This document shows positions 1 to 64,000 of a DNA stretch of 64,000 nucleotides, piece after piece (the stretch's first letter is position 1; every line of letters starts with the position of its first letter). The position numbers and the translations under genes are program-made. The notes under the pieces were generated by a model. That model made no database searches, had not been told where the DNA came from, and worked only from the letters and a program-made list of their open reading frames with translations. The stretch covers positions 1 to 64,000 of the forward strand of contig CAJAQB010000019.1 of assembly GCA_903943975.1 (NCBI GenBank). The letters run 5' to 3'. The stretch is from Synechococcus lacustris (lineage in GTDB: Bacteria; Cyanobacteriota; Cyanobacteriia; PCC-6307; Cyanobiaceae).

Positions 1-119
1 ATCCTGGTGTCCATGGCGCAGTGGTCCCACACCGATCCATCTCGAACTCGGAGGTGAAACACTGCAGCGGCAACGATAGTTGGGGGGTAGCCCCCTGCAA
101 AAATAGCTCGATGCCAGGT
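1..119 (+). rRNA. rrf: 5S ribosomal RNA
   Basis: Structural RNA of the large ribosomal subunit. The terminal helix is visible: CCTGGTGT at 3-10 pairs with ATGCCAGG at 111-118 (one G-U and one U-G pair). The internal stretch with CGAACTCGGAGGTGAAAC is the conserved 5S loop region. The window opens at or within a base of the 5' end, so this is the tail of an rRNA operon whose 16S and 23S genes lie upstream of the window. Confidence 0.95.
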
Positions 120-142
120 AAAAATTTCTCTTTTTTTTAATT

Positions 143-171
143 AGCCACCCCGATGGGGTGGCTTTTTTTTT
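143..171 (+). terminator. Rho-independent terminator of the rRNA operon
   Basis: A perfect 9-bp stem (AGCCACCCC at 143-151, GGGGTGGCT at 155-163) with a GAT loop is followed by a run of T. It sits 24 bases after the 5S gene and is the expected end of the rRNA transcript. Confidence 0.9.
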
Positions 172-206
172 GACCTATTAGAATAATCCAGCTAGTTCCC
201 AGAGCC

Positions 207-596
207 ATGGCAGTACAGAGCGTCGCTGAATTTGTTTCGAAGCTTTCCACAAACCAGGCCCTGCGTGATCGCCTTGAAGACGCCAACTTGGCTGAATTGC
301 TGGCCATTGCCCGCGACCATGATCTGCACTTCGGTCAGGCTGATCAGCTCTATGCCCATGCCAAGCACTCCCTTGAGCTCTGGGGCACTGCCCCTGCCGT
401 GAGTGATGAGGCCGATCAGGCTGATCAGGCAGTCGCTGATTTTATTGGCAAGGTGGCTAAGGACCCAGGCCTTAAGGCAGAACTTGAGTCGGCAGACCTG
501 GAACAGTTGCTTTCCCTGGCCAAGGCCCATGGCCTAGACCTCGGCAATGCCGATGACCTCTATGCCACGGCAAAAGCCAGCATGGAAATCTGGTGA
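207..596 (+). CDS. Tandem Nif11-domain protein (129 aa)
   Basis: The protein consists of two copies of one helical unit, residues about 1-59 and 73-129. Both copies share a (V)A-F-x-x-K-(V/L) start, an alternating L-x-x-L-L-x-(I/L)-A core, a D/N-ADxLYA segment and an M/L-E-(I/L)-W end. This is the pattern of the Nif11 family (PF07862), known in cyanobacteria as N-terminal domains of RiPP precursors and as stand-alone proteins of unknown role. No GG or AG cleavage site and no Cys/Ser/Thr-rich core peptide follows, so a lanthipeptide precursor role is not supported. The ATG follows the rRNA terminator by 35 bp. A second Nif11-like gene lies downstream. Function unknown. Confidence 0.8.
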   Translation: MAVQSVAEFVSKLSTNQALRDRLEDANLAELLAIARDHDLHFGQADQLYAHAKHSLELWGTAPAVSDEADQADQAVADFIGKVAKDPGLKAELESADLEQLLSLAKAHGLDLGNADDLYATAKASMEIW

Positions 597-761
597 TCCG
601 CTGGGGCCTGCTGCCATGGGCTTGCTGCCAGGCTGTCGCTATAGCTATTGCTTCGACCTTGGCAGTCTCTGGGCTGTAGCGGCACTTCAAAACAGCTCTT
701 TAAAACAGATTTAAACCATCTCTGTTATACAAGGACAATCACCACCCCAGATCTGATTCTG

Positions 762-1019
762 ATGAGCCAAGCCAACCTGGACCTTTTCCTTGCCGAAGCC
801 AGAAAGGACCTGGCCCTTAGCGATAAACTGCGGGCCGCCAAATCCCATGAGGAATTGCTGAACCTGGCCACTGAACATGGCCATAAACTTTGCAAGGCCA
901 CTGTTATTCGCCATCATCTGCACCGCCTAGCTGGTCGCAGTGATGCTGAACTGGAAGAACTTAGCGAGAATCTTTACAACGACGATTTTGGCTCCGTTTT
1001 TCTTGGCAAATTGATCTGA
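762..1019 (+). CDS. Single-domain Nif11-like protein (85 aa)
   Basis: The N-terminal 45 residues follow the Nif11 pattern: LDLFLAEARKDLALSDKLRA, then EELLNLATEHG. The C-terminal half is a different, His- and acid-rich helical stretch. I chose the ATG at 762 because the family motif begins right after it; an in-frame start at 648 would add 38 residues without family character. It lies 165 bp after the tandem Nif11 gene on the same strand, so the two are probably paralogues. No modification enzyme or transporter is nearby. Function unknown. Confidence 0.7.
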   Translation: MSQANLDLFLAEARKDLALSDKLRAAKSHEELLNLATEHGHKLCKATVIRHHLHRLAGRSDAELEELSENLYNDDFGSVFLGKLI

Positions 1020-1065
1020 GCTGGTTGATATTCAATTTTGAGCTGCTATATGCTCAAACATGAAA

Positions 1066-1093
1066 AACTCCCTGGGGCGAGCTCCAGGGAGTT
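1066..1093 (+). terminator. Hairpin terminator after the Nif11 pair
   Basis: A perfect 10-bp inverted repeat (AACTCCCTGG at 1066-1075, CCAGGGAGTT at 1084-1093) surrounds an 8-nt loop. It begins 47 bases after the second Nif11 stop. The T-run after it is weak (TTCTTA), while an A-run precedes it, so it could also work for the opposite strand. Confidence 0.65.
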
Positions 1094-1194
1094 CTTAGCA
1101 TGTTAAATTAGTATCTCAGTTGTTTTCGGTTAGCATTTTAGGCTGTTTTTTGGTAGGTATTGTGAATTAGCATGTTGAGTCATTGTTTTCGGCC

Positions 1195-1298
1195 AGCATG
1201 TTGAGCAAGCATATTTAATCAGCATATTGATCAAGCATATTGAATCAGCATATTGAATCAGCATATTGATCAAGCATATTGAATCAGCATATTGAATC
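1195..1298. repeat. 13-bp tandem repeat, eight units
   Basis: Eight consecutive 13-base units fill this stretch. The first two are diverged (agcatgttgagca, agcatatttaatc). The next six alternate as one agcatattgatca followed by two agcatattgaatc, twice over, giving a 39-bp higher-order period. Single related units (TTAGCATGTTGAGT) also lie just upstream near 1168. The array is A+T-rich in a G+C-rich genome. The gene-free stretch 1020-1360 holds only this array and the hairpin at 1066-1093. Confidence 0.85.
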
Positions 1299-1360
1299 GC
1301 TCGCGATATTTTGACATGTTGTATCGGCATGGGCATTTATTTCGCCAGGAAGCTATTTGA

Positions 1361-1921
1361 TTAGGGGACCATTTCACTGTTGTATTCGTTGAAGCTTTCG
1401 TTGCGCCTTGTGCTGCCTTCCTTGCCCTGGGGTGCAGCCAGGCCAGTGGCTTTGGCGAGGGCCTGCTCCACTTCAGCTTCTTTTATCAACCCTTGGCCGT
1501 TAAACAACACTGCCCCATCGCTAGCCAGCACCAGGATTTGCGGTACCACCCCTGACCAGTAGTGGGAAGGATCATCCAGGGGGGCCTTCGGATCCAGCTG
1601 GTAGGGATCACTGGGTAAGGCAATGAGCTCCACGGCGTTGCCCCAACGGCCCTGTAGGTCGGAAAGTAGCGGCGCAAAATTCTTGCTGGCGGCGCTGTCA
1701 TCTAGATAAAAGGCCAGCAACACCGGTCGGCCAGCTGCCTGGGCATCCGCCAAAGTGGTGCGCGGCGGCACCAGGGCGCCGTTGCCGGCGTAGAGGGCAA
1801 AGATGTTGCCGTCATAGCTGTTGGTGTCCCGGTCTGCCCAGGCGCAGCTGCCGCCGCCCAGCAGCAATCCCAGGGCCAGGAGTAGCGAGATCAGTTTCTG
1901 GGTTAGCGATAAAAGCTTCAA
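1361..1921 (-). CDS. Thioredoxin-like lumenal protein, putative photosystem I accumulation factor family
   Basis: The 186-aa product starts with a cleavable signal peptide (hydrophobic core about residues 9-24, Ala-Trp-Ala at 27-29), so it should act in the thylakoid lumen or periplasm. The mature part begins with the segment YDGNIFALYAGNGALVPP and has a thioredoxin-like fold (PVLLAFYLDD, later VPQILVLASDG). The redox CxxC is absent; SAAS occupies the place, so it is unlikely to be a disulfide reductase. I recall this family as a cyanobacterial thylakoid PSI accumulation factor; that name is from memory and moderate in certainty. Its start overlaps the stop of the DUF3685 gene upstream by 4 bp, suggesting co-translation. 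Confidence 0.7.
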   Translation of the reverse strand: MKLLSLTQKLISLLLALGLLLGGGSCAWADRDTNSYDGNIFALYAGNGALVPPRTTLADAQAAGRPVLLAFYLDDSAASKNFAPLLSDLQGRWGNAVELIALPSDPYQLDPKAPLDDPSHYWSGVVPQILVLASDGAVLFNGQGLIKEAEVEQALAKATGLAAPQGKEGSTRRNESFNEYNSEMVP

Positions 1922-3573
1922 GGACGCTCGCTGGAGATGGGGGCATTCTGCAACCCTCGCCCCAGCCCCTGGAGGATCCCCCGGCCGATCAGGCCAATGG
2001 CGCGACCCACAACCCGGGTGAGCAGCAGCACCATCAGCGTGCCCAGCCGATTAAGCAGCAGCAGCACCTGGGGGGCCAGGGCATCACGGGCCTCCAGCAG
2101 CAGCGTGATCGCCTGCTGCCACCAGCTCAGTTGGCGCAGCTCCCCGTCCCGCGGTTCCAGCACCGTGGTGGGCTGGATCAGGCCCTGATCTAGGCCATAG
2201 AACAAGCGCCGACTTTCGTAGATCGCCACCGGCCGTTCAAACAGGGTTTGCCAGCGTTCCCTGCTGTTGATTTGGTTGCGCAGCCGTTCCAATTCGCGGG
2301 TGGGCAGCAGGCTGGGCAGCAGCAGCGTGCGGCGTAATTCCGGCCAGCCACTGCAGGCCTCCAGCAGCTGGCGGGCGATCAGTTCAGCGTTACGCACCAC
2401 CCAATTACTGAGCAGCAGCTGTAGATGCAACAGCGCCCGTGGTTCATCGGGGGCCAGCAGTTGACCATCCACCAGCAGTGGCCGCCCCTCCAGCAGGGCC
2501 CTAAGGCTGGGCAGCAGATCTGGCAATTCCGGATCCTCCTGTTGCAACTGGGCGCCACTGACCAGGGCCTGTCCCAGGGGCAACAGTTCTCCGTCCCGGG
2601 GCAGTTGGGTGTAGGCGCCCACTAGGGCTTGCAGGGCCCGCTCCCGCAGTAATGGTTGCTGATCTGCCCAGAGGTTTTGTTGTTCGCCCGCTGCCGTTGA
2701 CCCAGCCAGGCTTTGCTGCAGGCGCTGCACCAACTGGCGAAATTCGCTCAGCAGGGCTTCAAACAGGGCAGCGCGCCGTTCGTTTGTAAGGGCCTCCAGG
2801 GCCAGCAATTGACCCCCATTGCTTTCGCCTAGGGCAGCGCAGGCCAGGGCTAGGCGTTCCTCCAGGCTTTGCAGCACCGCCAGGCCGCCGCGGTCGGCCA
2901 GCACGATTTCCACTGCCCCTGTTCGTTTCTGCTGGCTTTGCTCGGCCCTGGCCACCGCCGGGCTGGGCTGGGGGGGGTGCTGGCCCCAAAGGATCAGCAG
3001 CACCTGGCGGGCCATTGCCAATTCCCGCAGCCGCCCGGCCGCCACCCAGGCGCTGAGCCCTTGGCGGGGCTGGCGGCTGAGCCACTGCTGCAGCGCTTCG
3101 GCTTCGGCATCAATCTGCTCGAGGCCACTGCGCAGGAGCCAGGCGCCGAGCCCCTGGGGGGCTGGTTCTGGCGCTGGGGCCACCTCAACCAGCTGTACCA
3201 CCCGGCCCCCTGCCAGCAGCAGATTCACGGCCTTGAGCAGCGCCTCGCTGCTGGGCGCCTCCAGTAGCCCCTCCGCCGGCAGCCGCAGCAACAGCTCTTG
3301 GCTGTATCTGCGCCGGGCTGCTAATACCAGTAGCAATGGCGCTGACCCCAGCCGCTGGCGCCACAGCTTCAATTCATGCTGCAGCTGGGCTGGCTCCAGT
3401 TCCTCCGCCAGGATCCAGATCAGCAGTTGCAAACCCCTTGGGGCTTGCTCAACGGCCTTGGCCCCCACAAACAGGCGCAGTTCTGGTTGTTTTTGGGTAA
3501 GTAGTCGGCTGAGGCCATCGGCCTGCCAGCCCTCGGCGATCAGCCCAATGGCGGGGGAAGTTGTTGGCGCCAT
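1918..3573 (-). CDS. DUF3685 (Ycf55-like) protein
   Basis: A 551-aa cyanobacterial protein. Residues about 1-125 resemble a response-regulator receiver (start IGLIAEGWQADGLSRLL, then LIWILAEE, LLVLAARRR, EGLLEAPSSEALLKAVNLLL) but lack a clear phospho-acceptor Asp. The rest is Leu/Gln/Arg-rich and helical, ending in hydrophobic segments near residues 500-540, which suggests membrane contact at the C-terminus. This architecture matches DUF3685, the family of plastid Ycf55. Role unknown. It is the first gene of a two-gene unit with the thioredoxin-like gene (4-bp overlap), and lies just downstream of the Fur-type regulator on the same strand. Confidence 0.75.
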   Translation of the reverse strand: MAPTTSPAIGLIAEGWQADGLSRLLTQKQPELRLFVGAKAVEQAPRGLQLLIWILAEELEPAQLQHELKLWRQRLGSAPLLLVLAARRRYSQELLLRLPAEGLLEAPSSEALLKAVNLLLAGGRVVQLVEVAPAPEPAPQGLGAWLLRSGLEQIDAEAEALQQWLSRQPRQGLSAWVAAGRLRELAMARQVLLILWGQHPPQPSPAVARAEQSQQKRTGAVEIVLADRGGLAVLQSLEERLALACAALGESNGGQLLALEALTNERRAALFEALLSEFRQLVQRLQQSLAGSTAAGEQQNLWADQQPLLRERALQALVGAYTQLPRDGELLPLGQALVSGAQLQQEDPELPDLLPSLRALLEGRPLLVDGQLLAPDEPRALLHLQLLLSNWVVRNAELIARQLLEACSGWPELRRTLLLPSLLPTRELERLRNQINSRERWQTLFERPVAIYESRRLFYGLDQGLIQPTTVLEPRDGELRQLSWWQQAITLLLEARDALAPQVLLLLNRLGTLMVLLLTRVVGRAIGLIGRGILQGLGRGLQNAPISSERP

Positions 3574-3578
3574 CGGTG

Positions 3579-4028
3579 TCAGCGGGGGCGGCCCTGGAGG
3601 TGTAGGCGGTAGCTCTCGATCTTGTAGCCGGTGCTGGCTTCAATCTGCTCCAGCAACTCTGCGGGCAACTGGATATCTAGGTCTTGGATCGTGCCGCTGG
3701 CTAGGCAGGTGATGTGGCTGTGGGGATCAGCCCGATGGCCATAGAGCCTGCCAGTGGCTTTCTCGAGGCATTCGATCACCCCATGGCTATGCAGCGATTC
3801 GAGGTTTTGGTACACCGAGGTATGGCCGATACGGCGCCCATCGGCATTCAGCTGCTCAAATATGTCCCTGGCGCTGAGATGGTCACCGCTGCGCCAAAGG
3901 ATTTCCAGCACCAACTTGCGCTGCTGGCTCAGCCGTAATCCCTGCTGCCTACAAAGCCTGAAAGCCTCTTCCAGCCCAGCCTTAAACGCTGAAGGGCGAA
4001 CGGCGGTGGCGAGTAACGTCTCTGTCAT
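3579..4028 (-). CDS. Fur/PerR-family transcriptional regulator
   Basis: A 149-aa Fur-fold repressor. The winged-helix part covers residues about 20-90, with recognition helix GHTSVYQNLESLHSHGVIE. The dimerisation part carries the metal-site motif DPHSHITC near residue 103. The structural-zinc cysteines are not intact: the first pair reads CLAS and no CxxC occurs near the C-terminus. That is more like cyanobacterial PerR-type members than Zur. Its regulon cannot be read from the sequence. The DUF3685 gene follows 5 bp downstream, so the three genes may share a transcript. Confidence 0.8.
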   Translation of the reverse strand: MTETLLATAVRPSAFKAGLEEAFRLCRQQGLRLSQQRKLVLEILWRSGDHLSARDIFEQLNADGRRIGHTSVYQNLESLHSHGVIECLEKATGRLYGHRADPHSHITCLASGTIQDLDIQLPAELLEQIEASTGYKIESYRLHLQGRPR

Positions 4029-4061
4029 TGTCTATATCATATGGGCCCAGCAAGGGGGACC

Positions 4062-4835
4062 TCAGCAGGGGCGGCTTTGGCCTTGGGCGATGGCGGGGTC
4101 CTGTAGCCGCGCCGGCCCGATTGCCTGCAGCGCTTCCGCCAGGTTCACGGTGCCGTCATAGAGGGCCCTTCCCACGATCACCGCCGCCACCCCCAGCGGC
4201 TCCAGGGGCAGCAGGCTGAGTAGATCGGCCAGGTCGCCGATGCCGCCTGAGGCGATCACCGGAATTGAGCTGGCCGCCGCCATCGAGCGCAGCGCCTCCA
4301 GGTTCGGACCCGCCAGGGTGCCGTCCGTGGCAATGTCTGTGCTGATGATTGCCGCCACCCCTGAGCCCTCAAAGCTGGCGGCCAGTTCCGTGGCGGCAAC
4401 GCTGCTTTGTTCCAGCCAGCCGCGGGTGGCCACCTGGCCCTTGTTGGCATCGATCCCCACCAGGATCCGGCCCGGATGGCGTTCCGCCAGCTGCAGCACC
4501 AGGGCCGGTTGTTCCACGGCCACGGTGCCCAGGATCACCCGCTCAATCCCCAAGGCGAGCAGTTCCTCCGCCCGGTTAACGCTGCGCACTCCGCCCCCCA
4601 ACTGCACCGGAATTTCCAAGGCGGCAGTGATCGCCCGAATTGCTTGATCATTCAGCGGTTGGCCGGTTTTAGCCCCATCAAGATCCACCAGATGCAGCCG
4701 TTCGGCCCCCTGCCGTTGCCATTCCAGGGCCTGGGCCACGGGGTCATCGCTGAAGCGGGTCACCTGGCCGTAGTCCCCCTGGTGCAGGCGCACGCAATGG
4801 CCTTCGAGCAGGTCGATGGCGGGAATGATCTGCAT
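4062..4835 (-). CDS. hisA: Phosphoribosylformimino-AICAR-ribotide isomerase (HisA)
   Basis: Catalyses the ProFAR to PRFAR Amadori isomerisation, the fourth step of histidine synthesis, in the cytosol. The 257-aa length is standard for this half-barrel pair. Family features are visible: the start [20 protein letters not shown] with the catalytic Asp in PAIDL, the phosphate loop QLGGGVRS, a second phosphate site near VIASGGIG, and [12 protein letters not shown] with the second catalytic Asp. It ends 33 bp before the Fur-like gene on the same strand. Another histidine gene, hisZ, lies some 39 kb away, so the pathway is dispersed. Confidence 0.97.
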
Positions 4836-4862
4836 CGGCTGGGGCTGGCTTTCTCCTATCTT

Positions 4863-4910
4863 CCCCGCCGCCGGCCCCGCCCGCCGCCGGCCCCGCCCGC
4901 CGCCGGCCCC
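4863..4910. repeat. GC-only short tandem repeat
   Basis: Between hisA and the epimerase gene, a 12-base unit (ccccgccgccgg) is followed by two identical 16-base units (ccccgcccgccgccgg) and a partial one. It is built only of C and G, and probably arose by slippage. Confidence 0.75.
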
Positions 4911-4968
4911 AGCCCACAGTTGACCCGGCTGGCCCGTTTGAATAGCGCCCAGTTAGTGGCCTTTGCTG

Positions 4969-5886
4969 ATGAAGATCCTGGTGATGGGCGGCACCCGCTT
5001 CATCGGTAAGCCCCTGGTGGGTCAGTTGTTGGCGGCGGGCCACCAGCTGAGCCTTTTTACCCGCGGTAAACAGCCGATCCCCGCAGGGGTGGAGCACCTG
5101 CGGGGCGATCGCAGCAGCGCCGAGGGGCTTGGGGCGCTGCAGGGACGCAGTTTTGATGTGATCATCGACAGTTCTGGCCGCGAGTTGGAGGACAGCCGCG
5201 CTGTGCTGGAACGCACCGGCGCCCCCAGCCATCGGTTTGTGTATGTGAGTTCGGCAGGGGTTTATGCCGACAGTGAGCTCTGGCCCCTCAACGAGGACTC
5301 CCCCACCGATCCGGCCAGCCGCCACGCCGGCAAGCTCCGCACCGAAGCCTGGCTGCGGGCCGAAGGCATTCCCTTCACCAGCTTTCGCCCCACCTACATC
5401 ATTGGTCCGGGCAACTACAACCCGGTGGAGAGTTGGTTCTTTGAGCGGATCGTCCGGGGCCAGCCGCTGCCCCTGCCGGGGGATGGCAGCACGATCACCC
5501 AGCTGGGCCACGTGGCAGACCTGGCCACCGCCATGGCCCGCTGCCTGGAGGTGGAAACCGCTGCCAATCGGATTTACAACTGCACGGGCCGCCAGGGCAT
5601 CAGCTTCCGGGGCTTGGTGGCTGCCGCGGCCAGGGCCTGTGGCAGGGATCCCCAAAGCGTGGAGATCCGCAGTTTTGATCCGGCGCGGCTCGATCCAAAG
5701 GCCCGTAAGGCTTTCCCCCTGCGCCTAAATCATTTCCTCACCGATGTGCATCGGCTTGAGCGGGAGCTGGCCTGGAGCCCGGCCTACGACCTGGAGGCAG
5801 CCCTGGCGGACAGCTATGCCAATGACTACGCCCTACGGCCGCCAGCCCCCTCTGATTTCAGTGCTGATGAGGCGCTCTGGACGTAG
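4969..5886 (+). CDS. NAD-dependent epimerase/dehydratase, CSP41-like
   Basis: A 305-aa short-chain dehydrogenase/reductase of the extended, atypical type. The Rossmann motif is KILVMGGTRFIG at the N-terminus. FVYVSSAGVYA gives the Ser/Tyr region, but the usual YxxxK reads HAGKLRTE, as in the chloroplast stem-loop-binding proteins CSP41. RPTYIIGPGNYNPVESWFFERI is also typical of that group, which binds RNA and supports plastid transcription and ribosomes. ATG at 4969 was preferred over TTG at 4963 because the Rossmann strand starts there. The 3' end overlaps pgsA, on the other strand, by 61 bp. Confidence 0.85.
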   Translation: MKILVMGGTRFIGKPLVGQLLAAGHQLSLFTRGKQPIPAGVEHLRGDRSSAEGLGALQGRSFDVIIDSSGRELEDSRAVLERTGAPSHRFVYVSSAGVYADSELWPLNEDSPTDPASRHAGKLRTEAWLRAEGIPFTSFRPTYIIGPGNYNPVESWFFERIVRGQPLPLPGDGSTITQLGHVADLATAMARCLEVETAANRIYNCTGRQGISFRGLVAAAARACGRDPQSVEIRSFDPARLDPKARKAFPLRLNHFLTDVHRLERELAWSPAYDLEAALADSYANDYALRPPAPSDFSADEALWT

Positions 5887-6398
5887 CCCCAGGCAGAGCT
5901 GAGCGCCAGCCCTAACCCCGGCCAGAACAGCCACCAACCAAGGCTATGGAGCTGGGGGGCGGCGGCCCCGGGCCAGAGCAACAGCAGCAACGAGGCGAAT
6001 TGCAGGATCGTTTTGGCCTTGCCCCCCAGGGAGGCCGGGCCGCCACTGCCCTGGCCACTGCGCCAGCCTGAAATCAGCAGTTCCCTGGCCAGCAGCAGCC
6101 ATACGGCCCAGAGCGGCAGGCTGCCGTTGGCCGCCAACCAAAGCAGCGGGGCGCTGATCAGGATTTTGTCGGTGAGCGGGTCTAGCTGCGCCCCCCAGGG
6201 GCTGCCCCCGCCCGCCCGCCGCGCCAGCCAGCCATCGGCCGCATCACTTATCCCCCCCAGCAGCAGCAGACCCCAAGCAAACCAGCCCCAGCCGAGGCTG
6301 AGGGCCGCCAGCAGCGGTAGGCCCAGGGCGCCCCGCGCCAGGGTTATCCCATCGGCTAGGCGACGGAGGGCTGGCTTGTTTGAGCTGGTGCTGGTCAT
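5826..6398 (-). CDS. pgsA: CDP-diacylglycerol-glycerol-3-phosphate phosphatidyltransferase
   Basis: Makes phosphatidylglycerol phosphate from CDP-diacylglycerol and glycerol 3-phosphate in the membrane; phosphatidylglycerol is the only phospholipid of thylakoids. The CDP-alcohol phosphotransferase motif D-x2-D-G-x2-A-R-x8-G-x3-D-x3-D is complete (DAADGWLAR ... GAQLDPLTD, residues about 52-77). Several Leu/Trp-rich membrane helices surround it. The 190-aa length is usual. The last 61 bp run antisense to the 3' end of the CSP41-like gene, covering the non-conserved Ser/Gly/Arg tail. Confidence 0.93.
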   Translation of the reverse strand: MTSTSSNKPALRRLADGITLARGALGLPLLAALSLGWGWFAWGLLLLGGISDAADGWLARRAGGGSPWGAQLDPLTDKILISAPLLWLAANGSLPLWAVWLLLARELLISGWRSGQGSGGPASLGGKAKTILQFASLLLLLWPGAAAPQLHSLGWWLFWPGLGLALSSAWGYVQSASSALKSEGAGGRRA

Positions 6399-6433
6399 GG
6401 GCCCTGCAGAATGCCGTTAATTGCAATCAGCCC

Positions 6434-6901
6434 ATGGTGGTGCAGCGCTCCGTGGCCCAGGTGATGACTGCCCCAGTGATCAGCGTGGGACCCGACACGC
6501 CCCTGCAGGAGGCCGTGCAGTTGATGAGCAGCCACCACATCAGTGGCTTGCCGGTGGTGGCTGCCGATGGGGTGTTGGTGGGGGAACTCACCGAACAGGA
6601 ATTAATGGTGCGTGAAAGTGGTTTTGACGCCGGCCCCTATGTGCTGCTGCTGGACAGCGTCATCTACCTAAGGAATCCCCTCGGTTGGGACAAAGAGGTG
6701 CACCAGGTGCTGGGTAACACCGTTGGCGAATTGATGGGAAGCCATCCCCATAGCTGCGGCCCTGAGTTGAGCCTCTCCCAGGCCGCCCGCCTGCTCCATG
6801 ACCGCCGCACCCAGCGCTTGGTGGTGGTGGACGCTGACCAGCGGCCCGTAGGGGTGCTCACCCGCGGTGATGTGGTGCGCGCCCTGGCCGAATCGGCTTG
6901 A
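6434..6901 (+). CDS. CBS-domain pair protein
   Basis: A 155-aa stand-alone Bateman module. The first CBS domain covers about residues 6-60 (VAQVMTAPVISVGPDTPLQE, HHISGLPVV), the second about 98-155 (VGELMGSHPHSC, RTQRLVVVD, RPVGVLTRGDVV). Such proteins bind adenosine nucleotides and regulate partner enzymes or transporters; thioredoxin-regulating CBSX proteins are a known plant type. The partner cannot be told from context. The ATG at 6434 was chosen because upstream in-frame sequence reads into the pgsA promoter side without CBS character. Confidence 0.9.
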   Translation: MVVQRSVAQVMTAPVISVGPDTPLQEAVQLMSSHHISGLPVVAADGVLVGELTEQELMVRESGFDAGPYVLLLDSVIYLRNPLGWDKEVHQVLGNTVGELMGSHPHSCGPELSLSQAARLLHDRRTQRLVVVDADQRPVGVLTRGDVVRALAESA

Positions 6902-6909
6902 AGCTTGGC

Positions 6910-8463
6910 CTAACGCAGGGGCGGTGGTGCACTCACGCCACTCTCCTGCAGGGCCGGGGGGGCGGCAGGCGGTAACACCGGTGGGGCTGGGGTGGCTCGG
7001 CTGTCGCTGCCGGCTGTGATCGAGAGGCTGGGGTCGTAGACGGCTTGGCCGCTGCTGGGGGAGCTGAAGGTTTCCGGAGCCGGCAGGTCGGGGGGCAGGG
7101 GGGCCGGGGTTACTGGGCTGCCCATAGCCTGGCCAGCGCTGGGTAGTTCCGGGGCCCGGGGCGCCGGGTTGGAGTTGAGCGCCAGCGTGGGATCGGCGGT
7201 GATCGGTGGTTCCCGCAGGGGCGCTCCGGCCGAGGGCCTGGTGGCTGATTTGGGGCCCGAGGGGGACCAAACCATGCGGGCGAGGGGCACCACCCCCTGT
7301 TCCATCAGTCGATTAAGCCCCGCCAGGGCTCTGTCCATAACGCTGCCCCCCAGTTTCATGCTGCATTGCACGGGATTGCCGCAGTCGCGGCCCCTACCGA
7401 GGGGGCTGAGGTTGGCCAGCAGGTTGCCCTGCAGATAGAAGGGTCGCTGTTCCAACTTGAGCATGTAAGGCACATGCACAAAGCTGGTGGCGCCACCGCT
7501 GATCCAGTTGGCGTCCTCTTCGTTGAAGCCCTTCACCCCAGGCACGATGAAGCGGCTCTTGGAGGCATGGTCTGGCATGTAGGCCGCCACCAGCCCACGG
7601 CTACGGGCTAGTTCCTTGGTTTGCTCGAGGGTGAGGCCATCGCGGCTCATGAACACCTCCATGCGCCCGTCGCTGCGCAGCCCCATCACCATGCGGATCC
7701 GCGGCAGGAAATAGCGAATCTGCTGGCCCATGCTGACGCTGTAGGCGCCCTTGTAGCTGCTGGGCGGTTCCTGCATGTCGTTGTAGAGCGCGTGCAGGCC
7801 ACCGATGAAGGTGTCGTATTCGCCGGCGCGGGCGTCGGTGAGCTCGCCGTAGCCAAAATCGACGCGGCCCTGGTGGGTAATGCCAATGAAGGCCCGTTGA
7901 CGGGAGGCGGTGCGGTTGCGACCGCGCCACACCTGATTCCCCAGCTTGATGTCCCCGAGGGGCACCGTCACGTCTTGGCCGGGGGCGTCGTTATAGCGCT
8001 CGTACATCGGCCCGCTCACGAAGGCGAGGGCGTTGCTGTCGTTGTAGGCCTCCTGCTCGCGATCCCAGCCTTCGAGCATGCCAAAACTCACCTTGCGGGG
8101 ATCGAAATCCACAGCAAAAACCTCCTGGTCGGGGAGGTAGCGGAAGTTGTCGTCCACCGGGGCGGCACTGCTAAGCAATGCATGGTTGCTGGCGCCGGCC
8201 TTAGGGCCGTTGGGGGCGATCGCCACCAGGAAGGTGAGGGCGGCTACGGGCAGGCCAATGGCGGTCCAGCCCAACCAGCTGAACCGGCGTTTCAAGGATT
8301 TTGGTCGGCGCGACGACTTATGGGCCAGGGTCTCGCCGGATCTCAGCGTAGGCCGCTTGCGACCAGTAGCTGTTCTGTCCTCCTCGCGATGGGTGGGACG
8401 TCGGTTGTTCGCTGCCGCAGGCCTGTCCGCCACTCCAGCACTTGCCCTACGGCGACGACCCAT
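6910..8463 (-). CDS. Membrane-anchored exported protein of unknown function with Pro-rich tail
   Basis: The 517-aa product has an Arg-rich cytosolic N-terminus (residues 1-62), one membrane helix (about 64-85, WLGWTAIGLPVAALTFLVAI), and a long globular outer part (about 100-400). The globular part holds conserved-looking segments such as ERYNDAPGQDVTVPLGDIK, FIGITHQGRVDFGYGEL and GGATSFVHVPYMLKLE. Residues 400-517 are Pro/Ala/Ser-rich and probably disordered. I recognise the globular part as conserved in picocyanobacteria but know no function; a distant resemblance to phosphodiester glycosidase-like (NAGPA) proteins is only an impression. A 180-bp untranslated stretch precedes it. Confidence 0.65.
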   Translation of the reverse strand: MGRRRRASAGVADRPAAANNRRPTHREEDRTATGRKRPTLRSGETLAHKSSRRPKSLKRRFSWLGWTAIGLPVAALTFLVAIAPNGPKAGASNHALLSSAAPVDDNFRYLPDQEVFAVDFDPRKVSFGMLEGWDREQEAYNDSNALAFVSGPMYERYNDAPGQDVTVPLGDIKLGNQVWRGRNRTASRQRAFIGITHQGRVDFGYGELTDARAGEYDTFIGGLHALYNDMQEPPSSYKGAYSVSMGQQIRYFLPRIRMVMGLRSDGRMEVFMSRDGLTLEQTKELARSRGLVAAYMPDHASKSRFIVPGVKGFNEEDANWISGGATSFVHVPYMLKLEQRPFYLQGNLLANLSPLGRGRDCGNPVQCSMKLGGSVMDRALAGLNRLMEQGVVPLARMVWSPSGPKSATRPSAGAPLREPPITADPTLALNSNPAPRAPELPSAGQAMGSPVTPAPLPPDLPAPETFSSPSSGQAVYDPSLSITAGSDSRATPAPPVLPPAAPPALQESGVSAPPPLR

Positions 8464-8643
8464 TGATCTGTTTCCCTGTCAGCAGGTTTGTCGCCAGTTA
8501 AGCAACCGAATGCTGGCAAAACCAGCTGCGGCCAATGCTTTTCAAGCGACTTATAGCTTAATGGAAATTCTTCGATTTTTCCCAGGGTCGCCAGCGGCGG
8601 GGGCAGGTCTCCGGCTGGACCAAGCCCCATCACTGGCAATCGC

Positions 8644-9318
8644 TCAGCGGCGGCCGGTGTGTAGTCCCACCACCCGCGCCACAATCACCACAATAAAAAG
8701 CTGGCTGAAGAAGGCCTGGAAATAGAAAATCATCTGGCTCCACCCGTCCTTGAGGCCGATCACCGTGCCGGCCGTGGTCGAGCCCCCCAGGCTTAGGAAC
8801 ATCAACTGGGCATGGTTTGGGATCGTGGTGTCGAAGCCGTAGGCCGTTGGGTTTAGGTAGAAGTTGAGGGAGTGCAGTTCAAAGCCCAGCACCGTGAGGT
8901 TGGCGTAGCAGATGATCACCCCAAAGAGCAGATCGGCATCCACCTCTTTTGTATGCCAGATGTTGTAGGTAAAACGCCAGAGCACCACCGCGGTGATCAC
9001 TGCCACGGCGCCGTAGCAAAACAGCCCTAGCAGCGAGCCCATGGGGCCGCCATGGCTCAGGTTGAACACCGCCCAGGCCAGGCAGAGCCAGAGAAATAGC
9101 ACCGCCTGGCGTCGCAGCCAGCTTTCCGATTCGCCGCTGAGCCGCAGCCCCAGCAGCAGGGTGAAATACATGATCGGTGCCAGCACCAGATACCTCAGCA
9201 GCCGCGCCCCCAGGCCCAGCGGTTCTGGCAATAGGGGAATTAGCAGCAGTTCCAGCATCTGCACCAGGGCCAGGTCGTGGAAGCGCAGCTGCAAAAACCA
9301 GCGACTAAGACTTTTCAT
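8644..9318 (-). CDS. Ion-channel-like membrane protein with altered selectivity filter
   Basis: A 224-aa integral membrane protein with about six hydrophobic segments. The C-terminal part aligns by eye with cyanobacterial two-TM potassium channels (Ion_trans_2): KEVDADLLFGVIICYANL corresponds to the pre-pore helix region, and QAFFSQLFIVVIVARVVGLH to the last helix. Between them the expected TxGYGD filter is missing and SLGGSTTAGTVIG (residues 176-188) stands in its place. It is therefore either a channel of another selectivity or a non-conducting relative. It lies between nadA and the exported unknown, all on the minus strand. Confidence 0.65.
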   Translation of the reverse strand: MKSLSRWFLQLRFHDLALVQMLELLLIPLLPEPLGLGARLLRYLVLAPIMYFTLLLGLRLSGESESWLRRQAVLFLWLCLAWAVFNLSHGGPMGSLLGLFCYGAVAVITAVVLWRFTYNIWHTKEVDADLLFGVIICYANLTVLGFELHSLNFYLNPTAYGFDTTIPNHAQLMFLSLGGSTTAGTVIGLKDGWSQMIFYFQAFFSQLFIVVIVARVVGLHTGRR

Positions 9319-9336
9319 CGCAGAGCTGGCCCCTGA

Positions 9337-10290
9337 TTAGTGGCTGAGGTCCAGCATCCGCTGGATTGGGGCCAGGGCCCGTTGGCGTAGCCCCTCCTCC
9401 AGTTGGATCTCTGGGGCCAGCTCCCGCAGGCAGCTTTCCAGTTTGTCGAGGCTGTTGAGCCTCATATAAGGGCAGGCGTTGCAACTGCAGCCATCCAGCC
9501 CCGGCACCGGGTGGAAGCTTTTACCTGGGGCGGCCTTGCGCATTTGATGCAAGATCCCCGGTTCCGTGAGCACGATGAAGGCCTGGGCCTTACTGCTGAG
9601 GCTATGGGCCAGCAGCTTGCTGGTGGAACCGATGAAGTCGGCATGGTCTAGCAGCAGGTCTTCGCATTCCGGGTGGGCGATTACCTCCGCCTCCGGATGG
9701 GCCAGTTTCAATTCGAGCAAGGCCTGTTCGCTGAAGGTTTCGTGCACGATGCAGCTGCCGGGCCAAAGGCTCAGTTCCCGGCCCAGCTGTTGTTGCACCC
9801 AGCGGCCGAGGTTTTTGTCGGGGGCAAACAAGACCGGTCGATCGGCCGGAATCTGACCCACCAATTGCACTGCATTGCTACTGGTGCAGATCAGATCACT
9901 CTGGGCCTTGATTGCCGCTGAACAATTGATGTAGCTCACCACGTAGTGGTTTGGATGGGCGGCACGGAAGGCGGCAAACGCCTCCGGTTGGCAGGAATCA
10001 GCCAGGGAACAGCCCGCTTCTAGGTCGGGCAGCAGCACCGTTTTTTCCGGGCAGAGGATCTTCGCGGTTTCGGCCATGAAATGGACGCCGCAAAAAACGA
10101 TCACCTCGGCATCGGTGCTGGCGGCCCGGCGGGCCAGCTCCAGGGAATCACCGATGAAATCGGCCACATCCTGGATGGCGTCGTCTTGGTAGTAATGGGC
10201 AAGGATCACTGCCCGGCGCTCCTGGCGCAGCTGCTGGATGCGTTCCAGCTGATCCCTGGGGCTCGGGGGTGGGGCGAGGCTGGCGAACAC
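9337..10290 (-). CDS. nadA: Quinolinate synthase (NadA)
   Basis: Condenses iminoaspartate with dihydroxyacetone phosphate to quinolinate in NAD synthesis, using a [4Fe-4S] cluster. The protein of about 317 aa shows the substrate-binding start [20 protein letters not shown] and the cysteine-bearing motifs [35 protein letters not shown] and [10 protein letters not shown]. The frame stays open far upstream without family similarity, and antisense to the next gene; the GTG at 10290 is the last start before the conserved region and was chosen. No nadB or nadC is in the window. Confidence 0.95.
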
Positions 10291-10348
10291 GCGCGGGTGG
10301 CCTGGGCAGGATGATGACGTCAGCTTAGAAACCCTGGCGGGAGTCCCC

Positions 10349-11203
10349 TTGCTGCGACTGGCCATTGCCGGCGATCTCCATGGCCAGTGGGACCACCACG
10401 ACGATGCCCTGCTCGAGCAGCTGGCCCCTGATGCCCTGCTGGTGGTGGGCGACCTGGCCGATGGGGACGTGCGTTTGCCCCGGCGGCTAAGGGCCCTGCA
10501 GCTGCCGGTGGCCTGCATTCTTGGCAACCACGATGCCGCCAAAGATCGCAGTGGCAGCACCATCGCCCGGATGGAACAGGCCCTGGGGTCTTTGCATTGC
10601 GGTTGGGCCCTAAGGCTGCTGGATCCCCCTGGCCTGGCGGTGGTGGGTGCTCGCCCCGGCAGTGCCGGCGGTGGCTTCCATCTCTCCGATGCGGTGAAGG
10701 CCCATTGGGGTGAAATGTCTGTGTTCGAATCAGCCGAGCGCATCAGCGCCGCTGCCCTGGCGGCCCCCAAGGATCGTCCCCTGGTGTTGCTGGCCCATAG
10801 CGGCCCCAGCGGCCTTGGCAGTGGGGCGGCCGATCCCTGTGGCCGCGACTGGAAGCGGCCGGCCCGGGATTGGGGGGACCAGGACCTGCAGGAGGCGATC
10901 CTGCGCATCCAGCGCCAGCGCCCCTTGCCCCTGGTGGTGTTTGGTCACATGCACCATCGCCTGCGCCAGGGGCAAGGGCAGCGGCGCACTATCCACCGGG
11001 ACCGCCATGGCACCGTTTACTTGAATGCCGCCTGTGTACCCCGCCACCGCGTAGACCCCCAGGGCAATCCCTTGCGGCATTTTTCCTGGGTGGAGCTGGC
11101 GGAGGATGGGGAGATCCGTTTGGTGGCCCACCGTTGGTATGGGCCGCAGGGGGAATTAGTGGAAGATCAGATGCTGTTGGAGCAGATCCGGCTCCGCTGC
11201 TGA
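10349..11203 (+). CDS. TIGR04168-type metallophosphoesterase
   Basis: A 284-aa calcineurin-like phosphoesterase. The metal-binding motifs are in order: GDLHG near residue 8, VVGDLADGD near 33, LGNHDAAKD near 58, LLAHSGPSG near 148, and FGHMHHRL near 196. The length and the RDWGDQDL region match the cyanobacterial/plant family TIGR04168, whose substrate is unknown. Translation starts at TTG (MLRLAIAGD); no ATG is available closer. The glycosyltransferase-like gene follows after 27 bp in the same direction, so they may form an operon. Confidence 0.88.
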
Positions 11204-11230
11204 TCACTCCTCGCTGCTGATCACTCCTCA

Positions 11231-12313
11231 ATGTTGATAATTGCCTGCATCAGCAGCCATGGTTATGGCCATGGGGCCCGGGTGGCGGCCCTGTTAGGCG
11301 CCCTCCATAGGCAAGAACCGGATTGCCACTTTGTGCTCTCCACCGCCCTGGCGCCAGCTTTCCTAGCCCAGGTTTTTCAGGGGATTCCCTTTGAGCAGCG
11401 CCCTTGCCAGTGGGATGTGGGGGTGGTGCAGGCCGATGCCCTCGGCAGTGATCCGGAGGCGACCCTGCTGGCCCTCGAAAAGCTTGAGAGTGAGCTGCCG
11501 GCGCTGTTGGACAGCGAAACTGCCTATCTCCAGGACTTGCTGTGCCGGCATCCCGGCCCAGCCCTGGTGCTCGGTGATGTGCCCCCCGCCGCTGTTCTGC
11601 TGGCCCAACGGCTAGGGCTGCCGCTCATCTGGCAGGCAAATTTTGGCTGGGATGCCATTTATAAAGACATGGGGCCGGCTTTTAGCCCCTGGGCGCAGCA
11701 CTGTGCCCAGCTCTACGGCCAGGGCCAGGCCGTGATCAGTTGCCCCTTTTCCCTGCCGATGCCCTGGGGGATCCCCAGCTGGCAGGTGGGCCTCAGTTGC
11801 GGCCAACCGGCTTTTAGCGAGCAGCAGTTGCGGCAACAACTTCGCTTGAGCCATCCCCGGGAGCGCACGGCCCTGCTTAGTTTTGGTGGCCTGGGGTTTC
11901 AGCTTGATCCGGCCCTGCTGGCGCTTTGGCCCCACTGGCACTTCTTGGTGAATGATCCGAGCCTGGCGCAGGCGGCCAATGCCAGCCTGATACCAAAGCA
12001 GCTGCGGCCCCTGGATCTAATGCCGCTTTGCAGCCGGGTGCTCACCAAGCCCGGCTACAGCACCTTCTGTGAGGCCCTTAGCCAGGGGCTGGGGCTGCTG
12101 GTGGTGGAACGCCAGGGTTTTAGCGAGGCGGCCGTTCTACAAGCAGGCTTGCAGCAGCATGGCTGGCATCGCTTGCTGCAGCGCCAGGCCTTCCTTGGGG
12201 GGGCCTGGCAATTGGATCAACCCCTGGAGCCGCCCCTGGGGTCGCCCTTGGCCAAGGGGGGCGAAATTGAGGGGGCAGCCCTGCTGCTGGACCAGCTTCA
12301 GTCTCATTCATGA
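11231..12313 (+). CDS. GT-B glycosyltransferase-like protein
   Basis: A 360-aa protein starting with LIIACISSHGYGHGARVAALL, the typical opening of GT-B (MurG/UDPGT-type) folds and of the N-terminal half of plant arabinokinase-type proteins. A C-terminal donor-site-like stretch reads LTKPGYSTFCEALSQGLGLLVV, comparable to the GGxGTxxEA region. Donor and acceptor sugars cannot be predicted. It follows the metallophosphoesterase gene by 27 bp. A short hairpin with a T-run lies about 125 bp after its stop. Confidence 0.75.
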   Translation: MLIIACISSHGYGHGARVAALLGALHRQEPDCHFVLSTALAPAFLAQVFQGIPFEQRPCQWDVGVVQADALGSDPEATLLALEKLESELPALLDSETAYLQDLLCRHPGPALVLGDVPPAAVLLAQRLGLPLIWQANFGWDAIYKDMGPAFSPWAQHCAQLYGQGQAVISCPFSLPMPWGIPSWQVGLSCGQPAFSEQQLRQQLRLSHPRERTALLSFGGLGFQLDPALLALWPHWHFLVNDPSLAQAANASLIPKQLRPLDLMPLCSRVLTKPGYSTFCEALSQGLGLLVVERQGFSEAAVLQAGLQQHGWHRLLQRQAFLGGAWQLDQPLEPPLGSPLAKGGEIEGAALLLDQLQSHS

Positions 12314-12436
12314 GATTGCTGAGTGAGGCCTGCCGCCGCTGGCGATGGGGAAACCGGTATAGGGGACTGGACAGGCGGACGATTTGAGCTTGCCGATTTG
12401 ATCAAACCGTGCCGCTGCACTGGTCAGGGGCCTAAG

Positions 12437-12455
12437 GCCAGGGCTGGCTTTTTTT
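12437..12455 (+). terminator. Short hairpin with T-run after the GT-B gene
   Basis: GCCA at 12437-12440 and TGGC at 12445-12448 form a short stem around GGGC, directly followed by seven T. The stem is weak (4 bp plus possible flanking A-T pairs), so the call rests mainly on the T-run and position. Confidence 0.45.
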
Positions 12456-12642
12456 CAGGGGTCCAGCTGGGGGGAACTGTTTTGGCTGGGGAGTTGCTAT
12501 CTCAGCTTGGGATCGCATCTGGGGCTTGCTTGGCTAAAATCCTAGGCTGAGACAGGTTTTCCAGGGTGTTAGCTAATTGTCTTGGCTGAGATTGTGCGCT
12601 TGGTTGCCTGGAATAAAAACCGCCCCTTTATGAGGGAAACGC

Positions 12643-12764
12643 TTCGTATCGAATGTGACTGAATCCCTTTTGTTCGACGCAGTCACTTACTAATTCGACC
12701 AGTCAATGGACAGTAGACAATTTATTATCTGGTCGACTGATATTCTCGAACGTCTAATCGTTCG
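12643..12764 (+). promoter_or_regulatory. Hairpin-rich leader upstream of the muramidase gene
   Basis: Four consecutive perfect inverted repeats occur here: TTCG/CGAA (12643-12653), GTGACTG/CAGTCAC (12655-12661 with 12680-12686), TCGACCAG/CTGGTCGA (12695-12702 with 12729-12736), and CGAACG/CGTTCG (12747-12764). They end 62 bp before the ATG of the secreted muramidase. This could be a structured 5' leader, a small RNA or a multi-site operator. I could not match it to a known riboswitch consensus, including the c-di-AMP type associated with wall-lytic genes. Confidence 0.5.
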
Positions 12765-12826
12765 GCATATTTGCGCCGACCGTTTCTGAAAACTTTTACG
12801 TGAGCGGCCGCAAATTCTTTTCATCT

Positions 12827-13600
12827 ATGGCGTATTCACTGCGACTTAGCACCTGTCGCATTGGACTCTCCATCCTTGCTGCCTCCTCCCTGGTGGCGCC
12901 CGTATCGGCAGCAACAGCCGCCCCTGGGGTGGCCGCTGGCGCCCAGGCCCAAGGGGGAGAAACCCTTGTGGCCCAAACCGAGCTGGCCCAGTTCAGCCTG
13001 CCGCGCTTGCAGTTGCCAGGGTTGCCGGCCCTACCCCGCATGTTTGCGATCACCCCTGAGCGCCGTGCCCTGCTCAACACCATTCGCTATGCCGAAGGCA
13101 CCTGGAAGGAGGGCACAGACCTGGGCTATCGGGTGATGTTTGGCGGCAGTTTGATGAATTCCCTGGATCGTCATCCCGATCGGGTCAACTACACCACCGG
13201 CTACGCCAGTGCCGCTGCCGGTGCCTACCAGTTCATGCCTGGCACCTGGGGCCTGGTGGTGAGGGCCATGGGCCTGGCCGGTTTTGAACCCCATGCCCAA
13301 GATCAAGCAGCCCTGTTCCTGGTCCAACGCCGCGGCGCCCTGAACCTGGCCGATCGCGGCGAACTCACCGCGGAATTGGCCGCCAAGCTCTCCCCCGAAT
13401 GGGCCTCCTTCCCCACCATCGCCGGCAGCAGCTACTACGGCCAGCCGGTGCGCCGGCTCACGGAGTTGCAGCGCTTTTATGAGGCAAACCTGGCCCGGCT
13501 AAAGGGGCGTCTGCCGATGGCAAAAACCGATGGCAGCGAGCAGGCCGCCTGCAACGACAGCAGCCTTGACTGCGCCCTCAAGGGCATGGATCGCCGCTAG
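12827..13600 (+). CDS. Secreted GH104-type muramidase (lambda-lysozyme-like)
   Basis: The 257-aa protein has an N-terminal signal peptide (SLRLSTCRIGLSILAASSLV, Ala-rich cut region) and a catalytic domain at about residues 75-220. That domain has LLNTIRYAEGTW with the likely catalytic Glu, YRVMFGG, and SAAAGAYQFMPGTW, as in glycoside hydrolase family 104 and phage lambda R. It should cut the glycan strands of peptidoglycan outside the inner membrane. I chose the ATG at 12827; a GTG at 12800 would add nine residues, and neither has a clear ribosome site. It is preceded by a hairpin-rich leader and overlaps psb32 on the other strand by 4 bp. Confidence 0.85.
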   Translation: MAYSLRLSTCRIGLSILAASSLVAPVSAATAAPGVAAGAQAQGGETLVAQTELAQFSLPRLQLPGLPALPRMFAITPERRALLNTIRYAEGTWKEGTDLGYRVMFGGSLMNSLDRHPDRVNYTTGYASAAAGAYQFMPGTWGLVVRAMGLAGFEPHAQDQAALFLVQRRGALNLADRGELTAELAAKLSPEWASFPTIAGSSYYGQPVRRLTELQRFYEANLARLKGRLPMAKTDGSEQAACNDSSLDCALKGMDRR

Positions 13601-14388
13601 GCCTTCGCTTCCGGTTTAGGCAATTTCCAGAGGGCCAGTAGATAGGCGGCCACGCCACTGGCCAGAAAGGCAAATACATTGCCCACTACCGGTAAGGGAT
13701 CGGCCGTGCGGGTGAGCACCGGCCCCAGCCCCAGCACGCCAAACAGAATTAGCCACAGGGGCGACATCAGCAGCAGCCAGGGCCAGGCGATCAGCACCCC
13801 TTGCTTGCGGGGGTAGGAGGCAAAACCCGCCACCAGCCCCCCCAGCACCGAGGTGGAAACGGTGAGCAACCACTGTTCCTGGGGTAAGCCGGGCACCACC
13901 TGGCAGCCCCCCTGCTCCAGACAGCCGCGCACCGCCCCTAGCGCCCCAACGATGGCCCCATCTTCCCCGTGGTCAGCCACGTAGTACTGGTTGCCATAGC
14001 GGGTTTGGAGCTCCACCCAGTAGGAGCGGGGCATCAGCGCAAACAGGGCCTCGCCCACGTTGAAATTCAGCAGGTTTCCTCCCCGCGGGTCTGCCACCAG
14101 CAGCAGGCTGCGTTCATCCAGGTCCCAGTACTGCTTCACCGCCTGGCCGGGGCTGCGGTCGTATTGGGTGAGTACCCGCAGTTTCCAGCCGCTACTGGCT
14201 TCGAATTGATCTAGCTGCTCTTCCAGGGCCCTGCGCTGGCTGCTGGTGAGCGCTTTAGCCAGATCGATCACCGGTGTGGGGTGATCGGGCAGCAGCTCGG
14301 GGTTGTCGTAGGCCAGGGCTGGGGCCGGTTGAACCAGCAGCAGCAGCCCCCAGAGGCTCACCAGCAGCGAAAGCAGCAAACGTGCCAT
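13597..14388 (-). CDS. psb32: Photosystem II repair protein Psb32 (TPM domain)
   Basis: A 263-aa TPM-domain protein of the TLP18.3/Psb32 group, which supports turnover of damaged photosystem II. It has a signal peptide (residues 1-27, ending ALAYDNPELLP), a lumenal TPM domain (about 40-170, TPVIDLAKALTSSQRRALEEQ, WDLDERSLLLVADPRGG), and two C-terminal membrane helices (about 195-255) that anchor it in the thylakoid. Length and topology match the family. It is monocistronic here and convergent with the muramidase gene (4-bp overlap). Confidence 0.88.
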   Translation of the reverse strand: MARLLLSLLVSLWGLLLLVQPAPALAYDNPELLPDHPTPVIDLAKALTSSQRRALEEQLDQFEASSGWKLRVLTQYDRSPGQAVKQYWDLDERSLLLVADPRGGNLLNFNVGEALFALMPRSYWVELQTRYGNQYYVADHGEDGAIVGALGAVRGCLEQGGCQVVPGLPQEQWLLTVSTSVLGGLVAGFASYPRKQGVLIAWPWLLLMSPLWLILFGVLGLGPVLTRTADPLPVVGNVFAFLASGVAAYLLALWKLPKPEAKA

Positions 14389-14449
14389 GGGGGGCCTACG
14401 GGTTAAAACGCATTGTTATCGATGCCCGGGCCGGGCTGTGGCTGCTGCA

Positions 14450-15607
14450 ATGGATTGGTTGCGACAACGCTTGGCTGAGCAGGGGGGCCGCGCCGGCTTT
14501 GCCCCGGTGATGGATTGGCTGCTCAACGACCCAACCCATGGCTTCTATGGCAGTGGCCGGGTGCGCTTTGGCCCCCAGGGGGATTTCGTTACCTCCCCTT
14601 CCCTGGGTTCCGCCTTTGGCGAATTGTTGTTGCGTCAGTTAATCCCGCTGCTGGCCGCCCTGGCCGCCCGCACTGAGGGGCCGATCCGTTTGCTGGAGTG
14701 GGGGCCGGGGGAGGGCCAGCTGGCCGCCCAGCTGGGCCAGGGGCTCTTGGAGCTGGATCCCCCCTGGCTGCAGCGGCTGGAACTGGTGCTGGTGGAAACA
14801 AGTGCCCCGCTGCGGGATCGCCAAAGGCAGCGGCTCGTCCCCCTGGCCTTGCCCCATCGCTGGGCCACGGCGGCGGAGTTGGCCGCGGCGCCCACACCAG
14901 GCCTGGTGCTGGCCCATGAATTAATCGATGCCCTGCCGGTGGAGCGCTTCCTCCTGCACCAGGGCCGTTGGCATTGCCTTGAGGTGGTGCTTGCCGCCGA
15001 TGGCGGCATCGGCTGGGCCCCTGGCGCCCCCCTGGGGGCCGAAACCCTTGCGGTGCTAGCTGGGCTTGGTTTGCCCGCCGATGGCGGCGGTAGGCCCGAA
15101 GGCTGGACCAGTGAGTGGTGCCCAGCCCTGGCCCCCTGGCTGGCCCAGGTGCGCCAGGGCTTGAGCCAGGGCTGGCTGCTGGCGATTGATTACGGCCATC
15201 CCGCCGCCCGCTACTACGGCCCCCAACGGGATGGCGGCACCCTGCTGGCCAACCGAGGCCAGCTCAGTTGCCAGCAGTTGCTGCAGGACCCCGGCGATTG
15301 GGATCTCACCGCCCATGTGTGCATTACCCACCTGGAGCAGGCGGCGGCCGCGGCCGCTTGGCATTGGCGGGGCGCCAGCCTCCAGGGGGAGGCGCTGCTG
15401 CAGTTGGGTTTGGCAGCGGAAATCTCCGCCCTTTCAGCCCCAGGACCGCTGGATCTGCCCCAGCGCTTGGCCCGCCGCGAGGAATTGCTGCGGCTGGTGG
15501 ACCCCTACCTGTTGGGGGGGTTCTGGTGGATGTTGCTGGCCACGGAGGGGAGTTGCAACTTCCAAGCGGATGGCGAGGGGCTTACCCGCCCTGGCTGGTG
15601 GCCCTGA
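14450..15607 (+). CDS. MidA/NDUFAF7-type SAM-dependent methyltransferase
   Basis: A 385-aa member of the PF02636 family, whose mitochondrial member NDUFAF7 methylates an arginine of complex I. Family marks are visible: the start region [31 protein letters not shown], the SAM site [15 protein letters not shown], and [14 protein letters not shown], then [14 protein letters not shown]. In cyanobacteria the target may be an NDH-1 subunit, but that is inference. The ATG at 14450 is chosen because family similarity starts there. Its 3' end overlaps aroB, on the other strand, by 26 bp. Confidence 0.88.
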
Positions 15608-16709
15608 GCGCTGCAATCGCCGCCTCAAGGGGCACATCGTCACGGATGACCACGGCACCGATGCCCGTGGGCAACACAAAGCGCACCCGGCCATCGCGCA
15701 CTTTCTTATCGCGCAGCAGGCATTGCTGCACCGCTTCGGCCGCAAAGCTGGGGGCGGCAGTCGGTAGGCCCGCCCGCTGGATCAGCGCCAGTTGTCGTTC
15801 CTGGTCGGCCCTGGTCCAGAGGCCCAGCTCAAGGCTGAGCCAGCCGACGGCCGCCATGCCGATCGCTACGGCTTCCCCATGCAGAAATTCGCTGTAGCCG
15901 CTGAGGGTTTCCACCACATGGCCGAGGGTGTGGCCGTAATTAAGGATTGCCCGCAGGCTGCCCTCCCGCTCGTCGGCGGCCACCACCCTTGCCTTGGCCG
16001 CGGCGGATCGCTTCAGGATCTGCAGCAGCAGGCTGGGTCCCACCGCCCCGAGGCTGTGGAGCTCCCCCTTCGCTTCCAGGGCTTCAAACAGCACCGGATC
16101 ACCAATCACCCCGTACTTGATCACCTCCGCCAGGCCAGCGCGGAATTCGCGCTCCGGCAGGGTGGCCAGGGTGTCTGGATCCACCAGCACCAACTGCGGT
16201 TGGTGGAAGGCACCGATCAGGTTTTTGCCCCCGGGGTGGTTCACGCCGGTTTTGCCGCCGATGGCCGCATCCACCATGGCCAGCAGGGTGGTGGGTACCT
16301 GGGCCACGGCGATGCCCCGCAGCCAGGTGGCGGCCGCAAAGCCGGCCATGTCGCCCACCACGCCGCCGCCAAGGGCCACGATCAAGGAGCCGCGCTCCAG
16401 CTGGTGGGCGTAGGCGGCATCGTGGATTAGGGCAACGCTGGCGGGGGTTTTCTGGGCTTCGCCAGCGGGAATCACCAGGCTTTCCACCAGGAAACCGGCG
16501 TGATGCAAGGAGCGTTCCAGCGCTGGGCCATAGGGGCCGGCCACATCGGCATTGCTAACCAGCAGCAGGCGGGTGTTGCGCTTGAAGCCCCGCTCCAGCA
16601 GCCGTTCCCCCAGTTGGGCTAAGCCCCCCCGGCCGATCAGGATTGGATAACTGGCGGCGCCCAGGTCCACCGCAACGGTTTGCAGTGCCGTGGGGCTGTC
16701 TATGGCCAT
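15582..16709 (-). CDS. aroB: 3-Dehydroquinate synthase
   Basis: Second enzyme of the shikimate pathway: converts DAHP to 3-dehydroquinate with NAD and a divalent metal. The 375-aa protein shows [12 protein letters not shown], the NAD-binding [35 protein letters not shown], and the metal-ligand segments [23 protein letters not shown] and [14 protein letters not shown] at 16709 is preferred over GTG at 16721. It is divergent from the sugar-permease gene and convergent with the methyltransferase gene. Confidence 0.97.
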
Positions 16710-16788
16710 GGGGAACTGCACAGCTCTTTCCGCCTCTGAATGTATGGCCCCTTTGGCTCACAATGCTGCGAAAGGTTTGGAGGGTTCG

Positions 16789-17673
16789 ATGCGCCGATCG
16801 CCGTTGCTGCCCTGGTTGTTTGTGGCTCCGGCCCTGGCCCTGGTGCTGCTCACCGTGCTGCTGCCAGCCCTGATGGCGCTGCTGATCAGCTTTACCCACA
16901 CCGGTCTCGACCTGCGGGAACCACTGCAGTTCATCGGCCTGGCAAATCTGCGGCGTTTGCTGGCCGATCCGATGTTTCTGCGGGTGTTGGGCACCACTTT
17001 TCTTTATCTAATCGGGGTGGTGCCGCCGATCGTGGTGGGTTCCTTGGCCCTGGCGGTGCTGGTGAACCGCAGCCTGCCAGGGGTCCACTGGTTCCGCGCT
17101 GCTTTTTACACGCCGGTGCTGGTGTCGATCGTGGTGGCCGCCATCGCCTTCCGCTGGCTCTATGCCGAAAACGGCCTGATTAATGGCTGGGGCCAGGCGC
17201 TGCTGGGCAGTGGTTTTCAACCGATTGGCTTTCTCACCGATCCGCGCCTGGCCCTGCCGGCGGTGATGCTCGTGACCCTCTGGAAAGGCCTCGGCTACTA
17301 CATGGTGATCTTCCTGGGGGGGCTGCAGGGCATCTCAAAGGATTTGTATGAGGCCGCTGAACTGGATGGCAGCCGCGGTTGGCGCCAACACATCGACATC
17401 ACCCTGCCGCTGCTGCGCCCCTACGTGGGCCTGGTGGCGGTGATCTCCGCCATCGCCGCCACCAAGGTGTTTGAGGAGGTGTTTTTGATGACCCAGGGGG
17501 GCCCCGCCGATTCCACCCGCACCGTGGTTTATTACGTGTACGACCTGGCCTTCCAGGAGTTGGAGATCAGCTACGCCTGTACGGCCGGGTTGGCCCTTTT
17601 CCTGGTGGTGTTGCTGCTCAGCCTGCTGCAACAGCTGCTCAAGGGCAGTGGCCTGCCTAAATTGGAAGATTGA
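16789..17673 (+). CDS. Sugar ABC transporter permease (MalF/UgpA type)
   Basis: A 294-aa inner-membrane permease with six predicted helices. The cytosolic coupling (EAA) motif reads EAAELDGSRGWRQHIDITLP, typical of carbohydrate-family importers. Start ATG 16789 has a GGAGG ribosome site six bases upstream. The substrate is not visible; glucosylglycerol or a related osmolyte is possible in this lineage. No second permease, ATPase or binding protein gene lies next to it, so partners must be elsewhere. purK follows after 12 bp, which suggests shared transcription rather than shared function. Confidence 0.88.
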   Translation: MRRSPLLPWLFVAPALALVLLTVLLPALMALLISFTHTGLDLREPLQFIGLANLRRLLADPMFLRVLGTTFLYLIGVVPPIVVGSLALAVLVNRSLPGVHWFRAAFYTPVLVSIVVAAIAFRWLYAENGLINGWGQALLGSGFQPIGFLTDPRLALPAVMLVTLWKGLGYYMVIFLGGLQGISKDLYEAAELDGSRGWRQHIDITLPLLRPYVGLVAVISAIAATKVFEEVFLMTQGGPADSTRTVVYYVYDLAFQELEISYACTAGLALFLVVLLLSLLQQLLKGSGLPKLED

Positions 17674-17685
17674 GGCCTGGCGAAT

Positions 17686-18846
17686 TTGGAGCGGCTGGGG
17701 ATCGTTGGCAGCGGCCAGCTGGCGGAGATGTTGGCTGAGGCGGCTCAGACCATGGGCCTGGAACTGCATCTGCAGGCCAGTGATGCCACAGACCCGGCGG
17801 TGGCCCTGGCGGCCGGAGCGGTGATCGGCGATTCCTCTGATGGGGAAGCCACCGCCCTGCTGGCCCAGACCTGCTCCCGCATCGGCTTTGAAAACGAATG
17901 GGTTGATTTGGCCAGCCTGGAAGAGCTGGAGGCCCAGGGGGTTTGTTTTCAGCCGGCGGCGGCCGTGTTGGCGCAGCTGGTGGATAAACGTCAGCAGCGG
18001 CAGCTGTTGAAGAATCTCAACTTGCCAAACCCCCTTTGGTGTGACCTGGCCACGGTGGTGAAGGCCGGCGGAGCCCTGCCCCCTGAGTTGCATTTGCCGC
18101 TGATGGCCAAGGCCATCTGTGGGGGGTACGACGGCCGGGGCACCGAACGCCTCACCACCCGGGCCTGCCTGGAGGCGTTACTGATGCGGGTGGATCACCA
18201 CCAGTGGATCCTTGAGGAGCTGGTGCCCTTTGAGCAGGAGCTGGCCGTGGTGATAGCCCGCAACAGCCAAGGGCAGATCAGTCTTTTCCCGCTGGTGGAA
18301 ACCCATCAACAGAATCAGGTTTGCGACTGGGTGCTGGCGCCGGCCCAGGTGAGCCATGCGGTGCAGGCCCGGGCCCGCTCCATGGCCGTTTCCCTGGTTA
18401 CAGCCCTCAACTACGTGGGGGTGCTGGCGATTGAGTTTTTTCTTAGCCCCACTGGCTTGCTGGTGAACGAGATCGCCCCCCGCACCCATAACTCCGGCCA
18501 CTTCACGATTGAGGCCTGCCACACCAGCCAATTCAGCCAGCAGCTCAATGCCCTGGCCGATCGCCCCTTTGGGGATCCGGGCTTGAAGCTGCCGGGCGCC
18601 TTGATGGTGAACCTGCTGGGTTTTGAGGAGTCGGAGCACAGCTACGGGGCCGAGCGGGCCCAGCTGGAGCAATTGGCCGGGGCCCATCTGCATTGGTATG
18701 GCAAGGCCCAATCCCGGCCTGGCCGCAAACTCGGCCACGTGACCCTGCTGCTGCAAGGCTCCACGCCGGAGCTGCGGCGCCAGGAGGCAATGCAACGCTT
18801 GGCAGAGGTGCGGGCGATCTGGCCGAACCCCGTTGCAAAGCCCTAA
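17686..18846 (+). CDS. purK: N5-carboxyaminoimidazole ribonucleotide synthase
   Basis: ATP-grasp enzyme of purine synthesis that makes N5-CAIR from AIR, bicarbonate and ATP. The 386-aa protein has the N-terminal LGIVGSGQLAEMLAEAA, the DKRQQRQLLKNLNLP segment, the ATP-grasp loop AICGGYDGRGTERL, VEELVPFEQELAVVIAR-like ILEELVPFEQELAVV, and the C-terminal metal site VNEIAPRTHNSGHFT. Translation starts at TTG. A probable 6S RNA gene begins within about ten bases of its stop. Another purine gene, purN, is 40 kb away. Confidence 0.95.
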   Translation: MERLGIVGSGQLAEMLAEAAQTMGLELHLQASDATDPAVALAAGAVIGDSSDGEATALLAQTCSRIGFENEWVDLASLEELEAQGVCFQPAAAVLAQLVDKRQQRQLLKNLNLPNPLWCDLATVVKAGGALPPELHLPLMAKAICGGYDGRGTERLTTRACLEALLMRVDHHQWILEELVPFEQELAVVIARNSQGQISLFPLVETHQQNQVCDWVLAPAQVSHAVQARARSMAVSLVTALNYVGVLAIEFFLSPTGLLVNEIAPRTHNSGHFTIEACHTSQFSQQLNALADRPFGDPGLKLPGALMVNLLGFEESEHSYGAERAQLEQLAGAHLHWYGKAQSRPGRKLGHVTLLLQGSTPELRRQEAMQRLAEVRAIWPNPVAKP

Positions 18847-18852
18847 ATTCAA

Positions 18853-19036
18853 TGCGGACTGCTGCGTTGGTGTTTGCCCTTTCCAGTGTTCTGATCTGAC
18901 TCCCTTTTCGACATGGGGGGGGTGTCGCGAAGGTGACGTAGGCCGGCCCCGTAGCCGGAAATGAAGCCCCGCTTTCCTCCCCCTTCTGGTTACTCCAGGT
19001 CGAAGACTGAGGGCACCACGGCCTGGCGGTCCACCC
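18853..19036 (+). ncRNA. ssaA: Probable 6S RNA
   Basis: About 184 nt with a rod-like folding pattern. The closing stem GGACTGC (18856-18862) pairs with GCGGTCC (19026-19032), TGCCCT (18875-18880 region) pairs with AGGGCA (about 19011-19016), the G-run near 18915 pairs with the C-rich stretch near 18977, and an apical hairpin CCGGC/GCCGG lies near 18943-18958. Size, shape and the open middle fit 6S RNA, the RNA polymerase-binding regulator. I recall cyanobacterial 6S RNA genes lying next to purK, as here. The identification is by structure and context, not by a covariance search. Confidence 0.6.
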
Positions 19037-19039
19037 TTT

Positions 19040-19312
19040 TCAGGCCAAATCCTGCAGCCGCTGTTCCAGTTCGGGGCGGCTCAACCTGGTCACCACAAAC
19101 ACCTCCTGGGCGCTGCTGCCCCGGCGGGCCACCAACTTGTGGCCACCGGTAATCGCCGTGGAAACCCGCAGCCGCAACCCCTCGCAGCGCCCCTTGACGC
19201 GGCAGATCACCGCTGGGGTAACGGTTTCAATTGCCTCATCCAGGGCAAGGGCCTTCAACCTGGGGATCAAGCCCTCCAGGTAGGTGCTGTGGGTGATCAC
19301 CACCCGTCCCAC
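19040..19312 (-). CDS. DUF2103 protein
   Basis: A 90-aa cyanobacterial protein beginning MGRVVITHSTYLEGLIPRLK, the signature of DUF2103, which is annotated as a predicted metal-binding family because of its conserved His and Cys. A His (residue 8) and two Cys are present (VICRVKGRCEGL). It is basic toward the C-terminus. Function unknown. clpS lies 10 bp upstream on the same strand, so the two may be co-transcribed. Confidence 0.8.
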   Translation of the reverse strand: MGRVVITHSTYLEGLIPRLKALALDEAIETVTPAVICRVKGRCEGLRLRVSTAITGGHKLVARRGSSAQEVFVVTRLSRPELEQRLQDLA

Positions 19313-19322
19313 GGGATTCTCC

Positions 19323-19643
19323 TCAGGCGCGTTCCAATGGGGCCATGGTGAGCCCTTCGCCCCCCAATTGCATGTGATAGAGCTCCGCCTGTTCCTGGGG
19401 CCCTGTCCAAACCACGGCGCTGCCCTGGCGATCCACCTGGTGGGCCAGGCTCCAGGCCCGGTCTGGGGTCATGGCGGGGATGTATTTCACCAGGCACTCC
19501 ACCACATGCTGGAAGGTGTTCACCTCATCGTTGAGCACCACCACCTTGAAGTTGGGGTAGGGGCTGCGTTCCAGCAGCGTGCTGCCTGAAGGGCTGAGTT
19601 GGGGGGTGCTGCTGGCCACCGGCCCTTCACGGATGACCTCCAT
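19323..19643 (-). CDS. clpS: ClpS-type protease adaptor
   Basis: A 106-aa adaptor that delivers N-degron substrates to ClpAP/ClpCP. The core is at about residues 28-100: FKVVVLNDEVNTFQHVVECL, then the substrate-pocket region and HQVDRQGSAVVWTG and AELYHMQL. The N-terminal 27 residues form the flexible extension. ATG at 19643 was chosen because upstream in-frame sequence runs antisense through petN. It is divergent from petN and upstream of the DUF2103 gene. clpP is 2.5 kb away. Confidence 0.93.
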   Translation of the reverse strand: MEVIREGPVASSTPQLSPSGSTLLERSPYPNFKVVVLNDEVNTFQHVVECLVKYIPAMTPDRAWSLAHQVDRQGSAVVWTGPQEQAELYHMQLGGEGLTMAPLERA

Positions 19644-19697
19644 TTTGCGGTACCCGGTAACCGGCTTGGTTAAACTTGGGCCAATTGAACGCACACC

Positions 19698-19799
19698 GTG
19701 CTGATCACCCTGGGATGGGCTGCCCTGGCCGCCAGTTTCACCTTCTCGATCGCCATGGTGGTGTGGGGCCGCAATGGTGACAATTCGATCCATTTCTGA
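19698..19799 (+). CDS. petN: Cytochrome b6-f complex subunit PetN
   Basis: A 33-aa single-helix subunit of the cytochrome b6-f complex. Reading from GTG at 19698 gives [20 protein letters not shown] followed by [12 protein letters not shown]. The (F/I)[12 protein letters not shown] segment is diagnostic of PetN. Length equals the family norm of about 29-33 residues. The gene is easily missed because of its size and GTG start. It is divergent from clpS, and a small membrane-protein frame overlaps its end. Confidence 0.93.
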
Positions 19800-20004
19800 T
19801 CCCTTGGCGCAGCTGACCCTCGCGGATCTTTCGCTCACGGATCTTTCGTTCACGGATCTTCCCCTCAATGCCCTGCTGGCCTCAGTGGCTGCCCTGCTGC
19901 TGTTGTTTGTGAGTGGTGGGGTGGTCTATTTATCGGCGGTGGAGTGGCGGGACCGTCGCCGCCGCACTGCCGCCGCCGTTCCGCCCCGCAAGCGCCGCCC
20001 CTGA
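19774..20004 (+). CDS. Small single-helix membrane protein, unknown
   Basis: Up to 76 aa, with one membrane helix ([21 protein letters not shown]) followed by a very basic tail ([21 protein letters not shown]). The N-terminal part encodes a threefold D-L-(S/P) repeat that mirrors a 15-bp DNA repeat. The ATG at 19774 overlaps petN by 26 bp; a TTG at 19804 just after petN is an alternative start. Position between petN and the next gene, with no gap, suggests a petN operon member. I recognise no family. Confidence 0.5.
19823..19867. repeat. 15-bp tandem repeat, three units
   Basis: Three in-frame units of the type cggatctttcgctca lie at 19823-19837, 19838-19852 and 19853-19867 (the last diverged). 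They encode the repeated D-L-S/P-(L/F)-T part of the small membrane protein. Confidence 0.8.
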
Positions 20005-20012
20005 GGCTTTCC

Positions 20013-21338
20013 ATGGCCCGCGCCCTGCGGCTTCCGCCGTTCAGCTGCAGCATTGCCCTAGCCCTGCTGCCCCTGCTGGGGGCGCTGGTGCTTTGGCGCA
20101 GTGCCAAGCCCCATATCCCAGGGGACCTGCGCTTGCTGTTGCAACAGGCCTCCCTGGTGCAAAGCCTGCCGGTGGACCCCCGGCGGCCGCTGCCGGAGCT
20201 GTGGCGTAAACGCTTGCCTGGCCCCCTGGCCACCAAGCTTTGGCGGGAGGGATCTGGCCCTTGGCTGCAGTTCTGGGGGATCCATGCCGATGGGGCCCCA
20301 GCGTTGGTTTTGCGCCCCAGCGGCCCGCCGCTGGCGGTGGCCAATGGCTTCCAGTGGGGTCCTTACTTGGTGGTAAGCGCTGATCCCCTCAGTCGCCAGA
20401 GTCTCCAGGGCCAGTTGCAGGGTTCCCACCAGCGCCTCGGGCGCCTGGCCTGTGGCGCCCTGGAGGGCCCTGATCCGGCGGTGTATTGGCGCAGCCAGGC
20501 CCTGGGGGCAATGGCTGCTTCCTGGGCCCCGCTGCTGCAGCCTTTCCAGGAGGGCTGCCTGCGGCTGCAGGGGCAGCATTGGTGGGGGGAGACCACGGCT
20601 GAATCGCCCCTTGTGGCCCAGCTCCCTGGGCAGCCGCCGCCGCTGGGGGCTTTCCCCAGCCCCGCTGGCGCCCTGTTGCAGCTAGAGGGCCGCGGCCTGG
20701 CGCCGCTGCTGGATCAGCTGCTGGCAACCCCGGGCTTGGGGCCCCTGTTGCGGCAGCGTTACGGGCTCACGGTCCCCCAGGAACAGACACTGCTGCACAC
20801 GCCATTCCGGCTCAGCCTGCGCCCCAACCCCGCCAATGATCCCTATCGGGCCAGCCTCTGGTTGCGGCTCCAGGGCCGCCCAGGTAAGTCGCCAGCACTG
20901 GAGGCGTTGCTCAAGGGGCTAACTAAAGGCCTCCCAGACGACCTGCGCCTGGAGCAGCAGGGCAGCGCCTTTCGGGTGCTGGATGCTGAGGGCCAGGGGC
21001 AGGCCGGTTGGCGCCGTTTGCCCTCCGGCGATCTGCTGCTGGTGCTTGGCGGCTCGCCCCAGGCCAGCGGCCCTGGCGATCTGGAGGCCCAGCTGCCGTT
21101 GCAGCCCCTCGGGGCTGGGATTGGCCTGCGGCTGCGGGCCCAGCCCAAGGCCCTGGCGGAACGCCAGCTGCTACCCCCCAGCCTGCCCCCGGCCCTGCGC
21201 CAGGCGGGTGGGCTCAAGGCCCTCTGGCGGCCATTGCCAGGGGGTGCCTCTGCTCAGGTGAGCGGCGCGCTCTCCTGGGACTCGCCGCCAGCCTCTAAAT
21301 CAGCGGGGGCACCGGCGGCTGGCTCTAGCTCGCCCTGA
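20013..21338 (+). CDS. Membrane-anchored protein of unknown function (441 aa)
   Basis: One N-terminal membrane helix (about residues 9-29, SCSIALALLPLLGALVLWRS) is followed by a large Pro/Leu/Gly-rich extracytoplasmic part without Cys pairs or recognisable catalytic motif. It loosely resembles the cyanobacterial DUF3352 type, but I cannot be sure. The ATG at 20013 is favoured because the signal anchor starts there. It follows the small membrane protein by 8 bp. Its last 85 bp lie antisense to the 3' end of psb29, one of the longest overlaps in the window. Confidence 0.6.
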   Translation: MARALRLPPFSCSIALALLPLLGALVLWRSAKPHIPGDLRLLLQQASLVQSLPVDPRRPLPELWRKRLPGPLATKLWREGSGPWLQFWGIHADGAPALVLRPSGPPLAVANGFQWGPYLVVSADPLSRQSLQGQLQGSHQRLGRLACGALEGPDPAVYWRSQALGAMAASWAPLLQPFQEGCLRLQGQHWWGETTAESPLVAQLPGQPPPLGAFPSPAGALLQLEGRGLAPLLDQLLATPGLGPLLRQRYGLTVPQEQTLLHTPFRLSLRPNPANDPYRASLWLRLQGRPGKSPALEALLKGLTKGLPDDLRLEQQGSAFRVLDAEGQGQAGWRRLPSGDLLLVLGGSPQASGPGDLEAQLPLQPLGAGIGLRLRAQPKALAERQLLPPSLPPALRQAGGLKALWRPLPGGASAQVSGALSWDSPPASKSAGAPAAGSSSP

Positions 21339-22009
21339 GCAACTTCTGGGTGCAGCTTGCGTTCGCGGCGGCGCCGCTCGGAAGCCACGGTTTCTTCCAG
21401 CATCTGCACCGCCTGGGCCATCTTTTCGAGATTGCTGGCATAGAGGCCCATGTCTTTTTCCAGCTTCTCCTGCTGGAGGCCGATCAGCTCACCCACTTCC
21501 CGGGCCCGCAGGCGCAGCGCCTCGGGATCCTGGTCATCGCCGCCGGCCAGTTCCTGCAGAACGGCAATCAAACCCACCGCATGGTGGCGCGAGTAGTGGA
21601 AATCGCTGCGGCTGGCCTCCTGGAGCACGCTGCGCAGCAAGTCGGGGGCACCGTCGCCTTTTTGCTGCAACCACTGGCGAATCTCAGCCTCCCCATGGGG
21701 GGCCAGGCTGGTGCGCAGCTGCTGGGCCTGCTGGCGCAGATCTTCAGCGGAGAGATCGGCGGCGGCACAAAGGGCGCTGAAGAGCTGTTCGCGGCGGTCG
21801 GCGGGTTCAAAGCCGGTGCTGAAACTGTCAAACACCTGGGTGAGCCCCAGGGCAAACAGGGCATCGGCGCGAAAACCCTGCTGGCACGACAGCAAATGCA
21901 GTTCCACCAGCAGCTCATCCACCACCCGCCGGTAAAGGCCAGGGATAACGCGGGGATAGGCGTTGTAGAAGCGGCGCTTGCTGTCCGCCACCGTCTGGCT
22001 AATGCTCAC
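21254..22009 (-). CDS. psb29: Psb29/Thf1 thylakoid formation protein
   Basis: A 251-aa helical protein of the Thf1 family, which is needed for photosystem II stability and thylakoid FtsH turnover. The diagnostic start TVADSKRRFYNAYPRVIPGLYRR-type segment (residues 6-28), DALFALGLTQVFDSF, and FHYSRHHAVGL are present. A C-terminal coiled coil spans about 180-225 (LQQEKLEKDMGLYASNLEKM), followed by an acidic tail. The tail overlaps the previous gene antisense. It sits 86 bp from clpP, divergently, and ftsH is 1 kb away, fitting a shared repair role. Confidence 0.95.
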   Translation of the reverse strand: MSISQTVADSKRRFYNAYPRVIPGLYRRVVDELLVELHLLSCQQGFRADALFALGLTQVFDSFSTGFEPADRREQLFSALCAAADLSAEDLRQQAQQLRTSLAPHGEAEIRQWLQQKGDGAPDLLRSVLQEASRSDFHYSRHHAVGLIAVLQELAGGDDQDPEALRLRAREVGELIGLQQEKLEKDMGLYASNLEKMAQAVQMLEETVASERRRRERKLHPEVAQGELEPAAGAPADLEAGGESQESAPLT

Positions 22010-22094
22010 CGGATGGTCCTCTGCCAGGGCAGACCCTAGCGCTCAGGGGCGTCGTCTTCGTCAGTAGGATCCGGCCCAGAGCCAGAGCAAACCC

Positions 22095-22685
22095 ATGATC
22101 CCCATCGTTATCGAGGATTCAGGCCGGGGCGAAAGGGCCTTCGACATTTATTCGCGGCTGTTGCGCGAACGGATCATCTTCCTGGGGGAACCAGTTACCT
22201 CGGATTCCGCTAACCGGATCGTGGCCCAGTTGCTGTTTCTGGAGGCGGAGGATCCCGACAAGGACATCTTCCTCTATATCAATTCCCCTGGGGGTTCGGT
22301 CTACGACGGCCTTGGCATCTTCGACACGATGCAGCACGTCAAACCCGATGTGCAAACCGTCTGTGTGGGCCTAGCCGCCAGCATGGGCGCCTTTCTGTTG
22401 GCGGCAGGGGCCCAAGGCAAGCGCAGCAGCCTGCAGCATTCCCGGATCATGATTCACCAACCCCTGGGGGGCGCCCGGGGCCAGGCCAGCGATATCAGGA
22501 TTCAGGCCGATGAAATTCTCTTCCTCAAGCGGCGGCTCAATGAGGAACTGGCCAGTCGCACCCACCAACCCCTGGAGCAGATCCAGAAGGACACCGACCG
22601 GGACTTCTTTATGTCACCGGTGGAAGCGGCGGCCTATGGGCTGATCGACAAGGTGATCGACCAGCGCCCGATCCACGCGGTCTAG
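22095..22685 (+). CDS. clpP: ATP-dependent Clp protease proteolytic subunit
   Basis: Serine protease core of the Clp complex, 196 aa. The catalytic triad is visible: Ser in [11 protein letters not shown], His in [11 protein letters not shown], Asp in [10 protein letters not shown]. The hydrophobic-pocket start [20 protein letters not shown] and INSPGGSV are typical. Cyanobacteria have several ClpP/ClpR forms; the complete triad marks this as an active ClpP. It is convergent with the small gene at 22682, with a 4-bp overlap. Confidence 0.95.
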
Positions 22686-22963
22686 GGGAGCAGTTCGGTG
22701 TGGCTGGAGCGCAGCTGCTTCCAAATCTGGCGAATTTCGTCGTAGGCGTTTTCTTGGCTGATCTTGCCGTTGGCCTGCAGGCCCACGATCAGACCCACCC
22801 GGTCGGCGAACTGTTCAAGGTTTTGGTGGAAGGCGAGCCGCTCGGGCGACCAGTCGTTGCCGCGATAACTGGAAAATGCCTCCAATGGCGACTTGGTGCC
22901 CTCGGCCCCTTCCGGGATTGGCTCCGGGCGCTCGTCAGTGTGGTTGCGCATTAAACCCATCAA
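22682..22963 (-). CDS. Small conserved cyanobacterial protein (possibly DUF7219)
   Basis: A 93-aa soluble protein. The core [20 protein letters not shown], followed by [24 protein letters not shown], is a pattern I know from conserved cyanobacterial hypotheticals; the DUF number is from memory. The start may be the Met at 22963 or the one at 22951. It lies between clpP (convergent) and ftsH, downstream of ftsH's 5' side only by chance of orientation. Function unknown. Confidence 0.6.
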
Positions 22964-22998
22964 GAGATTTTGCTTTGATTCAGAGTATGGCGACTAAC

Positions 22999-24918
22999 TC
23001 AGGAACTTGCTGGCATTAGCGGTGAATATCGCTCTTTTTCGGGCACTGGCGTGAAGTTTTGCACCACCTCCCGGAAGCGATCGCCATCAAGGCTTTCCTG
23101 CTCAATCAGTAATTCCACCAGGCAATCCATGCAGGGGCGCTGGCCTTCGAGCAGGGCAACGGTTTCCCGATAGCAACTGTCCACGATCAGCCGCACCTGG
23201 CCATCGATGCGATTGGTGATCGAATCAGATACTTCGCTGCGGGTCATCAGGTCTCGGCCCAGGAACACCTCCTGGTTGCCTGCCTCCAGGGAAAGCGGAC
23301 CGAGCTCGCTCATGCCGAAGCGGGTCACCATCTGGCGGGCCATGCCGGCCACCTGCTGGATGTCTCCGGCGGCGCCGGTGGTTACTTCCCCATGGCCAAA
23401 CACAATCGCCTCGGCGGCGCGGCCACCGAGGGCCCCCATGATCCGGGCCCTGAGCTGGGCGCGGCTTACCAGCATCTGTTCCTCATCGGGGGAAAACCAG
23501 GTGAGGCCCTGGGCTTGGCCCCGGGGGATCAGGGTTACCTTCTGCACCGGGTCGTGCTGTTTCACCAGGGTGCCCACCAAGGCGTGGCCCACTTCGTGGT
23601 AGGCGATCAGCCGCTTACTGCGGCCGTCGGTGAGCGGTGTGCCCTCCATGCCGGCGATCACCCGATCCACGGCATCATCGATTTCGGCTAGGCCGGTGGC
23701 TTCCTTGCGGCGGCGGGCCGTGAGAATCGCCGCTTCATTTAGCAGGTTGGCCAGGTCGGCACCGGTGAAACCAGGGGTACGCCGGGCAATCATCTCCAGG
23801 GACACATCCTCAGCAAGTTTCTTGTTGCGGGAATGCACCTTCAGGATCGACAACCTTCCCTTGATATCTGGCGCATCAACACTCACCTGACGATCAAAGC
23901 GACCGGGACGCATCAGGGCCGAATCAAGCACATCCGGCCGGTTTGTGGCGGCAATGATGATGATGCCGTTATTACCTTCAAAGCCATCCATCTCGGTGAG
24001 CAGCTGGTTGAGGGTCTGCTCCCTTTCATCGTTGCCGCCGCCGATGCCAGCCCCGCGCTGACGACCAACCGCATCGATTTCATCGATAAATATCAGACAG
24101 GGGGCATTCTCCTTGGCCCGCTTGAATAGATCGCGCACCCGGCTGGCGCCCACCCCCACAAACATCTCCACAAACTCCGAACCGGAGAGCGAGAAGAAGG
24201 GCACCCCGGCTTCGCCGGCAATCGCCTTGGCCAGCAGTGTTTTACCGGTGCCTGGAGGGCCCACCAGCAATACCCCGCGGGGGATGGTGGCCCCCACGGC
24301 GGTGAAGCGTTCCGGTTGCTTCAGGAAGGTAACCACCTCCTGGAGATCTTCCTTGGCCTCCTCAACGCCGGCCACATCGTCAAACTTGACGCCGGTTTCA
24401 GCTTCCATGGCAAAACGGGCCTTGGTTTTGCCGAATTGCATCGCCTGGCCAGGGCCGCCGGGCATGTTTGAGGAACGCCTAGCCAAAAATATCAATGAAC
24501 CGATTAACAGCAGCGGAAATAACAGGTTCCCCAGTAACCCCAGCAGGGGCGGCGTGCTGCGGGGGGGATGCACGTCGAAGCTGATGTTCTTGTCTTTGAG
24601 GCGGCTAATTAATTCCGGTGCCAGGCCGGGCAGATCCACCCGCAGCCGTTGCACACGATTTTCCAGGTCTGGATCCTGGGCTTCCACCACGGCACTGCGG
24701 CCGCCGTCATAGATATCCACCGCCGTGACCCGGCCGGCATCCACATAATCGAGGAAGCGCCCATAGGTCATGCGGGCCACGGCGCTGTTACGGGCCGCAA
24801 GGCTGGGGGCATTCACCACCCGACCAGGGCCGCCGTTGTTTACCACTTGCCAGCCCAGAAACAGGGCAAGACCTACGGGGAGCAGCCAGATGGCCAGAAG
24901 GCGCCAGCGGTTGTTCAT
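22999..24918 (-). CDS. ftsH: ATP-dependent zinc metalloprotease FtsH
   Basis: A 639-aa membrane AAA protease that degrades damaged membrane proteins such as photosystem II D1. Order of parts: a first membrane helix (about 6-24), a periplasmic/lumenal domain, a second helix (about 120-140), and the AAA domain with Walker [13 protein letters not shown], Walker [12 protein letters not shown] and the SRH region [20 protein letters not shown]. The protease domain follows with HEVGH. The start at 24918 ([13 protein letters not shown]) fits; a longer frame upstream is low-complexity. Which of the four cyanobacterial FtsH types it is cannot be settled by eye. Confidence 0.97.
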
Positions 24919-24986
24919 AGGGAGGGGACGGCCGCTAATGGCTGGAATGTTTCGTGATTGTAAAGACCCTGAGAGACCAATGGCGG

Positions 24987-25427
24987 CTAGTAAACCCCTG
25001 GCGCCAGGCCCAGTTCCCGCTCGAGCGCCGCCACCGCCAGCTTTAGGGAAGGGGCCAGGGAACGGCTCTCCCCACACTTCGGGCTCCAAACCTTGCCGCT
25101 GCGGATTTCCGCCAGCTCCGCCAGCACCATGTCTTGGCCCTCCAGCAACTCCAGCTCCGCCAGGGGCACATCCAGCTGGGAGCGAAAGAAATGGGCGATG
25201 CGCTGGGGGTCTCGGTGCTCAAACCAAAAGCTCACGGCGTTTGCTTGCCAACTGATTTCTTCCACTAATTCCCGCCTCAGGGCCTCTTCCGGGCTTTCCC
25301 CAGGCTCCAGGTGGCCGCCAAATAGGGCCCAGGTGCCTGGATGCACGATGCCCTCGATGTCGTCGCGCAGTTGCAACAGCCAGCGGCCATTGCGCTCCAG
25401 CATTGCCAGGGCCACTTCCACGCTCAT
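24987..25427 (-). CDS. Nudix hydrolase
   Basis: A 146-aa Nudix-fold pyrophosphohydrolase. The Nudix box G-x5-E-x7-R-E-x2-E-E is complete ([20 protein letters not shown], about residues 38-57). Substrate unknown; the preceding [15 protein letters not shown] region is typical of NUDIX proteins acting on nucleotide derivatives. Its start overlaps the stop of the ABC permease gene upstream by 4 bp, so translation is probably coupled. Confidence 0.9.
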
Positions 25428-26653
25428 AGCCGGCGCAGGGCAACGATCGGATCCAGCTGGGAGGCGCGCCGGGCCGGCACCACCCCAAAGAAGAGGCCGA
25501 TCGAGCCCGATAGCAACACCGTGGAGATCACACTGCCCAGGCCAATGGCGGCGGGCAGGGGGGTGAAGGCCGCCACCGCCATTACGGCGCCCACGCCGAG
25601 GCCGCTGCCGATCAGCCCCCCCAGGCTGGATACCACCAGCGCTTCCACCAGAAACTGCAGCAGCACGTCGTTGCTGCGGGCCCCCAAGGCCTTGCGCAGG
25701 CCAATTTCCTGGGTGCGCTCACTCACAGACACCAGCATGATGTTCATGATGCCGATGCCGCCCACCAGCAGCGAAATGGCGCCAATGGCGCCGAGCATCA
25801 GCGTTAATCCGCCGGTGATCGTGCCCACGATCGAGAGGGCATCTTTCTGGGAGCGCACGGCGAAGTCGTCCTCCCGCAGGATTTTGTGGCGTAGCCGCAG
25901 CAGGTTGGTGATCTGAAACTTGGCGGCACTGATCGAATCTTCGTTTTTGGCTTCAACGCTGATGAAGCTCAGGGAGGTGCCATAGGTGGGATCCCGGCCG
26001 CTGAGGCGGCTCACCATCGTGCTCAAGGGCACATACACGGCATCGTCTTGGTTTTGGCCCAGAAAGGCCCCCTTTGCGGCCATGATCCCGATCACCTCAA
26101 AAGATTGGTCGCGGATGCGCACCTCCTTGCCCAGGGGGCTCCCCCCTGGCAGCAAGCGTTGGGCAATATCTGGACCCAGCACGGCAACGCTGTGGGCGGC
26201 CCCCAGGTCTTCGGCGGAGATGAACCGCCCCTGGGCCATCTCGAAACGGCGCACCTTAAGGAAATTTGGGGTGATGCCCGAAACGGTGGCATTGGCGCTG
26301 AGGTCCCGGGCCCTCACGGTTTCGCCGAGGGTGATCTGGGGGGCCACCTGCCTAACGCTGGGCACCTGCTCGACGATCGCCTGGGAATCCTCAAGCACCA
26401 GGGTTTTGGGGGTGTCTATGCCCCGGCGCCGGGTGTCGTTGTTGCCGGGCACCACAAACAGCACGTTTGCCCCGAGGCTGCTGAGCTGACCTTCGGCCAG
26501 GTTTTGGGCCCCCTTGCCAACCCCCACCAGGGTTATTACCGAAGCATTGCCAATCACGATGCCCAGCATCGTGAGGGCAGACCGCAGCCGATTGGAACTG
26601 AGCGCCCCCAGGGCCATCGCCACGGTTTCCCCTAGGGGCAGGCGAGCGCTCAT
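25424..26653 (-). CDS. MacB/FtsX-type ABC transporter permease
   Basis: A 409-aa permease with the MacB layout: a first helix after a cytosolic start (NRLRSALTMLGIVIGNASVI), a large periplasmic domain (about 45-270), then three C-terminal helices (GGIGIMNIMLVSVSERTQEIGLRKALGA is the FtsX signature, and VVSSLGGLIGSGLGVG). Such permeases use mechanotransmission for export of lipoproteins, peptides or drugs with an ATPase and a membrane-fusion partner; neither is adjacent here. pyk lies 6 bp upstream on the same strand and the Nudix gene overlaps downstream. Confidence 0.9.
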   Translation of the reverse strand: MSARLPLGETVAMALGALSSNRLRSALTMLGIVIGNASVITLVGVGKGAQNLAEGQLSSLGANVLFVVPGNNDTRRRGIDTPKTLVLEDSQAIVEQVPSVRQVAPQITLGETVRARDLSANATVSGITPNFLKVRRFEMAQGRFISAEDLGAAHSVAVLGPDIAQRLLPGGSPLGKEVRIRDQSFEVIGIMAAKGAFLGQNQDDAVYVPLSTMVSRLSGRDPTYGTSLSFISVEAKNEDSISAAKFQITNLLRLRHKILREDDFAVRSQKDALSIVGTITGGLTLMLGAIGAISLLVGGIGIMNIMLVSVSERTQEIGLRKALGARSNDVLLQFLVEALVVSSLGGLIGSGLGVGAVMAVAAFTPLPAAIGLGSVISTVLLSGSIGLFFGVVPARRASQLDPIVALRRL

Positions 26654-26659
26654 CGCCGT

Positions 26660-28444
26660 TTAACCGAGGTTGTCGGCGCTGCTGTGGTCATGGATATGGG
26701 TGCCGCGATGGACTACACCATGGCGCACATCCAGGGTTACCACTTCCCCCTGGCGCACGTCGCGGGTGACATTGGCCACGCCCACTATCACCGGAATGCC
26801 TAGCCGTTCACCGATCACAGCCGCATGGCTCTGGCTGCCCTCCTCCTCGGTGATCACCCCCTTGGAGCGACGGATCGCCTCCAGGTAGGAGGCCGTGGTG
26901 TGGCTCACCACCAGGATTTCGCCGGGTTGGATCCGGGCTGCCTCTTCTGGGGTCTCCGCCAGGCGCACCTTGCCGCTCACGGATTGGCTGCCAAAGCCGG
27001 TGCCGCGGCCCAGCACCGCTGAAACGATCCCCACCTTGACGAGGTCAGTGGAACCACTCACCCCCGCCAGGGTGCCGGCGGTTTGCACCACCAGGTCGCC
27101 CTCCTGCAGCAGCCCCATTTCCTGGGCCACCCCCATGGCAATGCTGAAGGTGCGGCTGGTGGAGGTCTGGGTGCCGATCACCAGGGAGTTAACCCCCCAC
27201 ACCAGCTGTAGCTGGCGGGCCACCTGCACATCACTAGTAACAGCGAGGATCGGGGTGGAGGGCCGGAATTTGCTCACATTGCGGGCGGTGGCGCCGCTCT
27301 TAGTGAGCGGCAAAATCGCTGCCGCATTCAGTTGGTTGGCGATCGTGCTCACCGCCTGGCTGATCGCATTGGGGATCGTGCTGGCCAGCTGGGTGTCTGG
27401 GGAACGGCTGGGATAGTCCCGTTCAATCCGGCGGGCGATGCGATCCATCGTTTCCACTGACTCCACTGGATAGAGACCCACGGCGGTTTCGTTGGAGAGC
27501 ATCACCGCATCGGTGCCATCAAGAATGGCGTTGGCCACGTCGCTAACTTCGGCCCGGGTGGGCCTGGCGTTGGTGGCCATGCTGTCAAGCATCTGGGTGG
27601 CCGTGATAATCGGAATCCCCATGGCGTTGGCCTTGCGGATCAATTCCTTCTGCAGCAGGGGCACTTCCTCCGCGGCCATTTCCACCCCCAGGTCCCCCCG
27701 GGCCACCATCACCCCATCACAGAGGGGCAGGATTGCATCGATTTGATCGATGGCCTCGAATTTCTCGATCTTGGCGATCACCGGGGTGTGGTGGCCATGG
27801 CCGCGGATCAGTTCCCGGATCTCGTGCATGTCTGAGGGGTTGCGCACGAAACTGAGGGCCACCCAATCCACCCCCAGCTGCAGGCCGAAGGCAAGGTCAA
27901 TGCGGTCCTTTTCCGTAAGCGCCCGCACGGAAAGCAGCGCATCGGGGAAGTTCACCCCCTTGTTATTGCTGAGCACCCCACCCACGGTCACCTTGCAGTG
28001 CAGGGTCTGCTGCTCCTTGTCGATCGATTCGACCAACATCTCCACCTTGCCGTCATCCAGCAGGATGCGGCTGCCGGGGTCGATCTCAACGGCGAGGTTG
28101 TCGTAGGTGACCGTGGCAATGGTCTGACAGCAGGCCACATCCTTGGCGGTTAGGGCAAACAGGTCGCCTTTGGCCACAGTGATCGGCCCATCAACAAAGC
28201 GCCCGAGCCGGATCTTTGGCCCCTGCAGGTCCATGAGGATGCCCACATGCATCCCCAGTTGGTGGGCCACTTGGCGGATGGTGGCTGCCCGCTGGGCATG
28301 TTCCTGATGGTCCCCATGGGAGAAATTGAGCCGAAAGGTGGTCGCCCCCGCCAGAATCAATTCGCGAATCCGTTCCGGAGACTCAGTCGCCGGCCCGATG
28401 GTGGCCACAATCTTTGTGCGCCGCTGCAGGTCGGGCTGGGTCAT
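26660..28444 (-). CDS. pyk: Pyruvate kinase with C-terminal PEP-utiliser domain
   Basis: Converts PEP and ADP to pyruvate and ATP. The 594-aa protein has the catalytic barrel (RTKIVATIGPATESPERI at the start, GDHQEHAQRA, VMVARGDLGVEMAAEEVP, and the MLDSMATNARPTRAEVSDVANAI-type segment), the regulatory domain (about 345-475), and an extra PPDK/PEP-utiliser mobile domain (about 500-585; GVITEEEGSQSHAAVIGERL) known from Bacillus and cyanobacterial enzymes. In the mobile domain the swivel His is retained in SHAA. The start at 28444 (MTQPDLQRRT) is preferred over an upstream frame without similarity. Confidence 0.96.
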   Translation of the reverse strand: MTQPDLQRRTKIVATIGPATESPERIRELILAGATTFRLNFSHGDHQEHAQRAATIRQVAHQLGMHVGILMDLQGPKIRLGRFVDGPITVAKGDLFALTAKDVACCQTIATVTYDNLAVEIDPGSRILLDDGKVEMLVESIDKEQQTLHCKVTVGGVLSNNKGVNFPDALLSVRALTEKDRIDLAFGLQLGVDWVALSFVRNPSDMHEIRELIRGHGHHTPVIAKIEKFEAIDQIDAILPLCDGVMVARGDLGVEMAAEEVPLLQKELIRKANAMGIPIITATQMLDSMATNARPTRAEVSDVANAILDGTDAVMLSNETAVGLYPVESVETMDRIARRIERDYPSRSPDTQLASTIPNAISQAVSTIANQLNAAAILPLTKSGATARNVSKFRPSTPILAVTSDVQVARQLQLVWGVNSLVIGTQTSTSRTFSIAMGVAQEMGLLQEGDLVVQTAGTLAGVSGSTDLVKVGIVSAVLGRGTGFGSQSVSGKVRLAETPEEAARIQPGEILVVSHTTASYLEAIRRSKGVITEEEGSQSHAAVIGERLGIPVIVGVANVTRDVRQGEVVTLDVRHGVVHRGTHIHDHSSADNLG

Positions 28445-28491
28445 GGACCGGTCCAGAGGCGTTGCGGAAGCTATCACCCGGCGGAAATCCC

Positions 28492-28821
28492 ATGGACCTA
28501 AACAATTATCAGCACCAGGCCCGCAGCACCGCCCTTTATCCCGATAGGGGTACAAACATCCTCTATCCCACCCTCGGCCTCTGTGGCGAGGCGGGGGAGG
28601 TGGCAGACAAGGTGAAGAAGGTGCTGCGTGACCACGGCGGCCAGTTCAGCGACGCCAAAAAACAGGCGATTGCCCTGGAGCTGGGTGATGTGCTCTGGTA
28701 CGTGTCGCAGCTAGCCGATGAGCTGGGCTTCTCTTTAGAGGAAATCGCCACGGCCAACCTGGAGAAACTGGCCAGTCGCGCTGCCCGTAACGTGATTGCA
28801 GGCAGTGGGGACCAGCGTTGA
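28492..28821 (+). CDS. MazG-like nucleotide pyrophosphohydrolase
   Basis: A 109-aa protein with the MazG fold. The metal site is visible as GLCGEAGEVADKVKKVLRD, followed by ALELGDVLWYVSQLADELG (E-x2-E ... E-x2-D pattern). It should hydrolyse non-canonical or excess NTPs. It is divergent from pyk, and its stop overlaps the TTG start of the next gene by 4 bp. Confidence 0.88.
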   Translation: MDLNNYQHQARSTALYPDRGTNILYPTLGLCGEAGEVADKVKKVLRDHGGQFSDAKKQAIALELGDVLWYVSQLADELGFSLEEIATANLEKLASRAARNVIAGSGDQR

Positions 28822-29297
28822 TCCGCAGCATTGGCCGCTTACTTCTGACCCTGGGGCTGGCCCTGGCCCTGCTGGGGGGCCTGGCGGCGCCGGCGGCGGC
28901 CACGGAGTTGCGGCTGGCCCAGGTGCGGCTTGAGGCCTGCCCTGAGGCTGATGTGGGGGCCCAGCCCCAGCTCAGGCGCCCCCTCGGGGCCAGTTGCTAT
29001 GCCCTGCGCGGCAGCGTTAATAACCCGGGAAAGCACACGGTCGTAGACACCGACGTGTTTGCCCAAATCCTCGATGCCAGCGGTGAACCGGTGCTGCAAA
29101 ACCGCAGTCGCGTTGGTTCTATTGGTGATGTGCCCCCGGGCGAATCCAGCTTCGCCCTGCGCTTGGCGATCCCCGCCGGCACCCCCGGGCCGTTTTTGGT
29201 GAGCCATGCCAAGGCCCGTGGCTTCAGCACGCCAGTGCGCAGCCGCGCCGGAGCCAATGACGAGTTGCTGCCCCTGGAACAGCAGCTATTGGAATGA
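28818..29297 (+). CDS. Exported protein of unknown function
   Basis: A 159-aa protein with a signal peptide (residues about 1-29, RLLLTLGLALALLGGLAAPAAA). The mature part looks like a single beta-sandwich (SCYALRGSVNNPGKHTVVDT, DVFAQILDASGEPV, DVPPGESSFALRLAIP), resembling proteins that carry an FxLYD-like domain. Two Cys could form a disulfide. Translation starts at TTG overlapping the MazG-like stop, so it is probably coupled to it. The 3' end overlaps the YGGT gene by 12 bp. Confidence 0.65.
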   Translation: MIRSIGRLLLTLGLALALLGGLAAPAAATELRLAQVRLEACPEADVGAQPQLRRPLGASCYALRGSVNNPGKHTVVDTDVFAQILDASGEPVLQNRSRVGSIGDVPPGESSFALRLAIPAGTPGPFLVSHAKARGFSTPVRSRAGANDELLPLEQQLLE

Positions 29298-29579
29298 ACT
29301 GAAGGAGGGGGAGAGGCTCATCGCCAGTTGGCTGAGCAGGCTGCCACTGATCTGCAGGGCAAAAAAGGCAATCAGGGCGGAGAGGTCAAGGCCCCCCAAG
29401 GGCGGAATCAAGCCCCTGAAAACGTTGAGGTATGGGTCGGTGATTGAACTGAGGGCCGCCAGCAGCGGATTACCCCAGTCAAGGTTTGGAAACCAGCTGA
29501 GCAGTACCCGCACCACCAGCACCACCGTGTAAATGCTGAGGGTCTGGGCCAGCACGGAAAGAAAGAAGCTGAGGTCCAT
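29286..29579 (-). CDS. YGGT-family membrane protein
   Basis: A 97-aa protein with two YggT-type hydrophobic segments. VRVLLSWFPNLDWGNPLLAALSS and ITDPYLNVFRGLIPPLGGLD are diagnostic of the YGGT (Ycf19-like) family, linked to thylakoid or division functions in plants and cyanobacteria. Start chosen at MDLSFFLSVLAQ (29579); the longer frame upstream lacks similarity. It lies 22 bp downstream of scpB on the same strand, a linkage that recalls the division/segregation context of YggT in other bacteria. Confidence 0.88.
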   Translation of the reverse strand: MDLSFFLSVLAQTLSIYTVVLVVRVLLSWFPNLDWGNPLLAALSSITDPYLNVFRGLIPPLGGLDLSALIAFFALQISGSLLSQLAMSLSPSFSSFQ

Positions 29580-29601
29580 GGGCCGGGCCGTTTGCCCGAA
29601 T

Positions 29602-30093
29602 CTATCCAGCCCCTGCCCCGGCACCAGCCTTAACTGCAAAGGTGCGGTGGAATTTTTCGGTGAGGCTGATCCAGAAGGAGCGACCTTCGCTCTGGCGGCG
29701 GCGCTCGATGAAGCCCTGTTCGATTAGTTCCTTGATGTGGTCATAGGCGCCGCTGCCGCGCAGTTCCACCAGCTCCGACTGGAGAATGCGCTTTTTGAGG
29801 GCCACCGTGGCCAGGGTGCGCAGGCTGGCGGTGCTGAGGTCTACCGGCACCAGCTCCACCACCAGCTCCGCCAGGTCTGTGCGCAGTTGCAGGCTGAAGC
29901 CCTCCGGCTCCTGGCGCACCTCCAGGGCCGTATCCCTATGGGCGTAGTCGGCCATCAGGGTGATCAGGGCCAGCTCGGTATCTTCCTTGCTGCAGCGGGC
30001 CAGTTCACTGAGATCGTTGAGGCTGAGGCAGCGACCCTTGAGGTAGAGGATCGCCTCCAGCCGGGCTGGCAGAGAGAGGTCAGCGGTTGCCAT
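29602..30093 (-). CDS. scpB: Segregation and condensation protein B
   Basis: A 163-aa ScpB homologue, a winged-helix partner of SMC-ScpA that helps condense and segregate the chromosome. Visible are LPARLEAILYLKGRCLSLNDLSE, the LVELVPVDLSTASLRTLATVALK segment and the second winged helix ending in FIERRRQSEGRSFWISLTEKF. The C-terminus is an Ala-Gly repeat. ATG 30093 begins the conserved part. The ilvA gene is 26 bp upstream and the YGGT gene 22 bp downstream, so the three may be one transcript. Confidence 0.9.
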   Translation of the reverse strand: MATADLSLPARLEAILYLKGRCLSLNDLSELARCSKEDTELALITLMADYAHRDTALEVRQEPEGFSLQLRTDLAELVVELVPVDLSTASLRTLATVALKKRILQSELVELRGSGAYDHIKELIEQGFIERRRQSEGRSFWISLTEKFHRTFAVKAGAGAGAG

Positions 30094-30119
30094 GGCCCAC
30101 GCTATCGGTTGGGGCTGAA

Positions 30120-31631
30120 TCAGGCCAGAAACAATTGATAGGCCGGGTTCTCGGTTTCCTCCCACCAGGGGAAGGCCAACTTCTGGAGAAATTCCTGCCA
30201 TTGGGGCAGCTCCGCTTCCGGCACCTGCACCCCCACCACGATCCGACCCACATCAGAGCCCTGGTTGCGGTAGTGAAAAATGCTTATGTTCCAGCCCGGA
30301 TGCAGGGCCTCCACAAAGGCCATCAGCGCCCCGGGCCGTTCCGGAAATTCAAAGCGATAAAGCAGTTCCTGGGGCTGGGCCTGGGCGGGTAGGCGGCCCC
30401 CCACCATGTGGCGCAGGTGCAGCTTCACCAGCTCATTGCCGGAGAGGTCAACGCTGTTGAAACCAGCGCCAATCAGTTTCTGTTGCAGGGCCTCAGCGTC
30501 GGCCCGATTGCGGATTTGTACCCCCACAAAGATGTGGGCGCTGGGGCCTGGGCCGAGGCGATAGCTGAATTCCGTGAGGCTGTGCTGGCCGAGTAAACGG
30601 CAGAAGCGCCGCAGGCTGCCGGGTTCCTCCGGGATTTCCACGGCAAAGATCGCCTCCCGTTCCTCCCCCAATTCGGCCCGCTCCGCCACAAAGCGCAGCC
30701 GTTCAAAATTCATGTTGGCGCCACAGGCCACCGCCACCAGCCGTTGGCCCGGGGGGCGATGGGCCAGATCGGCCTTGAGGCCCGCCACCGCCAGGGCGCC
30801 GGCCGGTTCAAGGATCGAGCGGGTGTCTTCAAACACATCCTTGATGGCGGCACAGATGGCATCGCTGTCTACGGTCACCATCCGATCCACCACCTGCTGG
30901 CAGAGCCGGAAGGTTTCCTCTCCCACCTCCCGCACCGCCACCCCATCGGCAAAGAGGCCCACCTGCTCCAGCCGCACCCGCTTGCCCGCCGCCAAGGAAC
31001 GGGTCATGGCATCGGCCTCCACCGGTTCCACCCCAATGATTTCCACCTGGGGCCAGAGGCTCTTCACGTAGGCCCCCACCCCGGCGATCAGGCCGCCGCC
31101 GCCCACGGCCAGATAGATGGCATCTGGCGGTTCTGGCAATTGCCGCAGGATTTCCAAGCCAATCGTGCCCTGGCCCGCGATCACCTCTGGATCATCAAAG
31201 GGATGGATGAAGGTGAGCCCCCGTTCCTGTTCCAACTGGCGGGCCCGGGTTTGGGCTTCGTCGTAGGTGTCGCCATGGAGCAGCACCTCCGCCCCGCGCC
31301 GTTGCACCGCCTCCACCTTGGTGCGGGGGGTGGTGAGCGGCATCACGATTAAGGCCTGGCAGCCCAGGTGCTGGGCGGCCAGGGCCACCCCCTGGGCGTG
31401 GTTGCCGGCGCTGGCGGCGATCACCCCCCGCTGCAGCTGCTCAGGGGCTAGTTGCACCATGCGGTTGAAGGCGCCGCGCAGCTTGAACGAAAACACCGGC
31501 TGCAGGTCTTCGCGCTTAAGCAGCACCTGCTGACCGAGGCGCGCCGAGAGGTTTGCCGCCAGTTCCAGCGGCGTTTCCACGGCCACGTCGTAGACGCGGG
31601 CCCGCAGGATTCGTTGTAAATAACCGTCCAT
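30120..31631 (-). CDS. ilvA: Threonine ammonia-lyase, biosynthetic
   Basis: PLP enzyme that deaminates threonine to 2-oxobutanoate, the first step of isoleucine synthesis. The 503-aa protein has the PLP-lysine motif VFSFKLRGAFNRM (about residues 46-58), ASAGNHAQGVALAA, the glycine-rich PLP phosphate loop LAVGGGGLIAGV, and two C-terminal ACT-like regulatory repeats (about 335-415 and 425-500) that give feedback control by isoleucine. Full length for the biosynthetic type. It is divergent from dxs with a 99-bp spacer. Confidence 0.96.
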   Translation of the reverse strand: MDGYLQRILRARVYDVAVETPLELAANLSARLGQQVLLKREDLQPVFSFKLRGAFNRMVQLAPEQLQRGVIAASAGNHAQGVALAAQHLGCQALIVMPLTTPRTKVEAVQRRGAEVLLHGDTYDEAQTRARQLEQERGLTFIHPFDDPEVIAGQGTIGLEILRQLPEPPDAIYLAVGGGGLIAGVGAYVKSLWPQVEIIGVEPVEADAMTRSLAAGKRVRLEQVGLFADGVAVREVGEETFRLCQQVVDRMVTVDSDAICAAIKDVFEDTRSILEPAGALAVAGLKADLAHRPPGQRLVAVACGANMNFERLRFVAERAELGEEREAIFAVEIPEEPGSLRRFCRLLGQHSLTEFSYRLGPGPSAHIFVGVQIRNRADAEALQQKLIGAGFNSVDLSGNELVKLHLRHMVGGRLPAQAQPQELLYRFEFPERPGALMAFVEALHPGWNISIFHYRNQGSDVGRIVVGVQVPEAELPQWQEFLQKLAFPWWEETENPAYQLFLA

Positions 31632-31730
31632 TACCGCCTGAAGCTTGGCCCCATCCTCAGGCTTGGTGTCTAATGCGCCACTGCTGCCGCTGCCGGGGCC
31701 TAGATTTGGTGATCAAGGGGAACGGGCGGA

Positions 31731-33650
31731 ATGCACCTCAGTGAGCTGAGTCATCCCAATCAGCTACATGGCTTGGGCCTGCCAGAACTGGAGGCCATTG
31801 CCCGCCAGGTCCGTGAGAAACATCTGGAAACCGTCTCCACCAGTGGCGGCCACCTGGGGCCAGGGCTGGGGGTGGTGGAACTCACCCTTGCCCTTTATCA
31901 AACCCTTGACCTCGACCACGACCGGGTGGTGTGGGATGTGGGCCACCAGGCCTATCCCCACAAGCTGGTGACCGGGCGCTACGGCCAGTTCCACACCCTG
32001 CGCCAGCAGGGCGGCGTGGCCGGCTACTTGAAGCGCAGTGAAAGCCGTTTTGATCATTTCGGCGCCGGCCACGCCTCCACCAGCATTTCCGCCGCCCTGG
32101 GCATGGCCCTGGCCCGGGATCGCCAGGGGTTGAACCACAAGTGTGTGGCGGTGATTGGTGATGGGGCCCTCACCGGCGGCATGGCCCTGGAGGCGATCAA
32201 CCACGCCGGCCACCTGCCCCACACCAAGTTGCTGGTGGTTTTAAACGACAACGACATGTCGATTTCCCCACCGGTGGGGGCCCTCTCGGGCTATCTGAAC
32301 CGGATGCGGCTCAGTCCGCCGGTGCAATTTATTAGTGAAAGTGTTGAGGAGGGGGTGCGGCACCTGCCCTTCATGGGCGGCCAGCTGCCTTCGGAATTGG
32401 CCCGGCTTAAGGAGGGGATGAAGCGCCTGGCGGTGCCCAAGGTGGGGGCGGTGTTTGAAGAACTGGGCTTCACCTACATGGGCCCCATTGATGGCCACGA
32501 CATGGGCCAGATGATCCGCACCTTCCAGGCGGCCCACCGCTGCGAAGGGCCGGTGTTGGTGCATGTGGCCACCACCAAGGGCAAGGGTTATCCCTATGCC
32601 GAAGCCGACCAAGTGGGCTACCACGCCCAGTCGGCCTTTGACCTATCCACCGGCAAAGCCTTCCCGGCCCGTCGGCCGAAACCCCCCAGCTACAGCAAGG
32701 TTTTTGGCCAAACCCTGGTGAAGTTGTGCGAGCAGAACCCAAAGATTGTGGGGATCACCGCGGCCATGGCCACCGGCACCGGCCTTGATCTGCTCCAGAA
32801 GGCAGTGCCCGATCAATACATCGATGTGGGCATCGCCGAACAACATGCCGTGACCCTGGCGGCGGGCATGGCCTGTGATGGTTTGCGGCCGGTGGTGGCG
32901 ATCTACAGCACCTTCCTGCAACGGGCCTTTGACCAATTAATCCACGACGTGGGTATTCAGAAACTGCCGGTTACTTTTGTGCTCGACCGGGCCGGCCTGG
33001 TGGGGGCCGATGGCCCCACCCACCAGGGCCAATACGACATTTCCTACCTGCGCTGTGTGCCGAATTTCACGGTGATGGCGCCGAAGGATGAGGCGGAGCT
33101 GCAGCGGATGCTGGTTACCTGCCTTGGCCATGACGGCCCCACCGCCCTGCGGATTCCCCGCGGGGAAGGCGAGGGGGTGCCCCTGCTGGAAGAAGGTTGG
33201 GAACCGCTGGAAATTGGCCGGGCCGAACAGCTGGCCGAGGGGGATGACCTGTTGATCGTGGCCTATGGCGCCATGGTGGCGCCGGCCATGGCCACCGCTG
33301 GACTGTTGCAGGAGCAGGGGGTGAGGGCTGCGGTGGTAAATGCCCGCTTCCTCAGGCCCCTGGATGAAAGCTTGCTGGTGCCGATGGCCCGGCGCATTGG
33401 CCGGGTGGTAACGATGGAGGAGGGCTGCCTGGCGGGGGGCTTTGGTTCGGCTGTGCTCGAGGCCTTCCAGGAGCATGAGCTGTTGGTGCCGGTGTTCCGC
33501 ATTGGCATCCCAGACCAGTTGGTAGACCACGCCAGCCCCGATGAATCCAAGCTGGATTTGGGCCTTACCCCAGCCCAGATGGCGGAGCGGATCCTTGAGC
33601 GTTTTGGCCCGGTGCTGAAGGCGCCGTCCAGGCAAGCGCTCTCCGTCTGA
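31731..33650 (+). CDS. dxs: 1-Deoxy-D-xylulose-5-phosphate synthase
   Basis: TDP enzyme that opens the MEP route to isoprenoids, carotenoids and phytol by condensing pyruvate and glyceraldehyde 3-phosphate. The 639-aa protein contains the TDP site [18 protein letters not shown] with [10 protein letters not shown], the histidine segments [17 protein letters not shown] and FGAGHASTS, and the transketolase C-part with [11 protein letters not shown]-like [16 protein letters not shown]. An FAD oxidoreductase that looks isoprenoid-related follows immediately. Confidence 0.97.
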
Positions 33651-33676
33651 CTGGCATCGGCCGCTGCACGGTTCTA

Positions 33677-34837
33677 GTGGTGGGGGCAGGTCCCGCCGGA
33701 GCTGAACTGGCGCGGCTGCTGGCCCAGGCCGCCGTGAGTGTGACCCTGGTGGATCGCCTCCCCGACCTGCGCCGCGGGGCATTTAGTAGTGCGGCCCTGC
33801 CCCTGGCGGCGCTGGCGGAGCTTGGTTTGCCGGCGGAGCTGGTGGCCAGTCGCTGGAGCCAGTGGCAGTTGCTTGGTCCCCAGGGTCAGTGGCGCCAATG
33901 GCGAGCCGCCACTCCGCTCGGGGCGGTGTTGGATTTTGGGGAACTGCGCCAGTGGTTGGCCCAGCAGGCCCAGGCCTGGGGGGCGCAGTTGCTGCTGGGC
34001 TGGTCGGTGCAAAGCACCGCCGAACGGGGTGGGGTGCTGTGCACCAGCCTGCGCGGCCCCGCTGGCGCCCGGCTTGAGCTGGAAAGTGACTGGGTGATTG
34101 ATGCCAGCGGTGCCGCCCGGGTGTTGGTGGGCCCCCTCCAAGCCCAGGCCGAGCCATTGGTTACGGGGGTGGGGCTGGAGTGGTTGCTGGCGGTGGACCA
34201 GCCCCGTTGGCAAAGCTGGCGGGATCGGCTCAGTTTTGTGCTCGGCAGCCGTTGGGTGCCCCAGGGCTATGGCTGGGTGTTTCCGATGGCGCCAGGTCAG
34301 TTGAAGCTGGGGGTGTGTCGGCTGCTGGATGCAGGGCGCCCGCAGCCGTCCCTACATCAGTTGCAGCAGGGTTTACTCCAGCTGACCGGCCTACGGGGGG
34401 CCCAAGTGCTCGACCGCCATGGGGGGCTGATTCGCAGCACAATTCAGCGGCGTGAAAGCCATGGCCAGGGGCGGTTGCTGGGGCTTGGCGATGCGGTGAG
34501 CACCGCCAATCTGCTGGGGGGCGAGGGCATCCGCCATGCCATGGCCAGTGCCCGGGTGCTGGCACCGCTTTTGCTTAAGAGCCTCGGCAGTGATCAATCA
34601 CCGCTGCCGGCCTATCGCCGCGGTTTGCGGGAAAAATTGGGTTGGCGTTGGCCCATCAGTGGACGACTCGCCCGTCGCACCTGGCTGGGTCTCCACAGCC
34701 CCAAGGCCGACCAGCGGCTGGAGCTGTTATTGAGCGGCCTTGAGCGTTGCAGGGCAGAGGAACTCTCCGCCCTGTTGTTCAACTATCAATTTGAGCGCTA
34801 TGGGCCGCGGCTCTGCAGCTATTTGCTGGGCCGCTAG
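33677..34837 (+). CDS. FAD-dependent oxidoreductase, geranylgeranyl-reductase-like
   Basis: A 386-aa flavoprotein: the dinucleotide motif VVGAGPAGAELARLLAQAA at the start, WVIDASGAARVLVG in the middle, and RLLGLGDAVSTANLLGGEGI, the second FAD motif of the geranylgeranyl reductase / PHBH group. Position just after dxs suggests an isoprenoid or pigment substrate, but this is inference. Only GTG codons at 33677/33680 are normal starts, which would cut off most of the first beta strand; in-frame codons upstream (reading CTVLV) would complete it from a CTG at 33647 overlapping the dxs stop. The true start is therefore uncertain. Confidence 0.8.
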   Translation: MVGAGPAGAELARLLAQAAVSVTLVDRLPDLRRGAFSSAALPLAALAELGLPAELVASRWSQWQLLGPQGQWRQWRAATPLGAVLDFGELRQWLAQQAQAWGAQLLLGWSVQSTAERGGVLCTSLRGPAGARLELESDWVIDASGAARVLVGPLQAQAEPLVTGVGLEWLLAVDQPRWQSWRDRLSFVLGSRWVPQGYGWVFPMAPGQLKLGVCRLLDAGRPQPSLHQLQQGLLQLTGLRGAQVLDRHGGLIRSTIQRRESHGQGRLLGLGDAVSTANLLGGEGIRHAMASARVLAPLLLKSLGSDQSPLPAYRRGLREKLGWRWPISGRLARRTWLGLHSPKADQRLELLLSGLERCRAEELSALLFNYQFERYGPRLCSYLLGR

Positions 34838-34853
34838 GGCCCAAAGCTGGGAT

Positions 34854-35132
34854 TCAGAGCACGCCAGAGGCAGCAAGGCCCTGGATGGCGCCGATGCCGA
34901 GGATGTGACCAAAGCTGGTGCAACCAAGCATCGCCCCATGGCCGAAGCCACCAAAGAACTTGTTGTTGGGCAGGTCGAGACCGACGTTTTGATGCTGGAT
35001 GGTGGCCTTGCCGATGGCGATGGCGATCACATTGGCAATGATCATCACCAGACCCACCTTCGGGGTCCAAGCAACGGCGGCGGGGGTGATGCCCAGCACA
35101 GGGGTGATCAGCAGGGTGGAGAGCACGGTCAT
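34854..35132 (-). CDS. psaK: Photosystem I subunit PsaK
   Basis: A 92-aa thylakoid membrane subunit of photosystem I that helps bind peripheral antenna. Two membrane helices are clear (about 20-42 and 62-88), separated by the conserved stretch GLDLPNNKFFGGFGHGAMLG, then GHILGIGAIQGLAASG. Length is typical for the processed cyanobacterial form. It is convergent with the FAD oxidoreductase gene and 42 bp downstream of the DUF3593 gene on the same strand. Confidence 0.95.
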   Translation of the reverse strand: MTVLSTLLITPVLGITPAAVAWTPKVGLVMIIANVIAIAIGKATIQHQNVGLDLPNNKFFGGFGHGAMLGCTSFGHILGIGAIQGLAASGVL

Positions 35133-35174
35133 CGGTAGAAGGCCTGGATCCGGATTGGGGGTAAAAAACCCCAG

Positions 35175-35537
35175 CTAATCATCGTCCAGCAAAGGCTTTC
35201 TCGCCACAGCCCGTAAGACTTGTTCACCGCTGGCGGGGGCCTCGGCCGGCGCCTTTGCTGGCACTGCAAAGCCCAGCAGCAACACGAGGTTGCTGAGGCT
35301 GAGGAAGGCCTCGGCACCGCCATGGAGCCAGTCCACATTCGCCAGTTCCGCCCCGTAGCGCTGTTGGGCCACCAGGGCGGCGCCAATGGTGATCAGCACA
35401 AAAAGCAGGGTCAAGCCAAAACCCCAGAGGGCCAGGACAGGAAAACGACCGCTGCGTTTTGCCCACCAAAGGAATAAGAGATAAGGAAAAAGTGAGACTG
35501 CAAACAAGGGAGCAGCTGGATCATTGGCAATGCTCAT
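35175..35537 (-). CDS. DUF3593 membrane protein
   Basis: A 120-aa protein with three hydrophobic segments (LFAVSLFPYLLFLWW, VLALWGFGLTLLFVLITIGAALV, AFLSLSNLVLLLGFAVP) and an acidic C-terminus. The AVSLFPYLLFLWWAK start and the WLHGGAEAFLSLSNL segment match DUF3593, a family of photosynthetic organisms without known role. Its start overlaps the DUF2499 stop by 4 bp; these two families are commonly neighbours. Confidence 0.8.
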   Translation of the reverse strand: MSIANDPAAPLFAVSLFPYLLFLWWAKRSGRFPVLALWGFGLTLLFVLITIGAALVAQQRYGAELANVDWLHGGAEAFLSLSNLVLLLGFAVPAKAPAEAPASGEQVLRAVARKPLLDDD

Positions 35538-35842
35538 CGGCTTGATGGCTGCGCTGCCGTGCGCCAGATCTGCCAGGCGGCCGCCGCCAGGCAGCAGTTG
35601 CCCCCCAGGGTGAGGCTGGCCTGCACGGTCACCAGCCAGTGCAGTTGCGGGTCGTTGTCATAGAGGTGCCAGGTGCAGGCACAGAGGGCGCTGGCCAGGG
35701 CAGGGGCCATCGCCAGGGCCAGCCAGCGCCACTGGCCTTCGCCCCGCCGTTCCCCCCAGAGCAGCACTGCCCCCATGGCCAGAACCCATTCCAGCACTGA
35801 ACTGATGTGGATTACCCAGGTGTGGAAGGAAAGGGCGTGCAT
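35534..35842 (-). CDS. DUF2499 (Ycf49-like) membrane protein
   Basis: A 102-aa membrane protein with about three helices. MHALSFHTWVIHISSVLEWVLAM and CACTWHLYDNDPQLHWLV are typical of DUF2499, related to plastid Ycf49. Function unknown. First gene of a translationally coupled pair with the DUF3593 gene, upstream of psaK on the same strand, which hints at a photosynthetic role. It is divergent from the LuxR-type regulator gene, 72 bp away. Confidence 0.82.
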   Translation of the reverse strand: MHALSFHTWVIHISSVLEWVLAMGAVLLWGERRGEGQWRWLALAMAPALASALCACTWHLYDNDPQLHWLVTVQASLTLGGNCCLAAAAWQIWRTAAQPSSR

Positions 35843-35914
35843 CGCTTAAACGGGGACCCGCTGAAGGTACTGCCCCTGGGGGCGTCAGCCCTGGTTTTGG
35901 CTTAGGGTTGGCCC

Positions 35915-36610
35915 ATGGAAATCAGGTTAGACGCTGAATTTCGCCAGCGGGCCATTGAACTAGCGCAATTAAGTTTGCCATTTCGTTTCCTTATTTGCAC
36001 TAATAATCGCGCCTACGCCCTAGCGCTTGCCACGCATTTTGCCATAGATTCCCTGGTGGATTCCGAGCGGCTGGTGGGTATTTGCACCACCCAAGCCGAA
36101 GCACTTAATCATGTTAGTGAGTTTGGTTCAGACCTGCTGGTTATGGTTAGTGAATTGCTTGATGATGGTTCTGGGGTGGAGCTGATAGGAAAATTACGCC
36201 AATGTCAAGACCCCCCCCTTACGCTGCTAAACCTCAAGTCCACCAGGCGCCAGTCGATTCGTGAAGCCATTGACAGTGGTGCTGATGCGATCCTCACCTA
36301 TGCCGGCATGGGGCCGGCGTTACTAAACCAAGCCCTTGGGGCAATCCAGCAGAAGCAACGATTTATTGATCCGATCTGCCTGCATCTCTTGGAAACTGAG
36401 AAAAGTGAATTAACAGTTGAGCTAACCGCCAGGGAGGTGGAAATTCTGCGCTTAGTAACCCAGGGCATGACCAACCGAGAGATTAGTGCGCGGCTATACA
36501 TTGCCGAAACCACGGCCCGGGGCCATGTGCAATCAATTATTCAAAAACTGCAGGTACGCGATCGCACCTCTGCCGCTGCTGAGGGCCTACGCCAGGGGTA
36601 CGTGCAATAA
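35915..36610 (+). CDS. LuxR/NarL-type regulator with degenerate receiver
   Basis: A 231-aa regulator. The C-terminal HTH (about 167-229, LTAREVEILRLVTQGMTNRE then VQSIIQKLQVRDRTSA) is a clear LuxR/GerE DNA-binding domain. The N-terminal part (about 22-150) has receiver-like strands, but the expected phospho-acceptor Asp aligns with Ser79 in DLLVMVSELLDDGSG, so control by phosphorylation is doubtful. Codon use and base composition are more A+T-rich than in flanking genes, as in the chitinase gene 71 bp downstream. A role in controlling that chitinase is plausible but inferred from position only. Confidence 0.82.
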   Translation: MEIRLDAEFRQRAIELAQLSLPFRFLICTNNRAYALALATHFAIDSLVDSERLVGICTTQAEALNHVSEFGSDLLVMVSELLDDGSGVELIGKLRQCQDPPLTLLNLKSTRRQSIREAIDSGADAILTYAGMGPALLNQALGAIQQKQRFIDPICLHLLETEKSELTVELTAREVEILRLVTQGMTNREISARLYIAETTARGHVQSIIQKLQVRDRTSAAAEGLRQGYVQ

Positions 36611-36681
36611 AACCCTACAGGTGAAGGGTGTCAGAATCTCCTGCGATCGGCAATGCTGAAGCTGTTCATAATTCAGAGTAA

Positions 36682-38559
36682 ATGACAGCAGCTACGTCAA
36701 CTTCCCTCAGTCTTGCTGTGGATGGCAATCTCTATTGGGGTGGCCTTGGCGGTGAGTTCACCCTTACAAATAACAGCGATACGGCCAGCGAGGCTTGGAG
36801 CTTTAGCTTCGTGACCCGGGTTAAGGATTTTAAAGGCTGGAGCATGGCCACTACCATCACGGAAAATAGTGATGGCAGCTACTTGGTAAGCCTGGCTAAT
36901 GCCGCCTGGAATGGCAGTTTGGCCCCAGGCCAAAGCATCAAGCTCAGCTTTAATGCCACTAGTCCTGAAGGTTTTGCCAACAGCGGTCAGCTGCTGGCTG
37001 AGCAGTTGTTCATTGGCGGCCCCAGCCTGGCGCTAACAAGTTCAGTTCCGGTGTTGCCCAATCCAGTAATTCCCAATCCAGTAATTCCCAATCCAGTGGT
37101 ACCGATACCGGTGCTGCCAACACCTGTTGTTGAAAATCCCGTTACTCCCACCCCTGGGCTGCCAGTTGTATTAAATAAACTAAATAGCGATTCGGGCGCA
37201 AATTCAGGTAATCCCGGCGATGCCCTCTGGGGTGAGCAGTTTTTTGCTTCCTATGTGGATATGACCCTATATCCCACCCCAGACCTGGCGGGCCTTGCCC
37301 AAAAGACAGGCCATGGAATATTTACTCTGGCATTCCTTCAGGCCACAGCAAATGGTGAATTGGCCTGGGCTGGTATTCCGGCCCTCGCACCTAATAGCAG
37401 CAATGACCAGGCTGTGGCAATTAATAAATCCATTGAGCAACTGCGGGCCATTGGTGGGGATGTAATGATCTCCCTGGGTGGGGCAAATGGCACCAGTTTG
37501 GCGCAATTATTTGCCCAGCAAGGTCACAGCGCCCAGGAATTGGCCACAGCCTATGCAAAGGTTGTTGATCGATATCAGTTAAATCGGCTTGATTTTGATA
37601 TTGAAGGCTCTGCAATTGCCGATACAAAAGCTAATGCCCTGAATAGTCAAGCCTTGGCGATTTTGCAGAATAGCAATCCTGAGCTAGAGGTTTGGTTCAC
37701 CCTGCCTGTTTTGCCCCAGGGGCTCACCCACGAAGGTATTGATGTTGTAAATACTGCCCTGGCAGCGGGGGTAGACCTTGATGGTATTAATTTAATGGCG
37801 ATGGATTATGGCGATAATGCCGCCCCGCCGCAATTGAAATCCATGGGGGCCTATGCCATTGATGCTGCGAATAATAGTTTCAGTCAGCTACATAAACTCT
37901 ATGGTAACTATGCGGCTGATTTCCAGTGGAAGCAGTTGGGCATTACGCCAATGATTGGGGTAAATGACTGCACTTCCGAAATTTTCACCCCAGCAGATGC
38001 CACTGCCCTTAAGCAGTTTGCCAGTGAGAAAGGCTTGGGAATGTTGTCGATGTGGTCGATAGCCCGTGACAATCCGGGTGTTGTGGGACAAGTGACTGCC
38101 ACCAGTTCAGGATTAGCAGATCCAGCCGGAAGTTTTAACAGCGTATTTGCTGGCTATGGCACCCAGGCAAATCTGCTGCTTGATCCGATTATCAATCCCA
38201 ATCCCAGCACTAATCCAAACTCTAATACCAGCCCAGGCCAAGGCAGCTCTGGACCATTTCCAAACACACTGATATCGGTAGCAGCCACAGATCATCTCTT
38301 GACCGCAAATTCTGCAACAGCAGAAACCTTTGCACTTTCCTATGCCTGGGGTCGCCAACTCACCATCGAGAACTTTGACCCAACCAAGGATGTTTTAGAT
38401 CTAAAGAACTTCTGGCAGGAGGGTCAACAGGCCAAGCTGGTGAGCCTGGGGAGCAACGGTAGCAAGCTGGAATTAGATTTCAACAATCAGCAGGTTTACC
38501 TGCCTGGGGTTTCTGCTGATGCTTTCACTCCAGCTGTGCTGCAGATCTGGAAGGGATGA
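36682..38559 (+). CDS. CBM2-GH18 chitinase-like protein
   Basis: A 625-aa multi-domain protein. Residues about 8-112 form a family 2 carbohydrate-binding module (WGGLGGEFTLTNNSD, conserved Trp at 39, 53 and 76, NGSLAPGQSIKLSFNA). A Pro-rich linker (123-163) follows. The GH18 barrel (about 183-490) has SLGGANG (SxGG) and the active-site strand LDFDIEG with Glu308 as likely acid. A second Asn/Ser/Pro linker leads to a C-terminal domain (about 530-625). No N-terminal signal peptide is present; the C-terminal domain may carry type I-like export information. Chitin use has been reported for marine picocyanobacteria. The composition is A+T-rich relative to neighbours. Confidence 0.85.
   Translation: MTAATSTSLSLAVDGNLYWGGLGGEFTLTNNSDTASEAWSFSFVTRVKDFKGWSMATTITENSDGSYLVSLANAAWNGSLAPGQSIKLSFNATSPEGFANSGQLLAEQLFIGGPSLALTSSVPVLPNPVIPNPVIPNPVVPIPVLPTPVVENPVTPTPGLPVVLNKLNSDSGANSGNPGDALWGEQFFASYVDMTLYPTPDLAGLAQKTGHGIFTLAFLQATANGELAWAGIPALAPNSSNDQAVAINKSIEQLRAIGGDVMISLGGANGTSLAQLFAQQGHSAQELATAYAKVVDRYQLNRLDFDIEGSAIADTKANALNSQALAILQNSNPELEVWFTLPVLPQGLTHEGIDVVNTALAAGVDLDGINLMAMDYGDNAAPPQLKSMGAYAIDAANNSFSQLHKLYGNYAADFQWKQLGITPMIGVNDCTSEIFTPADATALKQFASEKGLGMLSMWSIARDNPGVVGQVTATSSGLADPAGSFNSVFAGYGTQANLLLDPIINPNPSTNPNSNTSPGQGSSGPFPNTLISVAATDHLLTANSATAETFALSYAWGRQLTIENFDPTKDVLDLKNFWQEGQQAKLVSLGSNGSKLELDFNNQQVYLPGVSADAFTPAVLQIWKG
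37057..37101. repeat. 15-bp linker repeat in the chitinase gene
   Basis: Two identical units cccaatccagtaatt and a third variant (ending gtggta) follow each other in frame and encode the P-N-P-V-(I/V) repeat of the first linker. Such repeats can change linker length by slippage. Confidence 0.85.
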
Positions 38560-38581
38560 AGCTAGGGTGAGCCGAAAGGCC

Positions 38582-38604
38582 GTTGGCAGTTGAACTCTGC
38601 CAAC
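38582..38604 (+). terminator. Perfect hairpin after the chitinase gene
   Basis: GTTGGCAG (38582-38589) and CTGCCAAC (38597-38604) form a perfect 8-bp stem with a 7-nt loop, 23 bases after the chitinase stop. There is no T-run, so it may stabilise the 3' end rather than end transcription. The rest of the spacer up to 38750 shows nothing recognisable. Confidence 0.5.
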
Positions 38605-38749
38605 TGGTCTGGGGCTGAAGATTGCTTGGATCGCCTAAAGAGCATCAATTAAGCCAAGCCAGTGATCTGGTTTGGGCTGCCCCAGGGGTCGGAAAGGGAG
38701 CAATGAATTAGCCGCTGGCGGGATCCAGCCTATAGCTTGATAATGTTCA

Positions 38750-39850
38750 GTGGCTTGCTGTACTCCGGTGCAGTCACCCCCTGCATCGCCCTTGAAAATT
38801 CTGATCTGCGGCTACTACGGCGAGCACAACCTGGGTGATGACGCCCTGCTGCAGTGCCTGCTCCAGGAGCTACCCAAGGGTTGGCAGCCCCTGGTGACCG
38901 CCGCCGACCAGGAACTGGTTCAAAAGCGCTTCAAAGTGGCCAGTTGTGATCGCCGCAGTTTGTCGGCCACCCTTAGGGCCCTGGGGCAATCTGCTGCCCT
39001 GGTCTTGGGCGGTGGCAGCCTGCTGCAGGACAGCACCAGTTTCAAGAGCCTGCTTTATTACGCAGCGCTGATCCTGGCGGCCAAGCTCCAAGCCAAGCCG
39101 ATCTTGCTCTGGGGCCAGGGGCTGGGGCCCCTACGGCGGCGGCGCAGTCGTGCCCTGGTGCGGTTGCTATTACCCCTGGTGACGGCCGCCAGCTGGCGGG
39201 ATCCAGAATCTGCCGGGCTGGCGGCCCAGCTGGGCCGAGGCACCGCCAGCGCTGACCTGCTCGGCACTGATCCGGTTTGGCGTTTCCCAGCCCAGCATTG
39301 GCGGGGCCTAGGCGGGCCAATCGTGCTGGCCTGGCGGCCCACGCCGCTGCTAAATGACGACGGCTGGCGGCGGCTGCTGGCGGCGCTGCAGCAATTGGCG
39401 GAAGAGCAACAAAGAGAAGTGCTTTGGTTGCCTTTCCATCGTCACCAAGATCGCGGTTTATTGGCGGGATTGGCGGCCCAGGGCCTATTGCCAACGGGCT
39501 TGGCTGAGCGCTCCCGGGAGTTGCAACCGGAACGGCCGGAGGAGGCCATGGCGGTGGCCAGTGGGGCCGGGCTCCTGGTGGCGATGCGGCTCCATGCCCT
39601 GATCCTCGGCGCCCTCAGTGGCGCCCCCTGCGCGGCCCTCAGCTACGACCCCAAGGTGGCGGCGGCGGCGGCGGGCCTTGGCTGCAGTTGCCATGACCTG
39701 CGCCAGCTCCCCAGCCAGCAGCTCTTGGTGCAGCAATGGAGCGCCCAGCTCGATAAGCCCTTGGCCCAGGCGGCTGTGCAGCGCCAGGTGGACGCGGCGG
39801 CGGTGCATCAACTGTTGTTGGCGCGGTCGTTGCCTGGTTCTACCCCTTGA
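38750..39850 (+). CDS. csaB: CsaB-type polysaccharide pyruvyl transferase
   Basis: A 366-aa member of the polysaccharide pyruvyl transferase family; CsaB adds pyruvate to wall-linked polysaccharide that anchors surface-layer proteins. Family marks: ILICGYYGEHNLGDDALLQ, LVLGGGSLLQDSTS, ILLWGQGLGPL, and the C-terminal VAMRLHALILGALSG. The GTG at 38750 is the first usable start; GTG 38768 or TTG 38792 are alternatives, since similarity starts near residue 16. It overlaps the peroxiredoxin gene antisense by 43 bp. Confidence 0.85.
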   Translation: MACCTPVQSPPASPLKILICGYYGEHNLGDDALLQCLLQELPKGWQPLVTAADQELVQKRFKVASCDRRSLSATLRALGQSAALVLGGGSLLQDSTSFKSLLYYAALILAAKLQAKPILLWGQGLGPLRRRRSRALVRLLLPLVTAASWRDPESAGLAAQLGRGTASADLLGTDPVWRFPAQHWRGLGGPIVLAWRPTPLLNDDGWRRLLAALQQLAEEQQREVLWLPFHRHQDRGLLAGLAAQGLLPTGLAERSRELQPERPEEAMAVASGAGLLVAMRLHALILGALSGAPCAALSYDPKVAAAAAGLGCSCHDLRQLPSQQLLVQQWSAQLDKPLAQAAVQRQVDAAAVHQLLLARSLPGSTP

Positions 39851-40401
39851 AGCTTCTCGAGGGCAGCAAGCACCTCGCGGCTGTGGCCGGCGGGTCTTAC
39901 CCCTGTCCAGCGGCCCCGCAGGATGCCAGCTGGATCAATCAGAAAACTATGGCGTTGGCTGAAGGGGGCCATCCAGGAGCCATAACTACGGCTCACCTGG
40001 CCGCCAGGATCAGACAGCAACGGATAGGTAAGTCCCTCGCTGCTGCAGAAGCTGACATGTTCTTTCACTCCATCGGCACTTACCCCAACCACAGCGGCAT
40101 TCAGGGCTAAGAAGCTGGCTAGATCCCGTTGGAAACCCCTGGCTTCGAGGGTGCAACCACTGGTGAAATCGCGGGGATAGAAATAGAGCAACAGCCAGCG
40201 ACCGGCAAAATCCTTGAGGCGCAAGCGTTTCCCAAGCGCCCCCTCCGCCCCTGCTGTTTCCAGGTCGAAGTTTGGGGCAGGCTCGTTTAGGGCTGGCAGG
40301 GGACCGCCCAGGGCTAGGGCTGGCTTGGCACCCATTAAAAAACCTGATGCACCGGCCAGAAGGCCACCGGTGATCAGGCGTAGAAAGCTTGATCGCTGCA
40401 T
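39808..40401 (-). CDS. Exported PrxQ/BCP-type peroxiredoxin
   Basis: A 197-aa thiol peroxidase. An N-terminal targeting sequence (residues 1-30, SSFLRLITGGLLAGASGFLM, cut near PALA) points to the lumen or periplasm. The thioredoxin-fold domain starts at about 40. The peroxidatic Cys83 lies in FYPRDFTSGCTLEA. The PrxQ resolving Cys five residues later is replaced by Arg88; Cys119 is the only other Cys. It may act as a 1-Cys type or use another partner. Its 3' end overlaps csaB by 43 bp. Confidence 0.85.
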   Translation of the reverse strand: MQRSSFLRLITGGLLAGASGFLMGAKPALALGGPLPALNEPAPNFDLETAGAEGALGKRLRLKDFAGRWLLLYFYPRDFTSGCTLEARGFQRDLASFLALNAAVVGVSADGVKEHVSFCSSEGLTYPLLSDPGGQVSRSYGSWMAPFSQRHSFLIDPAGILRGRWTGVRPAGHSREVLAALEKLQGVEPGNDRANNS

Positions 40402-40545
40402 TCAAAGGTGTGTCGCGGCGACGACCCTAGGAATTCAGCTCAAGAATTGGCTGGTCGTTGCTGGTCTGACTTGGTTCCGATGGCTGAGTTCAACTCACTA
40501 ATTTCGGATCACTGATTTCGGATCACTTAGTTGAGTGGCCAGTTC

Positions 40546-40782
40546 TCAGAGCTTGGCGAGGTTTACGCCCAGTTCCTTGGCGAAGGCGCCCAGGCCCTTT
40601 TTGTCCACGGTGCGCAGGGCGCGGGTGGAAAGGCGGATTTTGATCCAGCGATTGCCCTCGGCCCACCAGAGGCGACGCTCCTGCAGGTTCACCTGCTGGA
40701 GCTTCTTGGTGCGCACGTGGGAGTGGCTGACGGCCATGCCGTTGTTGGCGCGTTGGCCGGTCAGTTGACACACCCGGGACAT
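40546..40782 (-). CDS. rpmB: Ribosomal protein bL28
   Basis: A 78-aa large-subunit ribosomal protein. The start [27 protein letters not shown] is the typical bL28 opening, followed by [30 protein letters not shown]-type sequence. Full length. It lies 66 bp downstream of htpG on the same strand. The spacer on its other side (40402-40545) holds a doubled ATTTCGGATCACT motif and nothing else recognisable. Confidence 0.96.
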
Positions 40783-40848
40783 ACCTTCGCCTCAAATACG
40801 GAACGGAGGCCGCTACTCACGGCGCCCCAAGCAACAGAGCCTAGCAAA

Positions 40849-42738
40849 TCAAAGGGCCTTATCCATCAATTTGCCCATCAGGGTGCAACTGCGTTGCTGG
40901 AAGCCAGCCAGTTCATTCGGTTCCAGGCCCCCCACCGCCAGGCGGGCGGTTTCGTAGAGATGGCGGCTGAGCTCCTCCGCCAACTGTTGGCTGGGGGACT
41001 GGCCGGCGCCTGTGAGCACCGCCCCGGCGCTGAGCTTGAGCAGGCCCTCCACCAAGGGGTGGCGGCGGTTGATTAGCAGCACGTGGTGGTCGGGCAGCCC
41101 CGGCAGCCGTTGTTCCATCAGGGCGCCCATGTCATTGAGGCGGCGCATCTGTTCGGGCAACAGGATCAATGCCGCCGGGCTGTCGGCCCCCTTGAGGGCC
41201 TGCACCTGCAGGGTCACCTTGTCGTTGGCCAGGGCGGTCTTGAACAGCTGGCGCAATTTCTCGCTGTTGCTGGTGCCTTCGCCATCGCTGAGCTCGGCCT
41301 CGGATTCCTTGAGGCTGTCGTCTAGTTCGGCGTCTACCCGTTGGAACTTCAGCTCCTGGTGGCGCTGTTCCAGCCAGGGGATGAACTGGGTGTCGATGAA
41401 GCTATCTGCTAGCAACACCTCGGCCTCCTGGCCCTTCCAAAGGGCAAGGGCACCGGCCTGGCCCGCCTCATCGGTGCAATAGAGGATGCGCTTGTCGTTG
41501 GCGCCACTGAGGCGGCTGCGGTAGCCCTCCAGGGCTGTGTAGGCCTTGTCGCCATGGGCAATCGGATCGCTGCCGCTGGCCGCTGCCGTGGTGCCAAACA
41601 GCACGATTTCGGCCACCTGATCGGCAAACTTCTCGTCTTCCATGGCGCCGATCTTCACGAAGGGCGCCAGGGCCTCCCAGATTTCGGCGTAGCGCTCGGG
41701 GTTATCCCGCTTCAGTTCCTTGAGGCGATCACCCACCTTCTTGGCCACAAAACCACCGATCGAGCGCACCCGGCGGTCGGTTTGCAGGGCACTACGGCTC
41801 ACATTGAGCGGAATATCAGGGGAATCAAGCACCCCGCGCAGGGGCAGCAGATAGCGGGGCACCACCTCCTTGATGTTGTCGCTTACGAACACTTGGTTGC
41901 AGTAGAGCCGGATCTCCCCCTTCTCCCAATCACCCCTGCCATTGAGTTGGGGGAAGTAGAGGATCCCCTGCAGATTGTAGGGGTAGTCGGTGTTGAGGTG
42001 CACCCAGAGCAAGGGGTCCCCCTGGAAGGGGTAGAGGTAGCGGTAGAGGTTGATGTAGTCGTCGTCGTTGAGATCCCGGGGGCTTTTGCGCCAGGGGGCC
42101 TCGCGCTTGTTCACCGTTTGGCCATCGAGCAGCACCTCCACCGGCAGGAAGTCGCAGTAGGTGGTGATCAGCTGGCGGATTCGGGCTGGCTCGATGTATT
42201 CAAGTTCCTCCTCCTGCAGGTGCAGCACCACATCGGTGCCCGGTTCTGAGCGCTCGCCCGTTTCCAAGCTGAAGCTGGGGGAGCCATCACAGCTCCAGCG
42301 CACGGCCTCGGCCCCGGGCCTGGCGCTGAGTGTGACCAGCTCCACCTGCTTGGCCACCATGAAACTGGAATAGAAGCCGAGGCCGAAGTGGCCAATGATG
42401 GCGTCGTCTTCCTGCTTGTACTTCTCCAGAAACTCCTCGGCGCTGGAAAAGGCCACCTGGTTGATGTAGCGCTTCACCTCATCGGCGGTCATGCCGATGC
42501 CGTTGTCGCTCACGGTGAGGGTTTGTTTTTCCCGGTCGATGCGGATCTCGATGCGGCCCTCCGGCCCTTCGCTGCAGTCGCCCGCCATGGCAGCCATGCG
42601 CCGCTTGCTGATCGCGTCGGTGCCGTTGCTCACCAACTCGCGCAGGAACACCTCATGGCCGGAATACACCGCCTTTTTGATGATCGGAAAAATATTTTCG
42701 GTGTGGATCTGAATCGTTCCCTGTTCCAGCACCGTCAT
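40849..42738 (-). CDS. htpG: Molecular chaperone HtpG (Hsp90)
   Basis: A 629-aa Hsp90 chaperone that binds and folds client proteins in the cytosol with ATP. GHKL nucleotide-binding motifs are visible: FLRELVSNGTDAISK, TVSDNGIGMTADEV and IIGHFGLGFYSSFMVA. The middle domain has YLLPLRGVLDSPDIPLNVSR. The eukaryotic charged linker and MEEVD are absent, as expected. The ATG at 42738 (MTVLEQGTIQIHTENIF) is preferred; the frame continues upstream as low-complexity sequence. rpmB follows downstream. Confidence 0.97.
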   Translation of the reverse strand: MTVLEQGTIQIHTENIFPIIKKAVYSGHEVFLRELVSNGTDAISKRRMAAMAGDCSEGPEGRIEIRIDREKQTLTVSDNGIGMTADEVKRYINQVAFSSAEEFLEKYKQEDDAIIGHFGLGFYSSFMVAKQVELVTLSARPGAEAVRWSCDGSPSFSLETGERSEPGTDVVLHLQEEELEYIEPARIRQLITTYCDFLPVEVLLDGQTVNKREAPWRKSPRDLNDDDYINLYRYLYPFQGDPLLWVHLNTDYPYNLQGILYFPQLNGRGDWEKGEIRLYCNQVFVSDNIKEVVPRYLLPLRGVLDSPDIPLNVSRSALQTDRRVRSIGGFVAKKVGDRLKELKRDNPERYAEIWEALAPFVKIGAMEDEKFADQVAEIVLFGTTAAASGSDPIAHGDKAYTALEGYRSRLSGANDKRILYCTDEAGQAGALALWKGQEAEVLLADSFIDTQFIPWLEQRHQELKFQRVDAELDDSLKESEAELSDGEGTSNSEKLRQLFKTALANDKVTLQVQALKGADSPAALILLPEQMRRLNDMGALMEQRLPGLPDHHVLLINRRHPLVEGLLKLSAGAVLTGAGQSPSQQLAEELSRHLYETARLAVGGLEPNELAGFQQRSCTLMGKLMDKAL

Positions 42739-42845
42739 GGCCAAGCGTTTGATGATCTGCTTGGACCCTAGGCAGGGGCCCCGGCTTCGCTCAAGCGGCT
42801 GGAGGGGTGGTTCCCCGTACGTGGGCCCCGTAAGTGGCCCCCTGG

Positions 42846-43070
42846 TCAGCGGGAACGCTGCAGCTCCGGCCGTTCCTCCGCCAGGATCGCCCCCTCCACC
42901 GGGCACACCTGCAGGCAGATGCCGCAATCAATGCAGGTTTGGAAATCGATCCAATAAAAGCTGGTGCCTTTGCTATTGGCCCCTTTACCCGGGTGGATGC
43001 AGGCCACCGGACAGGCATCGACGCAGTCGGCGATGCCCTCGCAGCCGTTGGTGACGATCGTGTGGGCCAT
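42846..43070 (-). CDS. Bacterial-type two-cluster ferredoxin
   Basis: A 74-aa ferredoxin. The first half, CEGIADCVDACPVACIHPG, has the spacing of [3Fe-4S]/[4Fe-4S] seven-iron ferredoxins. The second half is a normal 4Fe-4S motif, CIDCGICLQVCPVEGAI. It would carry electrons in the cytosol; partners unknown. It sits between htpG and hisZ on the same strand, with 107 bp to htpG. Confidence 0.9.
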   Translation of the reverse strand: MAHTIVTNGCEGIADCVDACPVACIHPGKGANSKGTSFYWIDFQTCIDCGICLQVCPVEGAILAEERPELQRSR

Positions 43071-43103
43071 GGCGCCGTTGCAAAGCGGCGCTGATCCTAG
43101 AAA

Positions 43104-44285
43104 TCAGCCCAGCCAGTCGAGGTCGGCGATGCCGCGCCGCTGGGCGATTTGCTCCGCTTCGGCCCTGTGGGCGCAGGGGTCTGGCCAGAGTTCGGCCCTC
43201 AGCCCCTGGCGGTGGTGCTGCTGCAGCCGGTCGAGGGCGCCATTTAGCTGTTCCGCCCGGGCAAAGGCCACCAGCCGTTCACTGCCGGCGCCTGCAGGGG
43301 GCAGGCCAGCGCTGGCCTCCAGCAATTGGCGCACCTCCTCCACCGCAAAGCCAAAGCCAACGCCACTGGCGCTGGCATCGTTGGGGCTGAAGCGTTGCAC
43401 CAGCCGGTCGTAGCGGCCGCCGCTGGCGATTGCCACCGGGGCGAATTCGCCCTTGCAAACGAGTTTTAAAACCAGGCCGTCGTAGAGGGCAAACTGTGGT
43501 TGGAAGCTGGGATCCAGCTGCAGGCGGATGCCTTGGCTGCGGGCCTGCTCTGCCACGGAAGCCACCAGCCCCTGGAGGCTGTCAAACAGTTCACTGGGCC
43601 CCACCAGCCCCTCCAACTGCTGCAGCACGCTGGCGGGCTCCCCCCGCAGGTTCAACACGGCCTCTAGCCGCTGCAATTGCCCAGGGCTGAGCGGCAGCTC
43701 CCGCAGGCCGAGCCGGTCGAGGTTGCAGAGGGCCTGGCGACAGGGGCGCTGCAGCTCGGCGGGTAAATCCTCCAGCACCAAGGCCAGCAGGCCCTGGTGT
43801 CCGATCAAGAGCGTGGGCTGTTGCCCTGGGCTGAGGGGCAGGTGGCCGGCGGCATCGAGCAGCAGCCTCAGCAGCTCGGCGTCCCCGGCGCTGGCCGAGG
43901 CCCCCATCAGTTCAACGCCGCTCTGCAGCTGTTCACTAACCCGCGGGTTTTCCCCCTCACGCCTTTCGGCCAGGAAGATCGAGCCGCTGTAGTGCAAGCG
44001 CAGCGGCCTTTGCAACGCCGATAGGCGGGTGCAGGCGGCCCGGGCGATGGAGGCGGTCATCTCCGGCCGCAGGCCGAGGGCCTCATCGGCCACCACCTGC
44101 AGCACATTGCTGGGGTCGATCGCCCCACCGGCCTCGAGGGTGTCGAGGCGCTCAATGCTGGGCGGCATCACCTCGTCGTAGCCCCAGCGGCGATAAACCT
44201 CCGCCAGCCGATCACAGATCCAACGGTTGGCCCCCACGTCTTGGGGCAACAGATCACGGGCGCCGCTGGCGGGCTGCAGGGCCAT
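43104..44285 (-). CDS. hisZ: ATP phosphoribosyltransferase regulatory subunit
   Basis: A 393-aa histidyl-tRNA-synthetase-like protein without the anticodon domain. HisZ pairs with the short HisG to start histidine synthesis. It has GARDLLPQDVGANRWICDRLAE, the class II segment RPEMTASIARAACTRL, motif-2-like YSGSIFLAERREGENPRVSEQLQ, and GGRYDRLVQRFS. The C-terminal portion is short and divergent, as in HisZ rather than HisS. The inositol phosphatase gene lies 26 bp upstream. Confidence 0.93.
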   Translation of the reverse strand: MALQPASGARDLLPQDVGANRWICDRLAEVYRRWGYDEVMPPSIERLDTLEAGGAIDPSNVLQVVADEALGLRPEMTASIARAACTRLSALQRPLRLHYSGSIFLAERREGENPRVSEQLQSGVELMGASASAGDAELLRLLLDAAGHLPLSPGQQPTLLIGHQGLLALVLEDLPAELQRPCRQALCNLDRLGLRELPLSPGQLQRLEAVLNLRGEPASVLQQLEGLVGPSELFDSLQGLVASVAEQARSQGIRLQLDPSFQPQFALYDGLVLKLVCKGEFAPVAIASGGRYDRLVQRFSPNDASASGVGFGFAVEEVRQLLEASAGLPPAGAGSERLVAFARAEQLNGALDRLQQHHRQGLRAELWPDPCAHRAEAEQIAQRRGIADLDWLG

Positions 44286-44311
44286 GGACCTGGCTCAAGG
44301 TTCGCCGAATC

Positions 44312-45130
44312 CTATGGAGCGGCGTTGTAGATGGCCGCTGGCATCGGTTTGCAACTGGCAATCCCCTCCAGCAGCGGTTGGCGCAGGGCTGGGGTGCAGG
44401 CCACCAGTCGGCCGCTGCGCAGCTCCAGGGGGCCGCCGCCGTAGTCGCATACCGTTCCCCCCGCCGCTAGCACCAGGGCCACCCCCGCGGCCAGGTCCCA
44501 GGGCTGTAGGCCCCTTTCCCAGTAGCCATCGAGGCGACCGGCGGCCACAAAGGCCAGGTCGAGGGCCGCCGACCCACCGCGGCGCACCCCATGGCAACGG
44601 TGCGAAAAGTGGCAGAACTCGGTGTAGTTGTTGTCGAGGGTTTCGCAGCGGTCGTAGGCAAAGCCGGTAACCAAGAGCGCATCGGCCAATTGCTGGCAGC
44701 CCGACACCTTTAGGGGTTCGCCGTTGCAGAAGGCGCCGAGGCCGATGCCACCGCTGTATTGCTGTTGAAGCCCTGGGGCGTCAATGGCCCCAAGCAGGGG
44801 TTCACCCCGGTGCAGCAGCCCCACGGAGCAGGCAAACAGCGGAAAGCCATGGGCGTAGTTGGTGGTGCCATCGAGGGGATCCACACACCACTGCCATTCC
44901 CCCGCTGGCCCCTGCAGCCCGCTTTCCTCAGCCAACACGCCGATCTCCGGGGTGGCTTGCTGCAGCACCGCCAGCACCGCCGCTTCGGCGGCGAGGTCTG
45001 CTTCGGTGACCAGGTCCCCCGGCCGTCCCTTGCTGCGCACATTCAGCAGTTGGCCCCAGTGGGCGCCCAGGGCAGCGCCCCCTGCCGCCGCCGCCCGGCG
45101 GGCAACGGCCAGTAATTCTTGATGGTTCAT
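44312..45130 (-). CDS. Inositol-monophosphatase-family phosphatase
   Basis: A 272-aa Mg-dependent sugar phosphatase of the IMPase/SuhB group. Metal-site motifs: GDLVTEADLAAE, EESGLQG (Glu), VDPLDGTTNYAHGFP and QPWDLAAGVALVLAAGG. The exact substrate may be inositol phosphate, histidinol phosphate (some family members serve as HisN) or another sugar phosphate. Location beside hisZ makes a histidinol-phosphatase role worth considering, but no residue proves it. The 2Fe-2S ferredoxin gene ends 4 bp before its start region. Confidence 0.88.
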   Translation of the reverse strand: MNHQELLAVARRAAAAGGAALGAHWGQLLNVRSKGRPGDLVTEADLAAEAAVLAVLQQATPEIGVLAEESGLQGPAGEWQWCVDPLDGTTNYAHGFPLFACSVGLLHRGEPLLGAIDAPGLQQQYSGGIGLGAFCNGEPLKVSGCQQLADALLVTGFAYDRCETLDNNYTEFCHFSHRCHGVRRGGSAALDLAFVAAGRLDGYWERGLQPWDLAAGVALVLAAGGTVCDYGGGPLELRSGRLVACTPALRQPLLEGIASCKPMPAAIYNAAP

Positions 45131-45134
45131 CGCT

Positions 45135-45503
45135 TCAATCCTCGTCCAGGGGCAGGGCCTTGCGCACCCGGCCCCGGGCAAAGGCGTTACCAAACTGGAG
45201 CATGTAGACCTCGTCCTCCTCCTGGGTTTCCACCTCGAGGGGGCCCAGCACCCGGGCCACGCAGAGCAGGCCATAGCCCTTGTTGCGCAGGTCTTTTGAG
45301 AGGCCGAGGGCCTCCTTCTGGTCGAGGCTGCCCTCCAGCACTCGCACGGCACAGGCGGTGCAGCAACCATTGCGGCAGCTGAAGGGCAGCGGCGTACCCA
45401 GGCTTTCAAAGCCCTGGAGCACGTAGTCGCCCTCCTCCAGCTCAGCGCTGTGGGTGAGGCCGCTTTGGCGGTCGTGAACCGTGACCCGATGACGAACGCT
45501 CAT
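45135..45503 (-). CDS. Plant-type [2Fe-2S] ferredoxin
   Basis: A 122-aa ferredoxin-fold protein. The cluster motif C-x4-C-x2-C is seen as CRNGCCTAC with the fourth Cys in GLLCVARVLG. Compared with photosynthetic PetF it is longer at the C-terminus (EDEVYMLQFGNAFARGRVRK) and has a divergent loop, so it is likely a specialised ferredoxin. The start at 45503 fits the fold; longer upstream frames run into the tRNA-Ser gene. Confidence 0.88.
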   Translation of the reverse strand: MSVRHRVTVHDRQSGLTHSAELEEGDYVLQGFESLGTPLPFSCRNGCCTACAVRVLEGSLDQKEALGLSKDLRNKGYGLLCVARVLGPLEVETQEEDEVYMLQFGNAFARGRVRKALPLDED

Positions 45504-45562
45504 GGAAAAGGGCAAAGGGGTGGAACTGCTAGGTTGCCAGTTGCCCAACGGCGTTGGGCAAG

Positions 45563-45649
45563 GGAGAGGTGGCCGAGTGGTCGAAGGCGCAGCACTGGAA
45601 ATGCTGTATAGGGGCAACTCTATCGAGGGTTCGAATCCCTCCCTCTCCG
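45563..45649 (+). tRNA. trnS-GGA: tRNA-Ser (anticodon GGA)
   Basis: An 87-nt class II tRNA. The acceptor stem GGAGAGG (45563-45569) pairs with CCTCTCC (45642-45648), with discriminator G at 45649. The anticodon loop CTGGAAA (45595-45601) holds GGA, flanked by CAGCA/TGCTG. A long variable arm and GGTTCGAATCC T-arm are present. The CCA is not encoded. A T-run follows at once and can end the transcript. Confidence 0.97.
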
Positions 45650-45734
45650 TTTTTTTCTAACAACTGAATAAAGCCAGCAGCCAGCAGCTTTGGCGAGTTA
45701 ATCTCGGCGCCGTCAGCGTGCCCCAGCAACCTGC

Positions 45735-46448
45735 ATGGACCTAGCTAAGCCCAGCACAGCCGCCAACCTTGAAGCTGCCTTTGGCGGTGAAAGCATGGCA
45801 AATCGCAAATATTTATTCTTTGCTGATGTGGCTAAGACCCTTGGCAACGGCGATCTAGCTAAATTATTTAGAGACACGGCCAACCAGGAAACGGAGCATG
45901 CCTTCGCCCATTTCCGTTTGTTGCATCCGGAACTGGTGATTGAGGATCCCAGCAGCCTTAGCGATGAACAGAAGCAATCGATTTTGGCCCGCTGCCTGCA
46001 ACTGGCCATCGAAGGTGAAACCTACGAATACACCACGATGTATCCGCAGTTTGCTGCGGCTGCCCGTGGGGATGAGGATGCCTCAGCTGCGGCTGAATTC
46101 CAAAGCCAAACCGATGAATCCCTAGAGCATGCAACGCTCTTTAAAAAAGCCGCCAGCACCTTTGGCTTCCTGGAGCCAGTGGAGCACCACCATGCCGACC
46201 GTTACAACATCGCCCTTGAGCAGTTGCAGGGCAAAGGCACCGCCGGCGAGTCCCCTGAGCCAGTGCCCGGCAAGTGGATCTGCAAATTTTGCTCAATGAT
46301 TTATGACCCCGCCCAGGGGGACCCTGATTCGGGAATCATTGCCGGCACCGCATTTGAGGCAATTCCAGATGATTGGAAATGCCCTATCTGCGGCACCCGC
46401 AAGGCTAACTTCGTACCTTATCGTGAGCCTGAACTACTAGCCAAATAA
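45735..46448 (+). CDS. Rubrerythrin with C-terminal rubredoxin domain
   Basis: A 237-aa di-iron peroxidase. The ferritin-like part (residues about 5-165) has the ligand motifs ANRKYLFFADVAK, NQETEHAFAHF, EGETYEYTTMYPQF and SLEHATLFKKA. The rubredoxin domain (about 185-230) has CKFCSMIYDP and CPICGTRK, giving a FeCys4 site. It removes hydrogen peroxide using electrons passed through the rubredoxin domain. It stands alone between tRNA-Ser and the pst cluster. Confidence 0.94.
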   Translation: MDLAKPSTAANLEAAFGGESMANRKYLFFADVAKTLGNGDLAKLFRDTANQETEHAFAHFRLLHPELVIEDPSSLSDEQKQSILARCLQLAIEGETYEYTTMYPQFAAAARGDEDASAAAEFQSQTDESLEHATLFKKAASTFGFLEPVEHHHADRYNIALEQLQGKGTAGESPEPVPGKWICKFCSMIYDPAQGDPDSGIIAGTAFEAIPDDWKCPICGTRKANFVPYREPELLAK

Positions 46449-46464
46449 TTGGCTGGCTAAATGA

Positions 46465-47280
46465 TCAACCGAAACGGCCACTCACGTATTCCTGGGTGGC
46501 CTGCTGTTGGGGGTTGTTAAAGATGTTGGCAGTTTCGTCGTATTCCACCAAATAACCCACCTTGCCACTGCCCCCTTCCACTGCCACGGCGTTGTAGAAG
46601 GCGGTCATGTCTGAAACCCGCACAGCCTGTTGCATGTTGTGGGTAACAATCACAATTGTGAACTCCTTCTTGAGTTCGTGCATCGTTTCTTCCACCTTGA
46701 GGGTGGAGATCGGATCGAGGGCTGAACAGGGTTCGTCCATCAGGATCACATCCGGTTGCACGGCAATGGTGCGGGCGATGCAGAGCCGTTGCTGCTGACC
46801 CCCGGAGAGTGAATAACCGCTCTCGTTGAGCTTGTCCTTGCACTCATCCCACACGGCGGCCCGGCGCAGGGACCTTTCCACCAGTTCGTCCATGTCGCCG
46901 CTGTAGCCGTTGATCCGGGCCCCAAAGGCGATGTTTTCGTAGATCGACTTGGGGAAGGGATTTGGGCGTTGGAAGACCATGCCGATCCGGCGGCGCACTT
47001 CCACCGGGTCCACGTTGGGGGCGTAGAGATCCTGGCCTTCGTAAACGATCCGTCCCTTGAGGCCAAAACTGGGGATGAGATCGTTCATCCGGTTGAAACA
47101 GCGCAGCACCGTGCTTTTGCCGCAGCCGGAGGGGCCAATGAAGGCAGTCACCTTGCCCCGGGGGAGCTCCAGGTAGACGTTCCTGACCGCTTCAAAGGCG
47201 CCGTAGCTGATCGTCACGTCCTCGCAGGTGATAGCCACCTGGTCGTCGGGCAGGTTGGCGCTGTGGGAGGAAAGGGTCAT
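46465..47280 (-). CDS. pstB: Phosphate ABC transporter ATPase PstB
   Basis: ATP-binding subunit that powers phosphate import through PstA and PstC. The 271-aa protein has Walker [10 protein letters not shown], the PstB-typical Q-loop region [19 protein letters not shown], signature [13 protein letters not shown] and Walker [14 protein letters not shown]. Start at 47280 ([13 protein letters not shown]) is chosen; an extra 13 residues from 47319 are possible. It is the last gene of the pstSCAB cluster, 51 bp after pstA. Confidence 0.96.
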
Positions 47281-47331
47281 CGGTACGGGGAGGGAGGTAA
47301 CTCCTGATGGGAACATCATCGCAGAACAGGC

Positions 47332-48222
47332 TTAACGTTGGGCAAAGCCTGAGATCCAGCGGGCCAGCAGGTTCATGGCCAGGATCAGAATTACAAGTAC
47401 AAACGAGGCGGCCCAGGCCAGGGTTACCTGGGCGTCGTAGGGCATTATCGCAAAGTTGTAGATCAGCACCGACATGGTGGCGATCGGCTTGAAAACTCCC
47501 TCTGGCCAGAAGGGGGAAAACAGGGCGGTAAAGATAAGCGGAGCCGTTTCGCCTGCGGAACGGGCGATGGCCAGCACCACGCCGGTGGCAATTGGGGCCA
47601 CGGCAGAAGGCAAGACCACCTTCATGGTGGTGACAAATTTGGAGGCGCCAACGCCAAGGGAACCCCAACGCAGCTCCTGGGGCACAAGCTTGAGACCTTC
47701 GTCAGTGGTTTTGATGATCGTGGGCAGCATCAACACTGAGAGGGCAAGGCCTCCAGCCACCGCCGAATAGCTGTTGCCAAACAGAATTCGGGTGGCCACG
47801 ATCAGGCCGTAAATAAATACCCCGGCGATAATCGAGGGCACCCCGGCCAACACATTTGTACCAAAACGCACAAAGGCAGAGAACTTGTTGTTGCCGCTGT
47901 ATTCGGCGAGATAGATGCCGCCTCCCACCCCCACCGGGATTGAAAACAGGCAGGAAATACCTGTTACCAGCAGGGTGCCAATTAGGGCATTGCCAATACC
48001 ACCGCCCTCAAGGCCAGGGGGAGGGGGCAGCTCAAAAAACATCATCGGCCGGATCACCGATATGCCCTTGAACAGCACAAATGCAAGGACTGCAATTAAA
48101 GGAACAACCGCAATTAGGCTAAATAAGCCGGCAATTCCTGTGAGCAGCTTGTTGCCGCGATTGCGCAACAAATGTGGCTTGAATTTGAGATCGGGTTTGG
48201 CGGGAAGGAAGCTGGAAGTCAT
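47332..48222 (-). CDS. pstA: Phosphate ABC transporter permease PstA
   Basis: A 296-aa inner-membrane permease with six helices; together with PstC it forms the phosphate channel. Recognisable: GIGNALIGTLLVTGISCLFS, GGIYLAEYSGNNKF, VPSIIAGVFIYGLIV and the coupling helix VPQELRWGSLGVGASKFVTT. It lies 4 bp after the pstC stop. Confidence 0.96.
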   Translation of the reverse strand: MTSSFLPAKPDLKFKPHLLRNRGNKLLTGIAGLFSLIAVVPLIAVLAFVLFKGISVIRPMMFFELPPPPGLEGGGIGNALIGTLLVTGISCLFSIPVGVGGGIYLAEYSGNNKFSAFVRFGTNVLAGVPSIIAGVFIYGLIVATRILFGNSYSAVAGGLALSVLMLPTIIKTTDEGLKLVPQELRWGSLGVGASKFVTTMKVVLPSAVAPIATGVVLAIARSAGETAPLIFTALFSPFWPEGVFKPIATMSVLIYNFAIMPYDAQVTLAWAASFVLVILILAMNLLARWISGFAQR

Positions 48223-48226
48223 GGGA

Positions 48227-49183
48227 TCAATCGTATTTGAGACTGAGATTTTTAACTATCCACTGGGCAAGTACGTTGACTATGAAGGTGATGATCATCA
48301 ACACCAATGCCGCATACATCAACGCAGAAACCTGTAAGCCATCAGCTTCGCCAAATTGGTTTGCAAGCAATGCCGATATGGTATTGGCTGGGGCAAACCA
48401 AGAGAAACTGAAGTTATTGGAATTACCGATGATCATCGTTACGGCCATCGTTTCACCCATGGCCCTTCCCAGGGCAAGCATGATTCCGCCGATTATTCCG
48501 GAAATTGCCGCTGGCAGCAGCACCTGAAAAATCGCGGTCCAGCGGGTTGTACCCACCCCATAGGCGGCCTGGCGCAGGTCTGGGGGAACCTGGTTGAGGG
48601 AGTCGCGGCTGATGGCGGTGATGATCGGCAGCAACATGATCACTAGGATTAGCACCGCTGGCATCATCCCGGGGCCGGTGGGTACGGTGCTGAAGAAAGG
48701 TATCCAGCCAAAATATTGATTGATAATTTGTAGAATCGGCCTAGCAAAAGGTTCAAGTACGAAGATCGCCCACAGGCCCAGTACCACAGAGGGAATTGCC
48801 GCCAGCAATTCGACCATGTTTGATATCACTGCTCGTATTCTGGTATCTATGAAATCTTCCGTGAGGAAAATGGCGGAGCCTATTCCAAGTGGCACTGCTA
48901 ACAAGAGGGCCAGGAATGAGCTGAGCAGGGTGCCGTAGATCGAAGTGAAGGCACCAAACTGATCGGTGTTGGGGTCCCACTTCGAATTCACTAGGAAGCT
49001 GAGGCCAAATTTGCCCAGGGCCTCCCGGGATTCCATGAAGACAACCAGAAAAATCGCCAGCAGGATCAAACCCACCAAGGCGGCCAGCACCGTCACCAGA
49101 ATCTTGAAGCTGCCATCCACCAGCTTTTCGCTGGGGGGCCGGTGTCTGAGTTTATAGAGAGCGTCTGAACCAGATGCCGTCAT
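48227..49183 (-). CDS. pstC: Phosphate ABC transporter permease PstC
   Basis: A 318-aa permease, partner of PstA. Visible: a cytosolic start ending in the first helix, GIGSAIFLTEDFIDTRIRAV, ELLAAIPSVVLGLWAIFVL, and the coupling segment VPPDLRQAAYGVGTTRWTAI. It follows pstS after 126 bp that contain a terminator-like hairpin, and pstA follows 4 bp later. Confidence 0.96.
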   Translation of the reverse strand: MTASGSDALYKLRHRPPSEKLVDGSFKILVTVLAALVGLILLAIFLVVFMESREALGKFGLSFLVNSKWDPNTDQFGAFTSIYGTLLSSFLALLLAVPLGIGSAIFLTEDFIDTRIRAVISNMVELLAAIPSVVLGLWAIFVLEPFARPILQIINQYFGWIPFFSTVPTGPGMMPAVLILVIMLLPIITAISRDSLNQVPPDLRQAAYGVGTTRWTAIFQVLLPAAISGIIGGIMLALGRAMGETMAVTMIIGNSNNFSFSWFAPANTISALLANQFGEADGLQVSALMYAALVLMIITFIVNVLAQWIVKNLSLKYD

Positions 49184-49241
49184 GCTTGGGGGTTGCGGTC
49201 AGGGCCGCAGCTTAGGAAATGGTTGCTTGGGAAACTGAAAA

Positions 49242-49271
49242 TAAAAAAGGGGGAAAACTAAATCTCCCCCA
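49242..49271 (-). terminator. Terminator/attenuator behind pstS
   Basis: On the minus strand, GGGGG (49270-49266) and CCCCC (49253-49249) form a stem with flanking A/T pairs, then a T6 run (49248-49243). It stands 38 bases after the pstS stop. It would let pstS be made in excess over pstCAB, as is usual for binding proteins. Confidence 0.7.
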
Positions 49272-49309
49272 TGGATTGATATCTGAACGACCCTTGGCCG
49301 TTCAATCTA

Positions 49310-50296
49310 TCACTTGCCGACTTGCTTAACAGCAGCCAGGGACTTGGCCTGGATGCTGGCGGGTAGGGGCACATAGCCGAGGTCATCGGCTTGAGCTTGG
49401 GAAGCCTTGCTCAACATGAAGTTGAAGGCCTTTTGCAGGTCGTCGGTTTTGTCGCCGTTGCCGCTCTTGTAGGCCAGCACCCAGGTGAGGGTTACCAGCG
49501 GATAGGCGCCAGCGCCGTGGGGGTTGGTGGCCTCACCAGCCAGGTTGGAATTAAGACGTATGCCAGCCAGGCCAGCGGCACCGGAGGCTGCTGTGGGCTT
49601 GGTGAACTGGCCAGATTTGTTCTGGATGGCGGCGGCCTTGAGGGCGCCCTTCACGAACGACTGGTTCACATAGCCAATCGAGCCGACGGTGTTCTGCAGA
49701 ACGCTGGCAACGCCGTCGTTGCCCTTGCCGCCCACACCCACGGGCCACTGCACGGTCTTACCGGTGCCGAGTTCCTTCTTGAATTCAGCAGACCAATCGC
49801 TCAGGGCGTTGGTGAAGGCATAGGTGGTGCCGGAACCGTCGGAACGGTGGGCCACCGAGATCGGGCCAGGGGCGCACTGGAGTTCCTTCCAATCCTTGAT
49901 GTTGCCAAGGAAGATGCCAGCCACCTGTTTCTGGGTGAGCTTCAGGTCGCAACCGGGCTTGTTGTAGGCCACGGCAATTGAGCCACCCACCATGGGGATT
50001 TGCAGCACACCCTTGCTCACCTTGGCGGCTTCGGCGGGATCAATGGGGTCATCAGTGGCGCCGAAATCAACGGTGCCGGCTTGGAACTGGCGGATGCCAG
50101 CGCCGGAGCCCACGGCTTGGTAGTTCACCTGGGGACCTTTCTTGCCGGCCAGGTCGGAGAACCACTTTTGGTAGATCGGAGCCGGGAAGGTGGCGCCTGC
50201 ACCGTTGAGTGTGGTTTGGGCCACTACGGGGGCGATGGCGGCGGTGCTAAGAGCCCCAAGGGCGCACAGAGCGAAAGCCTTCTTGGCGACGGGCAT
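49310..50296 (-). CDS. pstS: Periplasmic phosphate-binding protein PstS
   Basis: A 328-aa exported binding protein that captures phosphate for PstCAB. The signal peptide is at residues 1-27 (FALCALGALSTAAIAPVVAQ). TTLNGAGATFPAPIYQKWF begins the mature part, and the phosphate site includes GSGAGIRQFQ, DFGATDDPID and HRSDGSGTTYAFT. It is first in the cluster, divergent from dnaK. An 11-bp phased repeat lies directly before the start. Confidence 0.97.
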   Translation of the reverse strand: MPVAKKAFALCALGALSTAAIAPVVAQTTLNGAGATFPAPIYQKWFSDLAGKKGPQVNYQAVGSGAGIRQFQAGTVDFGATDDPIDPAEAAKVSKGVLQIPMVGGSIAVAYNKPGCDLKLTQKQVAGIFLGNIKDWKELQCAPGPISVAHRSDGSGTTYAFTNALSDWSAEFKKELGTGKTVQWPVGVGGKGNDGVASVLQNTVGSIGYVNQSFVKGALKAAAIQNKSGQFTKPTAASGAAGLAGIRLNSNLAGEATNPHGAGAYPLVTLTWVLAYKSGNGDKTDDLQKAFNFMLSKASQAQADDLGYVPLPASIQAKSLAAVKQVGK

Positions 50297-50301
50297 GGGA
50301 A

Positions 50302-50346
50302 GCCGGTGTTGAGACGTCGCTCAGTTCATAGTCAGCGTTTATTAAG
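50302..50346 (-). promoter_or_regulatory. Possible Pho box (11-bp phased repeat) before pstS
   Basis: Read on the minus strand, five CT-starting units follow each other at exactly 11-bp steps: CTTAATAA, CTGACTAT, CTGAGCGA, CTCAACAC and CTTCCC, starting at 50346, 50335, 50324, 50313 and 50302. PhoB-type boxes are 11-bp direct repeats, and cyanobacterial ones are described as CTTAACCT-like. Only the first unit is close to that, and the array sits unusually near the start codon. Confidence 0.4.
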
Positions 50347-50427
50347 CGGAAGTTATCCCTGCCCCCGGGGTCAGGCCCTGGCAAGGGCCAAAGGGACCGT
50401 TACCGTTAACGACATTTGCTTGGCTCC

Positions 50428-52410
50428 ATGGGGAGGATCGTCGGCATTGACCTCGGCACTACCAACTCCGTGCTGTCGGTGCTGGAGGGCGGTCGGCCGG
50501 TGGTGGTGGCCAATGCCGAGGGCCTGCGCACCACCCCCTCGGTGGTGGGCTTCAGCCGTGACAGGGAGTTGCTGGTGGGCCAGGCCGCCCGCCGCCAGCT
50601 GGTGCTCAACCCCCGCAACACCTTTGCCAATCTGAAGCGCCTGATCGGCCGCCAGTGGCGGGACCTGGATGAGGTGAGCCAGGCGGTGGCCTACACGATC
50701 CGGGCCAATGACCTCGACCAGGTGCGGGTGGTTTGTCCTGCCACGGAGCGCGAATACGCCCCGGAGGAACTGGTGGGCTGCCTACTGCGCAAGCTCGTTG
50801 ATGACGCCTCCACCTACCTGGGCGAGGCGGTGGAGGCGGCGGTGGTAACCGTGCCCGCCTATTTCGATGACGCCCAACGCCAGGCCACCCGCGACGCAGG
50901 CCGCCTGGCGGGCCTGCGGGTGGAGCGGATCCTTAATGAACCCACCGCTGCGGCCCTGGCCTACGGCTTTGACCGCAACCGTTCCCAGTTGGTGTTGGTT
51001 TTCGACCTGGGGGGCGGCACTTTTGATGTGTCGATCCTGCGGATCGCCAATGGCGTATTTGATGTGAAGGCCACCAGCGGCGACACCCAGCTAGGCGGCA
51101 ACGACTTTGACCAGCGCATTGTTGATTGGTTGGCGGAGGGGTTCCAGCAAACCCATGGCCTAGACCTGCGCCGGGACCGTCAGGCCCTGCAGCGGCTGCT
51201 GGAGGCAGCGGAGAAGGCGAAGCAGGAACTCTCCGGCACCCTGCAAACCAACCTGTCTTTGCCTTTCATCGCCACCGGTGCCGAAGGGCCGCTCCACCTG
51301 GAAACCAGCCTCGATCGCCGCAGCTTTGAGGGACTTTGCCCTGATCTGCTTGATCGCCTGCTGCGGCCCGTCCAAACCGCCCTGCGGGATGCGGGCCTTG
51401 CTCCGGAAGATATTGATGAGGTGGTGTTGGTGGGGGGCGCCAGTCGCATGCCGATGGTGCAGCAATTGGTGCGCACCTTGATTCCCAAGGAAGCCAGTCA
51501 AAATGTGAACCCCGATGAGGTGGTGGCGATCGGCGCGGCGGTGCAGGCCGGCATCCTCACCGGTGAGCTGCGCGACCTGATGCTCAACGATGTGACCCCC
51601 CTCTCCGTGGGCCTGGAAACCATCGGGGGCGTGATGAAGGTGTTGATTCCCCGCAATACGCCAATCCCCGTGCGGCGTTCCGATGTGTTCAGCACCTCGG
51701 AGGCGAACCAGTCAGCGGTGGAGGTGCATGTGCTCCAGGGGGAACGGCAGATGGCCGAGGGCAATAAATCGCTGGGGCGCTTTCGGCTCTCGGGTATTCC
51801 CCCGGCCCCCCGCGGCGTGCCCCAGGTGCAGGTGTCCTTCGATGTGGATGCCAACGGCATCCTCCAGGTTTCTGCTACAGATCGCACCACCGGTCGCCGC
51901 CAAAGCGTCACCGTGCAGGGCAGTTCAAACCTCAGCCAACAGGAAATTGACCAGTTGCTGGCTGAAGCCGCCAGCAAGGCCCTTGAAGATCGCCGCCAGC
52001 GCACCCAGGTGGACCGTCGCAACCGGGCCGAAACCCTGATTGCCCAGGCGGAGCGGCGGCTGCGGGATGCCGCCCTGGAGCTGGGTCCCTACGGGGCGGA
52101 ACGGCAGCAGCGCAGTGTGGAGGGGGCCCTGCGCGAATTGCGTGATGGCCTTGAACAGGGCGATGAACGGGAAGTTGACCTGCTGGTGAGCCAACTGGAG
52201 GAGGGCCTCTACGGCTTGAATCGGCGCATGAGCGCCGAGCGGCGGGAAAGCGAAGGTGGCGGGCCGTTGCAGGGCTTGCGCAGCACCCTGGGCTCGCTCA
52301 AGGATGAATTATTTGCCGATGACGACTGGGATGACTGGGAGCGGCCCGGGGCCGGTGCCGGCCCCCGCCGCGGCCCTGGCCGCTCCGACGACCCCTGGGG
52401 GCGCTATTGA
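50428..52410 (+). CDS. dnaK: Hsp70 chaperone DnaK
   Basis: A 660-aa Hsp70. The ATPase domain shows IVGIDLGTTNSVLSVLEGG, VVTVPAYFDDAQRQATRDAG, LVFDLGGGTFDVSIL and VVLVGGASRMPMVQQLV; the substrate domain shows DVTPLSVGLETIGGVM. The C-terminus is acidic/aromatic then Arg/Gly/Pro-rich (DDDWDDWERPG...), not the usual EEVD-like end. Cyanobacteria carry several DnaKs; this linkage fits a DnaK1-type gene. ATG 50428 is preferred over TTG 50416. The dnaJ-type gene follows with overlap or a gap of only 8 bp depending on its start. Confidence 0.95.
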   Translation: MGRIVGIDLGTTNSVLSVLEGGRPVVVANAEGLRTTPSVVGFSRDRELLVGQAARRQLVLNPRNTFANLKRLIGRQWRDLDEVSQAVAYTIRANDLDQVRVVCPATEREYAPEELVGCLLRKLVDDASTYLGEAVEAAVVTVPAYFDDAQRQATRDAGRLAGLRVERILNEPTAAALAYGFDRNRSQLVLVFDLGGGTFDVSILRIANGVFDVKATSGDTQLGGNDFDQRIVDWLAEGFQQTHGLDLRRDRQALQRLLEAAEKAKQELSGTLQTNLSLPFIATGAEGPLHLETSLDRRSFEGLCPDLLDRLLRPVQTALRDAGLAPEDIDEVVLVGGASRMPMVQQLVRTLIPKEASQNVNPDEVVAIGAAVQAGILTGELRDLMLNDVTPLSVGLETIGGVMKVLIPRNTPIPVRRSDVFSTSEANQSAVEVHVLQGERQMAEGNKSLGRFRLSGIPPAPRGVPQVQVSFDVDANGILQVSATDRTTGRRQSVTVQGSSNLSQQEIDQLLAEAASKALEDRRQRTQVDRRNRAETLIAQAERRLRDAALELGPYGAERQQRSVEGALRELRDGLEQGDEREVDLLVSQLEEGLYGLNRRMSAERRESEGGGPLQGLRSTLGSLKDELFADDDWDDWERPGAGAGPRRGPGRSDDPWGRY

Positions 52411-52418
52411 GTTCAGCC

Positions 52419-53264
52419 ATGGCATCGCCCACCATTGCTGACCATTGGGCAGTGCTCGGCCTTGAGCCTGGGGCCGATGCTGCTGCCCTCAAAAAGGCCT
52501 TTCGGCGCCAGGCCCGCCGTTGGCATCCAGACCTCAACAACAACGATCCCGCCGCCGAGGAACGCTTCAAGCGGATCAATGAGGCCTATGCGGTGCTTTC
52601 CGATCCGCGCCGGCGCCAGGCCTGGGAGGCCGGCGGTGAGCCGGGCGACCAAGACCCCTTTGCCCGCGGTTTTCCTGAATTCCACGACTACCTAGACAAC
52701 TTGTTTGGCCGGCGGCGCCCCCAGGAGCGCGAAGACTGGCCCGCCACCACCGCCCCGGCGCCGCCCCCACCGGTGCAGGCCCAGGGGAATTTCGAAACCG
52801 TGGTGGAGCTCAGCCCAGAGCAGGCCCTAGGGGGCACCACGGTGACCGTGGCCCTCGACAACGGCCTCACGGTGGAGCTGCAGACCCCGCCGGAGGCCGG
52901 TGATGGTTGGCGGCTGCGGCTGGAGGGGGTGGCCCCCGGCGGCGGTGATCACTTTCTGCAGCTGCAGGTGCGCACCGCCGATGAGTTGCGCATTGATGGT
53001 TTGAGGGTGCTTTATCGCCTTGATCTCTCCGCCGCCGATGGGGCCCTCGGCGTCCATGCGGTGGTGCCCACCCTCCAGGGCCCCGTGCGCCTGCGAATCC
53101 CGCCCGGCACCTCCAGTGGCCGGCTGCTGCGGCTGCGGGGGCGGGGGCTTGAGCACCAGGGGCGCCGGGGCGATCAGATCGTTGAGGTGCGCCTGGTGGT
53201 GCCAGAGCAAGTAAATGAGGCGGAGGAGGCCCTTTACCGGCGTTTACAAGAACTGCAGCAGTGA
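52419..53264 (+). CDS. DnaJ/CbpA-type co-chaperone
   Basis: A 281-aa J-protein. The J domain (residues about 7-70) has the HPD motif in RRWHPDLNNN. The zinc-finger domain is absent. The C-terminal client-binding domains (about 125-280) include LSPEQALGGTTVTV and RIPPGTSSGRLLRLRGRG, placing it with CbpA/type II J-proteins. It should stimulate the adjacent DnaK. The ATG at 52419 is used; a TTG at 52407 overlaps the dnaK stop by 4 bp and is an equally possible start. Confidence 0.9.
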   Translation: MASPTIADHWAVLGLEPGADAAALKKAFRRQARRWHPDLNNNDPAAEERFKRINEAYAVLSDPRRRQAWEAGGEPGDQDPFARGFPEFHDYLDNLFGRRRPQEREDWPATTAPAPPPPVQAQGNFETVVELSPEQALGGTTVTVALDNGLTVELQTPPEAGDGWRLRLEGVAPGGGDHFLQLQVRTADELRIDGLRVLYRLDLSAADGALGVHAVVPTLQGPVRLRIPPGTSSGRLLRLRGRGLEHQGRRGDQIVEVRLVVPEQVNEAEEALYRRLQELQQ

Positions 53265-53303
53265 GACAATGCGCCGATCGGGTTTAGAGGGGCAACGGCA
53301 GAG

Positions 53304-53726
53304 GTGAGTAAGCGCGTGCATGTGCTGTTGTTTGATGCGGGCAGCGAAGCCGAGGGAATCCATTCCCTTGAGCTCAATGGTCACACCGTTGTCTTGCTGT
53401 TTGAGGAGGAAGACGACGCCCTGCGTTACGCCGGCCTGCTGGAAGCCCAGGATTTTCCTGAGGCCTCCGTGGAGGCACTCCCCCGGGAGGACATCGAGCA
53501 TTTCTGCGCTGAGGCCGGCTATGAGGCGCGGTTTGTACCCACTGGTTTCCTGCCCGAAACCGCCGAGGATCGCCTGTTGTTGGCGCCCCCTGAGCACAAC
53601 CTCGACACCAACAGTTGGAAGGAGGACGACCTACAGGGGGCCGATGAAACGCTTGAGCCCCAGTCGTCAGCCAGTGAACAGGCCGATTTGGAGGCCTTCC
53701 GCCGTTCGCTGGAGGGTCTGCTGTGA
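53304..53726 (+). CDS. DUF3110 protein
   Basis: A 140-aa acidic soluble protein. The core at about 3-80 (VHVLLFDAGSEAEGIHSLEL, VVLLFEEEDDALRYAGLLEA, then YEARFVPTG) matches DUF3110, a family of photosynthetic organisms of unknown role. Residues about 92-140 are a Glu/Ser-rich tail. The start is GTG. It follows the J-protein gene by 39 bp, and its stop overlaps the murQ GTG by 4 bp, so all four genes could be one transcript. Confidence 0.82.
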   Translation: MSKRVHVLLFDAGSEAEGIHSLELNGHTVVLLFEEEDDALRYAGLLEAQDFPEASVEALPREDIEHFCAEAGYEARFVPTGFLPETAEDRLLLAPPEHNLDTNSWKEDDLQGADETLEPQSSASEQADLEAFRRSLEGLL

Positions 53727-54679
53727 ACAGCTCTGCTCTGAATAGTGCCGCTGCCAGCTCCGACCGGGGCCATCTGCTCACCGAGCAGCCCCATCCGGCC
53801 AGCCAGCGGCTGGATCAACTCAGCAGCGCCGAGCTGGTGCAGTTGTTTGTGGAGGAGGACCTCCAGGCCCAACGGGCCGTGGCCGGGGCAGCAACGGCCC
53901 TCAGCGCCGCCGTGGATGCGATTGCCGAGCGGCTAGCCCAGGGGGGCCGGCTCTTTTACATCGGTGCCGGCACCTCCGGCCGGCTCGGGGTGCTCGATGC
54001 GGCCGAATGTCCCCCCACTTTTTGCAGTGATCCCCAGCTTGTGCAAGGGGTGTTGGCCGGCGGTGCGGCGGCCCTTTTACGCAGTTCTGAAGGCTTAGAA
54101 GATTGCTTTGAAACCGGGATCAGCGACCTGCAGGCCCGTGGTTTCGGGCCCGGTGATGCCCTGGTGGGGATCGCCGCCGGTGGCACCACCCCCTATGTGC
54201 AGGGGGCCCTGGGCCATGCCCTTGAGATCGGTGCCCTCGCCGTTGCCATGGCCTGTGTGCCCAGCAGCCAGGCGGCGATGCCCTGCCAGATCGATATCCG
54301 CCTGCTCACGGGGCCGGAATTGCTCACCGGCTCCACCCGGCTCAAGGCCGGCACCGCCACCAAGATGGCGCTGAATATTCTCTCCACCGGCGTGATGGTG
54401 CGCCTTGGCAAGGTCTATGGCAACCGCATGGTTGACGTGGCGGTGACCAACGCCAAGCTCGAAGACAGGGCCCTGCGCATCCTGCGGGATCTGGCCGGCA
54501 TCGGGCGGGGTCGGGGCCAGGAGTTGCTGCAGCAGAGCCAAGGCTCGGTGAAGCTTGCCCTGCTGATGGCGGCCAGCGGCCTTGGCGCCAGTGCTGCCAA
54601 CCAGGAGCTGGCGGCGGCCCAGGGATCGTTGCGCCAGGCCCTAGGCCACCTCAAGGTTCAGTTGAACGGGCCCCAGTAG
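53723..54679 (+). CDS. murQ: N-acetylmuramic acid 6-phosphate etherase
   Basis: Cleaves the lactyl ether of MurNAc-6-P to GlcNAc-6-P and lactate in peptidoglycan recycling. The 318-aa SIS-domain protein has the family start (LLTEQPHPASQRLDQLSS), LFYIGAGTSGRLGVLDAAEC, VGIAAGGTTPYVQGAL, and KAGTATKMALNILSTGVMV. GTG start, overlapping the DUF3110 gene. No kinase (AnmK) or NagZ gene lies near. The 3' end overlaps mtnP antisense by 22 bp. Confidence 0.95.
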   Translation: MNSSALNSAAASSDRGHLLTEQPHPASQRLDQLSSAELVQLFVEEDLQAQRAVAGAATALSAAVDAIAERLAQGGRLFYIGAGTSGRLGVLDAAECPPTFCSDPQLVQGVLAGGAAALLRSSEGLEDCFETGISDLQARGFGPGDALVGIAAGGTTPYVQGALGHALEIGALAVAMACVPSSQAAMPCQIDIRLLTGPELLTGSTRLKAGTATKMALNILSTGVMVRLGKVYGNRMVDVAVTNAKLEDRALRILRDLAGIGRGRGQELLQQSQGSVKLALLMAASGLGASAANQELAAAQGSLRQALGHLKVQLNGPQ

Positions 54680-55572
54680 GGGCGAGTGAACAGGTCGAGC
54701 CGTTGGCGGGTGGCCGCCGGCACCTGTTCCTTGGCCGTCATTAGGGCATGGGCCAGGGCCCTGTGGGCATAGGAGGCTGGCCGTTGCTGGTGGATGCGCC
54801 TGGCGGCGTTGGCCACCACCCGCTGGGCGGTGCTGGCATTGGCGCGCAGGTTGCTGATCACCAGGTCAACGGTTACGGCGTCATGGTCTGGGTGCCAGCA
54901 GTCGTAGTCGGTGACCATGGCGAGGGTGGTGTAAGCCATTTCCGCCTCCCGGGCCAGGCGAGCTTCCGTGTGGTTGGTCATGCCAATCACCGAGCAACCC
55001 CAGCTGCGATACAGCTCGGATTCAGCCTTGGTGGAGAAGGCCGGACCTTCCATGCACAGGTATGTGCCGCCCCGGTGCAGCTGGCGCCCCGCCGGCAGCT
55101 CCTCGGCTACGGCCTCCGCCAGCAGCGCCGAGAGGTTGGGGCAGAAGGGATCACTGAAGCCCACATGGGCCACGGCGCCTTCGCCAAAGAAACTGCTGGG
55201 CCGCAGTTGGGTGCGGTCGATGAACTGGTCTGGCACCAACAGGTCGAGGGGCCGGATCGGCTCCTGCAGCGAACCCACCGCTGAGCAGGAAAGGATCCAG
55301 CGCACCCCCAGGGACCGCAGGGCCCAGAGGTTGGCGCGGTAGGGGACCTCGGAGGGCAGATAGCTGTGGTGGCGCCCATGGCGGGCCAAAAACACCAGCT
55401 CTGCCCCATCGATGCGGCCTTTCACCAGCAGATCAGAGGGGGCGCCGAAGGGGGTATCGATCTGGAGTTCCTCCACATCGCTGAGCCCCTCCATGGCATA
55501 GAGCCCACTGCCCCCTAGAACTCCGATCAGGGCGGTGGGCAGGTCGGAAATGGTGGGGGCGACAGTGGTCAT
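54658..55572 (-). CDS. mtnP: S-methyl-5'-thioadenosine phosphorylase
   Basis: Splits methylthioadenosine with phosphate to adenine and methylthioribose 1-phosphate in methionine salvage and polyamine metabolism. The 304-aa protein has IGVLGGSGLYAMEGL, FLARHGRHHSYLPSEVPYRAN, YLCMEGPAFSTKAESELYR, VIGMTNHTEARLAREAEM and YDCWHP, all typical of MTAP. No other salvage gene is adjacent. It is convergent with murQ and divergent from the cyclophilin gene. Confidence 0.95.
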   Translation of the reverse strand: MTTVAPTISDLPTALIGVLGGSGLYAMEGLSDVEELQIDTPFGAPSDLLVKGRIDGAELVFLARHGRHHSYLPSEVPYRANLWALRSLGVRWILSCSAVGSLQEPIRPLDLLVPDQFIDRTQLRPSSFFGEGAVAHVGFSDPFCPNLSALLAEAVAEELPAGRQLHRGGTYLCMEGPAFSTKAESELYRSWGCSVIGMTNHTEARLAREAEMAYTTLAMVTDYDCWHPDHDAVTVDLVISNLRANASTAQRVVANAARRIHQQRPASYAHRALAHALMTAKEQVPAATRQRLDLFTRPYWGPFN

Positions 55573-55616
55573 GGCTTTGTGCCAAGGTTCAAGCCATCCA
55601 CTTTGCCCCTGCAGCG

Positions 55617-56057
55617 ATGACCAAAGCCGTGATGGATACCGACGCCGGCCAGCTGGTGATTGAGCTGTTCGACACCGATGCGCCCAACACGGTGGCCAAC
55701 TTCGTGAAACTGGTTAATGAGGGCTTCTACGACGGTCTCGCCTTTCACCGGGTAATCAACGGTTTCATGGCCCAGGGCGGCTGCCCCAACACCCGGGAAG
55801 GGGCCAAAGGGGCGCCGGGCACCGGGGGACCTGGCTACAAGATCGATTGCGAAATCAACAGCCGTAAGCACCAGGCCGGCAGCCTTTCGATGGCCCACGC
55901 CGGCAAGAACACCGGTGGTAGCCAGTTCTTCCTTTGCCACGACGCCCAGCCCCACCTGGATGGCGTGCACACGGTGTTTGGCCAAACCGCCAACACCGAA
56001 GTGGTGTTGGCCCTTAAGAACGGTGCCCGCATCAACAAAGTGAGCATCGAGGCCTGA
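55617..56057 (+). CDS. Cyclophilin-type peptidyl-prolyl isomerase
   Basis: A 146-aa cytosolic cyclophilin that speeds Xaa-Pro isomerisation. The domain fills the protein: NFVKLVNEGFYDGLAFHRVI with the catalytic Arg in FHRVINGFMAQGG, then LSMAHAGKNTGGSQFFLCHD and HTVFGQT. No signal peptide. Its stop touches the ribBA stop on the other strand without a gap. Confidence 0.95.
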   Translation: MTKAVMDTDAGQLVIELFDTDAPNTVANFVKLVNEGFYDGLAFHRVINGFMAQGGCPNTREGAKGAPGTGGPGYKIDCEINSRKHQAGSLSMAHAGKNTGGSQFFLCHDAQPHLDGVHTVFGQTANTEVVLALKNGARINKVSIEA

Positions 56058-57299
56058 TTAGCTCTGGCCACCTAGCAGGTGGCCCAGCTTCTCGGCCTTG
56101 GTGCTCAGATAGCCGGCGTTGTGTTCGCCTGGATCCATCACCAGGGGCAGGCGCTCCACCACTTCGAGGCCGTAACCACCGAGGCCAGCAATCTTGCGGG
56201 GGTTGTTGGTGATTAGGCGCAGGCGATGCACCCCCAGGTCCGAGAGGATCTGGGCGCCAACGCCGTAATTGCGCAGGTCGGCGCCAAAACCGAGGTGTTC
56301 GTTGGCTTCCACGGTGTCTAGGCCGCCATCCTGGAGGCTGTAGGCCTTCAGCTTGTTGATCAGTCCGATCCCGCGCCCCTCCTGGCGCAGGTAAACCAGC
56401 ACTCCGCAGCCGTGGGCTTCGATCATGGCCAGGGCCGCCTCCAGCTGGGGTCGGCAATCACAGCGCAAAGAGCCAAAGGCATCGCCGGTGAGGCATTCCG
56501 AGTGCACCCGCACCATCACCGGCTCCAGGCTGGCGGCTGGATCGCCTTTGATCAGGGCCACATGGTCTTGGTCGTCTAGGGAATTGTGGTAACCAATCGC
56601 CTGGAAATGGCCGAACTGGCTGGGAAGTTCGGCCATCGCCTCGCGCACCACAAAGCGTTCGGTGTCGAGCCGATAGCGAATTAGGTCGGCAATGCTGATC
56701 AAACAGAGCCCATGGCTTTTGGCATAGGCGGCCAGCTCCGCTAGCCGGGCCATCGAGCCATCCGCGTTCTGGATTTCGCAGATCACCCCCGCCGGATAGA
56801 GCCCCGCCAGGCGGGCCAGGTCTATGGCTGCTTCCGTGTGCCCGGCCCGCTTGAGGACGCCGCCATCGCGGGCCCTTAGGGGGAACACATGGCCGGGGCG
56901 GCGCAGGTCCCGGGGGCTGGTATGGGGATGCAGGGCCACCTGGATGGTGCGGGCCCGATCCTCCGCCGAGATACCGGTACTCACCCCATGGTCGGGGCCG
57001 GCATCGATGCTCACGGTGAAGGCCGTTTGGTTGGGATCGGTGTTGCGATCCACCATCAAGGGCAGATTCAGTTCATCCAGCCGCTGGCCCTCCATGGCCA
57101 GGCAGATCAGCCCCCGGGCTTCGGTGGCCATGAAATTGATCTGGTGGGGGGTGGCGAACTGGGCTGCGCAGATCAGGTCGCCTTCGTTTTCCCGGTTTTC
57201 GTCGTCTACCACCACCACGCAGGCGCCGTCGCGGATCGCCTCCAGGGCCCGTTCAATCGGGTCGAAGCGGATCTCAGTGCTGGCGGCTACTGCAACCAT
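56058..57299 (-). CDS. ribBA: Bifunctional riboflavin enzyme RibBA
   Basis: The N-terminal part (about 1-205) is 3,4-dihydroxy-2-butanone-4-phosphate synthase, with [20 protein letters not shown] and the [14 protein letters not shown] and [11 protein letters not shown] segments. The C-terminal part (about 210-413) is GTP cyclohydrolase II with the zinc site [17 protein letters not shown] and [17 protein letters not shown]. The two start riboflavin synthesis. ATG 57299 precedes the conserved part. No FMN riboswitch is seen in the 86-bp spacer to argC. Confidence 0.96.
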
Positions 57300-57385
57300 G
57301 ATTAGCCATATCTGGTCATCGTTATAGGGCCCAGCCCGGCCTGGGGTCGGTTGCTCTATAAAGTCGGCGCTCCTTCCGCTACCCC

Positions 57386-58465
57386 ATGGCCGGCGCCTCC
57401 CCATCTCCCCAGCGGGTTGCCGTGATCGGAGCCTCTGGCTACGGCGGATTACAGATCCTGCGCCTGCTGCAGGATCACCCGGGCTTTGAGGTGAGTTTTC
57501 TTGGCGGTGAACGCAGTGCCGGCCGGCGTTGGTCGGAACTAACCCCCTTTCTGCCCCTGGCCAAGGACCTGGTGGTGCAGAGCCCAGACCCGGAGGCGAT
57601 CGCCGCCGCCGCCGATTTTGCAGTGCTCAGCCTGCCCAATGGTGTTGCCAGCAGCCTGGTGCCTGCCCTGCTGGCAAAGGGGGTGCGGGTGGTGGATCTT
57701 TCCGCCGACTATCGCTTTCCCAGCCTGGCCCAATGGGCCGCCACCTACAGCACTGAAGCCCGCCAGCAGAACCGCAACGACGATGCCCTCTGCGCTGAGG
57801 CCACCTATGGCCTGGTGGAATGGGCCGGCGATCAGTTGGCCGGCGCCCGCCTGGTGGGGGCCCCCGGTTGTTTCCCTACGGCCAGTTTGCTGGCCTTAAT
57901 GCCGCTGTTGCAGCAAGGCTTGATCGAGGGCGAGGGCATCGTGATCGATGCGAAAACTGGCGCCTCCGGGGGCGGGCGTGCCGCCAAGGAGCATTTGCTC
58001 TTGGCTGAGGCAGCTGAGGGCGTGGCTCCTTATGGGGTGGTGGGCCACCGTCACACCGCCGAAATCGAATTGCTGGCCAGTAGGGCCTCCGGGCGGTCGA
58101 TCCAGTTGCAGTTCACCCCCCACCTGATGCCGATGGTGCGGGGCCTGCTCGCCACCGTTTACGGCCGCCTGCGGGACCCGGGGCTCACCGCAGAAGACCT
58201 CACCACCCTGTTTCAGGTGACCTACCGCGACCATCCCTGCGTGGGGGTGTTGCCCGTGGGCACCTATCCCTCCACCAAATGGGTACGCCAAACGAACCGG
58301 GCCCTGATCTCAGTGGCCGTTGATAAGCGCACCAGCCAGGTGGTGGTGATGAGTGCGATCGACAACCTGCTCAAGGGCCAGGCGGGCCAGGCGGTGCAGT
58401 GCCTCAATGTGATGACTGGTCAGCCCCAGGAAACCGGCCTGCCCCTGGTGCCCTTCTACCCCTGA
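57386..58465 (+). CDS. argC: N-acetyl-gamma-glutamyl-phosphate reductase
   Basis: NADPH-dependent reductase of arginine synthesis. The 359-aa protein has the Rossmann start [19 protein letters not shown], the catalytic Cys in [33 protein letters not shown], and the His in GHRHTAEIE. Full length. It is divergent from ribBA, and its end overlaps purN antisense by 10 bp. Confidence 0.96.
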
Positions 58466-59109
58466 TTCCTGGGGCGCAGTTGCTGGGCCCGGGCAAGTAC
58501 CACCTCCGGCAGGATTCGGTGTTCCTGCTGCTGGATTCGTGCCGCCAGGCTGGCGTGGTCGTCATTGGCCAGGATCGGCACCGGGGCCTGGGCCAAAATC
58601 GGCCCCGCATCCACCGCCTCCACTACCTCATGGACGGTGCAGCCGCTTTCAGTGGCCCCCGCCGCCAGGGCCTGGCCAATGGCATCGGCGCCCCGGAAGC
58701 TGGGCAGCAGGCTGGGGTGAATGTTGATCAGCCGGCCTGGGTAGGCCTGGATCAAGACACTGGTCACAATTCGCATCCAACCGGCCATCACCACCAACTC
58801 GATGGCGGCGTTGGTCAAGGCGGCCACGATTGCCCCATCGAGGGCCTCGCGGCTGGGCTGCTGGCGGTGGTCCAGCAGGATCCAGGGCACCCCAAGCCGT
58901 TGGGCCCGCTCAATTGCCCCACAGCCGGGCTTATTCACAATCAAAAGTTCCACCTGGGCCAGGGGCGGCTGTTCCCCGCGGCAGCGCTGCACCAGGGCCT
59001 CGAAGTTGCTTCCTGAACCGGAAGCCAACACGCCCAGCCGCACGGGCCTTCCCCAGCCCTTGCCGGCATCGCTAGGGTCAGGCGTCGCTGGCAGTGCTGC
59101 GTGTTTCAT
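58456..59109 (-). CDS. purN: Phosphoribosylglycinamide formyltransferase
   Basis: Transfers formyl from 10-formyl-THF to GAR in purine synthesis. The 217-aa protein has the phosphate loop LGVLASGSGSNFEALV and the folate/active-site motif LINIHPSLLPSFRG with the catalytic Asn and His, then TVHEVVEAVDAGPILAQA with Asp. The first 22 residues are a non-conserved extension. ATG at 59109 is chosen; one 15 residues earlier is possible. It is divergent from the M61 peptidase gene. Confidence 0.95.
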   Translation of the reverse strand: MKHAALPATPDPSDAGKGWGRPVRLGVLASGSGSNFEALVQRCRGEQPPLAQVELLIVNKPGCGAIERAQRLGVPWILLDHRQQPSREALDGAIVAALTNAAIELVVMAGWMRIVTSVLIQAYPGRLINIHPSLLPSFRGADAIGQALAAGATESGCTVHEVVEAVDAGPILAQAPVPILANDDHASLAARIQQQEHRILPEVVLARAQQLRPRNQG

Positions 59110-59165
59110 CTTGCGATCCTGGCCCCGGGGCAGGGCCTGGGCAACTGGCAGCACTGGATTGATCC

Positions 59166-60872
59166 TTGACAGCCTCCCTGCGTTATTGCCTTGACCTGCG
59201 GGAGCCCCACAGCCACCGGCTGACGGTGGCCATCACCCATAGGCCGCTGCGGCCCTTGCTGCGGCTGCAGCTGCCCGCCTGGACCCCCGGCTCCTACCTG
59301 GAGCGGGATTACGGGCGCCATCTCGAAGGGCTTGGGGCCAGCCAGGGGGGGAAACGGCTGGAGCTGCGCCGCCTCGATCGCCACAGCTGGCAGCTGGCGG
59401 TTACCCCTGGGGAGGAATTGCTGATCAGCTACGGGCTGATCGCCGTGGAGGCCACGGTGCGCACCAATTGGCTGGATGGCAACGGCGGTTTCCTCACCGC
59501 TGCCGCCTGGGCCCTACAGCTGGAGGGCTGCCGCTGGGAACCCCATCGCCTCGAGCTGTTGTTGCCCCAGGGCTGGCAGGTGGCCACAGCCCTTACCGCT
59601 GATGGCCAGGGCTGGCTGGCCCACGACTACGACGAGTTGATTGATGCACCGATCAGCCTCGGGGCGCTGCAGAGCCTCGCCTTTGCCGTGGGCGGGGTGC
59701 CGCACCAATGGGTTTGGCAAGGCCTGCCACAGCCAGCCCCCCTGGACCGCTGGCAGCAAGACCTGCCCCGGCTCTGTGCCGCCGCCTGTGGGCTGATGGG
59801 GGTTGAACGGCCGGCGGCCGACAACTACCTGTTTATGACCCGTTTCTGCGGGGAGGGCTATGGGGGCCTGGAGCACAACGATTGCTCTGCCTTGATTTTT
59901 AGTCGGCGGGAACTAGCTAGCCCCGCCGGTTACCGCCGCCTGCTGCAACTGGTGGCCCATGAATACCTGCACCAGTGGAATGTGCGGCGCCTGCGGCCCC
60001 GGGAGTTGAGCCCCTACAGCTATGGCGGGGCAGTGATCGTGCCCACTCTCTGGTTTGCCGAAGGGGTCACCAGTTATTTCGACAGCCTGGTGGTTTATCG
60101 GGCTGGCCTCTGCAGCGAAGCCGAACTGCTGGCGGAGTGGGCCGAACAGATCACGCGCTATCGCAACACCCCCGGCCGCTGGGTGCAGAGTTTGCGGGAA
60201 AGCAGTGAAGAAGCCTGGGTAAAGCTCTATCGCCGTGATGCCCATAGCGATAACCAGCAAGTTAGCTACTACCTAAAAGGCCAATTGGTAGCCATGCTGA
60301 TCGACCTGCAGCTGCGGGCGGCTGGTGGCAGCCTCGAACTGCTCCTGCAGGAGTTGTGGCGCAATTTCGGCAGGGGCGGCAGGGGGTATAGCAGTGAAGA
60401 TCTGATCGAAGCCATCGGCCGCTGGGATCCGCAGCTGGCCCAGCATTGCGAAGCTTGGCTTGGCAGTACAGGGGAGCTGCCGCTTGATAGCTATCTGCAA
60501 ACCGTTGGACTACTGCTCACCGCCCAAGCCAACGACAATGCCAACACTGGGCTCCAGCTTGAACTTGTCGGCCGGGAGCTGCGGGTGCGACGGGTGGAGC
60601 GCGCTAGTCCAGCGGAGCTGGCGGGGCTGGCCCCCAGCGATGAGTTGTTGGCCCTTGATGGTGAGCGTCTCTATAGCGCTGAGCAACTGGAGCAGGGGCT
60701 GCGGCCCCTGGGGGAACACCAGCTGCTGTTCTGCAGGGATGGGTTGGTGCACACCTCTGTGCTCAGGCCCACGGCCCCCCAGCCGCGCCAGTGGCAATTG
60801 ATTGCCGATCCGAATGCCCCGGCGGCGCCGCTGCTGCTGCGGAGCCAATGGTTAGGGACGCCCCAGGCCTGA
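59166..60872 (+). CDS. M61 family (glycyl aminopeptidase) metallopeptidase with PDZ
   Basis: A 568-aa peptidase. The N-terminal beta domain (about 1-200) includes LQLPAWTPGSYLERDYGRHL, the gluzincin domain has GGLEHNDC (about 233-240) and the zinc motif HEYLH at 265-269 followed by WNVRRLRP, and WFAEGVTSYFD carries the third ligand Glu. A PDZ-like domain lies at about 475-545. No signal peptide, so probably cytosolic. Start is TTG. The amidase gene follows after 5 bp. Confidence 0.92.
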   Translation: MTASLRYCLDLREPHSHRLTVAITHRPLRPLLRLQLPAWTPGSYLERDYGRHLEGLGASQGGKRLELRRLDRHSWQLAVTPGEELLISYGLIAVEATVRTNWLDGNGGFLTAAAWALQLEGCRWEPHRLELLLPQGWQVATALTADGQGWLAHDYDELIDAPISLGALQSLAFAVGGVPHQWVWQGLPQPAPLDRWQQDLPRLCAAACGLMGVERPAADNYLFMTRFCGEGYGGLEHNDCSALIFSRRELASPAGYRRLLQLVAHEYLHQWNVRRLRPRELSPYSYGGAVIVPTLWFAEGVTSYFDSLVVYRAGLCSEAELLAEWAEQITRYRNTPGRWVQSLRESSEEAWVKLYRRDAHSDNQQVSYYLKGQLVAMLIDLQLRAAGGSLELLLQELWRNFGRGGRGYSSEDLIEAIGRWDPQLAQHCEAWLGSTGELPLDSYLQTVGLLLTAQANDNANTGLQLELVGRELRVRRVERASPAELAGLAPSDELLALDGERLYSAEQLEQGLRPLGEHQLLFCRDGLVHTSVLRPTAPQPRQWQLIADPNAPAAPLLLRSQWLGTPQA

Positions 60873-60877
60873 CGCCC

Positions 60878-61675
60878 ATGCGCTTGAACAGCCCTAGGCG
60901 GTGGCTGCTTGTGGGAGCCCTTGGCGCGGGTCTTTGTTTGGCCCTGGCGACGCTGTTGAGCCATCAGCAGCCCACCAGGGGCCCGCAGGAAGAAACAGCG
61001 CTTACCCCGGCGCCCCCAGCCCAGCCCCGCTGGCATTCGCCGCTGCTTAACAATTGTCCAGTGGTGGATAAACGCCTCGGCGATCACCTGGTCAAGCTGG
61101 GGCTGCAGGTACGGCGGATCCAGGCGGATCCCAGCAATTATTCCCTGCGCCTGAGCAAAGATGCCTTCGGCCAGGCCCTTGATCCCACCCCTGCGGTGAT
61201 AGTGATCCATGAAACTGTCTACAGCCTTGGCTCGGCGATTAATACCTTCACCACCCCCCACCCCGCCGATGAAGATCAGGTGAGTTATCACAGCTTGGTG
61301 GGGCGTCAGGGGGAGATCATTCAAGTGGTTGATCCCACTAAACGGGCCTTCGGTGCTGGGTTTTCAGCCTTTGAGGGGCGCTGGGTGTTTACCAACAAGA
61401 GGCTTGCTGGATCGCTCAATAATTTCGGCCTGCATGTGAGCCTTGAAACCCCAGAAGACGGCAGTGACGCGGAGTTAAAGCACAGCGGCTACAGCCCTGC
61501 CCAATACGACGCCCTCAGCCGGGTGTTGGCCGACTGGATGCTCCGATACAAGATCAAACCCGAGGCGATCACCACCCACCGCCATGTGGATCTGGGCGGC
61601 GCCAGGGCCGATCCGCGCAGCTTCAATTGGCGCGAACTTCAGAAACGACTCACGGCCCTCGGTTTGGCCTGTTGA
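60878..61675 (+). CDS. N-acetylmuramoyl-L-alanine amidase (amidase_2/AmpD type)
   Basis: A 265-aa protein with an N-terminal membrane/signal helix (about 10-28, WLLVGALGAGLCLALATLL), a Pro-rich spacer, and an amidase_2 domain (about 90-260). Zinc-site candidates are the His in VIVIHETVYSLG, the His in VSYHSLVGRQG, and HRHVD near the end. It should remove stem peptides from MurNAc outside the inner membrane. ATG 60878 begins at the signal. It is 5 bp from the M61 gene, hence probably co-transcribed. Confidence 0.88.
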   Translation: MRLNSPRRWLLVGALGAGLCLALATLLSHQQPTRGPQEETALTPAPPAQPRWHSPLLNNCPVVDKRLGDHLVKLGLQVRRIQADPSNYSLRLSKDAFGQALDPTPAVIVIHETVYSLGSAINTFTTPHPADEDQVSYHSLVGRQGEIIQVVDPTKRAFGAGFSAFEGRWVFTNKRLAGSLNNFGLHVSLETPEDGSDAELKHSGYSPAQYDALSRVLADWMLRYKIKPEAITTHRHVDLGGARADPRSFNWRELQKRLTALGLAC

Positions 61676-61702
61676 CCGCAGCTGGAACTGTTGATCAGCA
61701 GC

Positions 61703-62440
61703 TCAAATTAGTGGGGCCGACTGGGCTTCTTGGCGGCCGAAGAGCAGGCCGTGCAGGGCGGGGTCCTGCATGTAGGTGAGGATCCGATTCGGGTAGTCGA
61801 GTTTGCCGTTGTGCAGGTAGGCAAGGGTGGCAATCAGGTGGGCATCCCTGGGGCTAGTACTGGCTTCCAGCTGCTGCTGGCTTGGCACCCCCAGGGCGCG
61901 GCTGATCCGGGCCATCTTGCCGGCCAGCAGGGCAACGTTGCGCTCTGGATCCAGTAGTTGCTGGCGGGCGGCCTCCAGTTGTTTTTGGCTGGGATGCCGG
62001 GGCAGCAGATGCTGATGCATCAGCTCCTCCACCCCCAGCTGGGCCGGCCCATGGGTTTGAAACAGGCCGGAACGCATGGCCAGTTCAGAATCTTCCCCAG
62101 GTTTTGCATGCTGCAGTTCGTCGTAGAGCACGGCGGTTAGCAGCATCGGATTGACCTGAAAACGCTTTGCCTCCTGTCGCACCGCTGGCATCAGCGCCTC
62201 CAGCCGTTGAAGGGTGTGGCTGCGCAGGGGGGCCCAGTGGTCAAGGCCGGCGGTGAACAGCTGGGCCAGGGGGGTTTGGGGGCCATGGACGCCAAACCGT
62301 TTCTGCAGTTCCTGCAATTCCGCCACTTCAAAATCGGCCGGGTTTGGCCGCTGGCCTTCCGCCACCAGGGGCTCGTCGGCGCTCAATTGGACCAGGGCCA
62401 GGGGCTGAGCGGCGGCCAGGCCATCGGCCTGGGGTCGCAA
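61703..62440 (-). CDS. Exported SLT-like protein with unclear start
   Basis: The 245 residues from TTG 62440 contain a lysozyme-like pattern: AKRFQVNPMLLTAVLYDELQ (Glu as possible acid), SGLFQTHGPAQLGVEELM, DPERNVALLAGKMARIS and AHLIATLAYLHNG, as in soluble lytic transglycosylases. Upstream in frame, codons back to about 62524 encode HRRISLGGLSLAACLLGLAG, a plausible signal peptide, but no ATG, GTG or TTG exists there before the stop. The real start may be a rare codon (ATC 62524 or ATT 62497) or the protein may begin at TTG 62440 without signal. Substrate and activity are unproven. Confidence 0.6.
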   Translation of the reverse strand: MRPQADGLAAAQPLALVQLSADEPLVAEGQRPNPADFEVAELQELQKRFGVHGPQTPLAQLFTAGLDHWAPLRSHTLQRLEALMPAVRQEAKRFQVNPMLLTAVLYDELQHAKPGEDSELAMRSGLFQTHGPAQLGVEELMHQHLLPRHPSQKQLEAARQQLLDPERNVALLAGKMARISRALGVPSQQQLEASTSPRDAHLIATLAYLHNGKLDYPNRILTYMQDPALHGLLFGRQEAQSAPLI

Positions 62441-62684
62441 CGGTGCCCCGGCCAGCCCCAGCAGGCAAGCGGCCAGGCTCAGCCCCCCAAGGGAAATTCT
62501 GCGATGGCAGGCCGAGAAGCCGATAGGTCTGAAATGCTCTTACCAGCAGATTTTAGGACGGATTCGCTTGCTTCACAGTCCCCCACAAAATGTGGGAATC
62601 CGAAATCAGTGGCGCGGCTTAACCCCTACCAGCAATGCTGCCTAGGTGGCCCAGTGGCTAAAGCTGGGTTTCCCAATCAGCACC

Positions 62685-64000
62685 ATGAGCATGGCGAATA
62701 CCATCCCCGACCTCAATCCAGCTAATGCCAGTGCCCAATGGCAGCGTTTTTGCCAGCTGCTCTGGCACCACGAGCCCCTAGGCCTTTGGCTGGATGTGAG
62801 CCGGATGGCCCTCAGCCAGCAGCAATTGGAGGATCTTCAGGAACCCTTTCAGCGGGCCTTCGCGGCGATGGAGGCCCTCGAACAGGGGGCGATCGCCAAT
62901 CTGGATGAGCAGCGCCAGGTGGGCCACTACTGGCTCCGGAATGCGGCCCTGGCCCCAGACCGGGAGGTGGCCGCCCAGATCAGCTCCGAACTGCGCCGCA
63001 TTCAAGAATTTGCGGCCCAGGTGCTTACGGGCAGCTTGACCCTGCCCTCTGGCCAAGCCTTCAGCGATGTGCTTTGGATTGGCATCGGCGGTTCTGGGCT
63101 GGGGCCGGTGCTGATCGTGAGGGCCCTTCAGGAAAATCAGCAGGGCCTGCCCTTCCACTTCCTAGACAACGTCGATCCAGATGGCATGAGCCGTTTGTTT
63201 GATCGCCTGGCCGACAGGTTGCCCACAACGCTGGTGGTGGTGGTGAGCAAATCCGGCGGCACCCCTGAGCCCCACATCGGCATGGTCCAGGCCCGCGCCC
63301 GCCTGGAGCAACTCGGCGGTAATTGGAGCCGCCAGGCGGTGGCGATCACCATGGCCGGCAGCAAGTTGGACCAGGAGGCTGAGGCGGAGGACTGGTTGGA
63401 GCGATTTGACCTGTTCGATTGGGTGGGGGGTCGCACCTCGATCACCAGTGCCGTTGGTTTGTTGCCGGCCGCCCTGGCTGGCATCGATGCGGAGGCCTTC
63501 CTGCACGGGGCAGCGCTGATGGACAGCGCCACCCGAGGGAAAGAACTGCTGGCTAACCCCGCCGCCCTAATGGCTGCTGCTTGGTATGGGGCCGGCGATG
63601 GCGTGGGCCGTCGCGACATGGTGATACTTCCCTATCGCGATCGCCTGGAGCTGTTTAGCCGTTATCTACAACAGCTGGTGATGGAATCCCTTGGTAAGCG
63701 GCTGGATCGCCAGGGCAATGTGGTGCATCAGGGGATTGCCGTATATGGCAACAAGGGCTCCACTGATCAACATGCCTATGTGCAGCAGTTACGCGATGGG
63801 GTGGATAACTTCTTTGCCACATTTATTGAGGTGCTAGAGGATCCCACTGATATTCTAGAGCTGGAGAATAGCCTGCCCGGTGATTTCCTTGACGGTTTTC
63901 TGCAAGGTACAAGGGCCGCCCTTAGCGAGGGTGGACGCCAGAGCATCACCATCAGCCTACGTAAATTTGATGCCACGGCCCTTGGCGCCCTGGTGGCCCT
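62685..64000 (+). CDS. pgi: Glucose-6-phosphate isomerase (5' part)
   Basis: Interconverts glucose 6-phosphate and fructose 6-phosphate. Starting at ATG 62685 ([19 protein letters not shown]), 438 residues are inside the window and the frame is still open at 64000, so about the last fifth is missing. Visible: [47 protein letters not shown] with the active-site segment, and [16 protein letters not shown] with the catalytic His. A CCCACA/TGTGGG hairpin lies upstream at 62582-62596. Confidence 0.95.

Follow-up and report, generated by a model that had tools for sequence, protein, structure and literature searches.

A window of 64,000 nucleotides, the whole stretch of Synechococcus lacustris DNA that was analyzed, contains a chitinase gene preceded on the same strand, at a distance of 71 bp, by a gene for a LuxR-type regulator. 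The two genes lie between neighbors which we take, from our own reading of their sequences, to be DUF2499 and csaB. The features of this region are listed below.

35534-35842, reverse strand: DUF2499, left flank of the insertion
35843-38749, no strand assigned: two-gene insertion (regulator and chitinase) between DUF2499 and csaB
35915-36610, forward strand: LuxR/NarL-type regulator (Pfam PF00196, 57.5 bits), GerE helix-turn-helix at residues 170-221
36682-38559, forward strand: CBM2-GH18-CTD chitinase gene, 625 aa, without signal peptide
36736-36975, forward strand: CBM2 domain, residues 19-98 (Pfam CBM_2)
37036-37197, forward strand: linker 1, an imperfect 15-nt/5-aa Pro-rich repeat (NPVIP), disordered in the model
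37231-38157, forward strand: GH18 catalytic domain, residues 184-492 (phmmer to 9buf and 2dsk)
38170-38256, forward strand: linker 2, Asn/Pro/Ser-rich
38257-38556, forward strand: C-terminal domain (CTD), an RTX-tail-like beta module without GGxGxDxxx repeats (profile, structure model, hhalign)
38750-39850, forward strand: csaB, right flank of the insertion

The exact boundaries of the chitinase reading frame were confirmed, and its product consists of a CBM2 domain, a GH18 domain, and a CTD of about 100 residues, with two disordered linkers between them. The CBM_2 profile scores above its cut-off (30.5 bits versus 24), and the domain weakly matches the solved ChiC domain 2rtt (phmmer, E 1.3e-4). 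In the AlphaFold model, built with eight orthologues (mean pLDDT 64.3), three parts are folded and the two linkers have low confidence, with pLDDT values below 50 at 109-187 and 491-526. The three-part architecture with two linkers proposed in the initial annotation is thus borne out by Pfam, phmmer, and AlphaFold.

The absence of a signal peptide, also reported in that annotation, holds as well. The in-frame codon immediately 5' of the ATG is a stop (TAA, 36679-36681), so that an upstream N-terminal extension is impossible, and a crude test of hydropathy (not SignalP) detects neither a charged n-region nor a strong hydrophobic core at the N-terminus. In the orthologues, too, the protein starts straight in CBM2. 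A signal-less picocyanobacterial chitinase is already published and is not new in itself: marine Synechococcus chitinases, which combine carbohydrate-binding domains with a C-terminal chitinase domain, lack a signal peptide, are predicted to undergo non-classical secretion, and are present and abundant in exoproteomes (PMC4949707), and the spent medium of strain WH7803 depends for its chitinase activity on ChiA, which has two CBM2 and one GH18 (PMC10651935). Few members of sub-cluster 5.2 have a chitinase (7%, PMC11851481). The present genome encodes a second signal-less chitinase (L036, G000:C16, 9993-13259), a 1088-aa GH18-CBM2-CBM2-GH9 protein, that is, a chitinase fused to a family 9 (cellulase-type) hydrolase, which has no CTD.

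The CTD is the novel element: it is related to the tails of RTX type I substrates but lacks their repeats. Neither Pfam nor NCBIfam has a family for these ~100 C-terminal residues of the chitinase. A profile built from eight copies of the domain aligns with the RTX tail of a haem peroxidase of the same genome with an hhalign probability of 96% over 77 columns reaching the C-terminal end; the score is 51.6, whereas none of 100 column shuffles exceeded 21.0 and a CBM2 control reached 17.0. For its part, the tail of the peroxidase has matches in the type I lipase MIS38 (E 4.3e-11) and in alkaline protease/serralysins. This animal-type haem peroxidase (L038, G000:C8, 3993-5981), with an RTX repeat and a type I tail, is likely a canonical type I substrate of this genome. 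The structure model of the CTD (pLDDT 88.5) has the AlgE6 R-module as its best Foldseek match in the PDB, with the MIS38 lipase (TMq 0.67) and serralysins prominent, at modest E-values (best 5.7e-3, none below 0.001) and with CylK and S-adenosylhomocysteinase also among the matches. Compared directly with PDB sequences, the CTD profile retrieves only a serralysin-type protease C, weakly (E 0.22).

The CTD thus resembles these RTX tails in fold and is tied to them by homology through the peroxidase tail; nevertheless, it differs from them in two respects. GGxGxDxxx nonapeptide repeats are absent from all eight CTDs, and so is, in the chitinase, the [FLI][VAI] pair reported at the last two positions of type I substrates (PMC8861453): the chitinase ends in KG and its relatives mostly in QG, GV, or GG, L066 being an exception. 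From sequence and modeled fold, we read the CTD as an RTX tail that has probably lost its repeats.

Of 400 family genomes sampled, 16 contain strong matches to the CTD profile and a few others weaker ones. A scan of 84,980 species genomes with one short pattern, which distant relatives could escape, found 11 loci, 10 of them in records whose titles name cyanobacteria. The culturable Cyanobium sp. Cruz-8D1 and Synechococcus sp. HJ21-Hayes are among the strains with a CTD. The remaining locus (L061, CALPNT020000064.1) is a CTD chitinase fragment in a record titled Bifidobacterium breve MAG, and its resemblance to L062 points to a bin that is mixed or wrongly labelled; the CTD is so far found only in picocyanobacteria. 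Wherever it was read, the CTD lies at the extreme C-terminus, and this on three kinds of protein: the present chitinase family, ChiD-type GH18 enzymes with CBM2 (L063, L065, L066), and two RTX proteins of genome G023. All of these proteins are acidic (pI 4.05-5.16) and contain zero to two cysteines. The ChiD-type enzymes share CBM2 and the same C-terminal CTD with the chitinase, and two of them (L063, L065) also a linked LuxR regulator, but their GH18 belongs to another subfamily and is placed first. ChiA-type chitinases and one GH9 enzyme (L012, L114, L115, L116, L066, L026) contain, N-terminally or internally, a beta module in two parts that is related to the CTD; no Pfam family is named for it in L114 and L066.

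The genome contains the parts of a type I secretion system, namely ABC/HlyD pairs and TolC-family proteins. On contig C3, a type I HlyD that exceeds its cut-off (338 bits) adjoins an LssB-like ATPase, and three further HlyB-like transporters of about 1000 aa are encoded on C20, C9, and C11. The chitinase gene is not adjacent to any exporter genes. The HlyB-like transporters, which score just under the curated cut-off, were found in all 11 genomes tested and therefore do not single out the CTD genomes. Genomes with a CTD have the type I HlyD family more often than chance would predict (6 of 16 versus 1.5 expected, hypergeometric p 0.0017, uncorrected for relatedness). Above the cut-off, HlyD is missing from the other 10, and the linkage between HlyD and CTD is an enrichment only, not a rule. 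Taken together, the best-supported reading, which we consider fairly probable, is that of a secreted chitin-binding chitinase which would be exported by type I secretion through its CTD. The initial annotation had offered the C-terminal domain as a type I-like export signal or a surface anchor; homology, fold, and distribution support the former, export itself being what we infer, and nothing directly supports the latter.

The CTD might instead be a folding, assembly, or cell-surface module, with all picocyanobacterial CBM2 enzymes leaving the cell by another route that needs no C-terminal tail. The comparison with marine ChiA (WH7803_2068; PMC10651935, PMC4949707) bears on this possibility. 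Like the present chitinase, ChiA combines CBM2, in two copies, with GH18 and lacks a signal peptide, and in G024 a ChiA-type relative is immediately preceded by a related LuxR regulator and contains relatives of the CTD module. In contrast to the chitinase, however, the ChiA-type enzymes examined belong to another GH18 subfamily (DFDWE motif in L114) and end in GH18, with the two relatives of the CTD module lying N-terminally and none C-terminally. Marine ChiA is nonetheless secreted (PMC4949707), so the module is not necessarily a signal that acts from the C-terminus. The GH18-GH9 protein of the same genome, which does without a CTD, and the absence of the terminal type I motif point in the same direction. 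On the other hand, the strict C-terminal placement of the CTD on three unrelated kinds of protein, one of which is RTX proteins, and its homology to the tails of known type I substrates argue against such a role, which we regard as unlikely, although it deserves some weight.

It is improbable that the chitinase is freed only by lysis or in vesicles, or works inside the cell, the missing signal peptide then meaning just that. A Pro-rich linker or a CBM2 is indeed no proof of export, but CBM2 together with GH18 designates insoluble chitin as the expected substrate, signal-less CBM2 and GH18 relatives are abundant in exoproteomes (PMC4949707), and WH7803 requires ChiA for the chitinase activity of its spent medium (PMC10651935).

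In the catalytic domain, the Pfam Glyco_hydro_18 profile covers residues 217-379 (31.3 bits versus a cut-off of 29.6), and phmmer widens the domain to residues 184-492, with matches to PDB entries 9buf, named 'Exochitinase 1' (E 5.8e-67), and 2dsk (E 3.2e-45), which we take to be a Pyrococcus furiosus chitinase. The residues of the DxDxE motif (D304, D306, E308) and their partners Y376 and W458 are present and invariant in the eight orthologues. The initial annotation had drawn attention to an Arg in place of the usual Gly in the strand LNR-LDFDIE. The substitution (Arg302) is real, but comparison across the subfamily, made up of relatives of 9buf and 2dsk, led us to reject it as an anomaly: the position is occupied by Arg, Lys, or Ala in all eight orthologues, by Lys in the second chitinase of this genome, and, in the two solved chitinases, by Lys in 9buf and by Tyr in 2dsk. 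The structures 9buf and 2dsk/3a4w are alike to the chitinase over the whole catalytic domain, in the DFDIE motif, and in the non-Gly residue at this position; they are matched over the catalytic domain only and have no counterpart of the CTD. That Arg302, by departing from the common Gly, inactivates GH18 and leaves a chitin-binding adhesin is very improbable, given the residues found at this position in all subfamily relatives and the intact D304, D306, E308, Y376, and W458. Judging from these residues, the GH18 domain is expected to be active.

The regulator and the chitinase form an insertion: three congeners as well as G024, G147, and G054 have DUF2499 and csaB side by side, and the regulator-chitinase pair sits elsewhere in other genomes. 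The closest such pair elsewhere (L047, G069, 8493-9436) has a LuxR about 60% identical and a broken chitinase frame. In 15 genomes, 24 matches to the LuxR regulator were found. The best of them are immediately followed by a CBM2, ChiD-type, or CTD-bearing gene, among these the ChiA of G024 and the CBM2-GH9 of G054, and this holds for most genomes that have a homologue; in G023, a transposase-like ORF comes first after the regulator. The weaker matches are mostly next to unrelated genes, and in G032 and G074 the chitinase is present with no regulator nearby. The region yielded no promoter-like site, and its repeat scan no long repeats that would convincingly flank the insertion; an imperfect 30-nt inverted pair (77%) extends over 35921-38741 but has its left arm inside the LuxR gene. 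A viral origin was considered and set aside, one scan of viral contigs having returned just three distant GH18 relatives (25-37% identity).

Under the type I reading, the protein would be an extracellular, chitin-binding GH18 chitinase, most likely an exo-type enzyme or chitobiosidase, which a type I secretion system would carry out of the cell in a single step, with no signal peptide involved. The CTD, a beta module presumably derived from an RTX tail with loss of the calcium-binding nonapeptides, would carry the export signal, CBM2 would keep the enzyme on chitin, and the linkers would allow the catalytic domain to move. The LuxR-type regulator probably controls transcription of the gene, and the two genes together would constitute a horizontally moving cassette. 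More tentatively, we propose as a possibility that picocyanobacteria use the repeat-less RTX tail to mark enzymes for export, a portable tag that at least two unrelated types of chitinase would have acquired. These enzymes would mostly move together with a LuxR-type regulator of their own, in a small mobile cassette, and the whole would amount to a lineage-specific, regulated, type I-exported chitin-degrading system.

The exit of picocyanobacterial chitinases has been recorded only as 'non-classical' (PMC4949707), and a module homologous to type I tails makes this question directly testable. Being recognizable, the CTD can also serve as a marker in the search for further exoproteins of these abundant phototrophs, and the linked regulator offers a handle on the timing of their switch to a particle-degrading life.
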